DNA of 64,000 nt from contig CALMUP010000009.1 in assembly GCA_937872895.1 (NCBI GenBank), forward strand, positions 310,001-374,000, read 5' to 3'. Both the position numbers and the translations under genes were made by a program. The stretch is from an uncultured Verrucomicrobiota bacterium. Lineage in GTDB: Bacteria; Verrucomicrobiota; Kiritimatiellia; CAIVKH01. Numbering within the stretch: position 1 is the first letter of the stretch; each line of letters begins with the position of its first letter. This document shows, piece by piece, positions 1 to 64,000 of the stretch. The notes beneath the pieces were generated by a model. The model was not told the DNA's origin. It saw nothing but the letters and a program-made list of their open reading frames with translations, and made no database searches.

Positions 1-561
1 CCGATGTGGGCGAAAAGCGAGAACCTCATCACCTGGGAACGGATCGGCCCCATGGTGCAGGGGGAGGACAACAAGGACCACATGCTGTTCCCGCGGAAGA
101 TCAACGGCAGGTTCTGCGCCTTCCACCGCCGTCGCCCGAATGTCTGGATCGCCTACTCGAAGGACATGAAAACCTGGCGGGAGGCGGACATGAAGGTGGT
201 CTGCTCCTCGCGCCCCGAGATCGAGTGGGAAGGCAAGTATGTCGGCATGAACGGCGTGCCGATCGAGACGAAAGAGGGCTGGTTGGCCTTCTACCACGCC
301 GCCGACACGAAGCACGTCTACCGCATCGGCGTGATGCTGCTCGACCTGAAGGACCCCTCGAAGGTCATCGCCCGCCCGAAGGCTCCCATCCTGTGGCCCG
401 AGGAGATGTGGGAGATCCGCGGCGATGTGCCGAACGTGGTGTTCAGCTCCACGAACATCCTCGTCGGCGACGAGGTGTGGGTGTACTATGGGGGAGGCGA
501 CCACGTCATCGGACTGGCCACCGCGAAACTGAAGGACCTGCTGGACTTCGTGAAGAGCTGA
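1..561 (+). CDS. GH130 family glycosidase/phosphorylase, C-terminal part (5' truncated by window)
   Basis: The reading frame is open to the left edge, so the N-terminus and probably the catalytic Asp lie outside the window. What remains is the later part of a five-bladed beta-propeller of family GH130. This family phosphorolyses or hydrolyses beta-mannosides (mannosyl-glucose, mannobiose, mannan-derived oligosaccharides). Visible family motifs are an [11 protein letters not shown] stretch, [17 protein letters not shown], and [10 protein letters not shown] followed by [13 protein letters not shown] near the end. No signal peptide can be judged. The gene ends 7 bp before the ABC-importer lipoprotein gene, which suggests one transcript coupling uptake and intracellular cleavage. 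A second GH130 lies at 5661-6623. Exact substrate is not decidable from this fragment. Confidence 0.85.
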
Positions 562-568
562 CCCGCAC

Positions 569-1867
569 ATGACCGTCCTCCGCTCCATCCTCGCCGCCTG
601 TGCGCTGGCCGCCGTCCTCGCCGGATGCGGTCCGCGCCCGGTGGACGATGGGCGCACCGAGGTCCGCTGGATGGTCCCGGTCCGCTGGGACCGCCCGTTC
701 ATCGAGGACTTTGTGCGACGCTTCGAGGCCGACCACCCCGATATCCGCGTGAAGGTCCTCTGGGTCCCGGCCACCCAGTACCAGACCAAGTTCAAGACCC
801 TCGCCGCCGCCGGCCAAGCCCCCGACCTCGTGGAATGCGGCGATGTCTGGATCGCCTACATGCTCCCGTTCATGTACGACGTGACTGAACTGGTGGAACG
901 CGACCGCGCGGAGATCGGCCTCGATGACTTCTTCCCCGAGGTGCTCTCCGCCTGCCAGCACGAGGGCCGCTATTACTTCCTCGCCGCCGGCATGAACGTC
1001 TCGCTGCTCTACTACAACAAGTCCCTGTTCGACCGCGCCGGCGTGGCCTATCCGACCGACCAGTGGACCTGGGACGATTACATCGCCGCCGGCAACAAGA
1101 TCATGGAGCTGCCCGATGCTGGCCGCGGCGGGGTCTGGGGCGGTGACGTGGAGACCGGCTGGTGGGGCGAATGGCTGATCTTCGTGCGCCAGGCCGGAGG
1201 CACCATCTTCAACGAGGACCTGACCCGTTGCGTGCTCGACTCCCCCGAAGCCATCGCAGGCCTCGCCATGTACCATGACCGCATCTTCAAGCATGGCTTC
1301 GCCCCCGCACCCGGCTACGGCCCCGATAACCAGTTCGCCTCCGGCAAGGTCGGCATGTGGTACGGCGGACACACCGAGAAGTGGAAGACCTACAACGCCA
1401 TTCCCGGACTCGACTGGGATGTGCAGGTCCTGCCCATCGGCCCGAATGGACGCGAGGGCGGCGAGATTGCCATCCGCGCCTACGGCATCACCCGGACCAG
1501 CCGGAACCCCGAGGCCGCCTGGACACTGATGAAGTACATGGTCGCCCCGGAACACATCCGCGAGAACGTCCAGCGCGGCGGCCTGTCTGTCCGCCGCTCC
1601 GTGGCCGAGGAATTCCTGCGCCGCACCGACGGCCAGACCCGCCCGCACAACATGGCCGCCGTCTACCAACAGATCCGCTATGCGCTCCCGCTGCCCCGCT
1701 CGACCGACTACATCGAGTTGTCCTTGAACATCATCCAGCCGGAAATCGACCGGATGATCCGCGGCGACCTGACCCCCGAGCAAGCCGCCGCGAACGCCAC
1801 CCGCGCCGCCAACCGCTTCCTCGACGTCGTCGGATCCCGCCGCCACCTCGGAGATGCGAAACCATGA
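569..1867 (+). CDS. ABC sugar importer, extracellular solute-binding lipoprotein (family 1)
   Basis: 432 aa. The N-terminus is a lipoprotein signal peptide with a lipobox ending in LAGC (Cys20), so the mature protein should be membrane-anchored and extracytoplasmic. The body has the features of family 1 sugar-binding proteins: an early FEADHPDIRVKV strand-turn, a central YYNKSLFDRAGVAYPTD motif, and a late GYGPDNQFASGKVGMWYGGH segment. It would capture an oligosaccharide and deliver it to the two permeases that follow. It starts 7 bp after the GH130 gene and overlaps the next gene by an ATGA, so translation is coupled. The substrate is inferred from neighbours (mannoside-active enzymes), not from the protein itself. 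Confidence 0.92.
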   Translation: MTVLRSILAACALAAVLAGCGPRPVDDGRTEVRWMVPVRWDRPFIEDFVRRFEADHPDIRVKVLWVPATQYQTKFKTLAAAGQAPDLVECGDVWIAYMLPFMYDVTELVERDRAEIGLDDFFPEVLSACQHEGRYYFLAAGMNVSLLYYNKSLFDRAGVAYPTDQWTWDDYIAAGNKIMELPDAGRGGVWGGDVETGWWGEWLIFVRQAGGTIFNEDLTRCVLDSPEAIAGLAMYHDRIFKHGFAPAPGYGPDNQFASGKVGMWYGGHTEKWKTYNAIPGLDWDVQVLPIGPNGREGGEIAIRAYGITRTSRNPEAAWTLMKYMVAPEHIRENVQRGGLSVRRSVAEEFLRRTDGQTRPHNMAAVYQQIRYALPLPRSTDYIELSLNIIQPEIDRMIRGDLTPEQAAANATRAANRFLDVVGSRRHLGDAKP

Positions 1868-2763
1868 AGCTGCACCGGGAACGCCTGCGCGAAGGCATCT
1901 GGTTTTTCCTGATGGCCGGTCCGGCCCTGCTCGGATTCCTGTTCCTCGTGCTCGGCCCCATGCTTTATTCGTTCTACCTGAGCTTCACGTCGTACAATGT
2001 CGTCGATCCGCCGCGCTGGGTGGGGGCGGAGAACTACCTGTACCTGATCCAGGACGATCCGGCCTTCTGGCCCTCGGTGAAGGTCACACTGATCTACGCG
2101 GGCGTGCAGATCCCGCTGTCGCTGATGATCGCCCTCGGCATCGCCCTGCTGCTGAACAACCAGGTCAAGGCCCTCGGCGCGTTTCGCACCATCTTCTACC
2201 TGCCGTCGCTGCTGCCCGCCACCGCCTCGGTGGTCATCTGGATCTGGATTTTCCACCCGAACTACGGCCTGCTGAACGAGCTGCTTTCGAAATTTGGCAT
2301 CGCCGGTCCGGCCTGGCTGAACTCCACGACCTGGGCGCTTCCCGCGCTGATCATCATGACCCTCTGGTCGTTCGGCGGCGCGATGATCGTGTTCCTCGCC
2401 GGGCTGCAGGGCGTGCCGCGCGGGTTGTACGAGGCGGCGTCGATCGATGGCGCGAACGCGTGGCACCGCTTCCGCCATGTCACCCTCCCGATCCTCTCGC
2501 CGGTGATCTTCTTCAACCTCGTGATGGGTGTGATCGGTGCGATGAAGGTCTTCGACCAGGCCTATGTGTTCGGAGCGGCGATGGACAAGGTCCCCGGTGG
2601 CCCGGCCCGCGCCACCCTGTTCTACGTGCTCCACCTGTTCCAGACCGCGTTCAACTACTTCCACATGGGCCTGGCCAGCGCGATGGCCTGGATGCTGTTC
2701 GCGGTGATCGCGCTGCTGACCTGGCTGAACTTCCGCCTCGGCAGGAAATGGGTGCACCACTGA
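1864..2763 (+). CDS. ABC sugar importer permease, MalF/UgpA type
   Basis: 299 aa, starting at the ATG that overlaps the stop of the binding-protein gene. It is a polytopic inner-membrane protein: a first hydrophobic segment (WFFLMAGPALLGFLFLVLGP), then the typical SFYLSFTSYNVVDPPRWVGAENY periplasmic loop in which family members present N-terminal sequence to the binding protein. The cytoplasmic EAA loop that docks to the ATPase is visible as LYEAASIDGANAWHRFRHVT followed by LPILSP. Length and motif order match MalF-like CUT1 permeases. It pairs with the MalG-type permease that begins 2 bp downstream. Confidence 0.93.
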   Translation: MKLHRERLREGIWFFLMAGPALLGFLFLVLGPMLYSFYLSFTSYNVVDPPRWVGAENYLYLIQDDPAFWPSVKVTLIYAGVQIPLSLMIALGIALLLNNQVKALGAFRTIFYLPSLLPATASVVIWIWIFHPNYGLLNELLSKFGIAGPAWLNSTTWALPALIIMTLWSFGGAMIVFLAGLQGVPRGLYEAASIDGANAWHRFRHVTLPILSPVIFFNLVMGVIGAMKVFDQAYVFGAAMDKVPGGPARATLFYVLHLFQTAFNYFHMGLASAMAWMLFAVIALLTWLNFRLGRKWVHH

Positions 2764-2764
2764 T

Positions 2765-3610
2765 ATGGAACGCCGCTCCGTCATGCAGAACATCGTCCTG
2801 TACGGCTCGCTGGTCGGCGGCTCGTTCATCATGCTCATCCCGCTGGCCTGGATGATCGTGACCTCGCTGAAGACCTTCCCCGAAGCCATGGCCGATCCGC
2901 CGGTGTGGATCCCGGAAACGCTCCAATGGGAAAACTACCGCACCGCCTTCCGCGATTTCCACTTCATCGCCTACCTGCGCAACTCGATCTTCATCACCGC
3001 GCTGAACGTGGTCGGCACGCTGTTCAGTTGCACCATGGCCGCCTATGCCTTCGCCTGCCTGAACTTCCGCTACAAGAACCTGCTGTTCGGCCTGCTGATG
3101 GCCGGCATGATGCTGCCCGGACAGGTGACCATCATCCCGCTGTTCATGCTCTACGCGGAAATCGGCTGGGTGAATACCTACCTGCCGCTGATCGTTCCCG
3201 CCTGGCTCGGGGCGAATGTGTTCGGTATCTTCCTGCTCCGGCAGTTCTTCCTGACCATCCCGCGCGACTACATCGAGGCCGCACGCATCGACGGCGCGAG
3301 CGAATGGACCATCCTCTGGCGCGTCTACGTCCCGCTCTCCACGCCCGTGCTGATGACGGTGACCGTGTTCACGTTCATGGGCTCGTGGAACGACCTGTGG
3401 GGACCGCTGATCTTCCTGCACGAGGAAAGCATGTACACGATGCCGATCGGACTGCTCAATTTCATCGCCATCGCCGGACAGGCCCAGGGCACGCCGTGGC
3501 AACTGGTCATGGCGGTGAGCACGATCATGGTCATCCCGATCATCGTGATCTTCTTCCTCGCCCAGCGCCGCTTCATCGAAGGCATCGCCTCGGCCGGCGT
3601 GAAGGGGTGA
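2765..3610 (+). CDS. ABC sugar importer permease, MalG type
   Basis: 281 aa, second CUT1 permease. It has an N-terminal membrane helix, the LNFRYKNLLFGLLMAGMMLP region, and the EAA loop IEAARIDGASEWTILWRVYV followed by LPLSTP-like residues (here PLSTPVL). The C-terminal AQRRFIEGIASAGVKG is the usual MalG-family ending that contacts the ATPase. It begins 2 bp after the upstream permease and closes the importer operon. No ATP-binding subunit follows: the next gene is a DUF2264 protein. The importer therefore probably borrows a shared MsmK/UgpC-type ATPase encoded elsewhere. Confidence 0.93.
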   Translation: MERRSVMQNIVLYGSLVGGSFIMLIPLAWMIVTSLKTFPEAMADPPVWIPETLQWENYRTAFRDFHFIAYLRNSIFITALNVVGTLFSCTMAAYAFACLNFRYKNLLFGLLMAGMMLPGQVTIIPLFMLYAEIGWVNTYLPLIVPAWLGANVFGIFLLRQFFLTIPRDYIEAARIDGASEWTILWRVYVPLSTPVLMTVTVFTFMGSWNDLWGPLIFLHEESMYTMPIGLLNFIAIAGQAQGTPWQLVMAVSTIMVIPIIVIFFLAQRRFIEGIASAGVKG

Positions 3611-3664
3611 ACGGTGAGGTTTCTTTATTCGGGTTTCGGTTGATGCCATTCATCGAAGCTCATG

Positions 3665-3738
3665 AACCACGGATCAACACGGATGAAATCGGATAAAACG
3701 ACCGAAACATCCGTGTTTATCCGTGTTGATCCGTGGTT
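3665..3738. repeat. Inverted repeat with perfect 20-bp arms (ACCACGGAT family)
   Basis: Left arm 3665-3684 and right arm 3719-3738 are exact reverse complements over 20 bp (AACCACGGATCAACACGGAT). The interior also contains degenerate CGGAT/ATCCG units, so the whole 74 bp could fold into one long hairpin. It lies between the importer operon and the DUF2264 gene, where it may stop or separate transcription, although no U-tract follows. A related element with diverged arms and about 230 bp between them is at 44335-44621. This is a dispersed intergenic repeat, not a gene. Confidence 0.9.
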
Positions 3739-3756
3739 GTAGATTCCGGATTTATC

Positions 3757-5664
3757 ATGCCCCAACGAAAATCCCTTCCCGGCATCGACCTCGCGGACCG
3801 GTCCGACTGGTTCCGGCTCGCGCCGCACCTGCTGGCCCCGTATCTCATGGCCGTGGAATGCGGGGTGGGGGTGGCCGATGGCGACCTGCCGATTTCCGGC
3901 TCACGTCCGTTTGCCCGCTGGTACGAGAGCCTGGTCCGTCCGATGTCGCTTGGCGCACCGCTGCTCGCCGGTGCCGGCGGGCCGGTGTGGGTCGAGCTTC
4001 CCGATCGCCGTCGGGTCGATCTCGCCGCGTGGTACCGAGCCCAGCTGATCGAAGGCGCCCGGTCCTGGACCCCCGCCGTGCGCGGCATGGACCAGACCAT
4101 CGTCGAGACCTCGCTGCTCACCGTCTGTCTCAACGTTGCACGCAAGCAGCTCTGGGATCCACTGCCCGACGAGGCCAGGCAGGGCTTGGCCCGGTGGATG
4201 GACGCGGTTTCACACCAGCTCACCGTGGACATCAACAACTGGAACCTGTTTCCCGTCATCACCCAGCTCGGTCTGCGCCACCTCGGCATGCCGCACGACC
4301 AGGATCTCGTCGACGAACTGCTGGCCTCCGTGGAAAAGTTCTACCACGCCGATGGCTGGTACGCCGATGGCTACTACCGGCAGTTCGATTACTACGTACC
4401 CGAGGCAATCTACCTGTTGATCATCGCCGCCTACTGGGATGGCCCCGGCGAATTCCGCGACCGCATCTTCGCGCGTGCCGCCGCCTTCGCCCGTGACTAC
4501 GCGCTCTTCTTCGATGCCGACGGCCGCAACATCGGCTATGGCCGCAGCCGCAGCTACAAGTTCTCCGCCAGCTTCTTCTTCGCCATGTGCGCGTGGGCCG
4601 GTGTCCCCGGCGTCGATCCGGGCCGGTGCCGGTCCATCATCGCCCGGAACATCGGCTGGTACCTGCGGCAACCCCTGTTCGCCGCCGACGGGCGTCTGCT
4701 TGGCGGATTCGGCTACGCCAACGAGCGCGTCGATGAAGTGTACATCGGCCCGAGCAGTTGCGCGTGGGCGTTCCAGTCCTTCCTGCCCATGGCCCTGCCG
4801 GCCACGCATCCGTTCTGGACCGATCCCGAACCGGAACGTCAGCGCGGCATGCAGCGATTCATGCCCGCGCCGAAATTCATCGTCACCGTGGATGACACCG
4901 GACGTAACGCCACGCTCTACAACGGCGGCAGCCACCACCCGTTCGACTTCGGCGGTCACGCCGCCAAGTACGGCAAATTCGCGACGTCGAGCCACTTCGG
5001 GATCAACCTCGCTGACCCCGTTTCCGCCAGCTTCGACCACATGATCTGCCTGCGGGTGCCCGGCGGGGAGCAATGGAGCCACCGGTACCGGTTCGAGATC
5101 CTGCCCGACCATGGCGATTGGCTGGTTTCCCGTCACCAGCCGTTTGAAGGCGATGCCGCCAGCGTCATCACCACAGCGCTGCGGGTGAGGGGAGCGTGGT
5201 GCGTGCGGCTGCATCTGCTCCAGCTTGCGCGCGCCTACGACGTGCGCGAAGGCGGGACGCCCGTGCAGCCGATGCCGGATCGCGATGATGAGAAACCCGT
5301 GGCGGAGCGAAGCGATTCGTCAATCGTCATGCGCGGGGAAAACGGCATCGGCGCCGGTTGGTGTCTGCACGGGATGCTTACGTCCGGCATGACCGACCAC
5401 GTGAATAACAACCTGCTGCACCGGCGGGTCTGGACGCCGGTGTTGGAGGGAACGCGCGATGCAGGCACACATCTGATGGCGACCGCGTGGTGGGCGGATG
5501 TGGATGCCACAACGGCCACGCCCATTCCGCCGCGCGTCGAGATGGCGGGGAACCAGTGTACGCTGACCTGGCCCGATGCCACCCGCGAGTCCATCCTGCT
5601 GCCTCCATGGAACGGCGCGCCGCTGACCATCATCGCCGGCGGCGGGCGCGCCCGCTCCACCTAA
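3757..5664 (+). CDS. DUF2264 domain protein (probable glycan-active (alpha/alpha) barrel enzyme)
   Basis: 635 aa from ATG 3757; an upstream in-frame start at 3733 would begin inside the inverted repeat and is not used. The N-terminal half matches DUF2264: repeated helical segments with PFARWYESLVRP, a DINNWNLFPVITQLGLRHLG motif, and GWYADGYYRQFDYYVPEAIY followed by an aromatic GYGRSRSYKFSASFFFAM stretch. The C-terminal half is beta-rich. No signal peptide is seen, so it is probably cytoplasmic. DUF2264 has no settled reaction; its neighbours (sugar importer, GH130) and its fold argue for a role on imported oligosaccharides. It converges on the minus-strand GH130 gene, overlapping it by 4 bp. 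Confidence 0.8.
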   Translation: MPQRKSLPGIDLADRSDWFRLAPHLLAPYLMAVECGVGVADGDLPISGSRPFARWYESLVRPMSLGAPLLAGAGGPVWVELPDRRRVDLAAWYRAQLIEGARSWTPAVRGMDQTIVETSLLTVCLNVARKQLWDPLPDEARQGLARWMDAVSHQLTVDINNWNLFPVITQLGLRHLGMPHDQDLVDELLASVEKFYHADGWYADGYYRQFDYYVPEAIYLLIIAAYWDGPGEFRDRIFARAAAFARDYALFFDADGRNIGYGRSRSYKFSASFFFAMCAWAGVPGVDPGRCRSIIARNIGWYLRQPLFAADGRLLGGFGYANERVDEVYIGPSSCAWAFQSFLPMALPATHPFWTDPEPERQRGMQRFMPAPKFIVTVDDTGRNATLYNGGSHHPFDFGGHAAKYGKFATSSHFGINLADPVSASFDHMICLRVPGGEQWSHRYRFEILPDHGDWLVSRHQPFEGDAASVITTALRVRGAWCVRLHLLQLARAYDVREGGTPVQPMPDRDDEKPVAERSDSSIVMRGENGIGAGWCLHGMLTSGMTDHVNNNLLHRRVWTPVLEGTRDAGTHLMATAWWADVDATTATPIPPRVEMAGNQCTLTWPDATRESILLPPWNGAPLTIIAGGGRARST

Positions 5665-6623
5665 CGGCACAACGCCAGCAGATCATCGACCTTTGCGGTC
5701 GCAAGGCACTCGACGGTGTCGGCGGCGCCGTAGTAGATCTTCACCTCGCCGTTGTCCTCGAGGATCAGGCCGCCCGGGAACAGCACATCGCCGCGGTAGC
5801 CCTCGCGCTCGTAAGGTGTGTCCGGGGTCATCAGCGGTTCGCGGTACATGCCCTTGATCTTCCAGGGCTCATCAAGGTCGAGCAGCATCAGGCCGATGGT
5901 ATAGACCTTGTGCCACTGGGGATGCCAGGCCGGGATCTCGCGGGATGGGTCGATGTGCACGGCGTGGAACAGGGTCAGCCAACCCTCGCGCGTCTTCACC
6001 GGGGGTGCACCGGGGCCGATCTTCGAGTTCACCCAGGGTACCTGTTCCGAACCGAGCACGAGTTGGGTGTTGCCCCAGTAGGCGCCGTCGGGCGAGTCGG
6101 AAAACCAGAGGTCGAACGCCTCCGGCGCGCCGCGGCCGTAGATCGGGAAGGGACGCTCGAGGCGCATCAACTTGCCATCGCGGCGTTCGGGGAAGATCAC
6201 CATGTTCCGGTTGTCCGGGGCGGACAGGCTCAACACCTCCCAGCGATCGAAGTCGTCGGTCACCGCGATGCCGCCGCGGATGCCGTGGCGCGTATCCACC
6301 GCGAAGCACAGGTAGGCGCGGTCGTCGACCACGGTCACGCGCGGGTCATAGGCGCGGATCACTTCGCCATCCTTCCATTCAATCCACGGTTTCGGGGCGG
6401 GTGTCCAGGTGATGCCGTCGTGCGACCAGGCCACGCCGATGTTGGTGCCGGCGAACACCGTGCTGCCGGGGGTGCCGCCATAATCGTTGCGGAAGACCAT
6501 GACATAGCGGTCCCGCCATTTCGCCACACCGGCGTTGAAAACCAGGGTGGCGGGGTAGGGCAGGTCGGATGCCTGGAGGACGGGATTGCCGGGATGGCGA
6601 CGGATGCACGGATGGGTTTTCAC
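5661..6623 (-). CDS. GH130 beta-mannoside phosphorylase/hydrolase
   Basis: 320 aa, full length for the family. Motifs in order: HPGNPVLQASDLP at the start, FNAGVAKWRDRYVMVFR, the YDPRVTVVDDRAYLCFA segment whose Asp (about residue 93) aligns with the family's catalytic proton donor, EGWLTLFHAV, YTIGLMLLDLDEPWKI, and GDVLFPGGLI with VKIYYGAAD at the end. There is no signal peptide, so it should act on imported beta-mannosides in the cytoplasm. The gene follows the XylR-type regulator by 7 bp on the same strand and probably shares its transcript. Phosphorylase versus hydrolase activity cannot be settled by eye. Confidence 0.92.
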   Translation of the reverse strand: MKTHPCIRRHPGNPVLQASDLPYPATLVFNAGVAKWRDRYVMVFRNDYGGTPGSTVFAGTNIGVAWSHDGITWTPAPKPWIEWKDGEVIRAYDPRVTVVDDRAYLCFAVDTRHGIRGGIAVTDDFDRWEVLSLSAPDNRNMVIFPERRDGKLMRLERPFPIYGRGAPEAFDLWFSDSPDGAYWGNTQLVLGSEQVPWVNSKIGPGAPPVKTREGWLTLFHAVHIDPSREIPAWHPQWHKVYTIGLMLLDLDEPWKIKGMYREPLMTPDTPYEREGYRGDVLFPGGLILEDNGEVKIYYGAADTVECLATAKVDDLLALCR

Positions 6624-6630
6624 GGGGTAC

Positions 6631-7818
6631 TCACTTCGATTGACGGTAGTCGGTCGGCGTCATGCCGGTTTCACGTTGGAACGTCTTGTTCAGGTGGCGG
6701 GCATCGCTGAAGCCGCAGGCCAGGGCGATGGCGAACGTCTTGTCGTCGGTCTCCTTCAGCAGGGCCTTCGCCCGCAGGATGCGCAGCCGCGTGATCTCGT
6801 CCATGATCGTGCAGTTCAGATGCTGGCGGAATAAGGTGAACAGCAGGCGGCGCGAGATTTCCGAAGCCTGCACCACGTCCTTGATCTGGATCGGTTCCAT
6901 GAAATGTTCCCAGATGAAGGTCAATGCGCGCGAGACATGCAGGTTCTTGATGGCGATCACCCCAGTGCTCTTGCGCAGTACCACGCCCTTGGGCGGGATG
7001 CGGACGGGCTGGGCGGGGGCCTTCTCCCCGTTCAGCAGGCGGTCGAGCAGGGCTGCCGCCTCGTAGCCGTGACGGAACCGGTCGGTATCCACGCTGGTCA
7101 GCGGGATCACCCCCAGCTCGCTGGTGATCGGATCGTTGTCGGCCCCGACCACCGCCACATGTTCCGGTACCGGGATGCTGGCCCGCTCGCACGCCATCGC
7201 GACCTCGCTCGCCGAGACATCGTACTGGCCCATCACGCCCACCGGCTTGGGCAGCGCAGCGATCAACTCCGCCAGATGGGCGAGCCGCCGCTCCCCGCGG
7301 CGACAGACCCGTGGGGCGCTGGTCATGTCGAGATGATGGAATTTCTTGCCGGCCTTCTCCACGGCCCGACGGAATCCCGTCATTCGGTCCTCCTCCACGC
7401 GGCCGGCATAGGCCTGGTAATAGGCGAAATCGGAAAACCCGCGCGACAACAGATGTTCCGCAGCCATCCGTCCGATCGCCTCGTTATCCAGCACCACCCG
7501 CGGGAGCTTCGTCCCGTTCTCCGCGCGAAGATCAACCACCGGAACCCGCTTTCGCAGCAGGTAGGCCAGGTCCGTCTCCAGCTTCTTGGGCAGGGACACC
7601 AGTACGCCGTCACAGCGCCAGTGCAGCGGGATCTCGCGGGTGTGACCGGCCATGTCGTTGAGGATCCAATGGGCCTCGCGGGCATACGCCGCCACACCGC
7701 GGTTCACCTCGTAATCATACCAGCCCAGCGCCAGCAGGATGCGCCGTCGCACGCTCCCGGATGGCCGTACCGCCGTGCGTGCCCGCGCTTTCCCTTCAGG
7801 TATTCGCGATTTGTTCAT
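6631..7818 (-). CDS. XylR-type regulator (periplasmic-binding-like sensor plus AraC-type DNA-binding domain)
   Basis: 395 aa from ATG 7818. That start lies 6 nt after a -10-like hexamer; the longer frame to 7854 runs through the promoter. Residues about 25-280 form a LacI-like ligand domain ([19 protein letters not shown], then [40 protein letters not shown]). The last 100 residues are an AraC double helix-turn-helix with [20 protein letters not shown] and [11 protein letters not shown]. This matches the sugar-responsive XylR architecture. It heads an operon with the GH130 gene and is divergent from the prepilin/GH38 operon. Its own promoter spacer contains a TGCAC(N)GAAA motif shared with three surface-protein genes, so it is a candidate controller of the locus. 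Confidence 0.88.
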
Positions 7819-7824
7819 GAACCC

Positions 7825-7854
7825 ACTATGCACAGAAACGCATTGGAATGGCAA
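7825..7854 (-). promoter_or_regulatory. Predicted promoter of the XylR-type regulator, leaderless geometry
   Basis: On the minus strand TTGCCA (7849-7854) is followed by an 18-bp spacer and CATAGT (7825-7830). Only 6 nt separate the -10 hexamer from the ATG at 7818, so transcription would begin at or next to the start codon. The spacer contains the reverse complement of TGCACAGAAACGCAT, suggesting direct control at this promoter. Confidence 0.55.
7829..7843. promoter_or_regulatory. TGCAC(N)GAAA motif, copy in regulator promoter
   Basis: TGCACAGAAACGCAT closely resembles TGCACCGAAACGGCAT at 28374-28389 and the TGCACGAAA elements at 16433 and 21759. It sits between the -35 and -10 of the XylR-type regulator gene, a position typical of autorepression. 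The assignment as that regulator's binding site is an inference from shared occurrence. Confidence 0.45.
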
Positions 7855-7884
7855 GTATTGGTATCAAATAATGTTAATATCCGT

Positions 7885-7914
7885 TTGGCCATCTCGGCGC
7901 ATCCGGGGTAGGGT
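7885..7914 (+). promoter_or_regulatory. Predicted promoter of the prepilin/GH38 operon
   Basis: TTGGCC (7885-7890), 18-bp spacer, TAGGGT (7909-7914), then 7 nt to ATG 7922. The -10 is a weak match, but the geometry is the same near-leaderless arrangement seen at other genes of this window. No Shine-Dalgarno sequence precedes this ATG. Confidence 0.4.
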
Positions 7915-7921
7915 CGTATCC

Positions 7922-8542
7922 ATGAAGAACAGGTTGATCGGTCGTCGTGGTGGTGGTCAGGCCTTCACCCTGGTGGAGTTGCTGGTGGTAATCTCCATTC
8001 TTGCCATCCTGCTGGCCCTCGTGTTGCCGGTGACCATCGGGGCGCGAAAAAAAGCACATACGGCAAGTTGCGCCAGCAATCTTCGTCAGTTGGGCATGGC
8101 CATGCTGACCATGATCCAGCAGCGGGAGGGTTGGTTGCCTGCTCGAGCGCCCATCCCCTCCGCGCAGGAGGATCCCGCCGACTGGACCTGGTACCTCAGC
8201 AACGAGACGGAGGCGAAGGATCCCGACTTGTTCGTGTGCCGCCTCAATTCCCACCGAGCCTCGCAGAAGCGACCGGGGCCGGCCACCAGCTACATCATCC
8301 ACGCCGGGCTGCGCGACCGTGGCGGCCCGCTCTCGGCGGTGAACTACCGGCCCTTTTCCCAGACCGGACTGCTGATCGATGGCCGCGAGAACGGCTGGTT
8401 GAAGGAGGATCAGCGCACCCGTATCGGTTTCATCCATCCGAAGGATACCGCGAACATCCTGTACCTTGACGGACGGGTGGGGGTGTTCTCCTCCAACAGT
8501 CCGATGGAAGCCTTCTTTTTCAACTACGCAAACGTTCCCTGA
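7922..8542 (+). CDS. Prepilin-like protein with type II secretion N-terminal methylation motif
   Basis: 206 aa. The N-terminus is a class III signal: a basic leader ([11 protein letters not shown]), then [20 protein letters not shown], the cleavage/methylation site plus hydrophobic helix of pseudopilins. A conserved [12 protein letters not shown] follows. Near the C-terminus [19 protein letters not shown] resembles the H-X9-DG signature of a large PVC-group family (here with 10 residues between His and Asp). Such proteins are abundant in Lentisphaerota and Planctomycetes and are often placed next to carbohydrate enzymes and AraC/XylR regulators; their function is not settled. It leads a run of glycosidase genes and is divergent from the XylR-type gene. 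Confidence 0.85.
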
Positions 8543-8575
8543 TTTCACCAATCACCCCGCAAGGAGATGGCCCCG

Positions 8576-10390
8576 ATGAATCACTCCCTTACCACTGTTT
8601 GTCTGGCACGTGTGTGGCCATGGCTGACCGCCGGCGCACTGGCACTTACCGCTTGCCAGCCCGGCCATCAAACGCGAACCGGCCGCGCCGGCCCCGAACC
8701 GGTTACCGTCTACCGAGTCGACGCCGAGGCCTTCGGTGACGATGAACGCCTTGCCGCCGTGGCCCTGCAGGGTATCGCCAACCGTGATTCGGCCCGCGTG
8801 TTCCTCGACTACGGCAATTCCCTGCGCTGGATGCAGATCGACTACGAGAAGCAACGCGCCGAGAACGGCGGGCGGGTGTTCAGCAGGGAGGATGCCGAGA
8901 CCTTGTCGCGCACCTACAAGGACCTGCACGATTTCTGGATCGCCTTCTACGAGGAGCAGCGCCTGTGCCGGTTCGAGACGGTGACCATGCCCGAGTTGAT
9001 CGAGAAGATGCGCGACGAGATCAAGGGCGTGATCCTCTACAGCAATGTGACGGATGACCTCGCCCTGGTCGCGACCATGGCCGGCGTGCGCGATGCCGTA
9101 CCGCTGACCGAGGCGCTCTACCGGAACTGGGTCGAGGACAAACCGTATGCCGTGCCGGTGATCTTCGATGTCCGCGACCTTTACGCCGGCTACCCGGCCG
9201 GTGTCGAACGCCGGCTTGCCGCCCATCGCTGGATGATCGACAACCTGTACGCCGAGGTGAACAAGTCCGGCGCCGTCTCGCGCGACCGCACCTACGGACT
9301 GGCCGCCCATGACACCCTGGTCGACATCGACCTCGCGGTCAGCCTGCGCTGGGTGACCTTCGACCTCAGCTTCATGAGCGAGGAGACCCGCAACACCGAG
9401 AAGAAGGATCCCGACAAACCGCACCCGGTCTGGGGATTCGAACCACCCGACAAGCCGCTGCTGATCGAGATCCTCGAGGGCCTCGACGACTGGGCCCCGG
9501 TCTACGGCTGGGGACGGCCCTACGAGAGCGCGCTGATCCGCCGCCTGGCCATCCATCGCACGGTCAAGATCTGCGGCGGCACGGCGAACGGTTCCTTCTT
9601 CCGCCACATGCCGAAACTCACGGACGACTTCCGCCTCGATGTCCCGCACGTCGAGAAGCCGATGGTGAAGCCGAAGTACTACGTGGCCTTCATGGTCAAC
9701 GAAGGCGATACCATCAAGTGCATGGCCTCGCTGATGAACAGTGGAAGCTGGCTCCAGTCCGAACGCGGCAAGATCGCGATCAACTGGGGTATCGATCCGT
9801 TGCTGATCCGCGACACCCCGGGCCTGATGAGCTACTACTACTATACCGCCACGGAGAAGGATTACTTCTTTTCCGCCCCCTCCGGCTGGGGCTACCTCGC
9901 GCCGATCAACCTGAAGGACGAGGATGTGGTGCCCTACGGCCGGATGGTGAAGACGGGTGCGGACATGGCCGATACCCGCTACATCGACGTCTGGTGGATG
10001 AGCGGCCTTCGCTCCCGCGATCAATTCTTCCCGCTGCTCGAGGCGATGGGTATGCGCGGCCTGACCCAATGGAGCAACCGCCAGGAAGTCGAGTTCGCCC
10101 CCGACGGCACCCCGGTGATCCACAGTAACTACTACTACCCGCGGTTCACCGCGGAGGATTTCGCGAAGATGCTGATCGACCAGACCGCCGAGGTGAAGCC
10201 GCCCTGGTTCATCGTCGTGTATGCCGGCAACCCGCACTGGTTCTACGAAGTCGCCCGCCGCCTCCCGGAACGCGACTTCGAGGTGGTGAAGCTGGATGAA
10301 TTCTTCGAGGCCGCCCGCGCCGCCCAGCCCCTGGTCGAGGGGCGCTCGTGGATCCCGCCGAAGGACCGCAAGAAGACCGTGGTTGACTAA
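8576..10390 (+). CDS. GxGYxYP-family putative glycoside hydrolase, lipoprotein
   Basis: 604 aa from ATG 8576: AAGGAG at 8561-8566 sits 9 nt upstream of it but directly abuts the alternative ATG 8567. The signal peptide ends in a lipobox (LTAC), so the protein should be lipid-anchored outside the cytoplasm. The body matches the GxGYxYP family, including a C-terminal SGWGYLAPINLKDEDVVPYG segment with the G-x-G-Y motif and a YYYTATEKDYFF stretch before it. Family members are found in polysaccharide-degradation loci, but no reaction is firmly established. It sits between the prepilin-like gene and an (alpha/alpha)6 enzyme, with spacings of 33 and 14 bp. Confidence 0.82.
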   Translation: MNHSLTTVCLARVWPWLTAGALALTACQPGHQTRTGRAGPEPVTVYRVDAEAFGDDERLAAVALQGIANRDSARVFLDYGNSLRWMQIDYEKQRAENGGRVFSREDAETLSRTYKDLHDFWIAFYEEQRLCRFETVTMPELIEKMRDEIKGVILYSNVTDDLALVATMAGVRDAVPLTEALYRNWVEDKPYAVPVIFDVRDLYAGYPAGVERRLAAHRWMIDNLYAEVNKSGAVSRDRTYGLAAHDTLVDIDLAVSLRWVTFDLSFMSEETRNTEKKDPDKPHPVWGFEPPDKPLLIEILEGLDDWAPVYGWGRPYESALIRRLAIHRTVKICGGTANGSFFRHMPKLTDDFRLDVPHVEKPMVKPKYYVAFMVNEGDTIKCMASLMNSGSWLQSERGKIAINWGIDPLLIRDTPGLMSYYYYTATEKDYFFSAPSGWGYLAPINLKDEDVVPYGRMVKTGADMADTRYIDVWWMSGLRSRDQFFPLLEAMGMRGLTQWSNRQEVEFAPDGTPVIHSNYYYPRFTAEDFAKMLIDQTAEVKPPWFIVVYAGNPHWFYEVARRLPERDFEVVKLDEFFEAARAAQPLVEGRSWIPPKDRKKTVVD

Positions 10391-10404
10391 TCCGAAGGTT
10401 CCCC

Positions 10405-12330
10405 ATGCCGACACCCGCCAGCACCATTCCGACCGAGAGCTTCTTCGTCGCCAACGAACGCATCATGGCCGCCATCTGCGGCGGGCAACTGGTGACCGAT
10501 CACGTCATCGGCGTCTCGGCATTCCATGCCCCGGCCAAGGATGCGCCGACCCTGGTGCAGTCCACACGCCTGCTGCTCTCGGTGGATGGCGTGTTCGCCG
10601 AGGCCTACGATGCCGATGAGGGCGGGGCGGTGACGGAGCGCGGGTTTTTGCCGGACAGCCGGGCCGTGCGGATCACCTGGGAGCGGGAGGGCGTAACCGT
10701 CGAGGATACCTACTTCATCCCGCCCGAACTGGATGCCGTGGTCCAGCGCACCCGCATTACCAACCGCTCGTCACGCCCCCGCACGGTCAAGGTGTTTGGC
10801 ATCCTCTATCCGCAACTCGGCTCGCCGGTTCCCCACAAGAAGGGGATCTGCGATGACGGCTGGTACGACCGCGAGCAAGGCTGCCTGGTGATTCGCGATA
10901 CCCGGGGCAATGCCCTGGGATTCGGCTTCGACCGCAAACCTGACGAGTTCCAACTCGGTGAAGTGTGCGGCGGTACCGATGTGTATTACGACCTTGAGGA
11001 TCATATCCTTTCCGGTCATGACCGCGTAAGCCGGGTCACGCCGAATGCCGCACTGGCCCTGGCCGCGCGCACCCTGGCTCCGGGTGCCTCGATGGAACTG
11101 GCCCTGGTGCTGAGCCATGGCGGTGATGCCGCCGCAGCGATCGATGCGATCGCCCGCTACCGGGCCCGGCCGGACGTCCACTGGCGCGCCCACGCGACCC
11201 AGTGCCGCGCGATCATGACCAAGGCGGAACCGTCACTGCCGCGGACCCTGGCCCCGTTCGGTCCGCGTCTCGATGAAGTGACCCGCCGCGCCGTGCTCGT
11301 GCTCCGCTCGATCCTGCGGCCCGACGGTGCCCCGATGGGCGGTATCCACTGCTACCAGAACGTCGGACAGGTCCGCAATGGCACCTATATCCTGAACGTG
11401 CTGGACCAGCTCGGGTTCCATGAGGAGACCCGCGGCGGTTATGAATTCTACCTGAACTTCCGGGTGGGCGATGACCGCTATTCGTCGCCCGATGAAAACG
11501 ACCAGCTCGGTACCGTGCTGCATGTGTTGCGCCGCCGCCTCGACCTGTGCGGTGATATGGAGCTGATCGAGCGCCATGGCGACAGGATCCTCGGCCTTGC
11601 CGACCGGTTGCTCGGCCTGATGGACCAGCGGCTCGGTCTGATCTACTCCGAACGCGCGATCCATGAATTCGTTTCGATCAGCCGCGGCTACGAATCCTAT
11701 GTGAACACCATGGCCTGGCGCGGGCTGACCGATGCCGTGGAACTGGCCCGCCGGCTCGGTCGCGACGCCCACGTCGCCCGCTACGCCGAAGCCGCCGAGG
11801 GGCTGCGCGCCCGGATCATCCAGCATCTGGTCGATCCCGAACTGGGCGTGTTCGTGAAGCGCCTGTACCGCGGCAGGCATTATCCGCTGCCCAGCATCTC
11901 GATGATCACCCCCGCGCTGTTCGGCGTGATCGATGCCCGCGATCCGATCGTGACCCGGACCATCGACCACATGAAGGCCTCGAACTGGGACCGGTCCATC
12001 GGCGGTATCTACCGTTACCCGCTGCACCTGCAACCCTGGCCGGAACATCCGTTCGGCGGCCCTTGGGTTACCTATACCAGCTGGCTTGGCGGTGTGCACC
12101 TGCTGCGCGGCGAACGTGAACGCGCGGCGGATTGCATCCAGTGGGTGCTGGACCAGTTGCCGGATGACTCGCACCTGATCGCCGAACATTTCAGTATCCA
12201 GCATATCGGCCGCCGCGGCTTCGCCCGCATCTACCTCGATCCGGCCACCCCGGAAGTCTGGGCCACCGCCGAGTTCCTTCGCCTGGTCATGCGCTATGCC
12301 GCGCTTGCTCCGTCCGGTGGCGTCGCCTAG
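10405..12330 (+). CDS. (alpha/alpha)6-barrel glycoside hydrolase-like protein, family unassigned
   Basis: 641 aa with no signal peptide; GAAGG lies 6 nt before the ATG. The N-terminal third is a beta-sandwich (SVDGVFAEAYDADEGG, VEDTYFIPPELDAVVQRTRI) like the one preceding catalytic barrels in GH15, GH63 and GH65-type enzymes. The rest is helical: LVLRSILRPDGAPMGGIHCY, SISRGYESYVNTMAWRGLTDA, then a WPEHPFGGPWVTYTSWLG stretch and a terminal YLDPATPEVWATAEFLRLV. The overall shape is that of a glucoamylase-like exo-acting hydrolase. I could not assign the catalytic acids or the family. It lies directly upstream of the GH38 gene in the same operon. Confidence 0.65.
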   Translation: MPTPASTIPTESFFVANERIMAAICGGQLVTDHVIGVSAFHAPAKDAPTLVQSTRLLLSVDGVFAEAYDADEGGAVTERGFLPDSRAVRITWEREGVTVEDTYFIPPELDAVVQRTRITNRSSRPRTVKVFGILYPQLGSPVPHKKGICDDGWYDREQGCLVIRDTRGNALGFGFDRKPDEFQLGEVCGGTDVYYDLEDHILSGHDRVSRVTPNAALALAARTLAPGASMELALVLSHGGDAAAAIDAIARYRARPDVHWRAHATQCRAIMTKAEPSLPRTLAPFGPRLDEVTRRAVLVLRSILRPDGAPMGGIHCYQNVGQVRNGTYILNVLDQLGFHEETRGGYEFYLNFRVGDDRYSSPDENDQLGTVLHVLRRRLDLCGDMELIERHGDRILGLADRLLGLMDQRLGLIYSERAIHEFVSISRGYESYVNTMAWRGLTDAVELARRLGRDAHVARYAEAAEGLRARIIQHLVDPELGVFVKRLYRGRHYPLPSISMITPALFGVIDARDPIVTRTIDHMKASNWDRSIGGIYRYPLHLQPWPEHPFGGPWVTYTSWLGGVHLLRGERERAADCIQWVLDQLPDDSHLIAEHFSIQHIGRRGFARIYLDPATPEVWATAEFLRLVMRYAALAPSGGVA

Positions 12331-12353
12331 CATGGCCGGCGACGCGAACCCGT

Positions 12354-15300
12354 ATGCTCATATCGCCCAAAACGCTGGAGAAGCTCCGCCGGATCGAGAC
12401 CACCTACCTCGCTCTGATCCACGAACCCATTGCGGACCTCGCCTGCTCCTACCTCGAAACGGACGAACACCGGCGCGCCGTTCCCGGCGAATCGGCCGGA
12501 TGGCAGCCCTGTCCATCCGGCACGGCCTGGGGACAGGCATGGGGTAGCGCCTGGTTCCGCACCGAGATGATCCTCGCGCCTGAACAGTGCGACGGTCCGT
12601 TGGTGATCGAGGCCCGCACCGGCGGTGTGGAGGCACTGTTCTGGCTGGATGGCCGACCCGCCGGCATCTTCAACTACGATCCGTGGGTGCGTATCCGCGG
12701 TGACCACCGTGTGCAACGGATCGATGAGCATCCTGTTCCCGGCCGCACCATCCACATCGCCGTGGAGTCCTATGCGGGTCACCCCTCGCCAGGCAGCCAG
12801 CCGTTCGAGACCCTGGAATCCCAGACCCTGTATCCCGCTCCGTTCACCCGCCGCTTCGACGGGATTCGCCTTTGCCGCCGCCACGACGACATCGCCCGCT
12901 TCGTGCTGGACCTCCGCGCGTTGAACCAGTTGTCAGCCTCCCTGTCGTCCGACAGCTTCCGGAAAGGCGCGGTCGATGCCGCCCTCGTCGAGGTGTTCGC
13001 CCTGGTCCCGCAGGAGCCGTCAGGGCTTCCGCGCGCGACCTGGCGTGCCGCCCTCGCCAGGGCCGTCGCCGTGATGGCTCCGCTGCTGGCCTGCCGCAAC
13101 GGCGATACCGCGCCGTTCGCCGGCCTGGTCGGTCACTCCCACATGGACACCGCGTGGCACTGGACGCTGGACGAGACCATCCGCAAATGCGCCCGTACCT
13201 ATGCCAACGCCCTGCGGTTGATGGAACAGTATCCCGAGTACGTATTCGTGCAGAGCAGCGCCCTGCATGCCGAATGGATGCGCCGGCATTATCCGGACAT
13301 TTTCGACGGCATCCGCCGCCGCGTCGCCGAAGGACGCTGGGAGCCGAACGGCGGAAGCTGGATCGAACCGGACGTCAACCTCGCCGGCGGTGAATCGCTC
13401 GTCCGCCAGTTCCTCCGCGGCGATGCCTTCACGCGCGAACACTTCGGCTACCGCGCCGATACCTTCTGGCTGCCCGACACCTTCGGCTACTCCGCCGCGC
13501 TACCCCAGATCCTGCGCGGATGCGGCATCCGCTATTTCGCCACCACCAAGCTGACCTGGAACGAGTCCAACACCTTCCCGTACGACACCTTCTGGTGGGA
13601 GGGGATCGACGGCTCGCGCGTGTTCGCGCATTTCCCCGACATCCACTGTGCGCCCGATCCCGAGACCCTGATCAACAAGCTGCACGGGACCGGACCGAAG
13701 GATTTCCGCGTGGTGCAGAACTCCGTGCGCCACAAGGAGGTCAACCGTTCGCGCCTGATCGCCTACGGTTACGGCGACGGCGGGGGCGGCCCCGACGCGC
13801 ACATGATCGAAATGGCCCGCCGCTGCCGCGACCTCGAAGGCTGTCCCCGCGCGGAACACGTCACCGTCAGCGCCTTCATGCAGCGGCTCGAGCGCGAGAC
13901 CCCGGCCGCCCCGGTGTATGCCGGCGAGTTGTACCTCGAGGCCCACCGCGGCACCTTGACCCAGTTGCATGACATCAAGCGCGGCAACCGCCGCGCGGAA
14001 TTCGCCCTGCGCGAAGCCGAGATCCTGGGCGTTTGCGGCGGTACGTGCTCTGACGGCTGGCGCGCCCGCTGGCATGCCGCATGGGACCTGCTGCTGGTCA
14101 ACCAGTTCCACGACATCCTGCCCGGCACCTCGATCCAGGAGGTGCACGACCGGGCCATCGCCGAACTCCGCCAGGTGTGTGCCGATGCCGAGGCCCTGGC
14201 CGCGGAGGCCGCCGCGACGCAGGTCCGGCCGGCGGATGACCGGATCACCGTTTTCAACACGTTAAGCTGGCCGCGACAGGAGGCATGCATCCCCGGTCTG
14301 CCCGCCAACCGCCGCCTCGCCGGCTGCACCAGCCAGCGGGTGACCACACCCTGGGGCGCGTCGCGTACGGTGGCCCATGCCCTCGACCTGCCTCCGCTGG
14401 GTGCCCGCAGTTTTCCGCTCGCTCCCGAGGAACCGGTCGTACCGGCAACCAGCCCGTTCAGCTGGGATGGCCATGCCGTGACCACGCCGTTGCTTCGCGC
14501 CCGCTTTGCCGAAACGGGCGGGCTCGCTTCGGTGTGGCTATTCGGTGCGAAGCGCGAACTGGCTGCGGATGGTGGACTTCCCTTGAATACCTTCCGCTTC
14601 GGCGAGGATATCCCGGCCGCATGGGACAATTGGGATATCGATGCCGACCTCGCCCTGAAGCTCACGCCCTCGTTGCAACCCGAGGAACGCACCGTCGTCG
14701 CCGACGGTCCTCTTCAGTTCCGCGTGCGCCAATCCTTCCGTTTCGGCATGGGTTCACGGCTCATCCAGGATGTGGTGTTCTATGCCGCCACGCTGCGGAT
14801 CGACTTCGAGACGGTGATCCACTGGCGCGAGTCGCACGCCTTCCTGCTCGCCGAATTCCCGCTGGCCGTGCGTGCTCCGTCCGCGCGGCATGAAATCCAG
14901 TTCGGACACCTCGAACGGCCGACACACCGGAACTCCTTCGAGGATCGCGCGCGCTTCGAGGTCTGCCAGCACAAATGGACCGACCTGTCCGAGAACCGGT
15001 TCGGGGTGGCGCTGCTGAACGACGGCAAGTACGGCGTGTCGGTCGAGGGCGGCACGATCCGCCTCTCGCTGCACAAGGGCGGTTGCCATCCCGATCCACG
15101 CGGCGACCGCGGGGACCACGTCGTCACCTACAGCCTGCTCCCGCACGAAGGCGCATTCTCCGCGGATCATGTGGTGCGTGCGGCCTATGAACTCAATGTG
15201 GCACCGACGGTCATCACGGGTTCGTTGCCCGGTGACGCGACCTCCCTGTTCACCATCGATGTCCCGAACCTCGTCGTCGAGGCCATCAAGCCCGCCGAGG

Positions 15301-15500
15301 ACGGCCGCGGCTACATGGTGCGCCTGTATGAATGCGAACGGCAAGCCACCCGCGCCACGATCCGCTTTTCCCGGACTCCCGCGGCGGTATTCACCACCAA
15401 CCTGCTGGAGGAGCCCGTCGCACGACTCGACCTCGAAGCGGATGTGATCCGGTTGCCGTTTCGCCCATTCGATCTCGTATCCATCCAGGTGATCCCGTGA
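12354..15500 (+). CDS. Alpha-mannosidase, GH38
   Basis: 1048 aa, typical length for bacterial GH38. The N-terminal beta domain is followed by the catalytic domain with GHSHMDTAWHWTLDETIRK (zinc-binding His and Asp, near residue 260), WEPNGGSWIEPDVNLAGGES, and FWLPDTFGYSAALPQILRG with the catalytic nucleophile Asp375. NQFHDILPGTSIQEVHDRA is the later conserved family motif. The C-terminal half is the family's beta-sandwich region. It has no signal peptide, so it should remove alpha-mannosyl residues from imported oligosaccharides in the cytoplasm, feeding mannose to ManA (45907-46872). It is preceded by the (alpha/alpha)6 gene (23 bp) and followed by a GH43-like gene (18 bp). Confidence 0.95.
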   Translation: MLISPKTLEKLRRIETTYLALIHEPIADLACSYLETDEHRRAVPGESAGWQPCPSGTAWGQAWGSAWFRTEMILAPEQCDGPLVIEARTGGVEALFWLDGRPAGIFNYDPWVRIRGDHRVQRIDEHPVPGRTIHIAVESYAGHPSPGSQPFETLESQTLYPAPFTRRFDGIRLCRRHDDIARFVLDLRALNQLSASLSSDSFRKGAVDAALVEVFALVPQEPSGLPRATWRAALARAVAVMAPLLACRNGDTAPFAGLVGHSHMDTAWHWTLDETIRKCARTYANALRLMEQYPEYVFVQSSALHAEWMRRHYPDIFDGIRRRVAEGRWEPNGGSWIEPDVNLAGGESLVRQFLRGDAFTREHFGYRADTFWLPDTFGYSAALPQILRGCGIRYFATTKLTWNESNTFPYDTFWWEGIDGSRVFAHFPDIHCAPDPETLINKLHGTGPKDFRVVQNSVRHKEVNRSRLIAYGYGDGGGGPDAHMIEMARRCRDLEGCPRAEHVTVSAFMQRLERETPAAPVYAGELYLEAHRGTLTQLHDIKRGNRRAEFALREAEILGVCGGTCSDGWRARWHAAWDLLLVNQFHDILPGTSIQEVHDRAIAELRQVCADAEALAAEAAATQVRPADDRITVFNTLSWPRQEACIPGLPANRRLAGCTSQRVTTPWGASRTVAHALDLPPLGARSFPLAPEEPVVPATSPFSWDGHAVTTPLLRARFAETGGLASVWLFGAKRELAADGGLPLNTFRFGEDIPAAWDNWDIDADLALKLTPSLQPEERTVVADGPLQFRVRQSFRFGMGSRLIQDVVFYAATLRIDFETVIHWRESHAFLLAEFPLAVRAPSARHEIQFGHLERPTHRNSFEDRARFEVCQHKWTDLSENRFGVALLNDGKYGVSVEGGTIRLSLHKGGCHPDPRGDRGDHVVTYSLLPHEGAFSADHVVRAAYELNVAPTVITGSLPGDATSLFTIDVPNLVVEAIKPAEDGRGYMVRLYECERQATRATIRFSRTPAAVFTTNLLEEPVARLDLEADVIRLPFRPFDLVSIQVIP

Positions 15501-15518
15501 TCGTTCGAGGTGCGATCC

Positions 15519-16412
15519 ATGCCCCGATTCCGGTGGAGTAATCCCATCATCAATGCAAGCGGACCTGATCCTTTCATCTACCGCGCCGACGAACGGTACT
15601 GGTTGATCACCACCGGACCGGCACCCGATGGCCGCTTCCTGCCAATCTGGTGTTCCGACGACCTCGCGTGCTGGACCTTCGTGCGCGGTGCCGTGGCGCG
15701 CGGAGATGAAGGTGCCTGGAACCGGTTCAATTTCTGGGCACCCGAGGTGCTGCGGCAGGATGGAACCTACTGGCTCTATTACACCGCCAAACCCACCGAG
15801 GATGACAGGAACCATGGCAACCGGATCGGGTTGGCGCTCAGCGATCAACCAGCCGGGCCGTTCGAGGATCGCGGCGTGCTGGTCAACCACGCCGCACTGG
15901 ATGCCAGCCCTTTCCGCGATACCGATGGCACACTCTGGCTGCTCTACGTTACCGAATACGGCAACGCGCGCGGCCTCGCACCCGGCCGGATATGGATCGA
16001 CCGTATGCCGGACCCGGCACGGGTGGCGGACGAGGCCACGCTGCTGGTCGACCGCCACTTCTGGCAGGAGGGACCGGTCATGCTGCGGCAGCGGGACGGG
16101 CATTACCGGCTGACCTACAGCATCGGTGCATGGACCAACGATACCTACCGCGTGGTCCAAGCCGTCGCGGATCGGATCACCGGCCCGTTTATCGAATCCG
16201 GTCCGCTCATCATGCAATCCACCGCCCAGGTCAAGGGTCCCGGGCACCACAACGTCTTCACCGGACCGGATGACGAAGCGTGGCTCGTCTACCACGGTTG
16301 GGATCCCGCCATGACAGCCCGGCTTCCGCGCATCGATCGCCTGGTCATGCGCGCCGACGGCACCCTCACCGGCCAGGCCCCCACCAGCACGCCACAGGAA
16401 CACGGCTGGTAA
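15519..16412 (+). CDS. GH43-like glycosidase (five-bladed beta-propeller)
   Basis: 297 aa. ATG 15519 is chosen because CGAGGTG lies 6-7 nt upstream; a GTG at 15510 would overlap that site. Repeated blade motifs are visible: NASGPDPFIYRADERYWLIT with the early Asp, FWAPEVLRQDGTYWLYYTA, LDASPFRDTDGTLWLLYV, and GPGHHNVFTGPDDEAWLVYH. These are hallmarks of clan GH-F enzymes acting on arabinose- or xylose-type linkages. The lack of a signal peptide suggests cytoplasmic action. It is the last gene of the plus-strand glycosidase run, 145 bp before the first large surface-protein gene. Confidence 0.78.
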   Translation: MPRFRWSNPIINASGPDPFIYRADERYWLITTGPAPDGRFLPIWCSDDLACWTFVRGAVARGDEGAWNRFNFWAPEVLRQDGTYWLYYTAKPTEDDRNHGNRIGLALSDQPAGPFEDRGVLVNHAALDASPFRDTDGTLWLLYVTEYGNARGLAPGRIWIDRMPDPARVADEATLLVDRHFWQEGPVMLRQRDGHYRLTYSIGAWTNDTYRVVQAVADRITGPFIESGPLIMQSTAQVKGPGHHNVFTGPDDEAWLVYHGWDPAMTARLPRIDRLVMRADGTLTGQAPTSTPQEHGW

Positions 16413-16432
16413 CGCGACCGTTCCTGGAAGCA

Positions 16433-16473
16433 TGCACGAAATGGCATGCTGATAGCACATACAAGGACATAAT
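16433..16473 (+). promoter_or_regulatory. Conserved upstream element of surface-protein gene 1
   Basis: TGCACGAAATGGCATGC at 16433-16449 is followed by GCACATACAAGGACATAATCG. CATAAT (16468-16473) is a -10-like hexamer placed 35 bp downstream of the motif start. Comparable modules precede the other two genes of this type (21759-21788 and 28364-28404). A second possible -10 (TAGCAT) is at 16512. Confidence 0.45.
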
Positions 16474-16557
16474 CGTGCTGGTTTCCGTTCGCCCTCACGC
16501 TCCCCCTGGCCTAGCATCAAGACAGGTGGCGGGATGCCGCGACGGAGGATCGAGCGC

Positions 16558-18552
16558 ATGAGCAGACGGTTGGCGATACAATGGTGGGCCGTGGCCGTGA
16601 TGGGCGGGTTGGGATCGATGGTGCACGCGGACCTGCTGATCTGGAATGGTGGAGCCGGCGGGGTCTGGCAGGATGGGGGAAGCGGGTGGCAGTCGGGCGG
16701 ATCGCCGGACGTGTGGGACAATGCGCTTCCGGATTCCGCCTCGTTTACCGGGACCGCACCGACCACGGTCTCGATCGCCGCGGGTGGCGTGACCGTGGGC
16801 GATCTTACCGTCAGCGGTGCAGCCTACGGATTCGCCGGTCCGGGAACCCTCACCTTGACTGGTGGTGACATCACGGTGGGTGCCGGTCTTGCCTCCACGA
16901 TGACGGTCGCCCTGGCCGGTTCGTCCGGTTTCACCAAGACCGGCGAGGGCACGCTGGTGCTCGCGGGCGCGAACAAGAATGTCGGAGGCACGCTGGTCGT
17001 CGAGGGTGGCGCGATCCAGGTCGCCGGAGTCGGCAACGGGTTTCTCGGTTCCAGCTCGAATGCCGCGGTGCGGCTCGACGGCGGTGCGTTGCACGGCAAC
17101 TTCGCGGCCAACGTCTCGCCGGCCTGGTCCATCGAGGTCGGTCCGGCCGGCGGCGAGTTGCGCAACCTGAACACCGGACGCTGGCAGATGAACCAGGCGA
17201 ACCGGCTCAGCGGATCAGGCACGCTGACCTTGTCCTTCGGAACGGCGAACACCCGCTACGAATTGACCGCCGCGCAGTCGACCTTCGCCGGCAAGTGGGT
17301 GCTCGACAGCGCCGGGAACAACAACCGCTTCTTCGACATCACCTCCGGATTCAGTCCCGGCACCGCGACCGGCGATGATGTGTACACGTTGCGCCAGGCT
17401 TCCCTGCTGTTGCGCGACGGCGTGGTCCTTGGCGCAACCAACAAGGGCATCCTGCTGGTCAATGGCACCTCGCGCATCGGCGCGGCCGGCGGCAACACCG
17501 CCACGATCGCGGGGCGGATCAGCGGCGGTGTGTCCGACCACCTGGAGTTGAGCCTCGGCAACTCGAACTCGGTGCTGATCCTGTCGAACCCGCAGAACAA
17601 CTGGCAGGGCAACACCATCGTGCGTACCGATGCCGCCTCCGGCGATCTCCGCGGCACGGTTCGGCTGGGTGCATCCGACGTCATCCCGAACACCGGCGGC
17701 AATGTCACGCTGAATACGGGTGTGGTGCTGGACCTGAACGGATTCAACGAGACGATCGGCGGACTGGATGGCAGTGGCCGGGTCATCAGTTCGACCGGCT
17801 CAGCCACGCTGACGGTCGGTGCCAACGGCAACTCGCCGACCTTCAACGGAACCATCGCGGATGGCGGAGGACAACTCGCCTTGACCAAGGTCGGTGCGGG
17901 TATCCAATCCCTCGGCGGGACGAATACCTATTCGGGCGTCACGGTTGTTTCCGGGGGCACGCTCAAGTTGAACGCGGGGTCGTCGATCTCCAACACGCCC
18001 TCGATCACCATCGCGTCGAACGCCGTGCTCAACGTGGCCTCGCTCGCCGGCGGACTCACCCTGCGCAGCGGGCAGACCCTGGGCGGGGAGGGCGAGGTGG
18101 TCGGCAGCCTCACCGTCGGCAACGGTGCGACGCTTGATCCCGGATCAAGTCCCGGCTTCCTGATCGTGGACAGCCTGACCCTCGCCTCGGGCAGTCGCCT
18201 GTTGATCGACATCAACGGAACCGCGGTGCCCGGCGTTGATTACGACCGCGTGTTCAGCGATGGCAGCCTGACCTACCAGGCCGGATGGACCCTGGAGGTG
18301 TCCTTCGCCTCCGGTCTCTCCGGAACCCATACCGTGCGGATCGTCGACTTCGCCACCTACAACGGGACGGCGAATGCGCCGGTGCTGACCTACAACGAGA
18401 GTGAAGCCGACAACGTCTCGTTCAATGCCGCCACCGGGGAGTTGACCTTCACCGGGACGCTGGTTCCGGAACCAGCCTCGCTCATGTTGATGCTGATCGG
18501 CGGCTGGCTGCTGCGTATGCGCCGCACCGTGCGCGGAGGTGTTCGCGTATGA
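16558..18552 (+). CDS. Large secreted protein with autotransporter-associated beta-strand repeats and PEP-CTERM tail
   Basis: 664 aa from ATG 16558, which has GGAGGA 8 nt upstream; the in-frame ATG at 16534 has no such site. A signal peptide ends near MVHA. A WNGGAGGVWQDGGSGW opening is shared with two paralogues. Residues about 125-443 are the roughly 320-residue module common to this group, opening FTKTGEGTLVLAG and including LDLNGFNETIGGLDG. The C-terminus is a PEP-CTERM sorting signal: VPEPASLMLMLIGGWLL then RMRR. Such tails are cut by an exosortase (not in this window) and are tied to exopolysaccharide-rich surfaces. No autotransporter beta-barrel is present. The stop overlaps the next gene by ATGA. 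Confidence 0.88.
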   Translation: MSRRLAIQWWAVAVMGGLGSMVHADLLIWNGGAGGVWQDGGSGWQSGGSPDVWDNALPDSASFTGTAPTTVSIAAGGVTVGDLTVSGAAYGFAGPGTLTLTGGDITVGAGLASTMTVALAGSSGFTKTGEGTLVLAGANKNVGGTLVVEGGAIQVAGVGNGFLGSSSNAAVRLDGGALHGNFAANVSPAWSIEVGPAGGELRNLNTGRWQMNQANRLSGSGTLTLSFGTANTRYELTAAQSTFAGKWVLDSAGNNNRFFDITSGFSPGTATGDDVYTLRQASLLLRDGVVLGATNKGILLVNGTSRIGAAGGNTATIAGRISGGVSDHLELSLGNSNSVLILSNPQNNWQGNTIVRTDAASGDLRGTVRLGASDVIPNTGGNVTLNTGVVLDLNGFNETIGGLDGSGRVISSTGSATLTVGANGNSPTFNGTIADGGGQLALTKVGAGIQSLGGTNTYSGVTVVSGGTLKLNAGSSISNTPSITIASNAVLNVASLAGGLTLRSGQTLGGEGEVVGSLTVGNGATLDPGSSPGFLIVDSLTLASGSRLLIDINGTAVPGVDYDRVFSDGSLTYQAGWTLEVSFASGLSGTHTVRIVDFATYNGTANAPVLTYNESEADNVSFNAATGELTFTGTLVPEPASLMLMLIGGWLLRMRRTVRGGVRV

Positions 18553-20072
18553 AGATCCGGCATGGATGGTTGATCGCCCTGCTGCTCGCCGCCACATCGG
18601 CCATCGCCCAGCCTCCGCCCGGTGTGGTCGCGGTCATCGCCAGCAAGGGGCAGTTCAAGGGCGAGACCGACCGCGAGGGCATGGAAGCCCTGGCCAAGGT
18701 GGCGCACCAGCGCGGCTATCCGGTGACCTGGCTGCTCAAGCCTTCGGCTGCGACGAACATGGCCGGCACCTTGAAGCAGTGGCAGAAGGGTTTCGGTGAC
18801 GAAGTGGCCTGGTTCGCCGAGTATCCCGAGCCCGGCGCGGAGGAGGAGTTGAAGGCGCTGAAGAAAGCCGTCACGGGTCAGCCCATCCGCTCCGCCGGCC
18901 AGACCCGCTTCGGTGCGGATTGGGTCCGCCTCGCCGAGCGCGAGGGTATCACCGGCGTGTGGGGGCGTTGTTTCGAGCAGACCTATGCCGACAACATCAT
19001 CGACCGCGGCTCGCCGTTCGGTTTCTACTACCTGCGTCCCGACTGCTACAAGGTGCCCGCGACCAACGACGGTGGCCTCGTGTCGGTGCCATGGATGTCC
19101 TCCGACATCAACCTCGTCTACCGCACCGGGTGGGCCTCGGGATTCACCTTCGACCCGGATGACCCGCTGGCCATCGGGGTCATCCGCGCCGGCGATATCC
19201 GTTACTGGGAGGCGCTCGTTGACCAGACCATCGCCCAGGCCGCCTACAATACGTTTGTCCCTTTGGTCATCCAGCAGGAGTACACCGCCGTGGGCGATTC
19301 CGTGCGTCGCAAGGACGGCGAGGACCTCGCCGTGCTCGGCGACCTGTTCGACCTGCTCAAGAAACGCGGCATTCCGGTGGTGACGATGAGCGAGGCGGTG
19401 CGCCGCTACCAGCAGGCGAATCCCAAGCGCACCCCGCCGACCTATGCGCTGTACGACAACCTCGGCTCGACCGGTCTCGCCGCCGCACCCCAGGCCCATC
19501 CGCGCAGCGGCCGCCTGCACAAGCTGCAGGTCGTCACCGAACCGATGACCCGGGCCACCGCCGGAAAACCGTTCAATGGGTTCTATGCCACGGATTTCGC
19601 CGACGGAATCCGGCGTTATTACCATCCCGGAGGGAAGACCTTTCGGGAGCACGGCAAGCTGCTGGCCTACTACGATGCCAACGGCCTCTTGATGTTCGAT
19701 GAAGGAAACAGCAAGCCGGTGCGCATCACAAGTTACCTGTCCCTGCCGGCCCATGCCCACACCCCGATGGTGCTGCCGGAGATGTCGCCCTGGTACCAGA
19801 CCCATGCCTTGATTCAGGAACCCGTGATCGAACAATTGGAAAGTCCGGCCGGCCTGAGCATCTCGATCAAGGCGGCCTGGAATCCGTCCGGACGGTTCAC
19901 GCACCCGCAACTTCCTTACGGCGTCATGCTGTGGGGCGACTTTTCGCGCTACCGCCTTCCACCGCAGGCCCCGGTCGGAGCGAAGATCCTCGGCACGCAC
20001 GGCTTGTTCATTCCGTTCGTGCTTCCTTCCGGCGAAAAACAGTTTTCCCTTTCCCTGCCGCGGGTGCGATGA
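18549..20072 (+). CDS. Secreted protein, possible polysaccharide deacetylase-like fold
   Basis: 507 aa with a clear signal peptide (WLIALLLAATSAIAQ). The first 300 residues alternate strands and helices in a way that recalls NodB-like barrels: VVAVIASKGQFKGETDREGM, RGYPVTWLLKPSA, a GADWVRLAEREGITGVWGR segment, and RGIPVVTMSEAVRRY as the last barrel strand-helix pair. The usual deacetylase zinc triad is not recognisable, so activity is uncertain. The C-terminal 150 residues look beta-rich. It is translationally coupled on both sides by ATGA overlaps, to a PEP-CTERM surface protein upstream and a GH78 enzyme downstream, which implies a joint role in handling a surface or external glycan. Confidence 0.5.
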   Translation: MKIRHGWLIALLLAATSAIAQPPPGVVAVIASKGQFKGETDREGMEALAKVAHQRGYPVTWLLKPSAATNMAGTLKQWQKGFGDEVAWFAEYPEPGAEEELKALKKAVTGQPIRSAGQTRFGADWVRLAEREGITGVWGRCFEQTYADNIIDRGSPFGFYYLRPDCYKVPATNDGGLVSVPWMSSDINLVYRTGWASGFTFDPDDPLAIGVIRAGDIRYWEALVDQTIAQAAYNTFVPLVIQQEYTAVGDSVRRKDGEDLAVLGDLFDLLKKRGIPVVTMSEAVRRYQQANPKRTPPTYALYDNLGSTGLAAAPQAHPRSGRLHKLQVVTEPMTRATAGKPFNGFYATDFADGIRRYYHPGGKTFREHGKLLAYYDANGLLMFDEGNSKPVRITSYLSLPAHAHTPMVLPEMSPWYQTHALIQEPVIEQLESPAGLSISIKAAWNPSGRFTHPQLPYGVMLWGDFSRYRLPPQAPVGAKILGTHGLFIPFVLPSGEKQFSLSLPRVR

Positions 20073-21757
20073 CACCGGAGATCGCACTGCACGACCAGCC
20101 CCCGGTTTCGGTCATGCGCGCGGATGACCGGACCTGGCTGCTGGACTTCGGTCGCGTTGCATTCGGCAACCTGCGCATCGATCCGCCCTCCGCTCGAGGG
20201 GCGGACCTCGTGGTCCATCTCGGCGAAGCGAGCCGTGAGGGCCGCGTGCACCGGCAACCTCCCGGCAGTGTCCGGTATGCGCGGATTCCAATTGCTTGCG
20301 GTGGGCATCAACCCGTGGTGGTCGCCCCGTCCGCCAATCCGCAGCACACCCATCCGTCGGCCGTGCGCACCCCGCCCGCATGGGGGAACATCCTGCCCTT
20401 TCGCTGGGTCGAAATCGAAGGCTGGCCGCGACGTGCCGGGCCACCGGATGTGATCCGGCAAGCCGCGTATCTCAACACGTGGGATGACGAGGCCTCCTCG
20501 TTCACCTCGTCCGACGCGATGCTCAACCGGATCTGGGACCTGTGTCGCTACACCATCAAGGCCACGACCTACGCCGGCGTGTATGTCGACGGCGATCGCG
20601 AGCGTATCGCCTATGAGGGCGATGCCTACATCAACCAGTTGTGCCACTATGCGGTCGATCGCGACACCACCATGGCCCGGGCCACCATGGACCGGTTGCT
20701 GGCGTTGCCCACCTGGCCCAGCGAGTGGACCCTGCACCTGCCCCTGATGGCCCATGCCGACTGGATGCATACCGGCGAGGCCGACTGGGTCACGACGCGG
20801 TACGATGCACTCAAGAGCCGGTTGCTCCAGGAGCGCGTCCGGCCCGATGGACTGCTGGGCAGCACCGAGGCGCACATTGCCAAGGGGGATCTGGTGGATT
20901 GGCCTCCCGGCGAACGCGACGGCTTTGTGTTCACCCCGGTCAATGCGGTGGTCAACGCCTTCCGCATCCGCGCCCTTGCCGCGATGGCCGAACTTGCCGT
21001 GGTCGCCGGATCCCGGTCGGACGCCCGCCTGTTCGCCGCGCAAGCCCGCAGTGCAATCCGTGTGTACCAGGCACTCCTGCTCGACCGAACCCGTGGACGA
21101 TTCCGCGATGGCGAGGGTACCGATCATACCTCGTGGCATGCCAACGGGTTTGCCCTCGCCGCAGGCTTGGCCCCCGCCGCTCTGCGAGCAGGGATTGCGG
21201 CCTGGATCGCGCAACGGGGCATGGCCGGATCCGTATACGCCGCCTTCCATGTGCTCGATGCCCTGTTCGAGAACGGGGCGGGGGACCACGCATTGGCCCT
21301 CATCGCCGCGCCGGGTGACCGGAGTTGGCGCCACATGGTCGATGCCGGAACCACGATCACCTGGGAGGCCTGGGATCAGTGCTGCAAACCCAACCAGGAT
21401 TGGAACCATGCCTGGGGCGCGGCCCCGGCGTGGCTGCTGCCCCGCCATGTCCTCGGCGTGCGACCGATGAAAGCCGGCTGGTCGCAGATCCTGATACGAC
21501 CCAACCACGGGACCCTCACCCACGCACAAGGAACCGTGCCGACCCCGCTCGGGCCAGTCGAGGTCGCCTGGAGCCGCGATCCAGCCTTCCGCCTCCGTCT
21601 TGCCGTCCCGCGCGGCATGACCGCCCGGATCGAACTGCCGGCCGCCCGTTTATCCCGCGGTATCCGCTCCCACGGAAGACCCGTTCCCGCCCGGCGCGCC
21701 GCAGGCCGATGGGTCATCGAGTCCACCACGTCCGGTACGTGGGCGGTGGATCGTTGA
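20069..21757 (+). CDS. Alpha-L-rhamnosidase-like enzyme, GH78, short form
   Basis: 562 aa, starting at the ATG overlapping the preceding stop. GH78 features: an N-terminal beta region, FRWVEIEGWPRRAGPPDVIR, YVDGDRERIAYEGDAYINQL (the acidic catalytic-centre motif; families usually read D-x-x-R-x-E-R-x-x-W-x-G-D), TTITWEAWDQ, and a C-terminal HAWGAAPAWLLPRHVLGV with RPMKAGWSQILIRPN. It is shorter than typical 800-1000 aa enzymes because the extra N-terminal carbohydrate-binding domains are missing. No signal peptide is evident, so it likely acts inside the cell. It ends the three-gene coupled unit that begins at 16558. Confidence 0.85.
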   Translation: MTPEIALHDQPPVSVMRADDRTWLLDFGRVAFGNLRIDPPSARGADLVVHLGEASREGRVHRQPPGSVRYARIPIACGGHQPVVVAPSANPQHTHPSAVRTPPAWGNILPFRWVEIEGWPRRAGPPDVIRQAAYLNTWDDEASSFTSSDAMLNRIWDLCRYTIKATTYAGVYVDGDRERIAYEGDAYINQLCHYAVDRDTTMARATMDRLLALPTWPSEWTLHLPLMAHADWMHTGEADWVTTRYDALKSRLLQERVRPDGLLGSTEAHIAKGDLVDWPPGERDGFVFTPVNAVVNAFRIRALAAMAELAVVAGSRSDARLFAAQARSAIRVYQALLLDRTRGRFRDGEGTDHTSWHANGFALAAGLAPAALRAGIAAWIAQRGMAGSVYAAFHVLDALFENGAGDHALALIAAPGDRSWRHMVDAGTTITWEAWDQCCKPNQDWNHAWGAAPAWLLPRHVLGVRPMKAGWSQILIRPNHGTLTHAQGTVPTPLGPVEVAWSRDPAFRLRLAVPRGMTARIELPAARLSRGIRSHGRPVPARRAAGRWVIESTTSGTWAVDR

Positions 21758-21758
21758 C

Positions 21759-21788
21759 TGCACGAAACCGTACCACAGGTTCCTTATC
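21759..21788 (+). promoter_or_regulatory. Conserved upstream element of surface-protein gene 2
   Basis: TGCACGAAACCGTACC starts immediately after the GH78 stop and is followed by ACAGGTTCCTTATCGTG. The block ACAGGT-K-C-Y-TTAW is shared with the element at 28364-28404. The -10-like CTTATC (21783-21788) begins 24 bp downstream of the motif start. About 150 nt of leader would precede ATG 21937. Confidence 0.45.
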
Positions 21789-21936
21789 GTGTACCCGTTT
21801 GCAAGGATCAGGTTTTGCCTGTATTCAACGTTTCAACCTACGATGGTCCATTAGGTGGATCGTGCACGCCACGGCGCGCCTGTTCCGGTAGGGCGCTTGA
21901 TACCGGCGGGGATGAGCACGAGCAGCGGGAGTTATC

Positions 21937-24900
21937 ATGGGCAGGATGAATAAACCGGTTTCCGGGATGGTCGTGGCGGGAAGCTTGCTGGGCATGCTGC
22001 TGTCGGTCCCGTATGCACATGCCGCGACACTGACCTGGAATGGCGGTTTGTCCGGCGACTGGGTGAATGGAGGCAGCGGCTGGCTGAATGGACTCTCTCC
22101 GGCGACTTGGAACAATGCGACACCGGACAACGCTACCTTTGCCGGTTCGTTGACCTTGTCGCCGACCATCAATGCCGGCGGGATCACGGTCGGCGACCTG
22201 GTCTTCTCCTCCGGCTCCTATGCCTTCAGCGGCGGTACCCTGACGCTGGCCTCGGGCAACATCGCGGTGGGTTCCGGACTTACGGCCACGTTCAGCCAGG
22301 CGCTGGCCGGCACGGCCGGTTTGACCAAGACCGGCGACGGCACCTTGTCCTTGTCCGGCAACAACAAGAACTATTCCGGCACGACCACCATCAACGCAGG
22401 CGCGATCGAGATCACCGACACCGCGGCGGGTTCCATCGGCTCCTCCGCCAGCGGCACGATCGCCTTGAACGGTGGAGCGATCTTCGCCAACTTCTCGCTG
22501 AACCGGACGCCCGGCCATGCATTCACCATCGGCGCATCGGGCGGCGAATTCCGCACCCTCGGTACCGGCCGCTGGCTGATGACCGCGAACCGGATCAGCG
22601 GTTCCGGCACGTTGACGTTGCGGCTGGCCTCGGCCTCGCGTTTCCAGCCCGCGAATTCCCAGAGCGGCTTTTCCGGCAAATGGATTTTCGATGGCGATGG
22701 CGACCAGAACCGCATCATCGACTTCAACGGTGGCAGTGGCAGCGGTTACCTCGGTACCGGTACCGGTGATGACGTGCTGACCATCATCGACAGTCCCGCC
22801 CTGCTGCTCCGCAACGGGGTCATCCTCGGTACGCCGTTGCAGGGCATCGCCCTCGGTGCCGGAGAAGCGAAGCTCACCGTGGCCGGTGGTTCAACTGCGA
22901 CCATCGGCGGCAAGCTCAACGGTCCTTCGGGCAACAACGTCCAGTTCTACACCGACAACACGACCAGCATCCTGATCGTCTCGAACACCGCCAACAGCTG
23001 GCTCGGCAACACCTCGATCCAGGGCTTCGGCATCGTGCGGCTCGGTAATGCCGGGGTATTCCCTGACAACGGTGGAGTCGTGGATGTATTTTCCTCGACC
23101 GCGGTGCTCGACCTGAACGGTTTCAACGAGACGATCGGCGGCCTCACCGGCCTCGGCCGCGTGGATAACCGCGCTGCCTCGACCACCGTTTCCCTCGGGG
23201 TGGGGGGCAACAACCTCGACTCCACCTTCTCGGGCATCCTTACCAACAGCGGATCAAGTGCGCTGCTCCGCCTCGTGAAGGTCGGCACCGGCACCCTCAC
23301 CTTGTCGGGGAACGGTATCAACCACCAGGGCGGCCTGGTCATCAGCAACGGCGCGGTGCAATTCTCCGCAGTCGGAGCCGGCCGCCTCGGCGCGTCCGCC
23401 ACCGCCGAGGTCACGCTCCAGGGTGGAACCCTGCAGGGAAACTTCGCCGCGAATACGACGGTCGGCAACACCATCACCGTCGGGGCGAACGGCGGCACGC
23501 TCCGCAACATCGGCAGCGACTCGCAGCGCTGGCAGATGTCGGCCAACCAGGTGTTCGGTTCCGGTACGCTGACCCTTGCCTTCAGCAACCAGAATACGCG
23601 GTTCACCTTCGCGAATGCCCAGGACAACTTTACCGGCAAATGGATCGTCGATAGCGGTGGCAACGTGAACCGTTTCGTGGACTTGAACTATGTCAGTGGC
23701 AACGGATTCGGCGCAGCCACCGGCGACGATGCCATTACCTTCGAGAACAACGGGGCGGTGCTGATCCGCAACAACCTCGCGCTCGGGACGCCCTCCCAGG
23801 GTATCACCCTGGGCAGCGGCCGCGCCCGGCTGTCCGTGGCCTCCACCTCGACCGGCACGATCGACGGCAAGATCTCTGGTCCGCCAGCCAACCAGGTCCA
23901 GTTCTACCTCGACAACGCCAACAGCGTGCTGATCCTGTCCAACACGGCGAATAGCTGGGCCGGGGCGTCCCAGGTCAATGCCGGCGGCTCCTTCGGCACC
24001 CTGCGCCTGGGTGCATCCGGCGTGATCCCTGACACGGGCGGCGTGTTCGAGGTCTCGACCACCGCGCAGCTCGACCTGAACGGGTTCAACGAGACGATCG
24101 GCGGACTCAGCGGGGCCGGACGCGTGGAGAACCTCGCCGGCGGAACCACCGCAACCCTCGCCATGGGCGGTAACAACGGCAATGCCACCTTCTCGGGCCT
24201 GATCACCAACAGCGGGGCTCTTTCCTCCACGGCCATCACCAAACTTGGCACCGGCACCCAGACCTTCAGCACCGCCAACGGGTATGCCGGTCTGACCACG
24301 GTCGACGCCGGTGCGTTGCGGATCACCCACGCCGGTGCGCTCGGATCAACCGCCGCCGGCACCGTGGTCAACAGCGGCGGCACCATCGAGCTGCAGGGAG
24401 GCATCTACGTTTCCGGCGAGGCCCTGACCCTGTCCGGTACCGGGGTCGGCGCAGCCGGCGCGCTGCGCAACATCAGCGGCAACAACACCTGGCAGGGCAG
24501 CATCCAGCTCAACAACACCGCCGCGCTGACCATCTCCTCGGATAGCGGCGACCTGAAGCTGCGCGGCCTGATCATTCAGACCGGCTCGACCCCGCCCGTA
24601 TTCCAGGGCAACGGCAACATCTTCATCGAGACCTCGATGAACGGTGGATTGGTGCGCGGCTCCGGCAACGGCGACGTGCTGATCAGCAGCGGCACCACCA
24701 TCACCGGCGATGTGACCGTGGCGGCCTCGGCCACCGGCGCATTCAAGGTGGAGGGCACCCTGGTCGGCGACGTGACCATGAACGGCGGCCAGTTGACCGG
24801 TGTGGCCGGCACGATGGACGATGTCACCGTGAACAACGGCACGCTTTCGCCCGGAGCCAATGGCGTGGCGCTGTTGAACTTGAACAGCCTGACCCTCAAC

Positions 24901-26832
24901 GGTGGCGTCTATCTGTGGAACATCACCAACGCCACCGGCACGGCGGGCACGCAGTGGGACCTGCTCCGCGTCGGTTCCGGCTCCGGTGCGGTCAACCTCT
25001 CCGGAGCGCCGGTCGGTTCGATTACCGTGCGTGTCGCGTTCGCCGCGACCACGCTGACGAACTTCAACCACCAGACCTCGGGAAGCTGGATGATCGTGGA
25101 TGCCGGATCCGTTTCCGGCTTCAACGCCAACAAATTCGTGATTGATGACAGCGCATTTGGCCCCGGCAGCGACGGCGGGACCTGGTCGGTCAGCCAGTCC
25201 GGCGGCGATCTCTACCTCGACTACGCGCCCGGCGCTGCCGTCGACCTCGCGGTCAGCGTCACCGACGCCCCCGATCCGGTGCCGGTGGGCGATACCGTGA
25301 CCTACACCATCGTCATCACCAACCGCTCCGCCACCACCGTGCAGGAATTCGCGGTAACCAACATGCTCGGCATCAACATGGCCTATGTGTCGAGCAGCGA
25401 CGGCGGTGTGCATGCCGCCGGGGTGACCCGCTGGACGCTGACCAACCTCGCCGCCAACGGCTCGCGCACCATCACCCTGAGCGCCAACGCCAGCGTGCAG
25501 GGCGCAGTTTCCCTGGTCACGGTCGTGCAACCGCGCCGCGCCGAATCCGCACCTGCCGACAACGTGGTCACCAGCACGACCTCGGTGTTCTGTCCCACCG
25601 CCGGACTGGCCACCAACAACGCCCCCGCGTTCCGTGTCACCACCAACGGGGTCTCCATCTCCTTCACCGTCACCGCCGCCAACGACGACTGCAACCCGCC
25701 GTTCCTGCGCGCGGCCGGCCTGCCCGGCGGCGCCTCGTTCAACGTGGTCACCACCGGATACAGCGTGGCCGGTACCTTCCTGTGGCCGTCCCCGACCAGC
25801 GGCACCCATCCGGTGCGCTTCTTCTCGTTCAACGAGACCAAGGCCACCTCGACCGTGATCACCCTGATCCATGTCAACAACGGTGCGGAGGGCAGCAACG
25901 CGCAGGGCATACCGAACTCGCAAACCAACTGGTCGGTCGAGATTGCCGGCCTGTCCGCCGTATCGGGCGGTCAAACCGAACTGAGCTGGCATGCCGATCC
26001 GGGCATCACCTACGACATCTACCGTGCCACCGGAAACCTTGGCGACGGCGCGATCCTTTGGACGAAGGTGCTCCCCGGGGTGGAAGCCGGAGTCGCCGTC
26101 GAGAACGTCCTGGTCAACGTTCCCGCCAACCAGCAGTACTACCAGGTCGTGCCCGAAGGCAAGGCGGTGTCCAGCAACAGCGTCTGGGCGATCATCCGTC
26201 CGGCCCTGCCGCCCGGTTTCAGCACGATATCCGCGCCGGTCGACGGATCCGACCTCAGCTTCAGCGGTGATTTCGGTGCCGCGCTGGCTGCTGTGCTCAC
26301 CGGCCACAATGTTCCCGGCAACGGTGCCGAGGCGTTCATCCTCCAGAGCGGCGGAACCTACACCCACCTGTTCCTCGATGCCTCCGATGCCTGGCGCGAG
26401 GCCGGACCCGGAACCCCGCTGGCCACCCAGACCCTGAACCCGGGGCAGGGGGTCGTCATCGCCAACCGCCAACTCGCCACCGCGTATCCGGAATTCCGCG
26501 GACCGGTCGGCAACACCGCCTCCGCTACCATCACCATCCCGGCCGGCGGCTACACCATCCTCGGTGTTTCCGAGGGACGCCACCTGACCCTCGCCCAGGC
26601 CTTCTCCGACATCACCGCCGGAGGCGGACCGGTCGGGTCGTTCGATGAGAACGCCGCCGACATGATCCTGGTCCTCAATAGCAACGGCTCCTACACGCCG
26701 CTGCAACGGCTGCCGAACGGCACCTGGCTCGACCTGACCACCTTCTCCACCTCGTCGCTGCGCTTCACACCCGGCGCCGCCTACTGGTACTACCGCGCTC
26801 CCTCCGCCCCGGCCATGACGGTGAGGTTCTAA
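21937..26832 (+). CDS. Giant secreted protein with two 320-residue beta-strand-repeat modules and a DUF11-like domain
   Basis: 1631 aa. GGGAG lies 5 nt before ATG 21937; ATG 21946 is an alternative. A signal peptide ends near PYAHA, followed by the group's WNGGLSGDWVNGGSGW opening. Residues about 129-446 and 446-769 are two tandem copies of the module found once in each of the paralogues at 16558 and 28512; both contain LDLNGFNETIGGL. After more repeat sequence, about 1100-1215 resembles DUF11/CARDB-type domains (VDLAVSVTDAPDPVPVGDTV then YTIVITNRS). The end has Ig- or fibronectin-like segments and no PEP-CTERM or beta-barrel. It is a probable surface or matrix protein. The next gene overlaps its stop by 1 nt. 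Confidence 0.87.
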   Translation: MGRMNKPVSGMVVAGSLLGMLLSVPYAHAATLTWNGGLSGDWVNGGSGWLNGLSPATWNNATPDNATFAGSLTLSPTINAGGITVGDLVFSSGSYAFSGGTLTLASGNIAVGSGLTATFSQALAGTAGLTKTGDGTLSLSGNNKNYSGTTTINAGAIEITDTAAGSIGSSASGTIALNGGAIFANFSLNRTPGHAFTIGASGGEFRTLGTGRWLMTANRISGSGTLTLRLASASRFQPANSQSGFSGKWIFDGDGDQNRIIDFNGGSGSGYLGTGTGDDVLTIIDSPALLLRNGVILGTPLQGIALGAGEAKLTVAGGSTATIGGKLNGPSGNNVQFYTDNTTSILIVSNTANSWLGNTSIQGFGIVRLGNAGVFPDNGGVVDVFSSTAVLDLNGFNETIGGLTGLGRVDNRAASTTVSLGVGGNNLDSTFSGILTNSGSSALLRLVKVGTGTLTLSGNGINHQGGLVISNGAVQFSAVGAGRLGASATAEVTLQGGTLQGNFAANTTVGNTITVGANGGTLRNIGSDSQRWQMSANQVFGSGTLTLAFSNQNTRFTFANAQDNFTGKWIVDSGGNVNRFVDLNYVSGNGFGAATGDDAITFENNGAVLIRNNLALGTPSQGITLGSGRARLSVASTSTGTIDGKISGPPANQVQFYLDNANSVLILSNTANSWAGASQVNAGGSFGTLRLGASGVIPDTGGVFEVSTTAQLDLNGFNETIGGLSGAGRVENLAGGTTATLAMGGNNGNATFSGLITNSGALSSTAITKLGTGTQTFSTANGYAGLTTVDAGALRITHAGALGSTAAGTVVNSGGTIELQGGIYVSGEALTLSGTGVGAAGALRNISGNNTWQGSIQLNNTAALTISSDSGDLKLRGLIIQTGSTPPVFQGNGNIFIETSMNGGLVRGSGNGDVLISSGTTITGDVTVAASATGAFKVEGTLVGDVTMNGGQLTGVAGTMDDVTVNNGTLSPGANGVALLNLNSLTLNGGVYLWNITNATGTAGTQWDLLRVGSGSGAVNLSGAPVGSITVRVAFAATTLTNFNHQTSGSWMIVDAGSVSGFNANKFVIDDSAFGPGSDGGTWSVSQSGGDLYLDYAPGAAVDLAVSVTDAPDPVPVGDTVTYTIVITNRSATTVQEFAVTNMLGINMAYVSSSDGGVHAAGVTRWTLTNLAANGSRTITLSANASVQGAVSLVTVVQPRRAESAPADNVVTSTTSVFCPTAGLATNNAPAFRVTTNGVSISFTVTAANDDCNPPFLRAAGLPGGASFNVVTTGYSVAGTFLWPSPTSGTHPVRFFSFNETKATSTVITLIHVNNGAEGSNAQGIPNSQTNWSVEIAGLSAVSGGQTELSWHADPGITYDIYRATGNLGDGAILWTKVLPGVEAGVAVENVLVNVPANQQYYQVVPEGKAVSSNSVWAIIRPALPPGFSTISAPVDGSDLSFSGDFGAALAAVLTGHNVPGNGAEAFILQSGGTYTHLFLDASDAWREAGPGTPLATQTLNPGQGVVIANRQLATAYPEFRGPVGNTASATITIPAGGYTILGVSEGRHLTLAQAFSDITAGGGPVGSFDENAADMILVLNSNGSYTPLQRLPNGTWLDLTTFSTSSLRFTPGAAYWYYRAPSAPAMTVRF

Positions 26833-27554
26833 TGAAACGCATGATGCCCCCATACCTCGCCCGCCTCATCGCCACGCTCGCGCTTGCCGCGATGACCGGA
26901 CGCGACGCCCCGGCCGCCATCCTCCAGATCGAGGACTTTTCCGCCGATCCGGTCGTCGGATGGTCCAGCCGCGATGGCGAAATGACCGTCGGAACCAATA
27001 GCAGTTCGCTGCTCGGCACATTCGCCGCACAGGACACTCCGTTCTTTGAAAGCGACGCCTTCCGTATCGATGCCGCGCCGTGGATTGGCAACTACAATAC
27101 GATCTACCCCGGATTCGCCTCGTTCAGCCTCGATTTCCTTGCCGCCACCGTGTTGCCCTCGACGATGATCATCCGCATCGGCAATGGATCCACCACCTTC
27201 ATCCGCAACCTGCTGCCCCAGATTGCGTCGGTCGGCGCTTGGATCCCCGGGGTTGCCGTGCCGCTGGCCTACGACGCCTCATGGCTCGGTGGCGATGCCT
27301 CGCAATTCAATGCCGTGATGGCCGATGTGAACTTCATCGATATCCAGATCGGCCGCAACGGCACCGCAGAACAACAGTTCCGCATCGACAATTTCAGCTT
27401 GCTCGACGACCCGATCGACAACGGTGGCGGAGGAGGTGGGGGACCCAGCGCCGTTCCCGAACCGAATGTGCTCAGCTTCATCGCCGCCGGGGTCGCCATG
27501 CTCTACGCGGTGCGCCGCCGCCTGGTCCGCTCCGTTTCACTTGCCCGCACCTGA
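26832..27554 (+). CDS. Small secreted PEP-CTERM protein (jelly-roll-like)
   Basis: 240 aa. A signal peptide (LIATLALAAMTGRDAPAA) precedes a beta-rich domain starting ILQIEDFSADPVVGWSS, with FLAATVLPSTMIIRIGNGST and a closing FRIDNFSLLDD. A Gly-rich linker (seven consecutive Gly) leads to a PEP-CTERM tail: VPEPNVLSFIAAGVAMLYAV then RRRL. The start codon overlaps the giant gene's stop (TAATG), so the two are co-translated. The domain resembles carbohydrate-binding jelly rolls in strand pattern, but no family was recognised. The following gene encodes a clear paralogue lacking the anchor. Confidence 0.8.
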   Translation: MKRMMPPYLARLIATLALAAMTGRDAPAAILQIEDFSADPVVGWSSRDGEMTVGTNSSSLLGTFAAQDTPFFESDAFRIDAAPWIGNYNTIYPGFASFSLDFLAATVLPSTMIIRIGNGSTTFIRNLLPQIASVGAWIPGVAVPLAYDASWLGGDASQFNAVMADVNFIDIQIGRNGTAEQQFRIDNFSLLDDPIDNGGGGGGGPSAVPEPNVLSFIAAGVAMLYAVRRRLVRSVSLART

Positions 27555-27564
27555 GCCGTGCGCC

Positions 27565-28356
27565 ATGATCAGGCCTGCGATGATCCGACGGACTTCCATC
27601 CGGTTCTTCTTGCTTGCCGGTGTCTGGCTCCTGCCGACTGACCGCGTTGTTGCCAATCCGCGTATCGAAACCTTCACCGCCGCCCTGAACGGCTGGACCA
27701 ACACCGCCGGCACCACCGCCTGGCGCTGGACCAACCAGGCCGCCGGCATCACCTTCGCCGCGTCGCCGCTGCCCGCCTCCTCCTCCCTCGTCTTCACCGG
27801 CTTCCCCGGCATCACCGAATTCACCGGCGACTTCCGCGCCCACGGCCATGAAGCGATCGGCTTCGCCTTCCTCGCCGAACAGGTCCTGCCCACCTCGCTC
27901 CGGCTCACCCTTTCCCGCGGAACCAACGCCTTCTTTGTCTTCCTGCATCCCGGCGTGACCGCCACCGGCGTGTGGACCCGCTTCCTGGTCCCGCTCGAGG
28001 ACAAGACCACCGGAGGCTGGGATGGCGACGAGGCCGCGCTGTTCGAATCCGTCCTCTCCGCCATCGACACGGTCAGCATCACCGTGGTCAAACCCGCGAC
28101 CGTGGCCGCCGCCCGCTTCCGCATCGACGACCTCGTCGTCGACCGCCTCCACACCCTCGCCACCCCCGAACCCTCCGCCTCCCTGATCCACCTGCCCGCC
28201 GACCACCTGCAGACCGGCCGCACCTACCGCATCGAACAGGGACCCGATCCGTTCGCCTGGACCACCGCCGAAACCTTCCTCGCCACCAACCGGACCCAGC
28301 GCATTACCGTGACCAACACCGCCGGCCAAACCTTGTACCGGATCGGCCTGCCCTGA
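27565..28356 (+). CDS. Secreted paralogue of the preceding PEP-CTERM protein, without anchor
   Basis: 263 aa from ATG 27565 (27580 is possible). A signal peptide (FFLLAGVWLLPTDRVVA) precedes a domain that aligns with the upstream gene product: IETFTAALNGWTNT, FLAEQVLPTSLRLTLSRGTN, GVWTRFLVPLEDKT and FRIDDLVVDRL correspond to IEDFSADPVVGW, FLAATVLPST, GAWIPGVAVPL and FRIDNFSLLDD. Instead of a PEP-CTERM tail it ends in a short extra beta segment (GRTYRIEQGPDPFAWTT) common in PVC-group secreted proteins. The gene starts 10 bp after its paralogue's stop. Function unknown; a soluble partner of the anchored form is one reading. Confidence 0.75.
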   Translation: MIRPAMIRRTSIRFFLLAGVWLLPTDRVVANPRIETFTAALNGWTNTAGTTAWRWTNQAAGITFAASPLPASSSLVFTGFPGITEFTGDFRAHGHEAIGFAFLAEQVLPTSLRLTLSRGTNAFFVFLHPGVTATGVWTRFLVPLEDKTTGGWDGDEAALFESVLSAIDTVSITVVKPATVAAARFRIDDLVVDRLHTLATPEPSASLIHLPADHLQTGRTYRIEQGPDPFAWTTAETFLATNRTQRITVTNTAGQTLYRIGLP

Positions 28357-28363
28357 AGCGGGA

Positions 28364-28404
28364 TGCACGAAAATGCACCGAAACGGCATACACAGGTGCT
28401 TAAT
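28364..28404 (+). promoter_or_regulatory. Conserved upstream element of surface-protein gene 3 (two tandem half-sites)
   Basis: TGCACGAAAA (28364) and TGCACCGAAA (28374) form a direct repeat with a 10-bp period, one helical turn. ACAGGTGCTTAATAG follows, with CTTAAT (28399-28404) as a -10-like hexamer 25 bp after the second copy. The block ACAGGT-K-C-Y-TTAW is shared with 21774-21788. The leader to ATG 28512 contains a GGGCGC...GCGCCC hairpin. Confidence 0.5.
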
Positions 28405-28511
28405 AGTTCTACATTCAACTCGTGTTGCGGGTAGATTCAGTTGATAAGGATCATGTGCGGGCGCGCCATGCGCCCAACCAGGATGGAACGAACAGGTTCA
28501 GGAGTACGATC

Positions 28512-30821
28512 ATGAACAGGTGGACACGTCGAAGCGCGGGGTGGAAAACGGGTTTGGTGTGCGGGGGAATCCTCGCCGGAGTGGCAGCAACCGCACCGGC
28601 GGCGAGCCTGGTCTGGAACGGCGGCGTGGCCGGTACCTGGCAGGACGGGGCGGGGGGATGGTTGAACGGGATTACGCCGGCCAACTGGAACAACGTGGCA
28701 CCCGATGCCGCGGTCTTCACCGGGACGACGCCGTTGACCATCGCGGTCGATGGCGGCGGCATCAATGCCTCCGGGATCTCGGTCGCCGGGGCGTCGTACA
28801 CGCTGAACGGTCCGGGGGTGCTCGACGTGGCCGGCAGCATTGACGTGGCGGACGGACAAAGCCTGATCGTGAATGGTTCGCTGGCCAGTACCGGCGGCTT
28901 CACCAAGGAGGGCGATGGCACACTGATCCTGACCAACAGCGGAAAGATCTTCGCGGGTCCGACGGTGATCAACGCCGGCGCGATCCAGGTCTATGCCATG
29001 GGCGGTGGCTTCTTCGGCGCGACCGCGACCCAGCAGGTCGAACTGGCCGGCGGACGCCTGCAGGCCCAGTTCGCCGCGAACACGACCCCGAGCAACACCA
29101 TCGTGGTCACCGCGGCCGGCGGCGAGGTGCGCAACCTCGGCAACGATTCGCAGCGCTGGATCATCAACGGCAGCCGCTTCACCGGCAACGGCACCCTCAC
29201 CTTGTCGTTTGGCGCGAGCAATAGCCGCTACCAGTTCGTCACCGGACAGAACGCCTTCACCGGCAAATGGATCATCAACAGCGGCGGCAACCAGAACCGC
29301 TACGCCGACCTGTTCTCCAGCACCTCGTTCGGCGGTGCGACCGGTGCCGATGCGATCACCCTCGAGAACTCGGGCTCCCTGGCCCTGCGCAACGCCGTGA
29401 CCCTCGGCAGCACAACCCAGGGCATCACCCTCGGCACCGGTGTCGCCCGCATCATCGCCGCCGGCGGATCGACCGCCGTGGTGGCCGCCGCCATTTCCGG
29501 ACCGACCTCGAATGCCATCCAGTTCGCGACCGAAAACGCCACCAGCCTGCTGATCATCTCGAATACCGCGAACAGCTGGCTGGGAGAAACCACCATCAAC
29601 GGCCCCGGCCTCGTCCGCCTGGGCCTCGACGAGACCCTGCCCGACGCGGGCCGCAACGTCGTGGTGAACGGTGGCGCCACCCTCGACCTGTTCGATGCCG
29701 ATGAAACCATCCCCGGCCTGTTTGGCGGTGGCGTGGTGGACAACCGCGGCGTGGGTGCGTCCGTGCTGACCGTCGGGCTGAACAACGAGAACCCGACCTT
29801 CTCCGGCTCGCTCCGCAACACCGGCACCGGCTCCACCCTCGGTCTGGTGAAGGTGGGGACCGGCACACAGACCTTGAACGGCACCAACACCTACAGCGGT
29901 TTGACCCGCGTCGAGGACGGCATCCTGCTCCTGTCCATCCAGGGTTCCATTGCCAACAGTTTCCGCATCGACGTGCTTGACGGTGCGACCTTGTCCGCGA
30001 ACACCCGCACGGATGGCACCTTTACCCTTGGTGCGGCCCAGTTGCTGACCGGCGCCGGCACGGTGCGCGGCAATGTGACCAACAACGGGGCGATCCGCAC
30101 CGGCCTCGACAACGTGGGCACGCTCGTGGTGAGCGGCCAGTTCGCGCAAGCCGCCTCGGCCAGCCTTCGCGTCACCGTCGCGAGCGGCGTGCCGACCGCC
30201 TTGCGGGTTACCGGTCCGGCCGCGTTGAACGGCACCTTGGAGGTGCTGATCGATGGCACCGAGCCGGTGTCCGGCACCATCGTGACCGCCCTGACCACCT
30301 CGGCCCGTTCCGGTACGTTCGCGGTGACCAACCTGGCTCCGCTGGCCGGTGGCCTCGGTTGGGATGTGGCCTACACGGCGACGTCGGTGCTGCTGTCCGT
30401 GACCGGGGCCGCCCCGGTGACCGGGTTTGCCGCCTGGACGGCCGCCATCACCAACGGCCTGACCAATTACTGGGAGTCAGCCACCGGCGACGGCTACCCG
30501 AACCTGCTGAAGTACGCCACCGGTTCCAGTCCGACCACGCCCGACCTCCTGGCCCACATGAACGCATCGATCGCCTCCGGCACCCTGAGCCTGGTGTTCA
30601 ACCGGAATACGAATGCCACCGATGTCGTGTTGGTGGTGCAAGGCAGCGATTCCGTCGCGAACAACGCGACCTGGGTCGGCATTGCCACCAACACGGCCGG
30701 CGTGTGGAATCCGCCCGTCGCGGTGGAAACCGGCAGCGGGAATCCGGTCAGCGTGCGGGTGCCCGATTCGGTCAGCGGCGGAACCAACCGCTTCCTGCGC
30801 CTGAACGTGATCCTGCCCTGA
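28512..30821 (+). CDS. Large secreted protein with one 320-residue beta-strand-repeat module
   Basis: 769 aa from ATG 28512, which has GGAG 7 nt upstream; the in-frame start at 28422 has no such support. A signal peptide ends near TAPAA and is followed by WNGGVAGTWQDGAGGW and the shared module at about 130-446 (FTKEGDGTLILTN at its start, ending TGTQTLNGTNTYSG). In this copy the usual NGFNETIGGL reads DADETIPGLFGG. A further repeat region follows. The C-terminal 120 residues contain NYWESATGDGYPNLLKYATG, resembling the terminal domain of many Verrucomicrobiota secreted proteins. No PEP-CTERM or barrel is seen. It appears monocistronic and is convergent with the pyruvyltransferase gene. Confidence 0.87.
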   Translation: MNRWTRRSAGWKTGLVCGGILAGVAATAPAASLVWNGGVAGTWQDGAGGWLNGITPANWNNVAPDAAVFTGTTPLTIAVDGGGINASGISVAGASYTLNGPGVLDVAGSIDVADGQSLIVNGSLASTGGFTKEGDGTLILTNSGKIFAGPTVINAGAIQVYAMGGGFFGATATQQVELAGGRLQAQFAANTTPSNTIVVTAAGGEVRNLGNDSQRWIINGSRFTGNGTLTLSFGASNSRYQFVTGQNAFTGKWIINSGGNQNRYADLFSSTSFGGATGADAITLENSGSLALRNAVTLGSTTQGITLGTGVARIIAAGGSTAVVAAAISGPTSNAIQFATENATSLLIISNTANSWLGETTINGPGLVRLGLDETLPDAGRNVVVNGGATLDLFDADETIPGLFGGGVVDNRGVGASVLTVGLNNENPTFSGSLRNTGTGSTLGLVKVGTGTQTLNGTNTYSGLTRVEDGILLLSIQGSIANSFRIDVLDGATLSANTRTDGTFTLGAAQLLTGAGTVRGNVTNNGAIRTGLDNVGTLVVSGQFAQAASASLRVTVASGVPTALRVTGPAALNGTLEVLIDGTEPVSGTIVTALTTSARSGTFAVTNLAPLAGGLGWDVAYTATSVLLSVTGAAPVTGFAAWTAAITNGLTNYWESATGDGYPNLLKYATGSSPTTPDLLAHMNASIASGTLSLVFNRNTNATDVVLVVQGSDSVANNATWVGIATNTAGVWNPPVAVETGSGNPVSVRVPDSVSGGTNRFLRLNVILP

Positions 30822-30822
30822 T

Positions 30823-32100
30823 TCAGCGGGGGATTTCGCGCAACAGCCGCGCGCGGCCTTCCGCCGCGGCGGAAGCCCGCGCCGCACGCCCCGCTTCGAG
30901 CGCGGCCGCGCGCGCCTCTCGGTTCATGACCAGGTCGATCAGCGCCGCGGCCAGGTGTGCGGCATCCGGACTGGCCATGAGCACCTGCGCCCCCCGGCAG
31001 CCGAACCAATGCAGCAAGCCCTCGTGCTTCGCGGCGTAATAGCTGTTCTTGGTGAGCGCGATCACGGGAACCCCGGCTGCAAGCGCGAAAAGCAGGGCAT
31101 GGTAGGACGCACCGGCCAGTGCGGTGAAGCGCGATGCGATCCCGCGTAACGTGGCCGCGTCGTACCGGGCGCGCAAGACGGTGGTGTGTACCGCGTGCTG
31201 CATCAGCCCGACCACCCGGTCCGCACTGACGCGGTCGTCGTCGATCGGATCGTAGGTGATCGGCAGGAACACGACGTGCACCCCGGTGGCCTCGATCAGG
31301 TGATCCAACGCGGCGGCGAGCAGGGCGTGGCCGGTGTCTTCATGGCCGGCGGCGTAACTGGCGGCGTCGCGGAAGTTCACGCCGAACAAGGGACGTCCCG
31401 CGGGAACGCTCTCCGCGCGCAACGCGGCATCGACCACGGTGTCGTCTGCCGGCGGCACGAGTTCCGCATCGTCGCCGGTATGCACGATCCGGTCCGCCGG
31501 TGCACCGAGCTCCCGTGCGACGCGGCGCGAGGTGTCGCCATCGCGTACCCCGACGAGGCGGGCAACCCGGAAAAACCGCCGCGCCATCCAGCGGTCGAGC
31601 GGATGATCCAACGGGCCGATGCCCTGGCTGGTCATGAGCAACGGCACGCCGAGCCAGCGCAACGCCACCGCGGTGATCGCCTTCGGGTACAACCAGCCGC
31701 GCCAGAACACGCTGTTGAACGATCCGCTTCCGTGCACGATCACTGCCGCACTGCCGGCCAGGAGGGCGATGGCGGCGCGGTTGACCGGCGGAATGAACCG
31801 TTCACGCCACCGGGCCGGACCGAATTTCCAGATCGCGACCTGCCCGAGAAAACCGAGGCCGCGCCAGGCCAGCGCGGCGCGGCTGATGGGTCGGTCCGCT
31901 GGTGCGGCGAGCAGCATCGTGTCATGGGAGAGGTCGCACGGGATGCCGATGTCGCGACGTGATCGCTCCGGATTCCGGGTCAGCAGGTGCATGCGGTCCG
32001 CGGATCCGTTCCGCGCCAGCCAGGCGATCAGTCCGCGCATCATGGCCAGATCCCCCTCGTTGTCGTGGGTGGCGCTTCCATACAGCACGACCGGTTTCAT
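30823..32100 (-). CDS. Polysaccharide pyruvyl transferase family protein
   Basis: 425 aa starting at ATG 32100, which overlaps the stop of the GT2 gene (ATGA). Family features: an N-terminal VVLYGSATHDNEGDLAMMRG (a variant of the usual G-N-x-G-D-E loop), VIVHGSGSFNSVFWRGWLYP, LLMTSQGIGPLDHPLDRW, VGVRDGDTSRRVARELG, TGDDAELVPP and, late, ALAGASYHALLFALAAGVPVI with ALTKNSYYAAKHEGLL. Members such as CsaB and WcaK add pyruvate ketals to surface polysaccharides or act in exopolysaccharide assembly. With the coupled glycosyltransferase it forms a small surface-glycan unit; the acceptor is unknown. Confidence 0.85.
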   Translation of the reverse strand: MKPVVLYGSATHDNEGDLAMMRGLIAWLARNGSADRMHLLTRNPERSRRDIGIPCDLSHDTMLLAAPADRPISRAALAWRGLGFLGQVAIWKFGPARWRERFIPPVNRAAIALLAGSAAVIVHGSGSFNSVFWRGWLYPKAITAVALRWLGVPLLMTSQGIGPLDHPLDRWMARRFFRVARLVGVRDGDTSRRVARELGAPADRIVHTGDDAELVPPADDTVVDAALRAESVPAGRPLFGVNFRDAASYAAGHEDTGHALLAAALDHLIEATGVHVVFLPITYDPIDDDRVSADRVVGLMQHAVHTTVLRARYDAATLRGIASRFTALAGASYHALLFALAAGVPVIALTKNSYYAAKHEGLLHWFGCRGAQVLMASPDAAHLAAALIDLVMNREARAAALEAGRAARASAAAEGRARLLREIPR

Positions 32101-32918
32101 GGCGTGGATTCGAAGAAGTGGCGGGTGCGCGGTTGGCTGGTGTTCCACGTGCCGTCCACGTGGTGCAATTCGGCGGAGGAGGGCCACGGCACCGTCGTGG
32201 TTTCGATGCCCACCCGGTTGTGGTGCCAGCCCTTTTCCAGTTCGTGCGAGGAGAAGACGCGCGATCCGTATTTCTCGATCAGGTGGCGGCGGCTCAAGGT
32301 CAGGTAATGGCGCAGCACGAACGGGGTGGGGGCGATGACCCGTCCGGGGAACTGCGCATCGTGTCCACCGGAACCGGCGATATCCACCGGATCCGCCCCT
32401 TTTTTCCAGGCGCGGACCAACCGCAACGGACGAGGCTCGAAGAAGTAATACCACGCCATGCCCGCCACATAGTCGCGGCCCTCCCACGCCTCCTCGTCCG
32501 AGGTCGGCACGAACACGAACTCGTTGAAGTTGACAGCATTCGCGCCCTCCCGCTCGACGTGTTGCAACGCCTCGGCGAGGGTCAGGCCGGGAAAGGGCGA
32601 TTCGGGAATCTCGTCGGCATCGACATGGACGAACCAGTCGGCGTCCAGCTCCGCGGCCAGTTCCTGCTTGCGCCGGAGGATCGCCTCCCAGTCGTAGTGG
32701 CCGGGGAAGGGATGGACCTCGTGCCGCACCAGGTTGTCCGGATCGAGGGAGCGGATGATCTCCGGGGTGCGGTCGGTCGACTCGTTGTCGATCACCGCGA
32801 CCTGCAAACCCTGGTCGACCAGGTGTCGCAGGCAGCGGGCAAGGCAATCCTGTTCATTCCGGACCGCGAGCAGCGCGACGATGTGCGGCGCTCGCGGCCG
32901 CAGGAACCGCCCGATCAT
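32097..32918 (-). CDS. Glycosyltransferase family 2
   Basis: 273 aa. The GT-A fold starts with IVALLAVRNEQDCLARCL and VAVIDNESTDRTPEIIRS, where GT2 enzymes bind the nucleotide. The metal-binding DxD motif is in ADWFVHVDADEIPES. The acceptor half is aromatic-rich (GMAWYYFFEPRPLRLV) and ends with a KGWHHNRVGI segment. No membrane helix, so it is cytoplasmic or peripherally attached. It is coupled by ATGA to the pyruvyltransferase-family gene and lies 34 bp after the NYN gene on the same strand. The donor and acceptor sugars cannot be told from sequence. Confidence 0.88.
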   Translation of the reverse strand: MIGRFLRPRAPHIVALLAVRNEQDCLARCLRHLVDQGLQVAVIDNESTDRTPEIIRSLDPDNLVRHEVHPFPGHYDWEAILRRKQELAAELDADWFVHVDADEIPESPFPGLTLAEALQHVEREGANAVNFNEFVFVPTSDEEAWEGRDYVAGMAWYYFFEPRPLRLVRAWKKGADPVDIAGSGGHDAQFPGRVIAPTPFVLRHYLTLSRRHLIEKYGSRVFSSHELEKGWHHNRVGIETTTVPWPSSAELHHVDGTWNTSQPRTRHFFESTP

Positions 32919-32952
32919 CGCGTCGACTCCGCGGCAGGCCTAGGTTGCCTGG

Positions 32953-33435
32953 TCATCGCGGCTCCTTCGGGAAGAAGTCTCCGAGTTTCGGGCCGGGTTG
33001 GCGCAGAGCGTTGCGGGCCATCGATTGGGTTTGCTGGCGGGCCATGCGCTGGCATTCCTCGAGGAACACCGCGCAGGACATGGTCTGGACGCCGGCGGCG
33101 AGCACGGTTTCCCGCTCGCGCCGGTCGTTGGTCACCACCAGCCAGCCGGAGGGGTGGGTCGCCTGGTGTACGAGGCGTTCGATGACGGTATCGGCGGTCT
33201 GGCCGGAGGAGGAGTAGATGATCTCGATGGCCTGGATGCCGCCGGGGCTGCTGGCGCCGGATTGCTGGCCGTCGAAGACCACGGTGACCTGCTGGGCCAT
33301 CGCGGTGGCGGTGCGGGAAATCTTCTCGACGAGGACTTCGCGGGCGCGGCGGAGGTTGTCGGCAACGATGCGCTTGGTCTCGGGGTCGCGGTGGATCAGG
33401 CTATAGCCGTCGATGATCAGTCGCTGGTAGGCCAT
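32953..33435 (-). CDS. NYN-domain ribonuclease-like protein (YacP/Rae1 type)
   Basis: 160 aa, the usual size. The PIN-like NYN core shows its acidic residues in order: RLIIDGYSLIH at the N-terminus, VTVVFDGQQSG in the middle, SGQTADTVIERLV and WLVVTNDRRERE later. Bacillus Rae1/YacP is a ribosome-dependent mRNA endonuclease; whether this protein shares that activity is inferred only. It has no signal peptide. It follows the LacI-type regulator by 16 bp and precedes the GT2 gene by 34 bp on the minus strand. Confidence 0.82.
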   Translation of the reverse strand: MAYQRLIIDGYSLIHRDPETKRIVADNLRRAREVLVEKISRTATAMAQQVTVVFDGQQSGASSPGGIQAIEIIYSSSGQTADTVIERLVHQATHPSGWLVVTNDRRERETVLAAGVQTMSCAVFLEECQRMARQQTQSMARNALRQPGPKLGDFFPKEPR

Positions 33436-33451
33436 GCCGCGACCGCTCCAT

Positions 33452-34489
33452 TCAGCGGCCCGGCGCAGGCCCGGTCGACTCGCGCAGGACCAGCGAGACC
33501 GGGAGGATTTCCTGGTAGGTGCTGGCCTGCTTCTTGAAGATCGACAGGGCGCCGTCCACCGCCAGCGTACCGAGACGGTACAGGTCGTGGCGGATCGTGG
33601 TCAGGCCGGGCGTGGTGAACTGCGAGGGCGGAATGTCGTCCATGCCGATCACCGAGATGTCCTGCGGGATGCGCTTGCCCGACTTCGCGAGGTAGCGCAT
33701 GGCGCCGATGGCCATCTTGTCGTTGCCGGCCATGATCGCGGTAATGCCGGGATGGTTCTTCATCATCCACTCCGCGCCTTCGTAGCCGCCTTGCTCGGTG
33801 AACCAACCATCGGCCCAGGTCACCTGGTCTCCGGTGACGCCACCCTGCGCGCAGGCCTTCAGGAACTGGTCGCGGAAGGAAAGGGCGGTGTGGGTGGTCG
33901 TGCCGGCGAGCATGCCGATGGTGCGGTGACCGAGCGACAGCAGGTGTTCGGCGGCGAGGTTCGCCGACTGGATGTAATCGGCCATGACGTAGTTGATGTC
34001 GCGGCCGGGAAAGCAATGGTTGATCAACACCAGCGGGTAGCCGCTGTGTTCCAGTTCGAGCAGGTACTCGTCGTACATCGACGAACCGATGAACAGCACG
34101 CCGTCGGCGCGGCGCGACTTCATCAGCTTGATGAACTCGCGGGTGTTGACGAAGCGGTGGTTGGCGATGTCGAGCAACACCTTGTAGCCGATGTCGGTCG
34201 CGTGCTCGTAGATGCCGCTGACGATTTCGCCGAAGTAGACATCGGAGAACACGTGGTTCAGGTGGGGCACCACCACGCTCAGCACATGGCTTGAGCGCGA
34301 GGCCAGGCTGCTGGCGAAGGCATTTGGTTGGTACTGGTGCCGCTCGATCGATTCGAGCACCTTGTCACGCGTCGCCTGGCTGATGCGCGGGTTGTTGTTC
34401 AACACCAGGGAGACGGTGCTCAGGGAAACGCCGCATTCGCGCGCGATGTCCTTGATGGTGGTACGGGTGCTCTTACCTTCTTTTCTCAT
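33452..34489 (-). CDS. LacI-family transcriptional regulator
   Basis: 345 aa from ATG 34489; a TTG at 34525 would add residues before the helix-turn-helix and is less likely. The DNA-binding domain is intact: TTIKDIARECGVSLSTVSLV, then LNNNPRISQATRDKVL and the hinge RHQYQPNAFASSLAS. The ligand domain has DGVLFIGSSMYDEYLLELEH, LGHRTIGMLAGTTTHTALSF and a terminal DDIPPSQFTTPGLTTIRHDL, as in sugar-responsive members. The target regulon is unknown; the nearest sugar genes are far away, so it may act on the wider carbohydrate network. Possible operators precede its own gene. Confidence 0.92.
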   Translation of the reverse strand: MRKEGKSTRTTIKDIARECGVSLSTVSLVLNNNPRISQATRDKVLESIERHQYQPNAFASSLASRSSHVLSVVVPHLNHVFSDVYFGEIVSGIYEHATDIGYKVLLDIANHRFVNTREFIKLMKSRRADGVLFIGSSMYDEYLLELEHSGYPLVLINHCFPGRDINYVMADYIQSANLAAEHLLSLGHRTIGMLAGTTTHTALSFRDQFLKACAQGGVTGDQVTWADGWFTEQGGYEGAEWMMKNHPGITAIMAGNDKMAIGAMRYLAKSGKRIPQDISVIGMDDIPPSQFTTPGLTTIRHDLYRLGTLAVDGALSIFKKQASTYQEILPVSLVLRESTGPAPGR

Positions 34490-34496
34490 ACGGGAA

Positions 34497-34541
34497 AGGT
34501 AACGAAAACCTAATAAACGGTGCAACGTTAAAGTTGAACGT
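34497..34541 (-). promoter_or_regulatory. Possible promoter and operator of the LacI-type gene
   Basis: Two AACGTT palindromes lie 12 bp apart (34524-34529 and 34536-34541), the second inside TTGAACGTTTC, which resembles the NAACGTTN core of LacI-family operators. On the minus strand TTGCAC (34520-34525), a 17-bp spacer and TTACCT (34497-34502) end 7 nt before ATG 34489. The -10 is a weak match. Autoregulation is an inference. Confidence 0.35.
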
Positions 34542-34562
34542 TTCTCCCTGAACGGTCACACG

Positions 34563-35306
34563 TTACGAAGCCGGACGACCGGCTTTGGCGAGGGCGTACA
34601 TGGCGATGCCGGCAGCCACCGAGGCGTTCAGGGAGTTGATCTTGCCGAACTGGGGAATGCGCACGATGTGGTCGGCCTCGTTGAGGATGAACTGGCTGAC
34701 CGCCTTGGCTTCGCCGCCGATGACCAGCAGGTGGCGGGCGGGCAGGACGGTGGCGAGGGCATCCAGTTCGATCGTTCCGGCCATATCGAGGGCGACGACG
34801 ACGTGGCCGGTCTCCCGGGCCCGCTTCATGTGCTCGTTGGCCGAGCCCTCGCGGGCGATGTCGAGGTGTTCGGTCGCCCCGGCCGATACCTTGACCACCG
34901 AGGGGTAGACATCGGGCACACCCTTTAGCGGGGCGAGGATGGCGTGGTAGCCGAAGACGTCGGCGCAGCGGATGATCGCCCCGGTGTTGTGCGGGTCCTC
35001 GGTGTTGTCGAGCAGCAGCAACCGGTCGCGGTCATAGAGTTCGGCGGCCGGCACGTAGGGGTAGAGGTCGGTCTTGAGCACCGCGCCCTGGTGATCCTTG
35101 CTTTCGCTCAGTTCGAAGAGCCGCTGCTTGCTGACCCACTCGATGGGGACCTGCTTGGTCTCGATGAAGCGCGCGAGTTTCTTCAGGCGCGGATTGTCCT
35201 GGGCCGCCTCGTTGAGAAACGCCTGGTAGATCCGGCGCCGCCCTCCCCGAAGCACCTCGAAGGCGGGGTTGATGCCGTAGACGTATTCCCAGCGCGAAAG
35301 GCCCAT
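34563..35306 (-). CDS. rlmB: 23S rRNA 2'-O-methyltransferase of the SpoU/TrmH family (RlmB type)
   Basis: 247 aa. The N-terminal RNA-binding domain begins YVYGINPAFEVLRGG with RRRIYQAFLNEA. The knotted SPOUT catalytic domain shows the three family motifs: LLLDNTEDPHNTGAIIRCAD, LLVIGGEAKAVSQFI and INSLNASVAAGIAMYALA, with the motif 1 Asn/Arg and motif 3 Ser/Asn that handle S-adenosylmethionine and the ribose. This matches RlmB, which methylates G2251 of 23S rRNA; other SpoU paralogues cannot be fully excluded. It follows the malate dehydrogenase gene by 19 bp. Confidence 0.88.
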   Translation of the reverse strand: MGLSRWEYVYGINPAFEVLRGGRRRIYQAFLNEAAQDNPRLKKLARFIETKQVPIEWVSKQRLFELSESKDHQGAVLKTDLYPYVPAAELYDRDRLLLLDNTEDPHNTGAIIRCADVFGYHAILAPLKGVPDVYPSVVKVSAGATEHLDIAREGSANEHMKRARETGHVVVALDMAGTIELDALATVLPARHLLVIGGEAKAVSQFILNEADHIVRIPQFGKINSLNASVAAGIAMYALAKAGRPAS

Positions 35307-35325
35307 AACGTACCGCGTCCCGGGA

Positions 35326-36333
35326 TCAGGTGAGGTGCGGGTTGACGTTCTTCCACTCGGTCAGCGGCGGAAGCACGCCCATGGCGATCACTTCGTCGCG
35401 CAGCTTGACCAGGTGGCCGTAGGAAACGGCGAGTTCGTGCAGTTCCTCCTGGGTGCCGGCGGGAATTGACCAGCTCACACCGTCCTTGGTCAGCTTGGTC
35501 TCCATCGCCATCATGATGTGGTCGAAGCCATGCAGGATATGGCTGACGTAACAACCGACCGGCCACGGGTAGCCCTGACCATCCATGACCGCCTTGATCA
35601 TGACCAGGCTCTGGTGCGAGGGGCTCTGGAAGGAGCTGCGTCCGCGCAGTTCGATGATCTTCTTGCCACCCTGCTGGACATGCTTCTTGATCGCTTCCCA
35701 CTGGTCGTTGGTCAGGCGGTCGGTGCCGATCAGGTCGTTGAGCGGCACGCCCTTGACCGAGGCCGTGCTGGCGAACACCGCCATCTGCTCGCCGTGTCCG
35801 CCATACGTGCGGCAGTTGGCCACCTCGTCTTGCGCGCAGTTGAAGTGCTGGGACAGCGCGGTCTGCAGCCGGGTGCTGTCCAGTGCGGCGAGGGTCGCGA
35901 CCTTGGACGGATGCAAGCCGCTGTGGACCAGCACGGTCAGGCCGGTGATGTCGGCCGGATTGAAGATGACCACCGCGAGCTTGAGGCCGGGGCAGTAGGC
36001 GCGGATGTCCTTGCCGAGTTGGGCGGCGATCTCGCAGTTGCCCTTGAGCAGGTCTTCGCGGGTCATGCCTTCCTTGCGGGGCGCGCCGCCCGAGGAGATG
36101 ATGTACGAGGCGCCGGTCAGTGCCTCCTTGATATCGGTGGTCCAGGTCACCCGCGCCCCGGGGAACGAGCAGTGGTAGATCTCCTCGGCGGCACCCTTGA
36201 GGCCCTTCTCGAAGGGATCGTACATGCACACATTCGGGGTCAGGCCCATGGTCAGGGCCGCCTGGGTGAGGTTGGAGCCGATCGCGCCGGCCGCGCCGAG
36301 GATGACGAGTTTGTCGTTGGTGATGTAGCTCAT
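35326..36333 (-). CDS. mdh: Malate dehydrogenase (lactate/malate dehydrogenase superfamily)
   Basis: 335 aa from ATG 36333, which has GGAG 8 nt upstream. The Rossmann start is KLVILGAAGAIGSNLTQAAL. The substrate loop SGGAPRKEGMTREDLLKGN carries the Arg pair expected for malate, VVIFNPADITGL holds the Asn contact, and CRTYGGHGEQMAVF contains the catalytic His. It interconverts malate and oxaloacetate with NAD(H). It is the first gene of a minus-strand set ending in the rRNA methyltransferase. The promoter is at 36370-36399. Confidence 0.9.
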   Translation of the reverse strand: MSYITNDKLVILGAAGAIGSNLTQAALTMGLTPNVCMYDPFEKGLKGAAEEIYHCSFPGARVTWTTDIKEALTGASYIISSGGAPRKEGMTREDLLKGNCEIAAQLGKDIRAYCPGLKLAVVIFNPADITGLTVLVHSGLHPSKVATLAALDSTRLQTALSQHFNCAQDEVANCRTYGGHGEQMAVFASTASVKGVPLNDLIGTDRLTNDQWEAIKKHVQQGGKKIIELRGRSSFQSPSHQSLVMIKAVMDGQGYPWPVGCYVSHILHGFDHIMMAMETKLTKDGVSWSIPAGTQEELHELAVSYGHLVKLRDEVIAMGVLPPLTEWKNVNPHLT

Positions 36334-36369
36334 GGGTATGTCTCCGTGGTTCAAGATTTTGTCGAGGTT

Positions 36370-36399
36370 TATATACGCGGAGAAGAACGTAAAGCACAA
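36370..36399 (-). promoter_or_regulatory. Predicted sigma70-type promoter of mdh
   Basis: On the minus strand TTGTGC (36394-36399), 18-bp spacer, TATATA (36370-36375). A leader of roughly 30 nt containing GGAG then leads to ATG 36333. This is a conventional promoter plus Shine-Dalgarno arrangement, in contrast with the near-leaderless genes elsewhere in the window. Confidence 0.6.
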
Positions 36400-36476
36400 T
36401 CGGCCCATGGCCGGTTGGATTTGACGCCATGCCTCCCGCGGCGTTACAACACGGTTGGATTTCATCGGTATCAGTC

Positions 36477-37451
36477 ATGAACGATCGGACCCGTCCAAAC
36501 CGTGATCCCGTTACCCTGTTGCGGATCATGATGATCTCCCGCGCCATCGAGGAGCGGTTAATACGCCTGTACCATCAGGGCAAGGTTTACGGCGGGGCCT
36601 ACAGCGGGGTGGGGCAGGAGGCCCCGGGAGCCGCCGCCTGCCTGGCCGGCGAACCCCACGACCTCTATGCCCCGCTGATCCGCAACATGTCGGTGCATGT
36701 CGGCCGCGGCGCCGGACCACACCACCTCTTCCGGCAGTGGCTGGCCCGCGCGTCGAGCCCGACCCGCGGCCGCGACGGCAACATCCACCACGGCGATCTT
36801 TCAGCCGGTGTGTATCCAATGATCTCCCACCTCGGCGCGATGCTGCCCGTGGTGACCGGCGGGGTCATGGCGCGCCGCCGCCGGGGCATCCCGTGCATCG
36901 GGTTCGGCTTCATCGGCGACGGTGGATCGAGCACCGGCGATTTCCACGAGGCGGTGAACTTCGCTGCCGTGTTCGACGTCCCGGTGGTGTTCATCATCGA
37001 GGACAACAAGTTCGCCTACTCGACCCCGACCTCCCGGCAATTCCGCTGCGCCAACCTCGCCGACCGCGCGCCGGGCTACGGCATCGAGGGCCACCGCGCC
37101 GACGGCAACGACGCGCTCGCCCTTCTGGACCTGCTAGCGCGGCTGGCCGATGACATCCGCGCCCGCCCGCGCCCCGTGCTGGTCGCGGTTGATACCATGC
37201 GCATGCGCGGCCACGGCGAACACGATGATTTCGCCTACGCCCCGCGCGAACTGCTCGAATCCTACCGCGCCCGCGATCCGATTGCCGTCTGCCGCGATGC
37301 CCTGCTGGCCGACGGACGCCTCACCGACGAACAGTGGCACGCGCTTGAAGCCTCCATCCGTACCGAGGTCGACCAGGCCGCCCGCGAAGTTGCCGCTGAA
37401 CCAGCTCCCGATCCGCGGACCCTGCTGGAGGGCGTCTATGCCCCGTCGTGA
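36477..37451 (+). CDS. 2-oxoacid dehydrogenase E1 component, alpha subunit
   Basis: 324 aa from ATG 36477 (a longer frame to 36429 exists). Family features: YHQGKVYGGAYSGVGQEA, DGNIHHGDLSAGVYPMISHL, and the thiamine-diphosphate motif GDGGSSTGDFHEAVNFAAVF ending in IEDNKFAYSTP. Near the C-terminus RMRGHGEHDDFAY corresponds to the phosphorylation-loop region of E1 alpha. It decarboxylates pyruvate, acetoin or a branched 2-oxoacid with the beta subunit, whose gene overlaps its 3' end by 14 bp. The precise substrate cannot be fixed; the acetoin/pyruvate type is most likely. Confidence 0.92.
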   Translation: MNDRTRPNRDPVTLLRIMMISRAIEERLIRLYHQGKVYGGAYSGVGQEAPGAAACLAGEPHDLYAPLIRNMSVHVGRGAGPHHLFRQWLARASSPTRGRDGNIHHGDLSAGVYPMISHLGAMLPVVTGGVMARRRRGIPCIGFGFIGDGGSSTGDFHEAVNFAAVFDVPVVFIIEDNKFAYSTPTSRQFRCANLADRAPGYGIEGHRADGNDALALLDLLARLADDIRARPRPVLVAVDTMRMRGHGEHDDFAYAPRELLESYRARDPIAVCRDALLADGRLTDEQWHALEASIRTEVDQAAREVAAEPAPDPRTLLEGVYAPS

Positions 37452-38418
37452 GATCACCTACCTGCAGGGCATCCGCGAAGGATTGCAGCACGTCCTGCGC
37501 ACGCATCCGGAGACCGTGCTCTTCGGCGAGGATGTCGCCGCCTTCGGGGGCGCGTTCAAGATGACCACCGGATTCCTCGACGCGTTCGGCGCGGACCGCG
37601 TCTTCGACACCCCGATTGCTGAATCGGCGATGCTCGGCGCGGCCATCGGCATGGCCACCCAGGGATTGAAGCCCATCGTGGAACTCCAGTTCGCCGACTT
37701 CGCCACCACCGCGCTCCACCAGTTGCTGAACAATGCCGGCACGCTGCACTACCGTACCGGTGTACCCGTGCCGCTGACCGTGCGCGCCCCGTGTGGCGGC
37801 GGTTTCGGAGGCGGCCCGTTCCACTCCGAGGAACTGGAGGCGATCTTCTGCCACATGCCCGGGATCAAGGTGGTGTACCCGGCCTTCCCGTCCGATGCCC
37901 GCAGCCTGATCGTCAGCGCCGTGCTGGATCCGAATCCGGTGATCTTCCTCGAAAACAAGTTCCTCTACCGCCATGTGAAGGAAGACGTCGAAACGGACAT
38001 TGCCCCCGTGCCGCTCGGTTGCGCCCGGATATGCCGCCCGGGAACCGATGCGACGGTGGTGACCTACGGGGCGATGGTGCATACCGCCATCCATGCCGCG
38101 GAAACCGTCGCGCACGAGACCGGTGCCGAGGTCATGGTGCTCGACCTGCGATCGCTGAAACCGCTCGACACGCAGGCGATCCTCGCCGCCGCCGCGACCG
38201 GCCGGGTGCTGGTCCTGCACGAGGCCTGGCGCACCTGCGGCCTCGGGGCGGAAGTCGCCGCCCTGATCGCCGAGCAGGCCTTCCACCATCTCGATGCGCC
38301 GGTGCGCCGCCTGACCGCGCCCGATTGCCCGGTCCCGTTCGCTCCCGAACTGGAAGCCGCGTACCGGCCGGATGAACCCACCGTAACCGAAGCCCTGCTC
38401 GACCTGCTGGAAACCTGA
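37438..38418 (+). CDS. 2-oxoacid dehydrogenase E1 component, beta subunit
   Basis: 326 aa from ATG 37438, inside the end of the alpha-subunit gene. Motifs of the transketolase-like beta subunit: ETVLFGEDVAAFGGAFKMT, RVFDTPIAESAMLGAAIGMA, PIVELQFADFATTALHQLLN, VRAPCGGGFGGGPFHS and, in the C-terminal domain, GRVLVLHEAWRTCGLGAEVA. It forms an alpha2beta2 E1 with the upstream product and transfers the acyl group to the E2 lipoyl domain encoded 9 bp downstream. Confidence 0.93.
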   Translation: MPRREITYLQGIREGLQHVLRTHPETVLFGEDVAAFGGAFKMTTGFLDAFGADRVFDTPIAESAMLGAAIGMATQGLKPIVELQFADFATTALHQLLNNAGTLHYRTGVPVPLTVRAPCGGGFGGGPFHSEELEAIFCHMPGIKVVYPAFPSDARSLIVSAVLDPNPVIFLENKFLYRHVKEDVETDIAPVPLGCARICRPGTDATVVTYGAMVHTAIHAAETVAHETGAEVMVLDLRSLKPLDTQAILAAAATGRVLVLHEAWRTCGLGAEVAALIAEQAFHHLDAPVRRLTAPDCPVPFAPELEAAYRPDEPTVTEALLDLLET

Positions 38419-38427
38419 GGTGCCGCG

Positions 38428-39630
38428 ATGAAACAACCGATCATCATGCCGCAGATGGGTCAGAGCGTGGCCGAAGGCGCGATCATCCGCTGGCTGCGCC
38501 GCGTCGGCGAACCGGTCAAGGCCGACGAGGTGCTTGTGGAAATCGAAAGCGACAAGATCACCGTGACCGTGGAATGCCCGTATGACGGCGTCCTGGATGC
38601 CATCCTCAAGCAGCCGGGCGACCACGCTGCCGTCGGCGAGGTGATCGGCTACGTCGAGACGTCCGCGTCGAGCATCCCGGCCGCGCGTCCGCACGGGGCG
38701 GCTTGCGCCGAACCGCGCCTGGTCACCGCCGTCGATGCCACGCCCGGGACAACCTCCGCCGCGGAACCACCGGCGGACTGGTTGTCGCCGGCGGTGATGC
38801 GTCTCGCCCTCGAGCACAAGCTCGGCCGCGATGACCTTGCCCGCATTCCCCGCTCCGGCCGCCACGGACGCCTGACCCGCGCCGATGTCCTGCGGCACCT
38901 TGGTCAGCCGACGGATGCGCCCGCGATGATCGACGGGGAGGTCGTTCCGATGTCGTCGATCCGGCGCACCATCGCCGACCACATGGTCCAATCGATCCGC
39001 ACCAGCGCCCATGTCACGATGGTCCATGCCGTGGACATGACATCGGTGAGTGCGCTTCGACGCTACCAGAAGGAGGCGTTTGCCGCCGCCCACGGCGTAA
39101 AACTGACCTACACCGCCGTCCTGCTGTTCGTCACCGCCCGCGTGCTGCGCGACTTCCCGGTGATCAACGCCTCGGTCCGCGGCACCGACCTCGTGCTGCA
39201 CCCCGACATCCATGTCGGCTGCGCCGTGGCGCTTCCCGATGAAAGCCTCGTCGTCCCGGTGGTGCATCAGGCCGACACCCGAACCTTCCCGGAAATCGCC
39301 CGCGAACTGGATCGTCTGATCGACCTCTCGCGGCGCAAGGCCCTCCGCCGCGAGGACGTCGCCGGCGGCACCTTCACCATCTCCAACTTCGGGTCCTTCG
39401 GCAGCCTGATCGGCACCCCGATCATCCACCAGCCGCAGGTCGCGATCCTCGGCGTCGGCGCGGTGCGCCCGGCCCCGGTCGTGGTGGACGGCACCGTGGC
39501 CATCCGCGACCAGGTGTACCTGAGCCTTACGTTCGACCACCGGGTGATCGATGGCGCGATGGGCGGACGTTTCCTCAACGCCATCCAGACCCAGACCGAA
39601 CAACTGACCGCTTCGACCCTCGGTCTCTAA
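38428..39630 (+). CDS. Dihydrolipoamide acyltransferase, E2 component
   Basis: 400 aa. A single lipoyl domain at the N-terminus carries the lipoylated Lys43 in VEIESDKITVTVE. A peripheral-subunit-binding domain follows (SPAVMRLALEHKLGRDDLAR with SGRHGRLTRADVL). The catalytic domain ends with FDHRVIDGAMGGRF, giving the active-site His371 and Asp375. It completes an E1 alpha-E1 beta-E2 operon. No E3 (dihydrolipoamide dehydrogenase) gene is in the window, so E3 must come from another locus. Confidence 0.94.
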   Translation: MKQPIIMPQMGQSVAEGAIIRWLRRVGEPVKADEVLVEIESDKITVTVECPYDGVLDAILKQPGDHAAVGEVIGYVETSASSIPAARPHGAACAEPRLVTAVDATPGTTSAAEPPADWLSPAVMRLALEHKLGRDDLARIPRSGRHGRLTRADVLRHLGQPTDAPAMIDGEVVPMSSIRRTIADHMVQSIRTSAHVTMVHAVDMTSVSALRRYQKEAFAAAHGVKLTYTAVLLFVTARVLRDFPVINASVRGTDLVLHPDIHVGCAVALPDESLVVPVVHQADTRTFPEIARELDRLIDLSRRKALRREDVAGGTFTISNFGSFGSLIGTPIIHQPQVAILGVGAVRPAPVVVDGTVAIRDQVYLSLTFDHRVIDGAMGGRFLNAIQTQTEQLTASTLGL

Positions 39631-39645
39631 ACCGCCTCCAAGCAC

Positions 39646-39665
39646 CTTTCGTTTCAGCACGAAAG
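39646..39665 (+). terminator. Hairpin after the E1/E2 operon (weak terminator candidate)
   Basis: CTTTCGT and ACGAAAG form a perfect 7-bp stem with a 6-nt loop, 15 nt after the E2 stop. No U-tract follows, so intrinsic termination is doubtful. The next promoter starts at 39671. Confidence 0.3.
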
Positions 39666-39670
39666 CCCGC

Positions 39671-39699
39671 TTGCGAAGTGCAACAAGATGGGGGATACT
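39671..39699 (+). promoter_or_regulatory. Predicted promoter of the TolC-RND operon
   Basis: TTGCGA (39671-39676), 17-bp spacer, GATACT (39694-39699). It lies directly after the hairpin that follows the E2 gene and 34-67 nt before the two possible start codons of the outer-membrane protein gene. Confidence 0.5.
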
Positions 39700-39765
39700 T
39701 GTCCTCCGGTTTGAGCCCGGTTCGGCGATCGCATGCGCATGCCGACTCCGGACCTACCGGTTTCT

Positions 39766-41226
39766 ATGAATCCATGCCGTATTGCCCTTTGCCTCGTATC
39801 CTTCGCCATCCTGCTCTCCAGCCGTGCCGAAACCGTGCCCGGATTCGCCGCCCGCACCCTGACCCGCGATGAATGCGTGCGCCATGCGCTGGACCACAGC
39901 CTCGAACTCCAGATGCAGGCGCTGCAACTCGCCTCCGCCTCGGCCGAGGTCGTCGCGGTCAGCGCCGTCTACGATCCGGCCCTGCAACTGGGAGGAACGT
40001 GGGATGACTCGGAACTTCCCCCGGGATCGTTCCCGACCTCGGGCGGCGTCGAACGCGGCCTCGCCCAGGCCCGGCTCGAACGCACCTTTTCCCGCGGAAC
40101 CACCCTCGGCGTGGAACTCGACCTGCAACGCAACCTGTTCGAGGGGCTCGGCGCCGACAACGAACCGGACTACCGGACCGCGGCCGGCCTGACCCTGCGC
40201 CAGTCGTTGTGGAAAAACGCGTTCGGTGCGAGCGACCGCCTGCGCGTCGACGCCGCCCGTCAACGCCTCGATGTCGCCGTAATGGACTACGAGCAACGCC
40301 GCGAGGACATTGCCGCCGCCACCCTCGATCTCTACTGGCGTGCCGTCGAGGCCCGCCAGGTTGCCGATACCCAGGCGACCGTTGTCGAACGCCTCCGCAC
40401 GCTGCTCGCCACCAACCGCCGCTACGTGGAGGACGGACTGCTCGACGAGTCGGCCGTGCTCGCCGTCGAGGCATCGCTCGCCGTGGCCGAGGTGGATGCC
40501 CTGACCCTCCGCTACCAGGCCGAGCAGCGCGACGAGGAACTAAAGGATACTATCCGCCTGCCGTCCGCCGCCTGGGATGCCACGGTGATCCTCTACGAGC
40601 TGCCCGATCCCGGCGCCCCGCCGGCAACGCCCTCCTGGGCCGAAGTCCTGGAGGATGCGCTCCGCTACCGTGCTGATGTCGAAGCCCTGCGCCGCGAGGA
40701 GCAACGCGCCGAAGCCATCGTGCGCCTCAACGAACTCGACGACCGCGGCGACCTCGACATCAGTGGCTCCCTCGGCCGCGGCGACTCCGACTCCTCGTTC
40801 GGCGAGACCTTCGACTTCGACAAGAACCTGTGGTCGGTCGGCGTGACCTATGCCGCCGCCCTCGGCAACTCCCGGGCCCGCGCCGCCATCCTGCAGGCGC
40901 TGGTCGAGCGCGACCGGGTGCGGGTCGCCCGCGCCAAGCTCGAGGCCGACCTCGAACGCACCGCCCGCGCCGCCGTGCGCCAGGTCGATACCGCCGCGCG
41001 CCTGGTCCCCGCCTCGGAGCGCGCCTTCGATGCCCAGACCCGCAAGCTCGAACTCGAAATAGTCCGCTTCGAGCGCGGCCAGTCCGACACCCGGACCCTG
41101 CTCGATTACGAGGACGACCGCGATATCGCCGAGCGCGATCTCATCCGCGCCCGCGTCGCCCGCGAACGCGCCCTGCTCGCCCTCGACCAGGTGCGCGGCC
41201 TGCTCCTCCCGGAGGCCGCACCATGA
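39766..41226 (+). CDS. TolC-family outer-membrane efflux protein
   Basis: 486 aa from ATG 39766 (ATG 39733 is in frame and possible). The signal peptide is IALCLVSFAILLSSRAETV. Two repeated outer-membrane-efflux halves, each a beta segment plus long helices, can be recognised: LTRDECVRHALDHSLELQMQ opens the first and a WAEVLEDALRYRADVEALRR segment the second. RQLDTA-like coiled helices (here RQVDTAARLVPASERAFDAQ) close the protein. It would form the outer-membrane channel for the RND pump whose ATG overlaps this gene's stop (ATGA). Confidence 0.9.
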   Translation: MNPCRIALCLVSFAILLSSRAETVPGFAARTLTRDECVRHALDHSLELQMQALQLASASAEVVAVSAVYDPALQLGGTWDDSELPPGSFPTSGGVERGLAQARLERTFSRGTTLGVELDLQRNLFEGLGADNEPDYRTAAGLTLRQSLWKNAFGASDRLRVDAARQRLDVAVMDYEQRREDIAAATLDLYWRAVEARQVADTQATVVERLRTLLATNRRYVEDGLLDESAVLAVEASLAVAEVDALTLRYQAEQRDEELKDTIRLPSAAWDATVILYELPDPGAPPATPSWAEVLEDALRYRADVEALRREEQRAEAIVRLNELDDRGDLDISGSLGRGDSDSSFGETFDFDKNLWSVGVTYAAALGNSRARAAILQALVERDRVRVARAKLEADLERTARAAVRQVDTAARLVPASERAFDAQTRKLELEIVRFERGQSDTRTLLDYEDDRDIAERDLIRARVARERALLALDQVRGLLLPEAAP

Positions 41227-44200
41227 GCCTGCCCGCCTTTTCGGTCCGCCACTCGGTGCTCGCCAACATGATCACCATCTTCGTGCTCGTGGCCGGCGCC
41301 TATGTCACCTTCAACACCCTGAACCGCGAGGTCTTTCCGACCACCGACCTCAACCTCGTCGTCGTGCGCACCGCCTATCCCGACGCCTCGGCCAGCGAAG
41401 TCGAGGACCTGATCACCAACCCGATCGAAGAGGCGATCCGCGAAGTCGAGGACATCGACGAGTATTCCTCCAGTTCGCTTGAGGGCGGCTCCTACGTCGT
41501 CGTCAAGATCGATCCGGATGCCCGCAATCCCGATCGCGTGATCAATGACCTCCAGCGCAAGATCGACTCCGTCGACGACCTCCCGGCCGATGCCGAGGAT
41601 CCCATCGTCGAGGCGCTCACCACCGCCCAGCCCATCATCAACGTCGTCGTGCACGGCACGGTGGACGAGCGGGATCTGCGCACCTACGCCGACGCCTTGA
41701 AGACCCGGTTGGAGCGCCTGGAGGATGTCAGTTCGGTGGTGCGCAACGGCTGGCGCGACGAGGAATTCAGCGTCGCCGTCGATCCGCAGCGCCTGGCCGC
41801 GCTTGATGTCTCCTTCGACGAGGTCTCCGCCGCCCTGGCCCGCCGCAACATCAACCTCCCCGGCGGCAAGATCCCCGACGGCGACCGCGAGATCCTGCTG
41901 CGCACCATCGGCAAGTTCCGCACCGAGGCCGAGATCCTTGATGTCGTCGTCCGCGCCAACGCGGACGGCCGCCACCTGCGCATCCGCGACCTCGGCACCG
42001 TCCACCGCCAATTCGCCGACGACATCGCCTTCACCCGGCTCAACGGCGAGCGCTCCATCGTGCTCGGGGTCAAGAAACGCGACCAGGGCGACATTATCGA
42101 CATCGTCCGGGACATCCGCACCCTGGTGGAGCGGGAACGCACCATCGCTCCGGAAGGGATCCACCTCTCGTTGGTGGACGACACCTCGTTCTACGTCAAA
42201 CGCCGCCTGAATGTGCTGCTGAACAACGGCTGGGTCGGCATGGTGCTGGTCACCGGTTTCCTGTTCGTCTTCCTGTCCGCGCGCGTTGCCTTCTACACCG
42301 CGCTGGGCATTCCGTTCGCCTTCATGACCACCTTGCTGGCCATGTCGTATTTCGGAATCACCATCAACCTGATGACCATGTTCGGCTTGATCATCGTGCT
42401 CGGCATGGTGGTTGATGATGCGATCATTGTCGGCGAAAACGTGGCCCGCCGCATTGAACTCGGCGAGGACCCGCGCACCGCCGCCGCCGAGGGGGGTACC
42501 GAGGTGATGTACCCGGTGATCTCGACCGTGCTGACCTCGGTCGCGGCGTTCCTGCCGCTGATCTTCGCACCCGACCTCTACGGGAAATACCTGTCCTGGC
42601 TGGTCTATGTCGTCGTGCTGGCCCTCGGCGCCTCGTTGCTCGAGTGTCTGATCGTCCTTCCCGCGCACCTGGCCGGATCATCGCGCCCATTACGTGAACC
42701 CCACGTGCCACGCCCGCACCGCAAGCACCGGGTGATGCATGCCTTGCAGGAGCTGTATGCCTCCTCGATGCGCCGCATCCTGCGCCGCCGTTACCTTTTC
42801 CTGCTCGTCACCTCGCTGGTCTTCGGCGTGCTGGTCAGCCTGTCGGTCCGCCACACCCGCATCGACATCTTTCCCGAGGACCTGATCGATATCTTCCTGG
42901 TGCGGATCAAGACGGAGCAGGGGACCTCGCTGATGCGCACCGACGCCGTGGCCAACTCCGTTCTCGAACAGGTGCTCGTGCTGCCCACCAACGAGCTCCA
43001 GCACGTGGTCACCCACGTCGGCCGCCATATCGCCTTCGACAATTCCGGGCAGGATACCGGCACCCACCTCGCGCAACTGCTGGTCTATCTCACGCCTCAG
43101 GAGACGCGCGAGCGGCGCACCCAGGTGATCATGGACGAATTACGCACGCGCATGGCGGGCATCGACGGCGTTGAACGCCTCGAGGTCGAATCGGTCAAGC
43201 CCGGGCCACCGGCCGGACGCCCGCTGGAAGTCAAGATCTCCGGCCCCGACTTCGCGGTCATCGCCGAAATCTCCGCCGAGATCCGCACCTTCCTCGCCGG
43301 GATCGACGGTGTCGAGGACGTGCTCGACGACCTGGAGCCCGGCAAGGAGGAACTGCGGGTGGTCATCGACGAGCCCGAGGCCGCGCGCCTCGGCCTGCGC
43401 GTCGAGCAGGTCGCCCGCACCGTCTTCGCCGCCTTCCGCGGCGAGGAGGCGACCATGGTCCGCGAGGGGCGCGAACAGGTGAAGGTCCGGGTCCGCCTGC
43501 CCGAAGCCGCGCGCAGCGAGGAACTGCTCGCCTCGCTGCGGGTGCGCAACGACGCCGGCCGCCTGATCGAACTCGGCCGCGTCGCCCGGTTCGAGCGCGA
43601 ACGCGGCGCCCCCGCGATCTACCACTACAACGGCGACCGCGTCGTCACCGTCGGCGCCTCGATCAATACCGAACGCACGAACTCCACCGAGGTCAACCTC
43701 GCCCTCGAGCGGGAATTCCGCGACCTCGGCGCGCGGTATCCCGGCTATGCCCTTGTTCCCAGCGGCGAGTGGAAGGAGACCAAGAAGATCATCGACTTCA
43801 TGAAGGTCGCCTTCGTCATCGCGTCGCTGCTGATCTACTCGATCATGGTCGCGCAGTTCACGTCGTTCGTGCAGCCGCTCTATGTGATGGTGGCGATCCC
43901 GCTCGGCCTGATCGGCGTGGCCATCGCCCTCGTGCTGCACGACAAGCCGCTGAGCATGATGGCGATGATGGGAATTGTCGGGCTCGGGGGCGTCGTGGTG
44001 AACGATGCCATCGTGCTCGTCACCTTCATCAACAACCGTGTTCGTGAAGGGGCGGCGGTTTTTGACGCCGTGCTCGAAGCCGGGGTCATCCGCCTGCGCC
44101 CGATCCTGCTCACCTCGGTCACGACCATCGCCGGCCTGATGCCGACCATCTACGGGTGGGGCGGGTACGAACCGTTCATCGTCCCGGCGGCCATCGCGCT

Positions 44201-44321
44201 CGCCTACGGCCTGCTCTTCGCGACCTTCCTCACCCTCGCCGTGGTGCCCAGCCTCTACCTCGTCGGCGACGACGTCAAACGCCTGCTGCAGCGTGTCCGT
44301 GGCCGGGCTTCATCAGCCTGA
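41223..44321 (+). CDS. RND-family efflux permease (AcrB/HAE1-like)
   Basis: 1032 aa, starting at the ATG overlapping the tolC-like stop. The first membrane helix begins SVRHSVLANMITIFVLVAGA, and RND porter motifs follow (RTAYPDASASEVEDLITNPI, EEAIREVEDIDEYSS). The proton-relay helix keeps the paired Asp residues (GLIIVLGMVVDDAIIVGENV), and the C-terminal half repeats the fold (MMGIVGLGGVVVNDAIVLVT). It would export hydrophobic compounds or envelope components using the proton gradient. The usual periplasmic adaptor gene is missing from this operon. Downstream is a repeat cluster. Confidence 0.94.
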   Translation: MSLPAFSVRHSVLANMITIFVLVAGAYVTFNTLNREVFPTTDLNLVVVRTAYPDASASEVEDLITNPIEEAIREVEDIDEYSSSSLEGGSYVVVKIDPDARNPDRVINDLQRKIDSVDDLPADAEDPIVEALTTAQPIINVVVHGTVDERDLRTYADALKTRLERLEDVSSVVRNGWRDEEFSVAVDPQRLAALDVSFDEVSAALARRNINLPGGKIPDGDREILLRTIGKFRTEAEILDVVVRANADGRHLRIRDLGTVHRQFADDIAFTRLNGERSIVLGVKKRDQGDIIDIVRDIRTLVERERTIAPEGIHLSLVDDTSFYVKRRLNVLLNNGWVGMVLVTGFLFVFLSARVAFYTALGIPFAFMTTLLAMSYFGITINLMTMFGLIIVLGMVVDDAIIVGENVARRIELGEDPRTAAAEGGTEVMYPVISTVLTSVAAFLPLIFAPDLYGKYLSWLVYVVVLALGASLLECLIVLPAHLAGSSRPLREPHVPRPHRKHRVMHALQELYASSMRRILRRRYLFLLVTSLVFGVLVSLSVRHTRIDIFPEDLIDIFLVRIKTEQGTSLMRTDAVANSVLEQVLVLPTNELQHVVTHVGRHIAFDNSGQDTGTHLAQLLVYLTPQETRERRTQVIMDELRTRMAGIDGVERLEVESVKPGPPAGRPLEVKISGPDFAVIAEISAEIRTFLAGIDGVEDVLDDLEPGKEELRVVIDEPEAARLGLRVEQVARTVFAAFRGEEATMVREGREQVKVRVRLPEAARSEELLASLRVRNDAGRLIELGRVARFERERGAPAIYHYNGDRVVTVGASINTERTNSTEVNLALEREFRDLGARYPGYALVPSGEWKETKKIIDFMKVAFVIASLLIYSIMVAQFTSFVQPLYVMVAIPLGLIGVAIALVLHDKPLSMMAMMGIVGLGGVVVNDAIVLVTFINNRVREGAAVFDAVLEAGVIRLRPILLTSVTTIAGLMPTIYGWGGYEPFIVPAAIALAYGLLFATFLTLAVVPSLYLVGDDVKRLLQRVRGRASSA

Positions 44322-44681
44322 AGTCGAACGTGGCAACCACGGATGGACACGGATGAACACGGAGAGGGGATGTCGTGGGTGATTCATGCCAATTACGAAT
44401 GAATAGTGGTATTTATTGCGGGCAACACGGAGGTTGCCCCTCCAGATACTGCCCCGTAATTCCTCTGGGAATACCCGGAGGGGCGAGCTCCGTCTCGCCC
44501 GATTTTATACCAATCCATTGTGACAATTGGTATCAGACGGCTCTGGATTACCCAACCGCATCCATGCCTGAGATCATCTCACCACGCGCTGAATCCGTGT
44601 TGATCGGTGTGCATCCGTGGTGACTTCAGCCGCCCTCCGCGGTTGTTGGCCGGACCAGGGCGATCCGGCGCAAACAAGCAT
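44322..44681. other. Gene-free stretch filled by the repeat cluster
   Basis: No credible coding sequence. It consists of the inverted-repeat element 44335-44621 with several internal hairpins, then about 60 bp before the end of the convergent FAD oxidoreductase gene. An 82-codon open frame at 44375-44623 runs through the hairpins and is not considered real. Confidence 0.8.
44335..44621. repeat. Composite repeat: outer ACCACGGATG inverted arms enclosing REP-like hairpins
   Basis: Outer arms at 44336-44363 and 44594-44621 match as reverse complements in 25 of 28 positions and belong to the same family as 3665-3738. The roughly 230-bp interior holds consecutive hairpins: GGGCAAC/GTTGCCC (44420-44439), CCTCTGGG/CCCGGAGG with one mismatch (44462-44481), GGGCGAG/CTCGCCC (44481-44500) and TACCAAT/ATTGGTA (44508-44532). 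It looks like a palindromic element opened by an insertion of REP-type sequences. It lies between the convergent RND and FAD oxidoreductase genes. Confidence 0.8.
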
Positions 44682-45737
44682 TCAGTCCCGCTGAGCGCGC
44701 GGCCATTCGTCGATGACCTTTTCGGCAAGCATCAGGCCGCTGAGGAAGGCGCCTTCCATGCGGGCGCTGTGGCACCAGTCGCCGCACACACCGAGCCCCG
44801 ACGCACGGTCCCACAGGCAACCGGCGTTGAGCGGTTTGGAGGGGGATGCATACCGCCACCGGTGGGCGGCCAGGTACACGGCGGGCACCGGGTTCAGGCC
44901 GGACGCGGCGAAAAATTCCGCCAGCAGGGCCGCGCTGACGGCATCGGGATGGTCCTCGAGGTGCTCCACCGACCACGAAGGCGAAGCCTGGATGACCCAG
45001 CATTCGTGTCCGCCGCGGCCCGGTTTGCTGTTGTTGCGCGCAGCCCAGACGATGGAACTGGTGCTGAAATGGGCAGCATCGAAAGGCAGTTCAATGTCGT
45101 AGTCGAACACCGCCATCGCCGTCCAGCAGGGCTGCATGACGGCCTCGCTGACAGCTTCCTGCAGGGTAGGGTTGACCGCCAGCAACGGCCTGGCATTGTC
45201 CGGCGGGGTGGCCATCAGGACCAGTTCGTACCGTTCAATCGACGGCTCGGGGTGCAAGATCCGCCACGATCCTCCATCCCGCTGCAATCCCTCCACCAGC
45301 GTTGCGGATCGGATGTCGAGATCCTTGGCCAATTGCTTGGCGATTGCATTCATCCCCGGCACCCCGACATACCGAGCTACATCATCCTGCACCGGGCTGA
45401 CCACGCCACGCATGCACGAAGCCCGACGGGCATCCCAGTAGGAAATCAGGCCGCGCTCCAGCCAGGATTCGACATACCGCTGGAACCGGCGGTCACGCGC
45501 GGTGAAATACTGGCAGCCGTGGTCAAAGGCGTAAACCCCATCGGTGCGGGTGTTGCTCCGTCCACCCGGGCGACGTCCCTTATCATAAACGGTGACTGGA
45601 AACCCCCGCTCCGCAAGCAAACGGGCCGCCACCAAGCCGGAAATTCCCGCGCCAATTACCGCGACCGGAGGGCGCACTTCGATCATGGCAGTTTCGCCCG
45701 GATTGGGTAGCTCTCGGTATGGATCCAGTTCCAACAC
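44682..45737 (-). CDS. FAD-dependent amine oxidase-like oxidoreductase (renalase-like)
   Basis: 351 aa from GTG 45737, which has GAGG 8 nt upstream and lies just behind a promoter-like pair; ATG 45686 (334 aa) is the alternative. The Rossmann dinucleotide motif is PVAVIGAGISGLVAARLLAE, followed by VTVYDKGRRPGGRSNTR and DHGCQYFTARDRRF, a signature of bacterial renalase-like proteins. The C-terminus has the second FAD contact, LGVCGDWCHSARMEGAFLSG then LMLAEKVI. Substrate unknown. It is convergent with the RND gene across the repeat cluster. Confidence 0.85.
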   Translation of the reverse strand: MLELDPYRELPNPGETAMIEVRPPVAVIGAGISGLVAARLLAERGFPVTVYDKGRRPGGRSNTRTDGVYAFDHGCQYFTARDRRFQRYVESWLERGLISYWDARRASCMRGVVSPVQDDVARYVGVPGMNAIAKQLAKDLDIRSATLVEGLQRDGGSWRILHPEPSIERYELVLMATPPDNARPLLAVNPTLQEAVSEAVMQPCWTAMAVFDYDIELPFDAAHFSTSSIVWAARNNSKPGRGGHECWVIQASPSWSVEHLEDHPDAVSAALLAEFFAASGLNPVPAVYLAAHRWRYASPSKPLNAGCLWDRASGLGVCGDWCHSARMEGAFLSGLMLAEKVIDEWPRAQRD

Positions 45738-45755
45738 GTTGTTGACCTCGCCGCA

Positions 45756-45783
45756 AAGGTAATCGTAACTAGCCTGAAATCAA
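45756..45783 (-). promoter_or_regulatory. Predicted promoter of the FAD oxidoreductase gene
   Basis: On the minus strand TTGATT (45778-45783), 16-bp spacer, TACCTT (45756-45761). It is followed by a short leader containing GAGG before GTG 45737, which supports that start over ATG 45686. Confidence 0.4.
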
Positions 45784-45870
45784 CCCCATAAATCGCTTTT
45801 AGCGAAAAAGTGTACGGGCTGGCGATGCCGGATCGTACCGTTCGCCGCATCGAACGGCTCCAGAATAGAC

Positions 45871-45900
45871 TTGTCGCCCCAATCATCCGGTCCGCATGAT
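45871..45900 (+). promoter_or_regulatory. Predicted promoter of manA, leaderless geometry
   Basis: TTGTCG (45871-45876), 18-bp spacer, CATGAT (45895-45900), then 6 nt to ATG 45907. No Shine-Dalgarno sequence could be transcribed. The spacing equals that of the alr and XylR-type promoters. Confidence 0.45.
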
Positions 45901-45906
45901 GCGCGG

Positions 45907-46872
45907 ATGCAAACGTGGGAACCCCTTTCGTTTAAACCTGTTTACCAGACCTACCTCTGGGGCGGTCGCCAACTGGTGGACCGCCTGGCCCGGACCGATG
46001 CCCCCGCGTCAGGTCCAGTCGCGGAATCGTGGGAACTGTCCGACCGCACCGACGGCATGAGCTTGGTTGCCGGCGGCACATTCGCCGGCACCTCTCTCCG
46101 TTCCCTGATGACCGAGCACCGTGATGCCGTGATCGGCAAGGCGGCCTGCCCCGGTCCGTTCCCGTTGCTGATCAAGGTGATCGACGCCCGCGAGACCTTG
46201 AGCGTGCAAGTCCATCCCGACGATGCCGCCGCCGCGCGCGGGATCGGCGAGGCAAAATCCGAAGCCTGGTACGTGCTCGACGCCCAGCCCGGTGCCTGCG
46301 TGTACCGGGGTTTCCGTCCCGGAACCACCGAGGCCGAGGCCTACACCGCCATCGCTGAAGGGCGGGTGGCCGACCTGCTGGTCCGCCAGTCCGTGGTTCC
46401 CGGCGACACGATCTACATCCCCGGCGGAACCGTGCATGCCATCGGAGAGGGGTGCCTCCTCCTCGAGGTGCAGCAGAATTCCAACACCACCTACCGCCTG
46501 TTCGACTGGAACCGCACCGGACCCGACGGCAAGCCGCGCGCCCTCCACCTCGAGGAAGCCCGCCAGGTCATCCACTGGGAAACCGAGGAACAGCACCAAC
46601 CCGCCGAAGGCGGCCGTTGCGTCACCCCGTATTTCTCCATCGAACCGGTGACCCTTGGCAAACGGCCGGTCTCGTTGAACGACCCGCTGCGCGGCTACAC
46701 CGTCCTGTTCGTGGAGGAGGGGCCGGTCCGCATCGACCACCCGAACGGCTCGCTCGAGGCCGCCACCGGCACGACCTGGCTGATCCCCGCCGCGCTGCGC
46801 GGTGCGAAGGTCGCCCGCCCCGGCACCGAGCCGGCCCGTGTTGTCATCATCCATGGTGCCAAGGCCGGTTGA
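45907..46872 (+). CDS. manA: Mannose-6-phosphate isomerase, class I
   Basis: 321 aa from ATG 45907; a TTG at 45871 would fall in the promoter. The N-terminus has LSFKPVYQTYLWGGRQLVDR. The zinc site is visible as LSVQVHPDD (Gln101 and His103), EAWYVLDAQPGA supplies the Glu, and IYIPGGTVHAIG the later His. QNSNTTYRLFDWNR is a further family motif. It interconverts mannose-6-phosphate and fructose-6-phosphate, which would channel mannose released by the GH38/GH130 enzymes into glycolysis or supply GDP-mannose for surface glycans. It starts a co-directional run to 49829. Confidence 0.93.
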   Translation: MQTWEPLSFKPVYQTYLWGGRQLVDRLARTDAPASGPVAESWELSDRTDGMSLVAGGTFAGTSLRSLMTEHRDAVIGKAACPGPFPLLIKVIDARETLSVQVHPDDAAAARGIGEAKSEAWYVLDAQPGACVYRGFRPGTTEAEAYTAIAEGRVADLLVRQSVVPGDTIYIPGGTVHAIGEGCLLLEVQQNSNTTYRLFDWNRTGPDGKPRALHLEEARQVIHWETEEQHQPAEGGRCVTPYFSIEPVTLGKRPVSLNDPLRGYTVLFVEEGPVRIDHPNGSLEAATGTTWLIPAALRGAKVARPGTEPARVVIIHGAKAG

Positions 46873-46877
46873 TCCGA

Positions 46878-47804
46878 ATGGCCCCGCTGACGATCCGGAT
46901 CCGCGCCGTCCTGGCCATGGTGGCCCTGCTGGCCGCACTCGCCGCCGGCTGGTTCGCCTGGCGCGGTCGTGACCACGTTCCGTCGCCCACCGCTCCCGAT
47001 CTCGCCTACACCGTCATCCCCGTGGCGGACCTGCCGCGCGATGACCTGAGCCCGGTCGCCCGCCGCCTGCTGCGTGATCCCGGCACGATGGTGGCCGGAC
47101 GAAGCCCCGCCTTCCACGCCCTCGCCCCGAACATCCGCCACCTCTCGCTCACCCTCAACGAAGCCGAATTCGCTTGGACCTGGATGAACCACTGGATCGC
47201 GCCCCCCGCCGCGACCAACCGCGCGTTGATCGTGCTCGTCGCCGACGCCGCCCGCTGGAATGACCTGGTCAGCGGGCACGGACTGCGCCACGACAGTCTG
47301 GCCTTGCAGCTCCAGCTCGAACTGTACCTCAAGGACGACCCGGCCCAGAATGCGCGCGCCGACCGCATAGCCCACGAGATCGTCCACCTGCGCCTGAACG
47401 ATCCATCCCGCGCGACCACTCCGCTCTGGCTCGAGGAAGGGCTTGCCGGTCACCTCGGCTGGCGCTGCGCCCTCGATTACCAGGCTACCCGCCGCGTCCG
47501 GCTGTTTCGCACCGTCCCGGCCATCGATGCCGTCCACCTGCTCCCGCTCGAGCGCTTGCTCGAAGTCACCGCCTATCCCGCCGATCCCGCCGCGGCCCGC
47601 GCCTTCTACCGGCAGACCGAGGAACTGGTCGCGCTGATCCATGAACAGCAGGGCGATGACGGACTGCGTCGCTTCATCGACCGCGCCGCGTCGATTGGTG
47701 TTGATCCCGTCGCCTGGTTCCGTGAAACTTCCGGTTTCAACGAGGAATCCCAACGCGCCTTCGAGACCACCTGGCTCGAACGGTGCCGGCAGCAAGAACC
47801 ATAA
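46878..47804 (+). CDS. Membrane-anchored gluzincin-type metallopeptidase (peptidase MA-like)
   Basis: 308 aa. An N-terminal membrane anchor (VLAMVALLAALAAGWFAW) is followed by a soluble domain. The zinc site is ADRIAHEIVHLRLN (HExxH at 166-170) with the third ligand in LWLEEGLAGHLGW (Glu186/187), the gluzincin pattern. AFYRQTEELVALIHEQQGDD after the active site is also typical of peptidase MA-like proteins. It probably acts in the periplasm; the substrate is unknown. The gene begins 5 bp after manA and ends 2 bp before holA, so it is part of the same transcript. Confidence 0.75.
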   Translation: MAPLTIRIRAVLAMVALLAALAAGWFAWRGRDHVPSPTAPDLAYTVIPVADLPRDDLSPVARRLLRDPGTMVAGRSPAFHALAPNIRHLSLTLNEAEFAWTWMNHWIAPPAATNRALIVLVADAARWNDLVSGHGLRHDSLALQLQLELYLKDDPAQNARADRIAHEIVHLRLNDPSRATTPLWLEEGLAGHLGWRCALDYQATRRVRLFRTVPAIDAVHLLPLERLLEVTAYPADPAAARAFYRQTEELVALIHEQQGDDGLRRFIDRAASIGVDPVAWFRETSGFNEESQRAFETTWLERCRQQEP

Positions 47805-47806
47805 CC

Positions 47807-48952
47807 ATGTCCGCCGCTCCCGCCAAAACCGCCAAGTCCGCGCCCGCCGACACCGCGTCGTGTTTCCTCTACACCGGGACCGACGAGTTCGAGGCCGCGC
47901 AGGCCTGCCGCCAGAAGATCAACGAGCTCTGTCCGCCCGCCGAACAGACCTTCGGACTGGAGACGATCGACGGCGCGTGCGACACCGTCGATGAATCGGT
48001 CGCCGCCCTGCGCGCCACCCGCGACGCCCTGAACACCGTCGGTTTCTTCGGCGCCGGCAAACTGGTTTGGCTGCGCGACGCCACGTTCTTCTACGACAGC
48101 AAGCCCGGCAAGACCATCGCCGTCAAGGAGGCGGTCGCCGCCCTCACCGAGGAGATCAAGCGCGGCCTGATGCCCGGCGTGCGCCTGGTCGTCCATGCCA
48201 CCTCCGTCGACAAGCGCACCGCCTTCTACAAGGCGATGGAGAAGGGCGGGCAGGTCCACCTCCACGACATGCCGGCCAAGGATTACCAGTGGGACGAACA
48301 CGCGATGCGCCAGTTGCGCGGCAAGCTGGACGAAGCCGGCCTGCGCGCCTCCCACGCCGTCGTGCATCTCTTCGTCGAACGCGCCGGCAACCAGTCCCGC
48401 CAGCTCGCCATCGAACTCGAGAAGCTGCAGATCTACCTCGGCGACCGCCGCGAGGTGACCGCCGACGATGTGATGACCATCGTTTCACCCGCCCGCGAAC
48501 GCGGCTACGGCGAACTCGCCAACGCCTTCTGCACCCGCGACCTCGCCGCCACCCTGTCCGTGTTGCGCCAGTTGGTGCACCAGAAGGAATCGCCGGTCGG
48601 CCTGGTCATCAGCCTCGAGAACCGGCTGCGCGAACTGCTGGTGTACCGCTCCGCCGAGGAACGCGGCCACCTGCGGGTGTACGGCGGCGACTGGCCGAAG
48701 ATCGACTTCTCGACCTCGCCCGAGGCCGAGGCGTTCTTCAGCCACCTGCCCAACGACCCGCGCAAGGCCAATCCGTTCTGGGCCGGCAAGCTGGCCGGCT
48801 GGGCCATGGGCTTCCCGCCCGGCGGACTCGGCCGCTGCCTCCGCATCCTCGTCGAGGAACACGCCCACATGACCGAGGGCCTCGCCGCCCCGGAAACCCT
48901 GCTGGAATGGGCCCTGATCAAATGCCTGGGGGTGCACCGTGAACGGTCGTGA
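47807..48952 (+). CDS. holA: DNA polymerase III, delta subunit
   Basis: 381 aa from ATG 47807. The protein has the HolA plan: an N-terminal P-loop-less AAA-like domain beginning ASCFLYTGTDEFEAAQACRQ with GFFGAGKLVWLRDATFF, RLVVHATSVDKRTAFYKAME, and ERAGNQSRQLAIELEKLQIY with DRREVTADDVMTIVS, the classical delta signatures. A C-terminal collar-like helical region completes it. It opens the sliding clamp in the clamp-loader complex. It lies in a run with a metallopeptidase upstream and a DUF3108 gene whose GTG start overlaps its 3' end by 14 bp. Confidence 0.88.
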   Translation: MSAAPAKTAKSAPADTASCFLYTGTDEFEAAQACRQKINELCPPAEQTFGLETIDGACDTVDESVAALRATRDALNTVGFFGAGKLVWLRDATFFYDSKPGKTIAVKEAVAALTEEIKRGLMPGVRLVVHATSVDKRTAFYKAMEKGGQVHLHDMPAKDYQWDEHAMRQLRGKLDEAGLRASHAVVHLFVERAGNQSRQLAIELEKLQIYLGDRREVTADDVMTIVSPARERGYGELANAFCTRDLAATLSVLRQLVHQKESPVGLVISLENRLRELLVYRSAEERGHLRVYGGDWPKIDFSTSPEAEAFFSHLPNDPRKANPFWAGKLAGWAMGFPPGGLGRCLRILVEEHAHMTEGLAAPETLLEWALIKCLGVHRERS

Positions 48953-49829
48953 GGCGGCCCGCCACATGCGCCGCGCCCTGGGGTTCGCCGTGGTCGCCCT
49001 TGGCTTCGGCCTCGCCGCCCCGCTCCGCGCCGACGTCACGCCGGTCGCGCCGCCGCCCTCCGCCACCAACCTGTGGTTCCATGTCGGCGAGCGCCTGGTC
49101 TATGACATCACCTGGGGCATCCTCAGCGTCGGCCGCACCGAGGTCGAAACCGAGTGGGTCCTCCACACCGATGGCCGCACCTTGCTCGCCATCCGCTTCA
49201 AGACCCGCACCAACGGGGTGGTGGAGCAGCTCTATCCGGTCGAGGACCTGCAGGAGACGCTGATCGATCCCGCGACCTTCCTGCCCGTGCAGTTCCTGAA
49301 AAAGTCGCGGCAGGGCAAACGACGCTACCACGAGCTGACCCGCTTCGACCACGGCGTGAAAAAGGCCTTCTGGGAAAATTTCATCAAGAACCGGACCAAG
49401 GAAGTCGCCATCGAGGCGGACACCCGCGACATCATCAGCCTGATGTACCATATGCGTGCCACCGCCCATCCGGTCGGCACGAGTTTCCACACCAAGGTCT
49501 TCACCGACGAGAAACTCTACGACCTCTTCGTCAAGGTGGCCAAGAAGGAGAAGGTCGACCTCGCGAAATACGGCCAGGTGGCCAGCCTGCGCTTTGATCC
49601 CGAAGCCGCCTTCAACGGCCTCTTCGTGCGCAAGGGCAAGATGACCCTGTGGGTTTCCGATGACCCGCGCCGCCTCTGCACCCGCATCACCGCCGAAGTG
49701 CCGGTCGCCAAGGTCCGCATCACCCTTGCCGAAGTCACCGGCCCGGGCGATGACTTCTGGGTGGGTCGCCATGCCCCCGGCGCTCCCGAAACCACCGTCG
49801 CCCCGCGCGGCGTCCCCGCCACTCCTTAA
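48939..49829 (+). CDS. Secreted DUF3108 protein
   Basis: 296 aa from GTG 48939, inside the end of holA. A signal peptide (ALGFAVVALGFGLAAPLRA) precedes a DUF3108 domain: FHVGERLVYDITWGILSVGR, FLPVQFLKKSRQGKRRYHEL, DTRDIISLMYHMRATAHPVG, and KMTLWVSDDPRRLCTRITAE followed by VRITLAEV. DUF3108 proteins are periplasmic beta-barrel-like proteins of unknown function. The translational overlap with a replication gene probably reflects genome compaction rather than a shared role. It is the last gene of the manA run. Confidence 0.85.
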   Translation: MNGREAARHMRRALGFAVVALGFGLAAPLRADVTPVAPPPSATNLWFHVGERLVYDITWGILSVGRTEVETEWVLHTDGRTLLAIRFKTRTNGVVEQLYPVEDLQETLIDPATFLPVQFLKKSRQGKRRYHELTRFDHGVKKAFWENFIKNRTKEVAIEADTRDIISLMYHMRATAHPVGTSFHTKVFTDEKLYDLFVKVAKKEKVDLAKYGQVASLRFDPEAAFNGLFVRKGKMTLWVSDDPRRLCTRITAEVPVAKVRITLAEVTGPGDDFWVGRHAPGAPETTVAPRGVPATP

Positions 49830-49874
49830 ACCGGGAGCAGGGGCGGCAAGATCGGTTGATGGGGTGTGAGGGGA

Positions 49875-49923
49875 CAGGTGTCGGGGAGGAAGTATCCGGG
49901 TGTCGGGTGTCAGGTGTCGGGGA
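49875..49923. repeat. GTGTCGGG short direct repeats
   Basis: CAGGTGTCGGGGA occurs at 49875-49887 and again at 49911-49923, with GGGTGTCGGGTGT between. It is a small degenerate direct-repeat patch in non-coding DNA. Confidence 0.7.
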
Positions 49924-50146
49924 AGAGGGATACGGGCGTCTGTCCCACCTGTTTCCCATCCGCGGTGAGGTTCACACCAACGCCTGCGATGCAACATCCT
50001 CTCCCTGGAGGGGTGGCCGCAGGCCGGGGTGGGTGGCGCGGCGGTCCGTCCCCGATTGCCGACCTTCCTAATCCTCCGCGTAATCCCCAGGACGATGAGG
50101 ATGAGGATTGGGATTACGATGACGACCAGCCCCTTCCATCATCCAT

Positions 50147-50176
50147 CCCGCCCGAGGCGGATCCGCCTTAGGCGGG
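50147..50176. repeat. 30-bp nested palindrome around GGATCC
   Basis: CCCGCC, three bases, GGCGGATCCGCC, three bases, GGCGGG: all paired positions are perfect reverse complements. It lies 29 bp upstream of the -35 of the methyltransferase promoter. It could be a REP-like element or a hairpin ending transcription; no U-tract follows. Confidence 0.7.
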
Positions 50177-50204
50177 CAACCATGAACCATCAACCATATC
50201 TTCA

Positions 50205-50234
50205 TTGCATTTGGCGCTTCATCTTGCCTATGCT
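50205..50234 (+). promoter_or_regulatory. Predicted promoter of the methyltransferase gene
   Basis: TTGCAT (50205-50210), 18-bp spacer, TATGCT (50229-50234). The short leader then carries GAGGAG 6 nt before ATG 50260. This supports 50260 over longer in-frame starts. Confidence 0.5.
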
Positions 50235-50259
50235 GCGCCGGATTGATGAGGAGATTTCC

Positions 50260-51096
50260 ATGACCGAAGGCAATTACAGCGCAGCCGATTTGAATCGCCA
50301 GTACAGCTCCCGCCACGCCACGCGCGCCGATGTGTACAAGGGCCTGCCCTTCGCGAATTATGGCTACTGGCCGCGTCCGGGTATGACCCTCGACGAAGCC
50401 TCCATCGCCCTTGTCGACCTCCTGGCCGGTGAACTTCAGCTCACTGCCGACACCACCATGCTAGAATGCGGCTGCGGCTACGGTGCCTCGGCCATCCATC
50501 TCGCCTCGACCTACCCGGTGAAACACATCTCCGGTCGCGACGTGACCGAAGTCCGTATTGCCACCGGTCAGGGCCTGGTCGCCGAGCGCAGCCTGCAGGA
50601 CAAGGTGGATCTCGCCGTCGGCGATGCCACCGTCATCGCGTTCCCGTCCGCGAATTTCGACCGTGTGCTCGCCATTGAGTGTGCATTCCACTTCAATACC
50701 CGCGAGCAGTTCTTCCACGAAGCCTTCCGCGTCCTCAAGCCCGGAGGCCGTCTGGTGACGACCGATATCGTCATCGCCGCCCACATCGACATCCCGACCC
50801 AGACCATCGAAGACCTGCGCCGCCACATGTCCGCGCAGATCAAGATGATCCCCGACGCGAACCTGTATAACGAAAAGGACTTCCGCGCCAAGCTGGCCGC
50901 TGCCGGTTTTGCCGACGTGAAGATCTATTCGATCTCCGACAAGAACATCCGCCAGTTTGCCGACGCGATGGAGAAGAGCGCCGAGACCGCCCCTCCGGAA
51001 ACCCGCCACAAGCGCATCATGTACGCGAACTCGTTCCGCGAGGAGTTCCTGAAGGGTGCCGACTACATCGTTGTCAACGCCGCCAAGCCGGCGTGA
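50260..51096 (+). CDS. SAM-dependent methyltransferase, class I
   Basis: 278 aa from ATG 50260 with a strong GAGGAG. Motif I is MLECGCGYGASAIHLAS (residues 68-84). VDLAVGDATVIAFPSANFDR is the acidic-loop and motif II region, and FHEAFRVLKPGGRLVTTDIV is motif III. The plan resembles small-molecule methyltransferases that act on lipids, quinones or natural products, as the LKPGG block and the preceding AIECAFHFNTREQFF suggest. No signal peptide. It is followed 34 bp downstream by the PqqD/M50/HlyD fusion, a possible export partner, but a joint pathway is only inferred. Confidence 0.88.
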   Translation: MTEGNYSAADLNRQYSSRHATRADVYKGLPFANYGYWPRPGMTLDEASIALVDLLAGELQLTADTTMLECGCGYGASAIHLASTYPVKHISGRDVTEVRIATGQGLVAERSLQDKVDLAVGDATVIAFPSANFDRVLAIECAFHFNTREQFFHEAFRVLKPGGRLVTTDIVIAAHIDIPTQTIEDLRRHMSAQIKMIPDANLYNEKDFRAKLAAAGFADVKIYSISDKNIRQFADAMEKSAETAPPETRHKRIMYANSFREEFLKGADYIVVNAAKPA

Positions 51097-51130
51097 TCCG
51101 GCACCGGCGTCGCGGTGCGGTGGCTCCAGG

Positions 51131-53443
51131 ATGAATCCGAGCGACTCCAAACCGGCTTTTCGCTCCGACCTCGAGATCCTGGCCCAACCCGCACCTGGCC
51201 AACCCGACCGCCACCTCGTCAAGGATCCGCGCTCCGGGCGTATTCTTGAGCTCTCCGCCAAGGACCTGTTCCTTTGCCGGCAGATGGACAGCGCGACCAG
51301 CATCGCCGCCATTTCCGACCGCTTTCGCGAGACCTTCCACCTCGCGATCCGCACGGACCAGGTCGCCGCATTCGCAGAGTCACTCCGAGCCGAAGGCTTC
51401 CTTGCCGATGCCGCTGCCGAGGAACGCACCTGGGATCGGATGAAGCCGTTACCGCTGCCCTTTGACCGTTGGTTGCCCGCCATCGCCCGTGCCTTCGGTC
51501 CGCTCGCGGGGTGGCCACTGCTGCTCCTGCAACTCCTCCTGCTGCTCCCCGGCGCGGTGCTGCTCGTCCAGCATGCACCGTTGATCGGATACTACCTGTT
51601 CGACCTCCTGACCCACCTTGAAATCGCCGGTGCTGCCGGATTCAGTTCCATCTTCTCCCTCGGTTCCATCATGCAGATCGCGGTATTCTTCACCGTGATC
51701 CCGTTCCTGCGCGAGATTGCCAAGGGTATCGCCGCCTGTCATTTCGGGGTGCGCGTTCCCGAAGTGCGGTATGGCTGGTTCATGCGGTTCATCCCGCGTT
51801 GTACGGCCGCGCTCCATGGCCTCGTCCGGCTGGAAAAAGGAGAGCAGATCCGTGTGCTCGCCGCCGGACTGCGCCTTGAACTCGTCGTCTTCGCGCTCGG
51901 CTTGATCGGTACGGCCCTGTTCGTCGACAGCAATCCGGTGAATGACCTGTCACGCAACCTGGCCATCGGTGCCGCCCTGCGGTTCCTGCTTACGGCCAAT
52001 CCGCTGGGCGAAGGCGATGGCGGGGCCATTGCCGGACTGCTCGTCGATCAGCCTGACCTCCACCGCCGGTCCGTACGCGCCTTCCGCGCCTGGCTGTTCC
52101 GCCGCCCGATGCCCGAGCCACTCACCGATCAACGCCGCCGCAACTTCATCGTGTGGGGCGCTTTATCCGATCTGGCGGTCCAAGGAATAACCGTTGCATT
52201 GCTCGCGTTGTTGGGGTATCTGCTGGTGCAGTGGATGGGAGGTCTCGGCGCCGTACTCTCCCTCCTCCTCGTGCTGTTGAAGTACGAGGATGCCCTGCGA
52301 GCAAGCTGGCGCCGTAGCACAGGAACCGCCATGGCCCGATCCGAGCAGACATCAACGAAATCCTTTTGGTTGCGCACCCTGTTGGTCGTCGTGGTGCTCA
52401 TCGTTATCGGCTTGATCCCCTATCCCTACGAAGTCAGTGGTGAATTCCGCACCCAGCCGGTGGCCCAACGCGAAGTCCGTGCGGAGGTCGCGGCGTTGAT
52501 CGAGGCCATCCCGGTCGTGGAAGGCGGCGAGGTCAAGGCGGGTGATGTGATCGCGCAACTTTCCACCCGCCTGTTGGAAAAGGATCTGGAACTCAACCGG
52601 GCCGCGCTGCGCAAGGAGACCGAGCACTTGCGGGCTATGGAGGCCGGAGCGCGGCCCGAGGACATCGCCCAACTCGAACAGGCGGTCAAGTCGATTGAGA
52701 CGAAACTTCGATTCAGCGAGGAAAACCTGCGTCGCTCGGCGGACCTGATCGAGAAAAACCATATCTCGCAGCAGGAGTATCAGAATGTCCTGCAGGTACG
52801 GGATCTTGATATCGAAACACTGGAAAGCGCCCGGCTCGCCCTGGCCTCGGCCCGGGCCGGGGTGCGCAAGGAAGAGATTGAGGCCCAGCGTGCCGTGGTG
52901 GACAGCCTGGCCATCGCCCTCAAGCACCTGGAGGACGACCTAGCCCGCACCACCATCCGTAGCCCGATCGATGGCCGAGTGGTCACGATGTACGTCCAGG
53001 GACGGGTGGGGCAGCAGGCTGTTCCGGGTGATGTGATTGCCGTCGTGGAGGATACCTCCCGCACCATCGTTCGAATCGCACTGCCCGAGCCTTACAGTGG
53101 CTTGGTCGGGGCGGGCTCCTCGGTGCGGATCCGTCCGTGGGCCTATGCCAACCGCAGCTTCACCGGCAAGGTCTCGTCCGTGTTGCCCATCGTGATCGAC
53201 AAGAACCGCGATTTGATGCAACAGGCCTCGAACGAACAGGAGCGAGGGATGGTCCGCAACCTGAATATGCCCGAGGAACGCATCGTTCCCGTGCTTGCCG
53301 AGATCGACAACGAAGGTGTTCCCTTCCGCTCCGAAATGACGGGATTTGCCAAGATTGATGCCGGCTGGAAGCCCTTGGGATATGCCTTTCTCCAGCCGGT
53401 GATCCGCTTCGTCACCGTCCAGGTCTGGTCCTGGATCCCCTGA
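51131..53443 (+). CDS. Fusion of PqqD-like domain, degenerate M50 membrane domain and HlyD-type adaptor
   Basis: 770 aa from ATG 51131. Residues 25-95 look PqqD-like (LVKDPRSGRILELSAKDLFL, IRTDQVAAFAESLRAEGFL). Residues 130-390 form a polytopic domain shaped like the M50 site-2 protease family, but where HExxH is expected the sequence reads REIAK (194-198, before GIAACHFGVRVPE). The second metal motif region NPLGEGDGG (290-298) is partly kept. A membrane helix near 414-430 leads to a HlyD adaptor with a long coiled coil (about 470-620) and a beta-barrel. It is probably an inactive peptidase scaffold joined to an export adaptor; the cargo is unknown. The upstream methyltransferase is likely co-transcribed. 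Confidence 0.8.
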   Translation: MNPSDSKPAFRSDLEILAQPAPGQPDRHLVKDPRSGRILELSAKDLFLCRQMDSATSIAAISDRFRETFHLAIRTDQVAAFAESLRAEGFLADAAAEERTWDRMKPLPLPFDRWLPAIARAFGPLAGWPLLLLQLLLLLPGAVLLVQHAPLIGYYLFDLLTHLEIAGAAGFSSIFSLGSIMQIAVFFTVIPFLREIAKGIAACHFGVRVPEVRYGWFMRFIPRCTAALHGLVRLEKGEQIRVLAAGLRLELVVFALGLIGTALFVDSNPVNDLSRNLAIGAALRFLLTANPLGEGDGGAIAGLLVDQPDLHRRSVRAFRAWLFRRPMPEPLTDQRRRNFIVWGALSDLAVQGITVALLALLGYLLVQWMGGLGAVLSLLLVLLKYEDALRASWRRSTGTAMARSEQTSTKSFWLRTLLVVVVLIVIGLIPYPYEVSGEFRTQPVAQREVRAEVAALIEAIPVVEGGEVKAGDVIAQLSTRLLEKDLELNRAALRKETEHLRAMEAGARPEDIAQLEQAVKSIETKLRFSEENLRRSADLIEKNHISQQEYQNVLQVRDLDIETLESARLALASARAGVRKEEIEAQRAVVDSLAIALKHLEDDLARTTIRSPIDGRVVTMYVQGRVGQQAVPGDVIAVVEDTSRTIVRIALPEPYSGLVGAGSSVRIRPWAYANRSFTGKVSSVLPIVIDKNRDLMQQASNEQERGMVRNLNMPEERIVPVLAEIDNEGVPFRSEMTGFAKIDAGWKPLGYAFLQPVIRFVTVQVWSWIP

Positions 53444-53458
53444 TCAGGCTTGCCCCGG

Positions 53459-55126
53459 CTAGACCAGCAGCAGGACCAGCGCCTGCGCGGTCAGGATGCG
53501 CAGGAACATCACCAGGGCATACACACTCGCGTAAGTGAACGCCGGCGCGTCGGAGCCGGTCATCTGGTGCGAAAACGACAGGGCCGGCGGATCGGTCATA
53601 CTGCCGGCCAGCAGCCCACAGAGGGACAGGTAATTCAGGCGGAACAGGTAGCGGGCGGCGAACCCGACGACCAGCAATGGCACCAGCGTGATCAACGCGG
53701 CCAGCAACATCCAATACAGTCCGTCCCCGACCAGAAGGGTTTCCACGAACTTGCCGCCGGATTTAATGCCTACGCAGGCCAGGAACAGGGTGATGCCGAT
53801 TTCGCGCATCACCAGGTTGGCACTTTGGGGAAGGTACCAGATAACCGGACCAATTTTCCCGATCTTGCTCAGCAGGATGGCGACCAGCAGAGGACCTCCG
53901 GCCAAGCCGAGTTTCACCGGGGCGGGAACACCCGGAATGGTGAAGGGGATGGAGCCGACAATCACACCAAGCAGAATGCCGATAAAGATGGGCAGGATAT
54001 TCGGCAGGTTGAGTTGCTTGACCGAATCGCCGAGTTCGGCCGCCACTTTCTTGAGCGAGGATTCGTCGCCGACCACGGTAACCTGGTCGCCAAAGTTCAA
54101 CTCAACCCCGCCATGGGCCACAAGTTCGACACCGGCACGGAGCACGCGGGTGATGGTCGTACCGTAGCGGTTGATGAGATCCAACTCCCCGATGGTCTTG
54201 CCGACGGCATCCTTGTGGGTGATCAGGATCTTGCGCACGGTGTAGTGGCTTTTTACCGAGCGGACATCTACCGCAGTTGGATCACCCACGACGATGGCGA
54301 GTTTGTCGGCGTTTTCCTTCGTACAAACCACATGGAGTATGTCCCCAAGTTGCAAGACCGTGTCGGCCGAGGCAGCCATGACCTTCTCGCCGCGCAACAT
54401 GCGGGAAATGACAAACTCGCCATGGACCAGGCCGGCCAGACGGCGTATCTGCTGGCCGACCAAGCGTTGATTCGTCACTTCGATGTTGTAGTTGATTGGT
54501 TTGTCGGTATGGGGAGCCTGTTCGCGGTTGAATGAATCGGATTCGGTGGTCAGGTTGACTTTGGCCACGGCGCGGATCAGCAGCATGGTCAGGATGATGC
54601 CGATGATGCCAAAGGGATAGGCCACCGCATAAGCCATCCCGGATAACTCGCCGGTGTTCGTCAGATCCGGCAGGCCTTCGCGCAAAGCCTGTTGCGCTGC
54701 GCCCAGGCCGGGGGTGTTGGTAACAGCTCCAGATAAGAGGCCCACGGTAACGGAAAGGGGAAGGTCCGCGATGTAATACAGAGCGACGGCCACTGCCACG
54801 CCGAGAAATACGATCGATGCGGCCAGCAGGTTCAGCTTGAGGCCCTGTTTGCGGAAAGACGCAAAGAAGCTGGGGCCTACATGCATCCCGATGGTGAAGA
54901 CAAACAGGATCAGTCCGAATTCCCGGCAGAATTCCAACACCTCCTGGCTGATTGTCAGGCCGAAGTGCCCGAACAACAGACCGCTGAACAGCACCCCGGC
55001 AATGCCCAGGGTGATTCCGAAAAAGCGGATATGACCGATGGCGATGCCGAGGGCGATGACGCCACTCAAGACAAGAACGGCATGGGCGATGGAATGACCG
55101 GTAAGTAGATCAACAAACCAATGCAT
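53459..55126 (-). CDS. AspT/YidE/YbjL-type membrane transporter with two TrkA-C domains
   Basis: 555 aa from ATG 55126, which has AGGAG 8 nt upstream. Two membrane halves of about five helices flank a cytoplasmic region. The first half begins HAVLVLSGVIALGIAIGHIR and contains GLLSGAVTNTPGLGAAQQAL, the second contains GLLAGSMTDPPALSF at the matching place, a hallmark duplication of this family. The middle carries two RCK_C/TrkA-C units (RRLAGLVHGEFVISRMLRGE and KTIGELDLINRYGTTITRVL). Relatives exchange aspartate for alanine or other dicarboxylates. It is convergent with the fusion gene and preceded by an inverted repeat over its promoter. Confidence 0.9.
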   Translation of the reverse strand: MHWFVDLLTGHSIAHAVLVLSGVIALGIAIGHIRFFGITLGIAGVLFSGLLFGHFGLTISQEVLEFCREFGLILFVFTIGMHVGPSFFASFRKQGLKLNLLAASIVFLGVAVAVALYYIADLPLSVTVGLLSGAVTNTPGLGAAQQALREGLPDLTNTGELSGMAYAVAYPFGIIGIILTMLLIRAVAKVNLTTESDSFNREQAPHTDKPINYNIEVTNQRLVGQQIRRLAGLVHGEFVISRMLRGEKVMAASADTVLQLGDILHVVCTKENADKLAIVVGDPTAVDVRSVKSHYTVRKILITHKDAVGKTIGELDLINRYGTTITRVLRAGVELVAHGGVELNFGDQVTVVGDESSLKKVAAELGDSVKQLNLPNILPIFIGILLGVIVGSIPFTIPGVPAPVKLGLAGGPLLVAILLSKIGKIGPVIWYLPQSANLVMREIGITLFLACVGIKSGGKFVETLLVGDGLYWMLLAALITLVPLLVVGFAARYLFRLNYLSLCGLLAGSMTDPPALSFSHQMTGSDAPAFTYASVYALVMFLRILTAQALVLLLV

Positions 55127-55152
55127 GGCGGGTACTCCTGAAAACGCCGTCC

Positions 55153-55203
55153 ATGGTAAGGAAATTTCCGGCCGGTACAATCAGCAAGTTAAAACGTTGT
55201 ACC
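55153..55203 (-). promoter_or_regulatory. Promoter-like pair and overlapping inverted repeat upstream of the AspT-type gene
   Basis: GGTACAA (55174-55180) and TTGTACC (55197-55203) are perfect inverted arms. On the minus strand TTGTAC inside the first arm, a 16-bp spacer and TACCAT (55153-55158) form a plausible promoter. A repressor bound at the repeat would block the -35. Confidence 0.35.
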
Positions 55204-55247
55204 TTATCCGGCGGTCAGCAATTCCCCGGCAATGTAGCCATTCGGGC

Positions 55248-55278
55248 AAAAAAACGCCCGGCGATGAAGCCGGGCGTT
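55248..55278 (-). terminator. Intrinsic terminator of the parvulin gene
   Basis: AACGCCCGGC (55253-55262), a 6-nt loop and GCCGGGCGTT (55269-55278) form a perfect 10-bp GC-rich stem. On the minus strand it is followed by a run of seven T (55254-55248). It begins 27 nt after the stop of the peptidylprolyl isomerase gene and is the clearest terminator in the window. Confidence 0.92.
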
Positions 55279-55305
55279 GCGCATTCATGAATCGGGTCGA
55301 CTCGG

Positions 55306-56388
55306 TTAGTTTGCTGCCGGGACAGGTGCCCCGCCGGGATAGTCGATCTTCGCGTTTTCGCGCAGACCTTCGATGTAGGTGCGGATCACGTCCTGTTGTT
55401 TCTGGTTGCCCAGGTATTCGCCAAGGCGTTCCTTGACGTCCTCGAGCGGGGTCAGGCCGGCTTCTTCCTTCTCATCAACCTTGATCAGGTGGAATCCGAA
55501 TTGGGTCTCCACGATATCACCGATGGCACCGACTTCCTGGGTGAAGGCGGCCTCCTCGAACTCGGGAACCATACGGCCGCGGGTAAAGCTGCCGAGGTTG
55601 CCACCCTGCGCTTTGCTGGGGCAGGATGAGTGTTCACTGGCCAGAGCGGCGAAATCGCCGCCGGCGAGAAGTTGCTCACGGATGGCTTCGAGCTGTTTGC
55701 GTTTTTCAGCCTTCATCTCGTCGGAATCGGTGGCGTCGGTGCCGATCAGGATGTGGCTGGCGCTGACGGATGCCGGACGCTCAAACTGCTCCTGGTTTTC
55801 CGTGTAGAATGCCTCGATCTCTTCGTCCGTGGCGGTAGCTGATTCGCCGGCTTGACCTTCCAGCAATTTCCGGATCTGGAGCTCCATGGTCAGGGTCGAC
55901 TTGAACTCTTCCTCGGTGGTTCCGGTCTGGGCGAGCATATCGTTCAGGGTCATGCCATCGGGGATGCTGGCGGTCAGCATGCCCACGGCTTCTTCAAATT
56001 CCTCGGCGGAGACCTCGATGTTCTCGGCCTTGACCTGGTCGACCAGGATCTGGCGGGTGATCATGTTGTCCAGCAACTGGTCACGCATCTGCATGCGCAT
56101 CTGGCTCATCCGCTCGGGCGGGACACGGCCTTGCATGCGGTTGGCCATGACGTCCATCTCCTTGTTGAACTCGCCGAGGGTGATGTCGGTTCCATTGACG
56201 GTGGCGAGGACGGTGGAGGGGTCTGGCATGCTGGTCTCAAGGGTGGGGATGGAGGTACTGGTGGGGACAGCTTCGCTGCCGGAGCCATTGTTTTCGGCCT
56301 TCGAGCAGCCCGTGGTAATGACACCAACCGAGAGAATGCCAAGGGCAATCGCCACCGTGCGGGACGAGGAACAGGACATGAACATCAT
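55306..56388 (-). CDS. Parvulin-type peptidylprolyl isomerase lipoprotein (SurA/PrsA-like)
   Basis: 360 aa from ATG 56388 with AAAGG 7 nt upstream. A lipoprotein signal ends in ITTGC. A SurA-like helical N-domain (VNGTDITLGEFNKEMDVMAN, RDQLLDNMITRQILVDQVKA) is followed by one PPIC rotamase domain: PASVSASHILIGTDATDSDE, AGGDFAALASEHSSCPSKAQ, GGNLGSFTRGRMVPEFEEAA and GFHLIKVDEKEEA. It would assist folding of exported proteins at the membrane, fitting a genome rich in large secreted beta proteins. It is flanked by an operator-like palindrome upstream and a strong terminator downstream, so it is monocistronic. Confidence 0.9.
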   Translation of the reverse strand: MMFMSCSSSRTVAIALGILSVGVITTGCSKAENNGSGSEAVPTSTSIPTLETSMPDPSTVLATVNGTDITLGEFNKEMDVMANRMQGRVPPERMSQMRMQMRDQLLDNMITRQILVDQVKAENIEVSAEEFEEAVGMLTASIPDGMTLNDMLAQTGTTEEEFKSTLTMELQIRKLLEGQAGESATATDEEIEAFYTENQEQFERPASVSASHILIGTDATDSDEMKAEKRKQLEAIREQLLAGGDFAALASEHSSCPSKAQGGNLGSFTRGRMVPEFEEAAFTQEVGAIGDIVETQFGFHLIKVDEKEEAGLTPLEDVKERLGEYLGNQKQQDVIRTYIEGLRENAKIDYPGGAPVPAAN

Positions 56389-56749
56389 AGGTAAACCTTT
56401 CTAGTGAACTAGTTGATGACTGTCCCATCATTGACAGATACTGTCAAAGGCATATTTGGTCCGAGAAGGGGACATGGCTTGTAAGTCTTGACCTCGTAAA
56501 AGGTGCTGTTTTCTCTGTCCCTCTGCTGGTCCCTTGGCCGGGTTGGCGGCTGTACGGTTCTGTCCAGTCCTTGGAATGTGTGATGCTGCGATTGTCCAGA
56601 GGCTGGATCGGGTGGGTGACCGGGGATGTTGCGTTCGGGAACAAGCCGTGCTAGTTGAAAAGCGTGGTGTGCCGGGCAGTTCGATGGGTACCCAAACGCC
56701 TGGTTTCGGGCGGATCATCCACCGTCGTATGTCGAGGATCACGACCCGC
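56389..56749. other. Gene-free stretch between the parvulin and transposase genes
   Basis: Contains the TTGACAG palindrome at 56431-56447 and otherwise no recognisable gene. A 104-codon minus-strand frame (56428-56742) lacks family resemblance, a start site and codon pattern, and is not annotated. Confidence 0.65.
56431..56447. promoter_or_regulatory. Perfect palindrome upstream of the parvulin gene
   Basis: TTGACAG, ATA, CTGTCAA: perfect 7-bp arms. The arm also supplies a consensus TTGACA for a minus-strand -35, but no good -10 lies 16-18 bp beyond it. An operator is the likeliest reading. Confidence 0.4.
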
Positions 56750-57619
56750 TTAGGTGGCTGCTCGCAGCCGGTGCCAGCAGGCGAGGGGTGGGTCGGTGAT
56801 CGCGCATGGCTGGATGCGGCGCCCCTCTGCCCTCGGGTGGTGTCCAGCCATCACCGTGCGGATGAACAACTCGGAGCCGATGACCAAGCCCTCGGTCCAG
56901 TAGCGAATGCGCCCAATCACACCCTTCGAAACGCCGGGCGGGTTGGATGGCGATGCGCCATCCAGCGTACCGTCCAGAATCTGTTGAACGGCATCAATGT
57001 TATCCGCGCCAAGCAGCGGAAGAATGTGTTGCCGGACATGGTCGGCGTACGGGTGGCGTCCGGTTTGCTTCCATGCCCCGTAAGAGCCGAACCGGTAAGC
57101 CCCGGCACGCTTGACCAATCCGGCACGAACCGGATTGTTTTCGATGTAACGCCAGCAGGCCATGACGGCACCCGCTTCGAGGATCGTGTGCTTGAAGCGG
57201 TCTGCCCACAAACCGCCTCGTCGCCGAACGGTGCGTGTGCGGTTGAACCACGCAGTGAAAAGTTGCTGGAGGTGTCGCATGAACCAGCTGATGTTGCGGG
57301 TGCGTTGCTGCCATGACTGGCACTGGGGGCTGTCGGGCTCCAGTTCCTTCCGGCCCCGGTGAAACGCGCGGTAACGGCGGCACATCTCCGCGGATGAGAA
57401 GTGTCCGGCCGGGGCATGGAGAAGCAGGTGGTAATGGTTGGACATGACCTGATAAGCCACGACGTGAACGCCGTAGAGTAGGCTGACCTTGCGGAGTATT
57501 CGGAGAAATTGCTCTTTCTCGACATCGCCAAAGGGCCGGTCTCGGACGGTGCCGGCGGTCCGATTGTAGCAATGGTACCAAGTGTCGCAGTGATCGATCT
57601 TGATGCGTGCGGTTCTCAT
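56750..57619 (-). CDS. REP-associated tyrosine transposase (Y1_Tnp, IS200-like HUH family)
   Basis: 289 aa. The HUH motif is present as YQVMSNHYHLLLH (His62 and His64), and the family's GLWADRFKHTILE and RYIENNPVRAGLVKRAG motifs follow, with a YRFGSYGAWK stretch. This single-domain type (TnpA_REP) is chromosomal, acts as a single-strand nuclease on REP or hairpin sequences, and normally has no partner TnpB, as here. No flanking terminal repeats or target duplication could be recognised. REP-like hairpins are present at 44420-44532. Confidence 0.9.
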   Translation of the reverse strand: MRTARIKIDHCDTWYHCYNRTAGTVRDRPFGDVEKEQFLRILRKVSLLYGVHVVAYQVMSNHYHLLLHAPAGHFSSAEMCRRYRAFHRGRKELEPDSPQCQSWQQRTRNISWFMRHLQQLFTAWFNRTRTVRRRGGLWADRFKHTILEAGAVMACWRYIENNPVRAGLVKRAGAYRFGSYGAWKQTGRHPYADHVRQHILPLLGADNIDAVQQILDGTLDGASPSNPPGVSKGVIGRIRYWTEGLVIGSELFIRTVMAGHHPRAEGRRIQPCAITDPPLACWHRLRAAT

Positions 57620-57806
57620 ATCCAGCTAAAGCAACGAGGCGGCGTGTTTTCCGGATATTTTTCGTTTCGATTGATTGAATCAAGCGTATCTCCTTGCTGG
57701 ATAAATGGATAAGCCGCATTTTGTTTTCGCGGGCGGAGGCCAACCCGCATCAACACAGTGTCCCTGCAGGAAATGTTCTCGGAAACATTCTCTGTCCCTG
57801 CGAGGG

Positions 57807-57835
57807 TTGATTGTGAACGATCGTTCACGTATGGT
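57807..57835 (+). promoter_or_regulatory. SOS promoter with LexA box (GAAC-N4-GTTC) in the spacer
   Basis: TTGATT (57807-57812) and TATGGT (57830-57835) are separated by exactly 17 bp. The spacer contains the perfect 16-bp palindrome GTGAACGATCGTTCAC (57813-57828), whose GAAC-N4-GTTC core is the LexA/DinR box known from Firmicutes. Bound repressor would block both promoter elements. Confidence 0.8.
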
Positions 57836-57855
57836 GGGTGGGAAGGAATACGTTT

Positions 57856-58446
57856 ATGCCACGGAAACGAACAATGGATGGGAAGGTGCAGGCGTTGCGG
57901 CGGTTTTACCGGGAGGAGGCGCGGGTGCCGACTTACACGGAGATGCTGGCCTTGCTGGGGTACCGGTCGAAGAATGCGGTGCACCGGTTGGTGGGGGCGC
58001 TGGAGGGGTTGGGTTATGTGCGCCGCGGGCCGACCGGCAAGCTGGTGTTTACCCGGCGGTTGACCGGGTCCATCAAGATCCTCGGACTGGTCCAAGCCGG
58101 ATTTCCTTCGCCGGCCGAAGAGGAGCTGGTCGATGTCTTGAGCCTTGATGAGTACCTGGTGCGACGACCAGAGGCAACGTTCATGCTGACGGTGAGTGGC
58201 GATTCGATGATCGAGGCCGGTATCCACCCCGGAGATCTGGTGCTGATCGAGAAGGGACGCACCCCGAAGTGCAACGACATCGTCATCGCTCAAGTCGATG
58301 GCGAATGGACGCTGAAGTACTACCAGAAGGACCGCAAGGGATGTGTACGGCTCGAACCCGCGAACAAGAACTACGCCACCATCGTTCCGAAGCAGTCGCT
58401 GGCCATCGGTGGTGTGGTCCGTGCGGTGGTGCGAAAGTACGATTGA
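57856..58446 (+). CDS. lexA: LexA-like SOS repressor
   Basis: 196 aa from ATG 57856, with GGAAGGA upstream. The N-terminal winged helix-turn-helix is MLALLGYRSKNAVHRLVGAL plus GLGYVRRGPTGKLVF. The cleavage site is Ala81-Gly82 in LVQAGFPSP. The peptidase domain has the catalytic Ser117 in TVSGDSMIEAGIHPGD and Lys154 in EWTLKYYQKD. All elements for RecA-stimulated self-cleavage are present. It is followed by a Y-family polymerase gene, so the pair forms a self-regulated SOS mutagenesis unit. Whether it is the cell's main LexA or a cassette-specific paralogue cannot be told from one window. Confidence 0.9.
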   Translation: MPRKRTMDGKVQALRRFYREEARVPTYTEMLALLGYRSKNAVHRLVGALEGLGYVRRGPTGKLVFTRRLTGSIKILGLVQAGFPSPAEEELVDVLSLDEYLVRRPEATFMLTVSGDSMIEAGIHPGDLVLIEKGRTPKCNDIVIAQVDGEWTLKYYQKDRKGCVRLEPANKNYATIVPKQSLAIGGVVRAVVRKYD

Positions 58447-58491
58447 CCGGGGTAACGCAACCATACGGTTGCACGCTTTGCAGGGACAGAC

Positions 58492-59838
58492 ATGAACATC
58501 CACGGGAACGATGCGAATTCTATGTCCCCCGGTTGCCGGGCGGGGTTTACCCTTTCCTCGTTTCCCAAGGCGATGGTGCATTTGGATGGCGATGCGTTTT
58601 TTGCCGCGGTGGAGCAGGCGATCCATCCGGAGTGGAAAGGGAAACCGGTGGTGACCGGGAAGGAACGCGGCATCATCGCCTGCGCGAGTTACGAGGCGAA
58701 GGCGATGGGCATCAAGCGCGGGGTGCGCCTGCACGAGGCGCAGGCGATGTGCCGCGACCTGATCGTGGTCCCGAGCGACTACGAGACCTACTGCCTCTAT
58801 TCGAAACGCATGTTCAACATCATGCGCCGGTTCACCCCGGTGGTGGAGGAAAGCTCGATCGATGAGGGGTTCGCCGACCTGACCGGTCTGCGCCGGGTGT
58901 TCCATACCTCCTATGTCGAGATCGCGCGCCGGATGAAGCAGGCCATCGCCGACGAGCTGGACATCACCGTGTCGATCGGCCTCAGCCTGTCGAAGGGTCT
59001 GTGCAAGCTCGCCTCGAAGCACCACAAGCCGAACGGCCTGACCGCGGTGGCCGGCCACAAGATCCACGAGTTCCTCCCGCGTTTTCCGCTGGAGGAGGTC
59101 TGGGGTTTCGGCCCGAACATCACCGCGTTCCTGCGCAAGCAGGGCCTGGCCACCGCGTATGACTTCACCCGGATGTCCGAGGCGTGGGCGGGGAAGAAGC
59201 TGGGCAAGACCGGTCGCGAGATCTGGAATGAACTGCGCGGCAACGCGGTATACCCGATATCGACCGAGGAGAAAACCGACTACGCGACGATCAGCAAGTG
59301 CAAGACCTTCACGGCGCCGTCGTCCGACCCCGACTTCATCCACGCCAAACTCGTCCGCAACGTCGAGTCCGCCTTCATCAAGGCCCGCCGCTACCGACTC
59401 CGTGCGCGGCTGCTCTACGTCGCGCTGCGCACGAAGGATTACCAGCAGCGCGGCGTCGAGGCGCAATTGAGCCGCGCGACCTGCACGCCGCAGGAGGTCC
59501 TTCCGTTGGTGCGGCGCATGTTCGATCAAGTCTACCTGCCCGGCATGGAATACCGCACCACCATGGTGGTGCTGGGAAAGCTGGAGGATGACCGGGTGGA
59601 CCAGTTCGAGCTGTTCGAGGACCGGGTGCGCATCGACCGCCTGCGTGAGGTGGCCCGCGCCGCCGACGACATCGCCGAGCGCTACGGAAAACATGCGGTA
59701 TGCCTCGGCACCGGGTTGCACCTCGGGCAGCACCGCATCACCGAACGCGACGAGAAACCGTTGCGCCGCAGCGACCTGCTCCCCGGCGAAACCTCGCGCC
59801 AGCGGCTGAACATCCCGAAGCTCGATATCCGCGTCTGA
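58492..59838 (+). CDS. dinB: Y-family DNA polymerase (DinB/UmuC type)
   Basis: 448 aa. An extra N-terminal stretch of about 28 residues precedes the catalytic core. Palm motifs: MVHLDGDAFFAAVEQ (Asp32) and ESSIDEGFADLTG (Asp124, Glu125). The finger region has ASYEAKAMGIKRGVRL. The thumb has WGFGPNITAFLRKQG, and the little-finger domain follows. QFELF (371-375) fits the sliding-clamp-binding pattern QxxLF but lies inside the little-finger region rather than at the tail. It performs translesion synthesis. It is 45 bp downstream of the lexA-like gene and should be induced with it. Confidence 0.92.
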   Translation: MNIHGNDANSMSPGCRAGFTLSSFPKAMVHLDGDAFFAAVEQAIHPEWKGKPVVTGKERGIIACASYEAKAMGIKRGVRLHEAQAMCRDLIVVPSDYETYCLYSKRMFNIMRRFTPVVEESSIDEGFADLTGLRRVFHTSYVEIARRMKQAIADELDITVSIGLSLSKGLCKLASKHHKPNGLTAVAGHKIHEFLPRFPLEEVWGFGPNITAFLRKQGLATAYDFTRMSEAWAGKKLGKTGREIWNELRGNAVYPISTEEKTDYATISKCKTFTAPSSDPDFIHAKLVRNVESAFIKARRYRLRARLLYVALRTKDYQQRGVEAQLSRATCTPQEVLPLVRRMFDQVYLPGMEYRTTMVVLGKLEDDRVDQFELFEDRVRIDRLREVARAADDIAERYGKHAVCLGTGLHLGQHRITERDEKPLRRSDLLPGETSRQRLNIPKLDIRV

Positions 59839-59922
59839 ACCCCGCCCGTATCCGCCGGTCCGGTTGGCTGTCGCACGATTCGGCATGACAGCACCCCGTG
59901 CGTGCGTCAGCATGCCGGAGTG

Positions 59923-60945
59923 ATGAAGGAACCGCCTCGCCCGCAGTATGGAAGCCGGATCGTTGACCGCGTGCCCGTGGACGGGGCGGTGCAACCGTGG
60001 CCCTCGAATACCGTCCGCTATATCAGCCGGAGCTGGCGCGGCCCGGTCCATCTTCACGCCGAAGGCGTTGACTTCAATCTCCGCTATGTCGCACTCCATG
60101 ACCACGTCGGCTCCGGCCATTACCCGCGGCACACCCACCCGCACTCGGAGTTGATGCTGGTGCTGGATGGCGAAGGTGTGATCGAAACGGATCGCCGCAC
60201 CGACGCCGCCATCCCGGTGAAGCCCGGGGACCTGATGGTTTTTCCCCCGCGCATGGTTCACCAGTCGAGCTGGTCGCTGCCCTCCCGCACCGTGTGGCGG
60301 GCGTTGATGATCGATTTTGATATCGGCCTGGAGGTCGCCCGCATGCCGATGGAGGAGGGGGAGCATGTGGAGATCGGTTTCGTGCCGTTCTACGATTGTT
60401 TTTTCAGCCGGGGCGAACTCCAGATGCCGCTTTCCGGCGCCGGTTGGTCGGCGGTGGCGGAGCGCGCGGATGCGATCAGCGGCCTGCTCTCCCGTCCCGG
60501 CTACGGCGTGGGCGGCGACCTCATTGCCGGCGTCCTGCAGCTGATCGTCCTGTTTTCCCGCGCGGCCCGGGAGCAGGGACGGGCGGGGACAAACGTGCCG
60601 TTGCCGCCGATGTTCAGTCGTCAGGCCGCTCTGCTCAAGGCCCGCACACTGATCGAACACCGAGCCTGGTTTGATCCCGGATCGGTTAGCCGATTGGCCC
60701 GCGAGGTGGGCATGTCGGACTCGCACTTCATCCGCGAATTCCACGCCGCGTTCGGCCTGTCGCCCAAACAGTACAGTCAACGCATCCTGATGCGCCGGGC
60801 CTGCGCCCTGCTGCAACGGACCGACCTCCCGGTAAAAGCCATCGCGGAGCGCCTGGGCTACGAGGATCCATCGATCTTCTCCCGGGCCTTCAGCCGCAGT
60901 GTTGGTGTGTCCCCGGCCCACTACCGCCGCCAGCCCGCCTCCTGA
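59923..60945 (+). CDS. AraC-family regulator with N-terminal cupin
   Basis: 340 aa from ATG 59923 (a GTG at 59902 is in frame). The cupin sensor has the His-rich strand GHYPRHTHPHSELMLVLDGE and PVKPGDLMVFPPRMVHQSSW. The C-terminal 100 residues are a double helix-turn-helix: VSRLAREVGMSDSHFIREFH, AAFGLSPKQYSQRIL and AERLGYEDPSIFSRAFSRSV with GVSPAHYRR. Cupin-AraC proteins usually sense sugars or related metabolites. It stands alone between the SOS cassette and alr; its targets are unknown. Confidence 0.9.
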   Translation: MKEPPRPQYGSRIVDRVPVDGAVQPWPSNTVRYISRSWRGPVHLHAEGVDFNLRYVALHDHVGSGHYPRHTHPHSELMLVLDGEGVIETDRRTDAAIPVKPGDLMVFPPRMVHQSSWSLPSRTVWRALMIDFDIGLEVARMPMEEGEHVEIGFVPFYDCFFSRGELQMPLSGAGWSAVAERADAISGLLSRPGYGVGGDLIAGVLQLIVLFSRAAREQGRAGTNVPLPPMFSRQAALLKARTLIEHRAWFDPGSVSRLAREVGMSDSHFIREFHAAFGLSPKQYSQRILMRRACALLQRTDLPVKAIAERLGYEDPSIFSRAFSRSVGVSPAHYRRQPAS

Positions 60946-60967
60946 GCCGAACCCGTTGCGGTTGGGA

Positions 60968-60996
60968 TTGAACCGGACGGTGCGGGGTCGTATAAC
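60968..60996 (+). promoter_or_regulatory. Predicted promoter of alr, leaderless
   Basis: TTGAAC (60968-60973), 17-bp spacer, TATAAC (60991-60996): close to the sigma70 consensus. ATG 61003 begins only 6 nt after the -10, so the transcript should start at about the first base of the codon. There is no room for a Shine-Dalgarno sequence. Confidence 0.65.
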
Positions 60997-61002
60997 CGGG
61001 CG

Positions 61003-62112
61003 ATGCAACGGTCATGGGTTGAAATTGATGTGCGGCAGTTGAGTGCGAACATCGCATCGGTGCGCGGTGCGCTTCCCGCGGCAACCAAGCTGGTGTTCGT
61101 CGTAAAGGCGAATGCCTATGGTCACGGGTTGCGCGAGGTGGCGCGGCATGCCGCGCGCGAGGGCGTGACCTGGTTCGCGGTGGCGTATGTGGGCGAAGCG
61201 GTCGCCGTGCGCGCTGTTGCGCCGAAGGCCTCGATCGTGATCCTCGGCGCGGTGGAGCCAGAGGACGTGGCGCTGCTGCACGAGCAATCCATCCTGCCCA
61301 TCCTCGTGGACGAGACGCACGCGGAGCGGCTGTCGGCGGCGGCGGTGCGGCTGGGTATCCGCCTGAAGGCCCATCTGAAGGTGGATACCGGCATGGGCCG
61401 CTTCGGTGTGCCGTGGGAGTCCGCCGTTGATTCCTTTGCGCGGATCCAGAAATTGCCGGGCCTCGGCATCGTCGGGATCTGCACGCATTTCGCCTCGGTC
61501 GAAGTCGCACGTCCGTCCCTCGGGCCGGTGCAGGTGGAACGGTTCCGGATGATCACCGATGCCGTCGCGAAGATCACCGACCAGCCGCTGATGCGCCATG
61601 TGTCGAGCAGCCGCGCCTTCGAGTGTTTTCCCGACTGGGATTTCGATGCCGTACGGCCCGGCATCGTGTTGTACGGTTACGGTGCCCGCGACGCGGCAAT
61701 GCGCGCCCCCACCGCGCCGATCCTTCACTGGAAAACGCGCGTGATGATGGTGAAACGGGTGCCGGCCCAGTTCGCGGTCGGCTACTACAGCAGCTATGCC
61801 ACGTCGAAGGAGACGTGCATCGCCACCATCGCCGCCGGCTATTCCGATGGTTACCACCGGTTGCTGGGTAACCGCGGTTTTGCACTGGTGCGCGGCAACC
61901 GGTATCCGGTGGTCGGCCGCGTGAGCATGAACTGGATCACGCTGGATGTCGGCCTTGACAGCGGGGTGGAGCCGGGTGATGAAGTGGTGCTGATGGGTGC
62001 GCAAGGCGGGGAGTCGTTCTGGGCTGATGAAATGGCGCGCATGGCCCGGACCATTGCCTACGAGGTGTTGACCAGCATCGATCCGCTGGCTGAGCGCGTG
62101 TACCGTGGGTGA
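61003..62112 (+). CDS. alr: Alanine racemase
   Basis: 369 aa, full length. The pyridoxal-phosphate lysine is Lys35 in VFVVKANAYGHG. The TIM-barrel continues with LKAHLKVDTGMGRFG and GICTHFASVE, and PGIVLYGYG is a later family motif. The C-terminal domain supplies the second base, Tyr261 or 262 in VGYYSSYATSK; the usual SYGRT segment is changed here. AAGYSDGYHRLLGNRG and VVGRVSMNWITLDVG complete the match. It makes D-alanine for peptidoglycan. It is monocistronic, from a leaderless promoter to a hairpin. Confidence 0.93.
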   Translation: MQRSWVEIDVRQLSANIASVRGALPAATKLVFVVKANAYGHGLREVARHAAREGVTWFAVAYVGEAVAVRAVAPKASIVILGAVEPEDVALLHEQSILPILVDETHAERLSAAAVRLGIRLKAHLKVDTGMGRFGVPWESAVDSFARIQKLPGLGIVGICTHFASVEVARPSLGPVQVERFRMITDAVAKITDQPLMRHVSSSRAFECFPDWDFDAVRPGIVLYGYGARDAAMRAPTAPILHWKTRVMMVKRVPAQFAVGYYSSYATSKETCIATIAAGYSDGYHRLLGNRGFALVRGNRYPVVGRVSMNWITLDVGLDSGVEPGDEVVLMGAQGGESFWADEMARMARTIAYEVLTSIDPLAERVYRG

Positions 62113-62137
62113 TGCCGGTCCCGCTTTACCGGCCATC
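62111..62137. terminator. Hairpin between convergent alr and small-membrane-protein genes
   Basis: GATGCCGGT (62111-62119) pairs with ACCGGCCATC (62128-62137) over 9 bp with one bulge. It overlaps the alr stop and is 6 bp from the end of the minus-strand gene. No U-tract on either side, so it is only a candidate bidirectional terminator. Confidence 0.35.
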
Positions 62138-62142
62138 CGGAA

Positions 62143-62346
62143 TCAGCGGCGCAGCCACCAGTGCGAGGTGGCGGAAATGATGCATAACCCGATGGCCACC
62201 ACGGCAAACATCACCACGGCATTGATGTTTTGCTGGGCCTTGAGATTGCCGACATCCTGTTGCAAGCCATACACGATGCCATAGGCCGCCAGACCGATGA
62301 TCAGGGCGAGCCACCAGAGCCATCGTGTCGGGCTGGGCGGTTTCAT
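62143..62346 (-). CDS. Small membrane protein, two predicted helices
   Basis: 67 aa. Two hydrophobic segments (WWLALIIGLAAYGIVYGLQ and VVMFAVVAIGLCIISATSH) flank a short polar loop, with a basic C-terminal tail. No family was recognised. It begins 9 bp after the Bat-type protein gene on the same strand and probably shares that transcript. Confidence 0.6.
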   Translation of the reverse strand: MKPPSPTRWLWWLALIIGLAAYGIVYGLQQDVGNLKAQQNINAVVMFAVVAIGLCIISATSHWWLRR

Positions 62347-62355
62347 CCCCTCAAT

Positions 62356-63141
62356 CTACCGCATTCCACCCGGTTGCCAAGGATATACAGGTTCGATGGC
62401 GGAGCGTTCGATCCATCCGCTTTTCCCGCCGGCCGCAACTTTCATCCAGGCATCAAAGGTGTCCTCAATGCGCACGATGGATCCTTCGGGGAGGGAAAAG
62501 TAGGGCGTCGCGCTGGTGCGCGGTTCATACCGGGCGGTTTGCTCGCCATGCAGCACGACGGCTTCCGGTTGCCGGAGCCAGGCATGCCAGTAACTCCATC
62601 CGGCGGCACCAAGTACGATCGTGAACAGTGCGGCCAGGATCACCGGCCGGGCGAACCGGCGGAAGCCCGGGGCGATGACCGCGAGAAGGGCGGCGGCAAG
62701 CAGGATCCAGTAACCGGTGAGAAGAATGATGCGCCATTCGGAGGCGGATGCTTCGTGGGCATACCGGCTCCACCAGCCCGGTTCGGGTAGGGTGGCCCCG
62801 GTCCGCTGGGCGGCGAGATTCAGGTTGGCGAGGCTGTCAGCATCACGCGGTGCCAGCAACCACGCCCGCCGGTAGTGCAGGATCGCCTCGCCCAACCGGC
62901 CGGCGTGGAACAGCGTGTTGCCGAGGTTGTACCAGACCTCGCTGGTAGCATGGCCCTGGGCAATCAAGGTGCGGTAAACATGCTCGGCGGTGGCATAATC
63001 GGCGGCGACGTAGGCGGCGTGGGCTTTCTCGAAAAGGGCGGCCGGTTCTGCTTCGGGCCCGGCCGCATGGGCGTGACCCGATACCGCCGGAAAGCCTACC
63101 GCGAGGAGAAGCGCGAATAGAAAACACCGCATCACACGCAT
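62356..63141 (-). CDS. BatE-like protein: TPR, membrane helices and SH3-like domain
   Basis: 261 aa from ATG 63141; ATG 63132 also overlaps the upstream stop. A signal peptide (FLFALLLAVGFPAVSGHAHA) precedes TPR-like repeats (ALFEKAHAAYVAADYATAEH, VWYNLGNTLFHAGRLGEAIL). Two membrane helices follow (IILLTGYWILLAAALLAVIA and FTIVLGAAGWSYWHAW), and a C-terminal bacterial SH3-like segment has LPEGSIVRIEDTFDAWMKVA. This order is that of BatE proteins of the Bat operon (aerotolerance, stress resistance), which work with the upstream BatD-like product. Confidence 0.8.
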   Translation of the reverse strand: MRVMRCFLFALLLAVGFPAVSGHAHAAGPEAEPAALFEKAHAAYVAADYATAEHVYRTLIAQGHATSEVWYNLGNTLFHAGRLGEAILHYRRAWLLAPRDADSLANLNLAAQRTGATLPEPGWWSRYAHEASASEWRIILLTGYWILLAAALLAVIAPGFRRFARPVILAALFTIVLGAAGWSYWHAWLRQPEAVVLHGEQTARYEPRTSATPYFSLPEGSIVRIEDTFDAWMKVAAGGKSGWIERSAIEPVYPWQPGGMR

Positions 63142-64000
63142 GACACGGAGATCCTTTCGAAGGCGCGCAGCCATTCCTGGGTGCGCTGCAGGTGTCGCTT
63201 CAGGCGGGCGGCATCCGGGTGGTCGGAGGACCGGGCGGCGAAGCGGGTTTCATCGCAGACGGCAAGCAACACGCCAAGTTCGTCGCGGTCACCGGTAGGC
63301 AACGCCGGCGCGAACGTGCGCAGGATCAGTTCCGGCGAAACTTCTCCGGCCTCGAGGTTGGCCCGGTGCGCCGTGTAATCGGCGAAGGCGCGCCAGAGCG
63401 CCGCATAGAAAGCGTGCGGATCGCTGGCGGCGAGGGCTGCTTCGGCCTCGCGGATGGCCGCCCGCGCGGAACGCGGAGCCAGCGCGCGGCGTCGGCGTGA
63501 CACATCGCGGTCGAGTGCGTCGCGGCGTCGCTGCACGGCCAGTGCCACCATCAGGGCCGCGACCGGTGCGAGGTGCAGCGGGGATGGCCATGCCGTGGCC
63601 CGTCCCGGTTCGATGACCGGGGTCCACGATTCGGGAGCCCGTTTGGGTCCGATGATGTCGATGCCCAGCGGCTGGCGGATCGAGCTTGATGCCACGGTTG
63701 GTGTTTGGAACAGGTGCGGCTGGGTGGCCCCGCCGGTTTTCACCAGCAACGGAAACGGTCCGCGTACAATGGTCTGGTATGCCGCCTGCTGCGGGTCGAA
63801 GTAGGTGAAGGTGACCGGCGGCACTGCGCTCAACTGATCGGTGCGGGGCAGCACCACCTGTTCGAAGACCTTCTGTTGTGGCCCGCTGGCGATCAGCTTG
63901 GGGTCGTAGCGGCGGAAGTCATCACCCAGTTCGATGGCCGGCATGGCGATGGTCTCGAGATTGCCGCGGCCGGTGATGGTGACGGTCAGGGTGATCGGAT
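63132..64000 (-). CDS. BatD-like protein, C-terminal part (5' truncated by window)
   Basis: The frame is open to the right edge; about 289 codons are visible. The extracytoplasmic part has TITGRGNLETIAMPAIELG and RRYDPKLIASGPQQKVFEQV, the typical Ig-like BatD pattern, then TYFDPQQAAYQTIVRGPFPL. A membrane helix (LHLAPVAALMVALAV) is followed by a helical cytoplasmic tail. BatD (DUF7847/oxygen tolerance family) acts with BatA, BatB and BatE at the membrane, often beside a MoxR ATPase. The stop overlaps the BatE-like start, so the pair is coupled. Confidence 0.82.
   Translation of the reverse strand, partial: PITLTVTITGRGNLETIAMPAIELGDDFRRYDPKLIASGPQQKVFEQVVLPRTDQLSAVPPVTFTYFDPQQAAYQTIVRGPFPLLVKTGGATQPHLFQTPTVASSSIRQPLGIDIIGPKRAPESWTPVIEPGRATAWPSPLHLAPVAALMVALAVQRRRDALDRDVSRRRRALAPRSARAAIREAEAALAASDPHAFYAALWRAFADYTAHRANLEAGEVSPELILRTFAPALPTGDRDELGVLLAVCDETRFAARSSDHPDAARLKRHLQRTQEWLRAFERISVSCV

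Follow-up and report, generated by a model that had tools for sequence, protein, structure and literature searches.

Do the M50-HlyD fusions found in SecA-linked, type I-like modules work as proteases, or do they serve as membrane pores or scaffolds? This question has been open since 2015, when Kamneva, Poudel and Ward reported modules that combine a secondary SecA with HlyD, GAF-HlyD and M50-HlyD proteins (PMC4452313). In that work the M50 protein was proposed as a possible membrane pore (PMC4452313). The gene considered here codes for a fusion of this kind in which the peptidase motif HExxH is missing, and we asked what function such a protein could have. It was found in a stretch of 64,000 nucleotides (the window) on contig C9 of the 3.87 Mb genome, in 51 contigs, of an uncultured Verrucomicrobiota bacterium (G000). 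The reading frame is intact, encodes 770 aa and has one stop, at its end. Its features are collected in Table 1.

Table 1. Positions in the window of the fusion gene, its encoded domains and motifs, and the adjacent methyltransferase gene
Feature	Position	Strand	Basis or remark
Class I SAM methyltransferase, directly upstream	50260..51096	+	Pfam Methyltransf_11 2.3e-17
PqqD/RRE–M50–HlyD fusion, pseudo-M50 (P0001)	51131..53443	+	770 aa; open frame, full-length orthologues in two genera
PqqD/RRE-like winged-helix domain, residues 6-96	51146..51418	+	fold and profile matches
M50-like polytopic domain, residues 108-430	51452..52420	+	profile-profile and fold matches
REIAK at HExxH position, residues 194-198	51710..51724	+	alignments; RELAK in both orthologues
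NPLGEGDG at NPLLRFDG (third ligand) position, residues 290-297	51998..52021	+	alignments; Asp296 retained
HlyD lipoyl, hairpin and barrel region, residues 440-700	52448..53230	+	Pfam HlyD_3, HlyD_D23
Long two-helix hairpin, residues 477-606	52559..52948	+	more than twice the length in HExxH homologues
RLS motif (TolC-docking) RSADLIEKNHIS, residues 535-546, at the hairpin tip	52733..52768	+	pattern RxxxLxxxxxxS

Domain architecture and the M50-like metal site

Pfam recognised only the HlyD part of the window protein, with matches to HlyD_3 (3.6e-13; 50.6 bits for a cut-off of 22.2), HlyD_D23 (43.1 for a cut-off of 30) and Biotin_lipoyl_2, in agreement with the complete HlyD half described in a first-pass annotation made from the DNA letters. 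Neither M50 nor PqqD was called, and both assignments are therefore based on profile-profile comparison and fold. The membrane domain matched active M50-HlyD proteins with an hhalign probability of 100 and an E-value of 2e-39, the PqqD-like domain matched the same region of the active homologues at 2e-12, and the two domains together gave 5.8e-31. In one orthologue, PF05402 (PqqD) was found at 1.8e-4, slightly below its threshold (22.2 bits vs a cut-off of 23.4). An orthologue also matched NF041824, the NCBIfam model of daptide intramembrane metalloproteases, at 1.6e-14 over residues 30-383, with a score of 53.9 bits that stays well below the cut-off of 300; the active homologues matched it at 1e-34 to 1e-58, and the window protein itself was absent from its matches. 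PADLOC gave no defence match for the window protein, and Rfam gave nothing at gathering score within the window.

A full-length structure model built from three sequences had a mean pLDDT of 54, too weak for a fold search, and the search was done with a model of residues 1-432 of modest confidence (mean pLDDT 61). The N-terminal domain of this model resembled lasso-peptide B1/RRE leader-binding proteins (Z 10.6, 10.1 and 9.7) and PqqD (Z 7.5 and 5.7), and together with the near-threshold PF05402 match this favours the PqqD-like N-terminus of the first-pass annotation. The membrane core, around residues 178-306, matched RseP (Z 9.1 and 8.4), SpoIVFB (8.7) and S2P (7.8); Z values below about 13 can be fortuitous for helical bundles, and the leading membrane matches are nevertheless M50 proteases, in agreement with the sequence evidence. 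The profile comparison and the model thus both assign the M50 / site-2 protease fold to the membrane domain.

The first-pass annotation had also placed REIAK where HExxH should stand and NPLGEGDGG at the second metal motif. An alignment with active relatives, M50-HlyD fusions carrying HExxH and NPxx[RK]xD[GA], confirmed both positions: REIAK lies exactly on HExxH and NPLGEGDG on NPLLRFDG, and the spacing between the motifs is identical, 96 residues, in the window protein (194/290) and in the active homologue L037 (211/307). The orthologues carry RELAK and MPxGRQDG, so in 3/3 of these proteins, hereafter the dead group, R-x-x-x-K stands in place of the zinc ligands H-x-x-x-H, with the Asp of the third ligand kept. 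A scan of the three sequences found neither an HE dipeptide nor HxxEH, which leaves no room for a displaced HExxH; histidines are few and none stands at a ligand position. From the HExxH and distal Asp of an active M50 peptidase, the window protein has only Asp296. All 32 other phylum homologues of the final set keep HExxH.

The motif R-E-x-A-K-G and the Asp are invariant across three genera at about 40% identity, which excludes chance and argues for constraint; judged from these sequences, the lost site is a fixed, conserved state and not a decaying one. A peptidase that relies on a different metal site, or on no metal at all, would fit the retention of Glu195 and Asp296 in all three members and of part of the NP..DG motif, but it is very unlikely, both metal-binding histidines having given way to fixed positive charges in the three genera.

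Relatives of the protein and the HlyD hairpin

Full-length orthologues were found in two other genera of the same family, on G006:C71 (43% identity) and G004:C212 (38%), and no orthologue was found in the other genome of the window's genus (G001). A profile of the three PqqD–membrane halves detected relatives in 79 of the 388 phylum genomes, the best one outside the group at 5e-29; the relatives inspected were HExxH-bearing M50-HlyD fusions. In the tree the dead group (n=3, two of the genomes being 86-87% complete) forms one clade with support 100/100 on a long stem of 1.77 changes per column, and the length of the branches restricts any statement on its attachment point. This topology gives the dead group one origin. 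A wider search of genome contigs with the single protein returned no relatives, and the same search with the three-member alignment returned the two known orthologues and stand-alone HlyDs, nothing else. Viral contigs contained no relatives and plasmids HlyD matches only.

The HlyD half of the dead group contains a hairpin that is missing from the aligned active homologues. Residues 482-606 comprise 124 residues in the three dead proteins vs 52-56 in the alignable active homologues, the rows L056, L066 and L073 being short, truncated or poorly aligned at this place and L056 and L066 uninformative there. The extra segment is predicted to form two helices, 477-541 and 547-606 (pLDDT mostly 64-89, in the weak full-length model), which meet at 541-547, where the window protein carries RSADLIEKNHIS, an exact match to the pattern RxxxLxxxxxxS. 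The motif is also exact in the G006 orthologue, and in the G004 orthologue the Ser is changed to Ala. The RLS/RLT motif contacts TolC in MacA, AcrA, MexA and HlyD, and Ala in place of Ser is partly tolerated in MacA (PMC3391258). The active homologues with an alignable hairpin region lack the motif as well. The whole HlyD half scored higher with stand-alone HlyDs (100.6 vs 53.9 bits), and the barrel alone gave no discrimination (35.0 vs 29.1 bits). The long hairpin of the dead group may have been gained, for example by exchange of the HlyD half, or kept; the sequences are consistent with either.

Partner genes and the RiPP question

In G006, the genes follow one another in the order phosphodiesterase (PF01663), propeller–methyltransferase, two PHB-depolymerase-type esterases, TPR protein, dead M50-HlyD and, convergent to it, a TolC homologue, with the TPR gene overlapping the start of the M50-HlyD gene by a few bases. 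The order is the same in G004, where a contig break falls inside the TPR gene: the end of G004:C455 holds the propeller–methyltransferase, an esterase and the TPR gene, and the start of C212 the rest of the TPR gene, M50-HlyD and TolC. In G000 the partner parts are scattered over three contigs. Phosphodiesterase, propeller–methyltransferase, esterase and TPR genes are on C5, an esterase and the TolC gene are on C22 beside thiD and comEC, as in G004, and M50-HlyD is on C9. Operon support is lost in this genome, because TolC, the propeller–methyltransferase/TPR genes and M50-HlyD are on three contigs.

Strong matches to M50-HlyD, the TolC homologue and the propeller–methyltransferase occurred in exactly the same three of the eight family genomes, observations that are not fully independent since the genes are linked in two of them. 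Across the phylum, the propeller–methyltransferase was found only in those 3 of 388 genomes, plus one weak partial match. A weak propeller homologue in G394 was set aside: it is another protein, and its short contig carries no M50-HlyD gene. Neither an ATPase nor any other energising subunit turned up for the system of the dead protein. What is new in these data is the co-occurrence with a single TolC homologue and the propeller–methyltransferase, together with the long RLS-bearing hairpin.

A regulatory pseudoprotease, holding back substrates of active M50 proteins or a membrane-bound regulator in the manner of iRhoms or EGY3, with the link to TolC being secondary, appears improbable. Active M50 proteins are present in the same genome, and roles of this kind are known for other pseudoproteases (PMC9355673, PMC3149277), but transport is indicated by the strict co-occurrence with TolC and by a TolC-docking hairpin that only the dead group has. 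EGY3, a plant homologue of site-2 proteases that has been classed as a pseudoprotease (PMC9355673), is similar to the window protein in these respects; judged by its description, it differs in being a thylakoid protein reported only from plants and in not being an export adaptor.

As the first-pass annotation stated, a methyltransferase gene lies directly upstream of the fusion gene, ending 34 bp before it. Its product has no orthologue in G004 and G006 (best matches there, 23-32% identity), and as a conserved partner it was rejected; it is a lineage-specific neighbour. The methyltransferase and M50-HlyD pair follows holA-like and DUF3108 genes in the window, and in G001 other genes come after DUF3108. 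Further downstream, the window carries an IS200/Y1-type transposase gene (56750-57619, minus strand) and adjacent genes for a LexA/UmuD-like S24 protein (57838-58446) and a Y-family DNA polymerase (58492-59838). A separate observation concerns the methyltransferase domain of the propeller protein (L136:12040-14241, L138:1013-3403, L044:2199-4460), which looks degenerate in G000 and G004: in G000 the match covered only the second half of the Pfam model, in G004 there was no match, and in G006 nearly the full model was covered. As a speculation, the separate upstream methyltransferase could compensate for the degenerate domain in G000.

The RiPP context suggested in the first-pass annotation did not hold up. 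Maturation and export of a RiPP, in which the PqqD domain would recognise a leader, the methyltransferase modify the peptide and the HlyD half export it, would agree with the resemblance of the N-terminal domain to lasso-peptide RREs, with the adjacent methyltransferase and with the fact that, among NCBIfam models, the daptide intramembrane metalloprotease comes closest to the PqqD–M50 part. It is nonetheless quite unlikely, as leader cleavage would need the lost active site, and as the conserved partners are TolC, the propeller–methyltransferase, esterases and the TPR protein, with the methyltransferase next to the window gene not among them. No precursor peptide gene was recognised by ORF inspection in the G004 and G006 clusters, nor any RiPP maturase in that of G006. 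A radical-SAM gene of lysine-2,3-aminomutase type stands at the G004 contig edge, and the G006 cluster showed none. The short ORF 49866-50171 upstream of the pair was rejected as a precursor because part of it coincides with a dispersed repeat. This repeat, CTGGAGGGGTGGCCGCAGGCCGGGGTGGGTG (window 50005-50035), occurs at 19 genome places with at most 3 mismatches, and its reversed control at 0. Daptide MpaP (NF041824; PMC10036551), described as a leader-removing peptidase (PMC10036551), likewise has an RRE/PqqD domain followed by an M50 domain; unlike it, the window protein is without HExxH and fused to HlyD, and its surroundings yielded neither a precursor nor daptide enzymes.

A candidate export apparatus and its relation to SecA-linked modules

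The reading that we consider probable is that the dead M50 protein forms the inner-membrane and periplasmic section of an export apparatus that depends on TolC, a pseudoprotease acting as scaffold and adaptor. From the earlier proposal of a dead M50 protein as an adaptor scaffold, this retains what is supported by the dead site, the fold and the HlyD fusion, and drops the RiPP setting. The side chains of Arg and Lys would replace the charge of the metal and, together with Glu195 and Asp296, keep the pocket stable. The PqqD/RRE domain, presumably cytosolic, may bind a peptide segment that belongs to the cargo or to a partner in the cytosol, the dead M50 bundle would hold or pass the peptide at the membrane, and the HlyD half would oligomerise and dock on TolC. 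With membrane fusion proteins of the HlyD/MacA/EmrA type the window protein shares the lipoyl and barrel domains, the hairpin and the RLS motif; it differs in that its HlyD part is fused behind dead M50 and RRE-like domains.

A wider proposal, which we hold to be possible but rather doubtful, is a trans-envelope export or assembly route that needs no ABC, RND or SecA motor. In such a route the dead M50 domain would be the inner-membrane conduit and HlyD would sit on a dedicated TolC, the cytosolic phosphodiesterase, propeller–methyltransferase and TPR proteins would select, modify or drive the cargo, and surface esterases would process it.

The SecA_DEAD-associated type I-like module (PMC4452313) is similar in its M50-HlyD fusion, its TolC/OEP and HlyD components and its lack of an ABC transporter. 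Unlike that module, the dead protein has no protease centre and carries its own TolC-docking hairpin in the HlyD half, no GAF-HlyD partner was present in the clusters read, and the gene set includes the propeller–methyltransferase, esterases, TPR protein and phosphodiesterase. A short SecA accompanying the M50-HlyD gene was not found in the family genomes, which gave only canonical-type SecA frames or fragments, and G006 (87% complete) gave no SecA frames at all. A decaying remnant of a SecA-associated M50-HlyD secretion module would be in line with this absence and with the SecA/HlyD/GAF-HlyD/TolC modules in which active homologues sit, but it is extremely unlikely, as the frames are intact (770 aa) in three genera with RExAKG, DG and WSWIP invariant at about 40% identity, and as the docking hairpin is present in addition. 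The dead group looks instead like a natural separation of functions, with proteolysis lost, the transport parts kept and the TolC-docking hairpin present. It makes the protease-versus-pore question directly testable, and defines a gene set to seek in related genomes.

Two modules of active homologues illustrate the SecA-linked arrangement. The module at L037 contains TolC, HlyD, GAF-HlyD, M50-HlyD and a 654-aa SecA-like ATPase, and the one at L038 contains HlyD, M50-HlyD, SecA and a DUF11/SdrD-type surface protein. This surface protein (L038:2-3496), near the active M50-HlyD gene, is a possible cargo of a SecA-type module, as is a LEPR-XLL protein (L040:1-1170) encoded two frames from another active M50-HlyD gene.
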